A program made the translations under genes and the position numbers. Source: a bacterium (GTDB lineage Bacteria > UBP15 > UBA6099 > DSWB01). From it: 5,162 nt of DNA. The stretch lies in the NCBI GenBank assembly GCA_020061125.1, contig JAGUYV010000387.1, forward strand, positions 1 through 5,162, in the 5' to 3' direction. The notes under the pieces were generated by a model. The model had not been told where the DNA came from, did not search any database, and worked only from the letters and a program-made list of their open reading frames with translations. This document shows, in pieces, positions 1-5,162 of the stretch (the first letter of the stretch is position 1; each line of letters begins with the position of its first letter).

Positions 1-933
<933 letters not shown>

Positions 934-1330
934 CCCACTCTCCCAGCACCTCGACGATGGCGCCTCGAATCATCTCGGGCGTGAACGGCTTGCGAAAGAA
1001 CGCCACCACGCCTTTCTGGTGCAGTTTTTCGATTTTGGTTTCGCTGCCCTCGGTGGAAATCACCACCACAGGCACATTGCAGAGCACTTCGTGTTCGTGC
1101 ATGCGCTCGATCATCTGCACGCCGTCCATGACGGGCATGTTGATGTCCGCGAACACCAGGTCCACCCAGTTGCTGTTGAGCAATTGCAGGGCCTCGGCGC
1201 CATTGCCCGCGGTCAGCAGCTTGTCCACGGGCACGCCGGCCATGCGCACGGTGCGCGCAATCATGGACCTGATGATTTCGGAGTCGTCCACGATGAGAAT
1301 GTTGAAACCCATGGCGCCCTGCGCCTCCCG

Positions 1331-1816
1331 TTAGAGCTCGAAAGTGCCCTGGCTGTTTTTTATGGTCACGCGGCCCGTGCCGACCTCGAGGTTCATGGTG
1401 CGCCACTGGTCGCCGCCCACATCCTCGCTCTGAATGAACACGCCGTTTTTCCAGAAGATCTTTTTCATGGCGATGTAGTTGCGCTGCCCGATGTTGAAAA
1501 AGTTGTTGTTGTCGAGCACGCGCGCGCCGCCCGCAACCTTGACGATGATGCGGCCCTTGTTCGCTCCGAGATTGTAGGCCGCCTTGAACAGAAGGGGAAT
1601 GCCCGTGTCCGCGTACATGAACGGGTTCTCGCGGGCGCGGTCCGGGTTCTCGCGGGACAGCGGGAGCTGAAAATGGAGCAGGCCGCCTACGCGCGCGTGC
1701 GGGTCATGTATGGACACGCCGATGCACGACCCAAGCGAATGGGTCACAATCATGTCCCCATCGCACCCGGAGACTTTCATCTCGGAGACACCCACGATGT
1801 GCCTCATTGCAAGCAC
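1331..1816 (-). CDS. cheD: CheD, chemoreceptor glutamine deamidase
   Basis: CheD converts specific glutamines of chemoreceptors to glutamates, tuning receptors for methylation. The Cys-His-Thr catalytic set of the family is visible as T-x5-C in THSLGSCIGV and the His in GGLLHFQLP. Counted from the ATG at 1807 these are T22, C28 and H45. Further family stretches are YADTGIPLLF, KVAGGA and FNIGQRN. There are 161 residues from a GTG at 1816, or 158 from an ATG at 1807. I chose GTG because AGGAG lies 6 nt before it, while the ATG would be about 15 nt from the only Shine-Dalgarno. Most family members begin close to the ATG, so the 9-nt choice is open. A much longer in-frame extension to 1957 runs inside cheR and is not credible. 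The gene begins 10 nt after the cheR stop and ends 18 nt before cheY. One oddity is a short repeated RENP segment (see the repeat at 1622-1656). Confidence 0.92.
   Translation of the reverse strand: MLAMRHIVGVSEMKVSGCDGDMIVTHSLGSCIGVSIHDPHARVGGLLHFQLPLSRENPDRARENPFMYADTGIPLLFKAAYNLGANKGRIIVKVAGGARVLDNNNFFNIGQRNYIAMKKIFWKNGVFIQSEDVGGDQWRTMNLEVGTGRVTIKNSQGTFEL
1622..1656. repeat. 14-nt direct repeat within cheD
   Basis: The 14-mer CGGGTTCTCGCGGG occurs at 1622-1635 and again at 1643-1656. The period is 21 nt, so reading frame is kept. On the coding strand it gives R-E-N-P twice, seven residues apart, in SRENPDRARENPF, in the loop after the catalytic His of CheD. It could be a small in-frame duplication or a coincidence of similar codons. 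I expect no separate function. Confidence 0.5.
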
Positions 1817-1822
1817 GGTCCG

Positions 1823-1828
1823 CTCCTC
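1823..1828 (-). promoter_or_regulatory. Shine-Dalgarno for cheD overlapping the cheR stop codon
   Basis: GAGGAG on the minus strand shares bases with the cheR TGA stop (1827-1829). It is 6 nt from a GTG at 1816 and about 15 nt from the ATG at 1807. The spacing favours the GTG. Ribosomes finishing cheR would stop on this site, which suggests translational coupling of cheD to cheR. Confidence 0.6.
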
Positions 1829-2702
1829 ACGGTTTGATATATATGGTGGGCCGGACATAGCGGAACCTGTGCTGAATGCCTGTGAGGCTCTCGCTGTGGC
1901 CGACCATGAACACGCCGCCCGGGCGCAGCGCGTCGAAAAACCGCTGCACCAGTTCATTCTGCGTGGGCTTGTCGAAATAAATCATCACATTGCGGCAGAA
2001 AATCACATCGAATGGCTGTTTCATGGGCCAGGGTTCCATGAGGTTCAGCCGCCTGAACCGGATGAGCTTGGCAAGCTCGGGCCTGGCCCTGTAGAAGCCC
2101 GGATGGCGCGAATCCTTTTCAAAATACTTGTTGCGTAACTCCGGCGGGGTGTCCTTGAACCGCGCTTCGGAGTAGGAGCCTTCGCGCGCCACGGCCAGCA
2201 CGCGCGTGGAGATATCCGTGGCCAGAATGAGCGCGTCCATGCGATCAAGATCTGACACGGCCTCGCGCGCCACCATGGCCATGGTGTAGGCTTCCTCGCC
2301 CGAAGAACAGCCCGCGCTCCAGATCCGCAGTTTTGATTGCTTTGAAGGATCAATCTTCTTGAGCACTTCGTCGCGCAGGTAATCGAAGTGGTCCGCCTCG
2401 CGGAAGAAGAAGGTGAGGTTGGTGGTGAGAGTGTCAATCATGTAGGTGAGTTCGCGGCCGGTCTGATCCCCTTCCACCAGGGCGAGATACTCGGGATAGG
2501 TGTCAATTCCGAGCTGTCGCAGGCGCTTGTTGAGGCGCGCCTGCACGAGCGCCTTTTTGCCGTCGTGCAGGTTGATGCGGCACAGTCCGTAGACCATCTC
2601 GCTGATGCGCTTGAAGTCCTCGTCCCGCAGGGGCCGGCTGGCGAGGATGTTCGCGACATCCGGCTCGGGGAAACGCATGGATGTGTCGGTGTTGCCGTCC
2701 AA
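1827..2702 (-). CDS. cheR: CheR, chemoreceptor glutamate O-methyltransferase
   Basis: CheR uses S-adenosylmethionine to methylate receptor glutamates. The 291 residues are close to the usual length. An N-terminal helical domain covers about 24-95. The CheR hallmark TTNLTFFFREADHF lies at 93-106. The SAM-binding stretch is WSAGCSSGEEAY (128-139), with acidic D163 in LATDIS, RRLNL near 217-221, and FDVIFCRNVMIYFD (231-244). The C-terminus has VGHSESL and no added repeats. The start is TTG at 2702: GGAGG (2708-2712) is 5 nt upstream, whereas the first in-frame ATG (2678) has no ribosome site. The gene begins only 25 nt after a strong intrinsic terminator, so its expression and that of the genes behind it probably depend on read-through. 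It ends 10 nt before cheD. The receptor-tail pentapeptide-binding beta-subdomain was not assessed. Confidence 0.95.
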   Translation of the reverse strand: MDGNTDTSMRFPEPDVANILASRPLRDEDFKRISEMVYGLCRINLHDGKKALVQARLNKRLRQLGIDTYPEYLALVEGDQTGRELTYMIDTLTTNLTFFFREADHFDYLRDEVLKKIDPSKQSKLRIWSAGCSSGEEAYTMAMVAREAVSDLDRMDALILATDISTRVLAVAREGSYSEARFKDTPPELRNKYFEKDSRHPGFYRARPELAKLIRFRRLNLMEPWPMKQPFDVIFCRNVMIYFDKPTQNELVQRFFDALRPGGVFMVGHSESLTGIQHRFRYVRPTIYIKP

Positions 2703-2707
2703 AGGAT

Positions 2708-2712
2708 CCTCC
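2708..2712 (-). promoter_or_regulatory. Shine-Dalgarno that fixes the TTG start of cheR
   Basis: GGAGG on the minus strand lies 5 nt before the TTG at 2702. There is no comparable site before the alternative in-frame ATG at 2678. This supports a TTG start and the extra eight N-terminal residues. Confidence 0.7.
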
Positions 2713-2727
2713 AGCGATGCGCCGCGG

Positions 2728-2770
2728 AAAAAAGAGCCGGGAGCGGAGCGGAACGCCCCGCTCCCAACTC
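2728..2770 (-). terminator. Rho-independent terminator between cheW and cheR
   Basis: On the minus-strand RNA, GAGUUGGGAGCGG (2770-2758) pairs with CCGCUCCCGGCUC (2746-2734). This gives a 13-bp stem with two G-U wobbles, an 11-nt loop, and then directly six U (2733-2728). Read on the plus strand the two wobbles become mismatches and no T-run follows. The structure is therefore directional and belongs to the minus-strand operon. It lies about 105 nt beyond the cheW stop and 25 nt before the cheR start. A nested 7-bp stem with a 6-nt loop (GGAGCGG/CCGCUCC) is an alternative fold. Confidence 0.85.
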
Positions 2771-2772
2771 TG

Positions 2773-2804
2773 TAGCGGCGCGCGCCGCGCGCGCGCCGCG
2801 GCTA
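2773..2804. other. G/C-only hairpin upstream of the terminator
   Basis: Positions 2775-2802 are 28 consecutive G or C bases, mostly alternating. GGCGCGCGC (2777-2785) pairs with GCGCGCGCC (2789-2797) around a 3-nt loop. TAGC (2773-2776) and GCTA (2801-2804) extend the stem past a 3-nt bulge. In RNA it would be very stable. No T-run follows on the minus strand, so it is not a terminator by itself. It may protect the cheW 3' end, pause polymerase or simply reflect composition. Confidence 0.6.
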
Positions 2805-2811
2805 GGGCTTT

Positions 2812-2837
2812 TCCGGTTGCCGGACCGCGATGCGCGG
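2812..2837. other. Two small back-to-back hairpins in the cheW-cheR gap
   Basis: TCCGG/CCGGA (2812-2816 with 2820-2824, loop of 3) is followed at once by CCGCG/CGCGG (2825-2829 with 2833-2837, loop of 3). Both stems are perfect but only 5 bp long. With the two structures at 2734-2804 they make a run of four stem-loops in a 173-nt gap. No promoter match is visible in the remaining sequence up to 2875. Function unknown. Confidence 0.4.
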
Positions 2838-2875
2838 CCCGGGTTTGCGTTCGTGCGTTGGAGCCGCCCGCCGGG

Positions 2876-3373
2876 TCATTTATTCTGCTTGGCCAGCATG
2901 GCGATCTCGCCGGTGGTGAGCACTTTGCTGATGTCGAGCAGGATGATGACCTTGTCGCGGGCCTTGCCCATGCCCAGGATGAAGTCCGTGCTCACGGACA
3001 CGCCGAACTCGGGCGCTTCGTCAATGTCCTGCTCGTGTATGTCCAGGACTTCGGAGACGCAGTCCACCGTGATGCCCATGAGCATGTCGTCCAGGTCCAC
3101 CACGATGATGCAGGTTTCCTTGGTGTCCTCGGCCGCGTCCATGCCGAACTTGAGGCGCAGGTCCACCACGGGGATGACCTTGCCGCGCAGGTTGATGACG
3201 CCGCGCACGAAGTTGGGCATGCGGGGGACCTTGGTGATGTCCATAAGCCCGATAATCTCGCGCACGCGCAGAATTTCAAGCCCGTACACTTCGTCGCCCA
3301 GGTTGAAGGTGAGGTACTTGCTCATGCGCGTGCCCCGGTCCCTGGTTTCCTGGTTTGTATTGCTGATTCCCAT
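2876..3373 (-). CDS. cheW: CheW, receptor-kinase coupling protein
   Basis: CheW links chemoreceptors to the P5 domain of CheA in the cytoplasmic signalling array. The 165 residues form one CheW domain: YLTFNLGDEVYGLEI (20-34), VREIIG, then VPRMPNFVRGVINLRGKVIP (49-68) with the conserved NLRG containing R63, followed by VVDLR, and ILLDISKVL near 144-152. The start at 3373 is set by a perfect AAGGAGG (3380-3386) 6 nt upstream. It adds a 16-residue polar N-terminal extension before the MSKYLTF where many CheW proteins would begin. The internal ATG at 3325 has no good ribosome site. The gene begins 72 nt after cheA, consistent with co-transcription. Transcription probably often ends at the terminator beyond it. 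Its ribosome site is the closest match to anti-Shine-Dalgarno in the window, which fits high output. Confidence 0.95.
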   Translation of the reverse strand: MGISNTNQETRDRGTRMSKYLTFNLGDEVYGLEILRVREIIGLMDITKVPRMPNFVRGVINLRGKVIPVVDLRLKFGMDAAEDTKETCIIVVDLDDMLMGITVDCVSEVLDIHEQDIDEAPEFGVSVSTDFILGMGKARDKVIILLDISKVLTTGEIAMLAKQNK

Positions 3374-3379
3374 GATCTT

Positions 3380-3386
3380 CCTCCTT
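3380..3386 (-). promoter_or_regulatory. Consensus Shine-Dalgarno for cheW
   Basis: AAGGAGG on the minus strand lies 6 nt from the ATG at 3373. It decides between that start and the internal ATG at 3325, which lacks such a site. Confidence 0.8.
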
Positions 3387-3416
3387 AACTGGATAGGGAA
3401 ACACCCTCTGTGCTAA

Positions 3417-3433
3417 CGCGGGACGCGCCCGCG
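3417..3433. other. Hairpin in the cheA-cheW spacer
   Basis: CGCGGG (3417-3422) pairs with CCCGCG (3428-3433) around a 5-nt loop, 12 nt after the cheA stop. No T-run follows on the minus strand, so it is not an intrinsic terminator. It could affect mRNA processing or stability between cheA and cheW. No promoter is recognisable in the 72-nt spacer. Confidence 0.4.
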
Positions 3434-3445
3434 ATTGTTCCCGAA

Positions 3446-5162
3446 TCATTTGGCGCTGCGCGCGGCGCGCACAAGGCCCGCGGCGTCGAGAATGAGCGCC
3501 ACCCGTCCATCGCCCATGATCGCGCCGCCGGACACGCCCTCGAGGTCGTCGAAAGCGCGGCCCAGCGACTTGATCACCACCTGCTGCTGGCCCACTAGCT
3601 CGTCCACGAGCAGGGCGCACGAACTGCCGTCACCGGCGATCACCACCACGAGCGCATCATCGGGGCTAGTTTTGGCGCTTGCGCACCCGAACAGCTTGTA
3701 CAGCCGGAACAGGGGCAGCAGCTCGCCGCGCAGATTCAGCATTTCGCCCTTGCCCACCACGGTGGTGAGCTGGCCCGGATCCGGTCGCAGGGATTCCACA
3801 ATGGCGATGGTGGGCACGATGTAGCGCTCGCCGCCCACAGTCACGATCATGCCGTCTATGATGGCCAGCGTGAGGGGCAGGCGGATGGTGAAGGTGGTGC
3901 CGCGGCCGGGTTCGCTCTCGATCTCGATGCGGCCGCGCAGGTTCTCGATGCTGCGTTTGACGACATCCATTCCCACGCCGCGGCCCGACACATCCGTAAT
4001 TTTTTCCGCGGTGGAAAAGCCCGGGTGGAAGATGAGGCCGAAGATCTCGCGGCTGGTCATGTCCGAGGCCGCGCCGGGTTCGATGAGGCCCAGACTCTCC
4101 GCCTTGGCCAGGATTTTTTCCTTGTCCAGGCCCTTGCCGTCGTCCTCGAGCTTGATGATCACATTGCCGCCCTCGTGGAACGCGCGCAAGCGCACACGCC
4201 CCTTGCCGGGCTTGCCCGCGGCGCGCCGCTCCTCGGGTTTCTCGATGCCGTGGTCCACGGCGTTGCGCACCATGTGAACCAGGGGGCTGCCAATTTCCTC
4301 GACCACATTGCGGTCCAGCTCGGTATCCTCGCCCGAGTAGGTGAACTCGACCGGCACGCGGGACTTCACGGACAGGTCGCGGGCCAGGCGCGCCATTTTC
4401 TGGAAGGTTGACTTGAGCGACACCATGCGCATGCTCATGGCCAGTTCCTGCAGCTCGCGGGTGATTTTCGTGAGCTGGGCCACATTGCGCGACAGGCGCG
4501 CGTTGCCGGTGTCCCGGATTTCAGGCTCCTGCATGACCATGGAGTTGGAAATCACCAGCTCGCCCACGGAATCAATGAGCTGGTCCAGGCGGCTGGTGTT
4601 CACCTTGATGGAACCGTTGGTGCGCGCCTTTTGGAAAGCGGTGTCGGCTGCGGCCGCAATGTCCTGTGTATCCGCGGGCGGGGGCGTCTGCGAGTCCCGT
4701 TCCAGCGCCGGCTTGTGCGCAGGCGCCTGGGGCGCGGGACCGCCGGCCCAGGGATTTTCGAGCTTCTGGATCAGCTCTGCATATCCCCCCGGAATCTCGT
4801 AGGCCGCGCCGTTCATGGCGGCTTCCACGCGCCCGGCCATGTCTCGCAGCATGTCCAGAGCCTCGAACGCGGCCTGCGCCACAGGGCCGGTGAACGAGAT
4901 TTTGCCCTCGCGCGCCTGGTCCATGAGCGACTCGGCCGTGTGCGCCAGTTCATTCACATCGTTGAGGCTCATGAATCCTGAAATGCCTTTGACATTGTGG
5001 AAGCAGCGGAAGATTTCATTCAAATGTTCGGCTGCGCCGGGGTTCTTTTCGAGTTCGAGCAGGGACACCTCGGAGGCCTGGAGGTATTCCATGGTTTCGG
5101 AAACGAACTCCGCGAGTTCGGGATTGTCGGGGTCGAAATTGATGATGGGCAGGTCGCGCGCA
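3446..5162 (-). CDS. cheA: CheA, chemotaxis sensor histidine kinase (N-terminus cut by window edge)
   Basis: CheA autophosphorylates under receptor control and passes phosphate to CheY and CheB. There are 571 visible residues. The frame stays open to the right edge, 23 codons beyond the first ATG at 5092, so that ATG is internal. Numbering from it: the P1 His-phosphotransfer domain spans about 1-105, with the phosphorylated His at 32 in FHNVKGISGFM (codon 4997-4999). A Pro/Ala-rich linker covers about 112-158. The P3 dimerisation helices span about 161-222 (RLDQLIDSVGELVISNSM). The P4 HATPase domain follows, with N-box VHMVRNAVDHGIE (272-284), G1 EDDGKGLD (316-323) and G2 GRGVGMDVVKRSIENL (370-385). 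The P5 CheW-like domain is about 410-545. No P2 response-regulator docking domain fits in the short linker. Text before the first ATG (INFDPDNPELAEFVSETMEYL) reads as linker plus the start of the P1 helix, so more N-terminal sequence lies outside, of unknown size. Confidence 0.96.
   Translation of the reverse strand, partial: ARDLPIINFDPDNPELAEFVSETMEYLQASEVSLLELEKNPGAAEHLNEIFRCFHNVKGISGFMSLNDVNELAHTAESLMDQAREGKISFTGPVAQAAFEALDMLRDMAGRVEAAMNGAAYEIPGGYAELIQKLENPWAGGPAPQAPAHKPALERDSQTPPPADTQDIAAAADTAFQKARTNGSIKVNTSRLDQLIDSVGELVISNSMVMQEPEIRDTGNARLSRNVAQLTKITRELQELAMSMRMVSLKSTFQKMARLARDLSVKSRVPVEFTYSGEDTELDRNVVEEIGSPLVHMVRNAVDHGIEKPEERRAAGKPGKGRVRLRAFHEGGNVIIKLEDDGKGLDKEKILAKAESLGLIEPGAASDMTSREIFGLIFHPGFSTAEKITDVSGRGVGMDVVKRSIENLRGRIEIESEPGRGTTFTIRLPLTLAIIDGMIVTVGGERYIVPTIAIVESLRPDPGQLTTVVGKGEMLNLRGELLPLFRLYKLFGCASAKTSPDDALVVVIAGDGSSCALLVDELVGQQQVVIKSLGRAFDDLEGVSGGAIMGDGRVALILDAAGLVRAARSAK

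Follow-up and report, generated by a model that had tools for sequence, protein, structure and literature searches.

A putative partial terminator between cheW and cheR in a bacterial chemotaxis operon and hairpins at the boundary of receptor genes and cheR

Chemotactic adaptation relies on few methylation enzymes that serve many receptors. To our knowledge, how operons encode the ratio of enzyme to receptor beyond Escherichia coli is largely unknown. In E. coli, the chemotaxis genes are split into the mocha (motA-motB-cheA-cheW) and the meche (tar-tap-cheR-cheB-cheY-cheZ) operon, each with its own promoter. Intercistronic stabilising stem-loops as in malE-malF and puf work through mRNA decay, for which a U tract is not required. 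CheR and CheB of E. coli are few, with the receptors in large excess (PMC5809148). In the ABC-importer operons of Ruminiclostridium, internal intrinsic terminators have been found after the genes for substrate-binding proteins (Wu et al., 2022; PMC9045158), and experiments have shown that such terminators, with a short U tract and a long stem, determine how much binding protein is made per transporter (PMC9045158).

The hairpin considered here, H3 in the gap between cheW and cheR, resembles the Ruminiclostridium terminators in its long G+C-rich stem, its short U tract, its intergenic location and the lack of an antiterminator, and equally resembles partial internal terminators (PMC9045158) in that CCGCGG comes after the short U run. 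The ABC-importer terminators split an abundant component from its scarcer partners, as H3 is proposed to do. In contrast to the importer case, however, H3 is located in a chemotaxis operon of an unrelated uncultured lineage and the next start codon follows 25 nt past the U run. As between mocha and meche, a transcriptional break is predicted after cheW, although no promoter is seen behind it; and as in malE-malF or puf, a strong hairpin would separate an abundant from a scarce product of one operon, but H3 possesses a U run, which stem-loops that act on mRNA decay do not require.

The che operon and its cheW-cheR gap

The window comprises a whole contig of 5162 bases, one of 513 contigs in a genome that is 79% complete. 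As assigned with Pfam, its minus strand carries cheA, cheW, cheR, cheD, cheY, cheX and cheB in this order:

3446 to 5161, minus strand: cheA (Pfam Hpt, H-kinase_dim, HATPase_c and CheW), 5' end cut at the contig end
2876 to 3373, minus strand: cheW, the gene preceding H3 (Pfam CheW, 2.3e-40), stop codon at 2878-2876
1827 to 2702, minus strand: cheR (Pfam CheR, 2.1e-62, and CheR_N), TTG start at 2702
1331 to 1816, minus strand: cheD (Pfam CheD), start position chosen by the analysis
899 to 1312, minus strand: cheY (Pfam Response_reg)
445 to 933, minus strand: cheX (Pfam CheX)
2 to 448, minus strand: receiver part of cheB (Pfam Response_reg), 3' end cut at the contig end

The receiver part of cheB shows 71-76% identity to the cheB starts of relatives. 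From cheR via cheD, cheY and cheX to cheB the genes are tightly packed, with spacings of 10, 18, -35 and -4 nt, so that the junction with the hairpin is the sole wide break below cheW. H3 is positioned between genes of one operon on a single strand, with cheA-cheW ahead and cheR-cheB behind. In the gap between cheA and cheW (window 3374-3445), a modest hairpin, GCGGGCGCGTCCCGC, lacks a U tract, and the best hairpin of this gap reaches -15.7 kcal/mol.

In the MFE fold, the minus-strand RNA of the 173-nt cheW-cheR gap forms three hairpins in series, which are listed together with the adjacent elements read from the sequence:

2820 to 2842, minus strand: H1, 10-bp stem in the MFE fold of the gap
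2775 to 2799, minus strand: H2, 11-bp G+C stem, z -1.4
2733 to 2771, minus strand: H3, predicted terminator stem of 18 bp with a UUC loop, z -7.3
2728 to 2733, minus strand: U run of the predicted terminator, the first U doubling as the final stem base
2708 to 2712, minus strand: GGAGG, ribosome site of cheR

While H2 is accounted for by GC composition alone, H3, in which 2771-2754 pair with 2750-2733 including three G-U pairs around the triloop UUC, has an energy of -35.3 kcal/mol (2775-2728) that was equalled by 0 of 200 shuffles. The initial annotation had correctly placed the cheW stop codon, GGAGG and the TTG start as well as the distances between them, and had recognised the stem, although as 13 bp with two G-U pairs, and the run of six U, which does end at 2728, 25 nt ahead of the TTG, but shares its first base with the stem. 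Its proposal that the wobbles restrict folding to the sense RNA is refuted, as the antisense RNA is also stable (-26 kcal/mol, z -5.4); the direction of H3 is given mainly by the U run, which is present on the sense side only. With a stable G+C-rich hairpin and a U tract directly 3' in the direction of transcription, H3 displays the sequence features of an intrinsic terminator.

Other roles of the gap sequence were considered and rejected. A hidden upstream start of cheR within the hairpin has no ATG, GTG or TTG farther upstream in the cheR frame to begin from. Pairing of UUUUCC at the terminator end with GGAGGA (window 2707-2731), which would occlude the ribosome site of cheR, amounts to a fold of -8.9 kcal/mol that 48 of 200 shuffles equalled. 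Equally, the gap is not a dispersed repeat with another good copy in the genome, the best secondary match (E 0.002) covering 33 nt of the GC-rich H2 part.

Gene-end hairpins in the same genome

As background, 417 kb of the same genome were surveyed for hairpin-plus-U sites, a simple codon model serving to call the genes, and H3 ranks as the second strongest among 362 such sites. Intergenic sites with dG<=-18 in which five or more of six positions are U occur 15 times after a same-strand gene versus 2 times after an opposite-strand gene. Strong hairpins, for which the survey of gaps required dG<=-18 and a better fold than each of 20 shuffles, were present in 7/14 gaps between convergent genes, 16/73 between tandem genes and 0/11 between divergent genes. 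Orientation and gap-type counts together suggest that the organism places such hairpins at gene ends. By the standard of this genome, H3 is, as judged from sequence, a typical intrinsic terminator, its strength and its resemblance to gene-end hairpins bearing out the initial assignment as terminator. Among the tandem gaps of 45-250 nt tested it is the strongest. Its location is unusual, as it leaves 30 nt to the next start (25 after the U run), while most tandem terminators of the genome leave about 90 nt or more, although a few others are situated as close as H3.

Hairpins ahead of cheR in relatives and other phyla

Five further operons of the order, one in the same genome (C178) and the others in G002, G003, G004 and G006, have an mcp gene directly ahead of cheR, as does a further MAG, L039; G006 also has a second operon that hardly differs from that of G003 (mcp 96% identical). 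A strong hairpin occupies the mcp-cheR gap in C178, G002, G003, G004, G006 (twice) and L039, of which the L039 hairpin fails against shuffles (6/20 equally good). UUGUUUU comes after the hairpin in G002, G004 and G006, and the C178 hairpin lacks a U tract. The comparison with related genomes thus recovers strong hairpins before cheR, but after mcp and with sequences unrelated to H3. Where cheA is directly ahead of cheR (G001) no strong hairpin is seen, and the two nearly identical ADurb.Bin236-type operons have a hairpin about 450 nt ahead of cheR. In a tree of CheA, CheR, CheD and CheY, the window is placed near these operons with supports of 31-64 for the deciding branches, so that the lineage of the window may have lost mcp, but such a loss is unproven.

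The second che operon of the same genome (G000:C178, also L123) has the order cheA-mcp-cheR-cheD-cheY-cheX-cheB with no cheW homologue detected, and a perfect G+C-rich hairpin precedes its cheR. The mcp products encoded before cheR in L039, L040, L117, L118 and L123 share a similar acidic-aromatic motif at the C-terminus, for example IPLDEEDFDDF, which might serve to tether an adaptation enzyme.

Across phyla, a gap was counted when it contained a hairpin that reached at least -18 kcal/mol in stability and beat all 20 shuffles. The first set of loci was exploratory, the second is independent and draws on two phyla plus one additional genome, and the third derives mainly from another phylum. 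The window is left out of the cheW-cheR counts of the first set and of the pooled sets:

First set: mcp-cheR 12/19, cheA-cheW 1/40, cheR-cheD 0/11, cheW-cheR 0/5
Second set: mcp-cheR 3/5, cheA-cheW 0/18, cheR-cheD 1/23, cheW-cheR 0/17
Third set: mcp-cheR 0/3, cheA-cheW 0/4, cheR-cheD 0/1, cheW-cheR 0/10
Pooled sets: mcp-cheR 15/27, cheA-cheW 1/62, cheR-cheD 1/35, cheW-cheR 0/32

The junction pattern is absent from the third set. The pooled difference between mcp-cheR and cheW-cheR gaps corresponds to a Fisher p of about 4e-7, and collapsing the three near-identical operons gives 13/25 for mcp-cheR and a p of about 2e-6; both values are too optimistic because loci from one phylum share ancestry and the first sample had been used to set the criterion. 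Among the sampled loci, the window is the sole cheW-cheR gap that bears a strong hairpin. Gaps between mcp and cheW contain one in 1/8 cases (p 0.05, small numbers), which suggests that strong hairpins may be tied to the transition into cheR rather than to mcp genes as such.

Strong mcp-cheR hairpins, mostly unrelated to each other, occur in L095, L105, L106, L107, L110, L111, L050, L076, L117-L119 and L123, which represent several phyla. About half of the recurrent hairpins are without a U tract, among them those of L123, L105, L107 and L110, and such hairpins may act on mRNA stability instead.

Partial termination and its alternatives

The reading we favour, with moderate confidence, is that H3 represents a genuine, partial and constitutive terminator within the operon, at which most but not all transcripts would end after cheA-cheW while a fixed fraction would read through into cheR-cheD-cheY-cheX-cheB. 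Incomplete termination would leave this downstream block transcribed below the level of the cheA-cheW kinase core, and with H3 in place the adaptation genes are thus probably expressed less than the signalling-kinase genes. As initially annotated, no recognisable promoter is present between H3 and cheR, and read-through is therefore the likely source of cheR-cheB mRNA. We infer that H3 terminates transcription in vivo, that it does so partially and that the resulting ratio is of importance for adaptation.

H3 might also be a full operon end, with cheA-cheW stopping here and cheR-cheB constituting a separate unit served by an unrecognised type of promoter that overlaps the hairpin or the 25-nt spacer. 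The strength of H3 is typical of complete terminators and the ADurb.Bin236-type operons, with ample room for a promoter behind their distant hairpin, would agree with such an arrangement; however, the spacer measures 25 nt only and, within 2900-2680, the best sigma-70-like match reaches 6/12 positions and sigma-28- and sigma-54-like sites occur at background level only, which renders a full end unlikely. A stabilising or processing stem-loop, which polymerase passes and which, after a cut of the mRNA downstream, shields cheA-cheW from 3' exonucleases, is improbable as well: selective processing and stabilisation are known (discussed in PMC9045158) and many hairpins at the equivalent junction are devoid of a U tract, but a proper U run, unnecessary for such an element, follows the stem of H3.

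Regulated antitermination, as put forward in the initial annotation, is not supported. An attenuator turned off by a ligand, a protein or the ribosome could make use of H1 and H2 ahead of H3, and protein-mediated or processive antitermination would be invisible in the sequence, yet the cheW-cheR gap contains no leader ORF, with neither ATG nor GTG present, the best alternative fold lacking H3 is less stable by 28 kcal/mol, pairing of the upstream gap to the 5' arm of H3 was at least equally strong in 197/200 shuffles, and the search of Rfam gave no family above cut-off, with chance matches below threshold only; we consider regulation of this kind very unlikely. There is an equally slim chance that H3 is merely a relic, the terminator of a former mcp between cheW and cheR that was left without present function when mcp was lost. 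The mcp-cheR hairpins of the relatives and the singular position of the window among cheW-cheR gaps would be in line with such a history, but inspection of the gap by eye revealed no mcp remnant, the low branch supports leave loss versus absence unsettled, the 18-bp pairing is intact and such an origin is compatible with a present function.

For the favoured partial terminator, the proposed setting of the ratio between kinase core and adaptation enzymes appears plausible and gains from the enrichment of mcp-cheR hairpins across phyla, while CheY, which is not expected to be scarce, is also encoded behind the terminator and does not fit the simple reading. H3 belongs to a known class of internal terminators and is a strong and real, though ordinary, element that probably has a function. 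A literature search of open-access papers found no known hairpin ahead of cheR. That hairpins recur between mcp and cheR is a more interesting lead than H3 itself. Tentatively, a hairpin at the boundary of receptor gene and cheR may constitute a convergent design feature across phyla that keeps receptor and kinase in excess of the methylation enzyme by partial termination or 3' stabilisation, and that in the lineage of the window has persisted or arisen without a receptor gene; either mcp was lost with the hairpin kept or the hairpin arose independently. If real, a hairpin that recurs precisely where mcp meets cheR would provide a simple and testable answer to how the ratio of enzyme to receptor is encoded.
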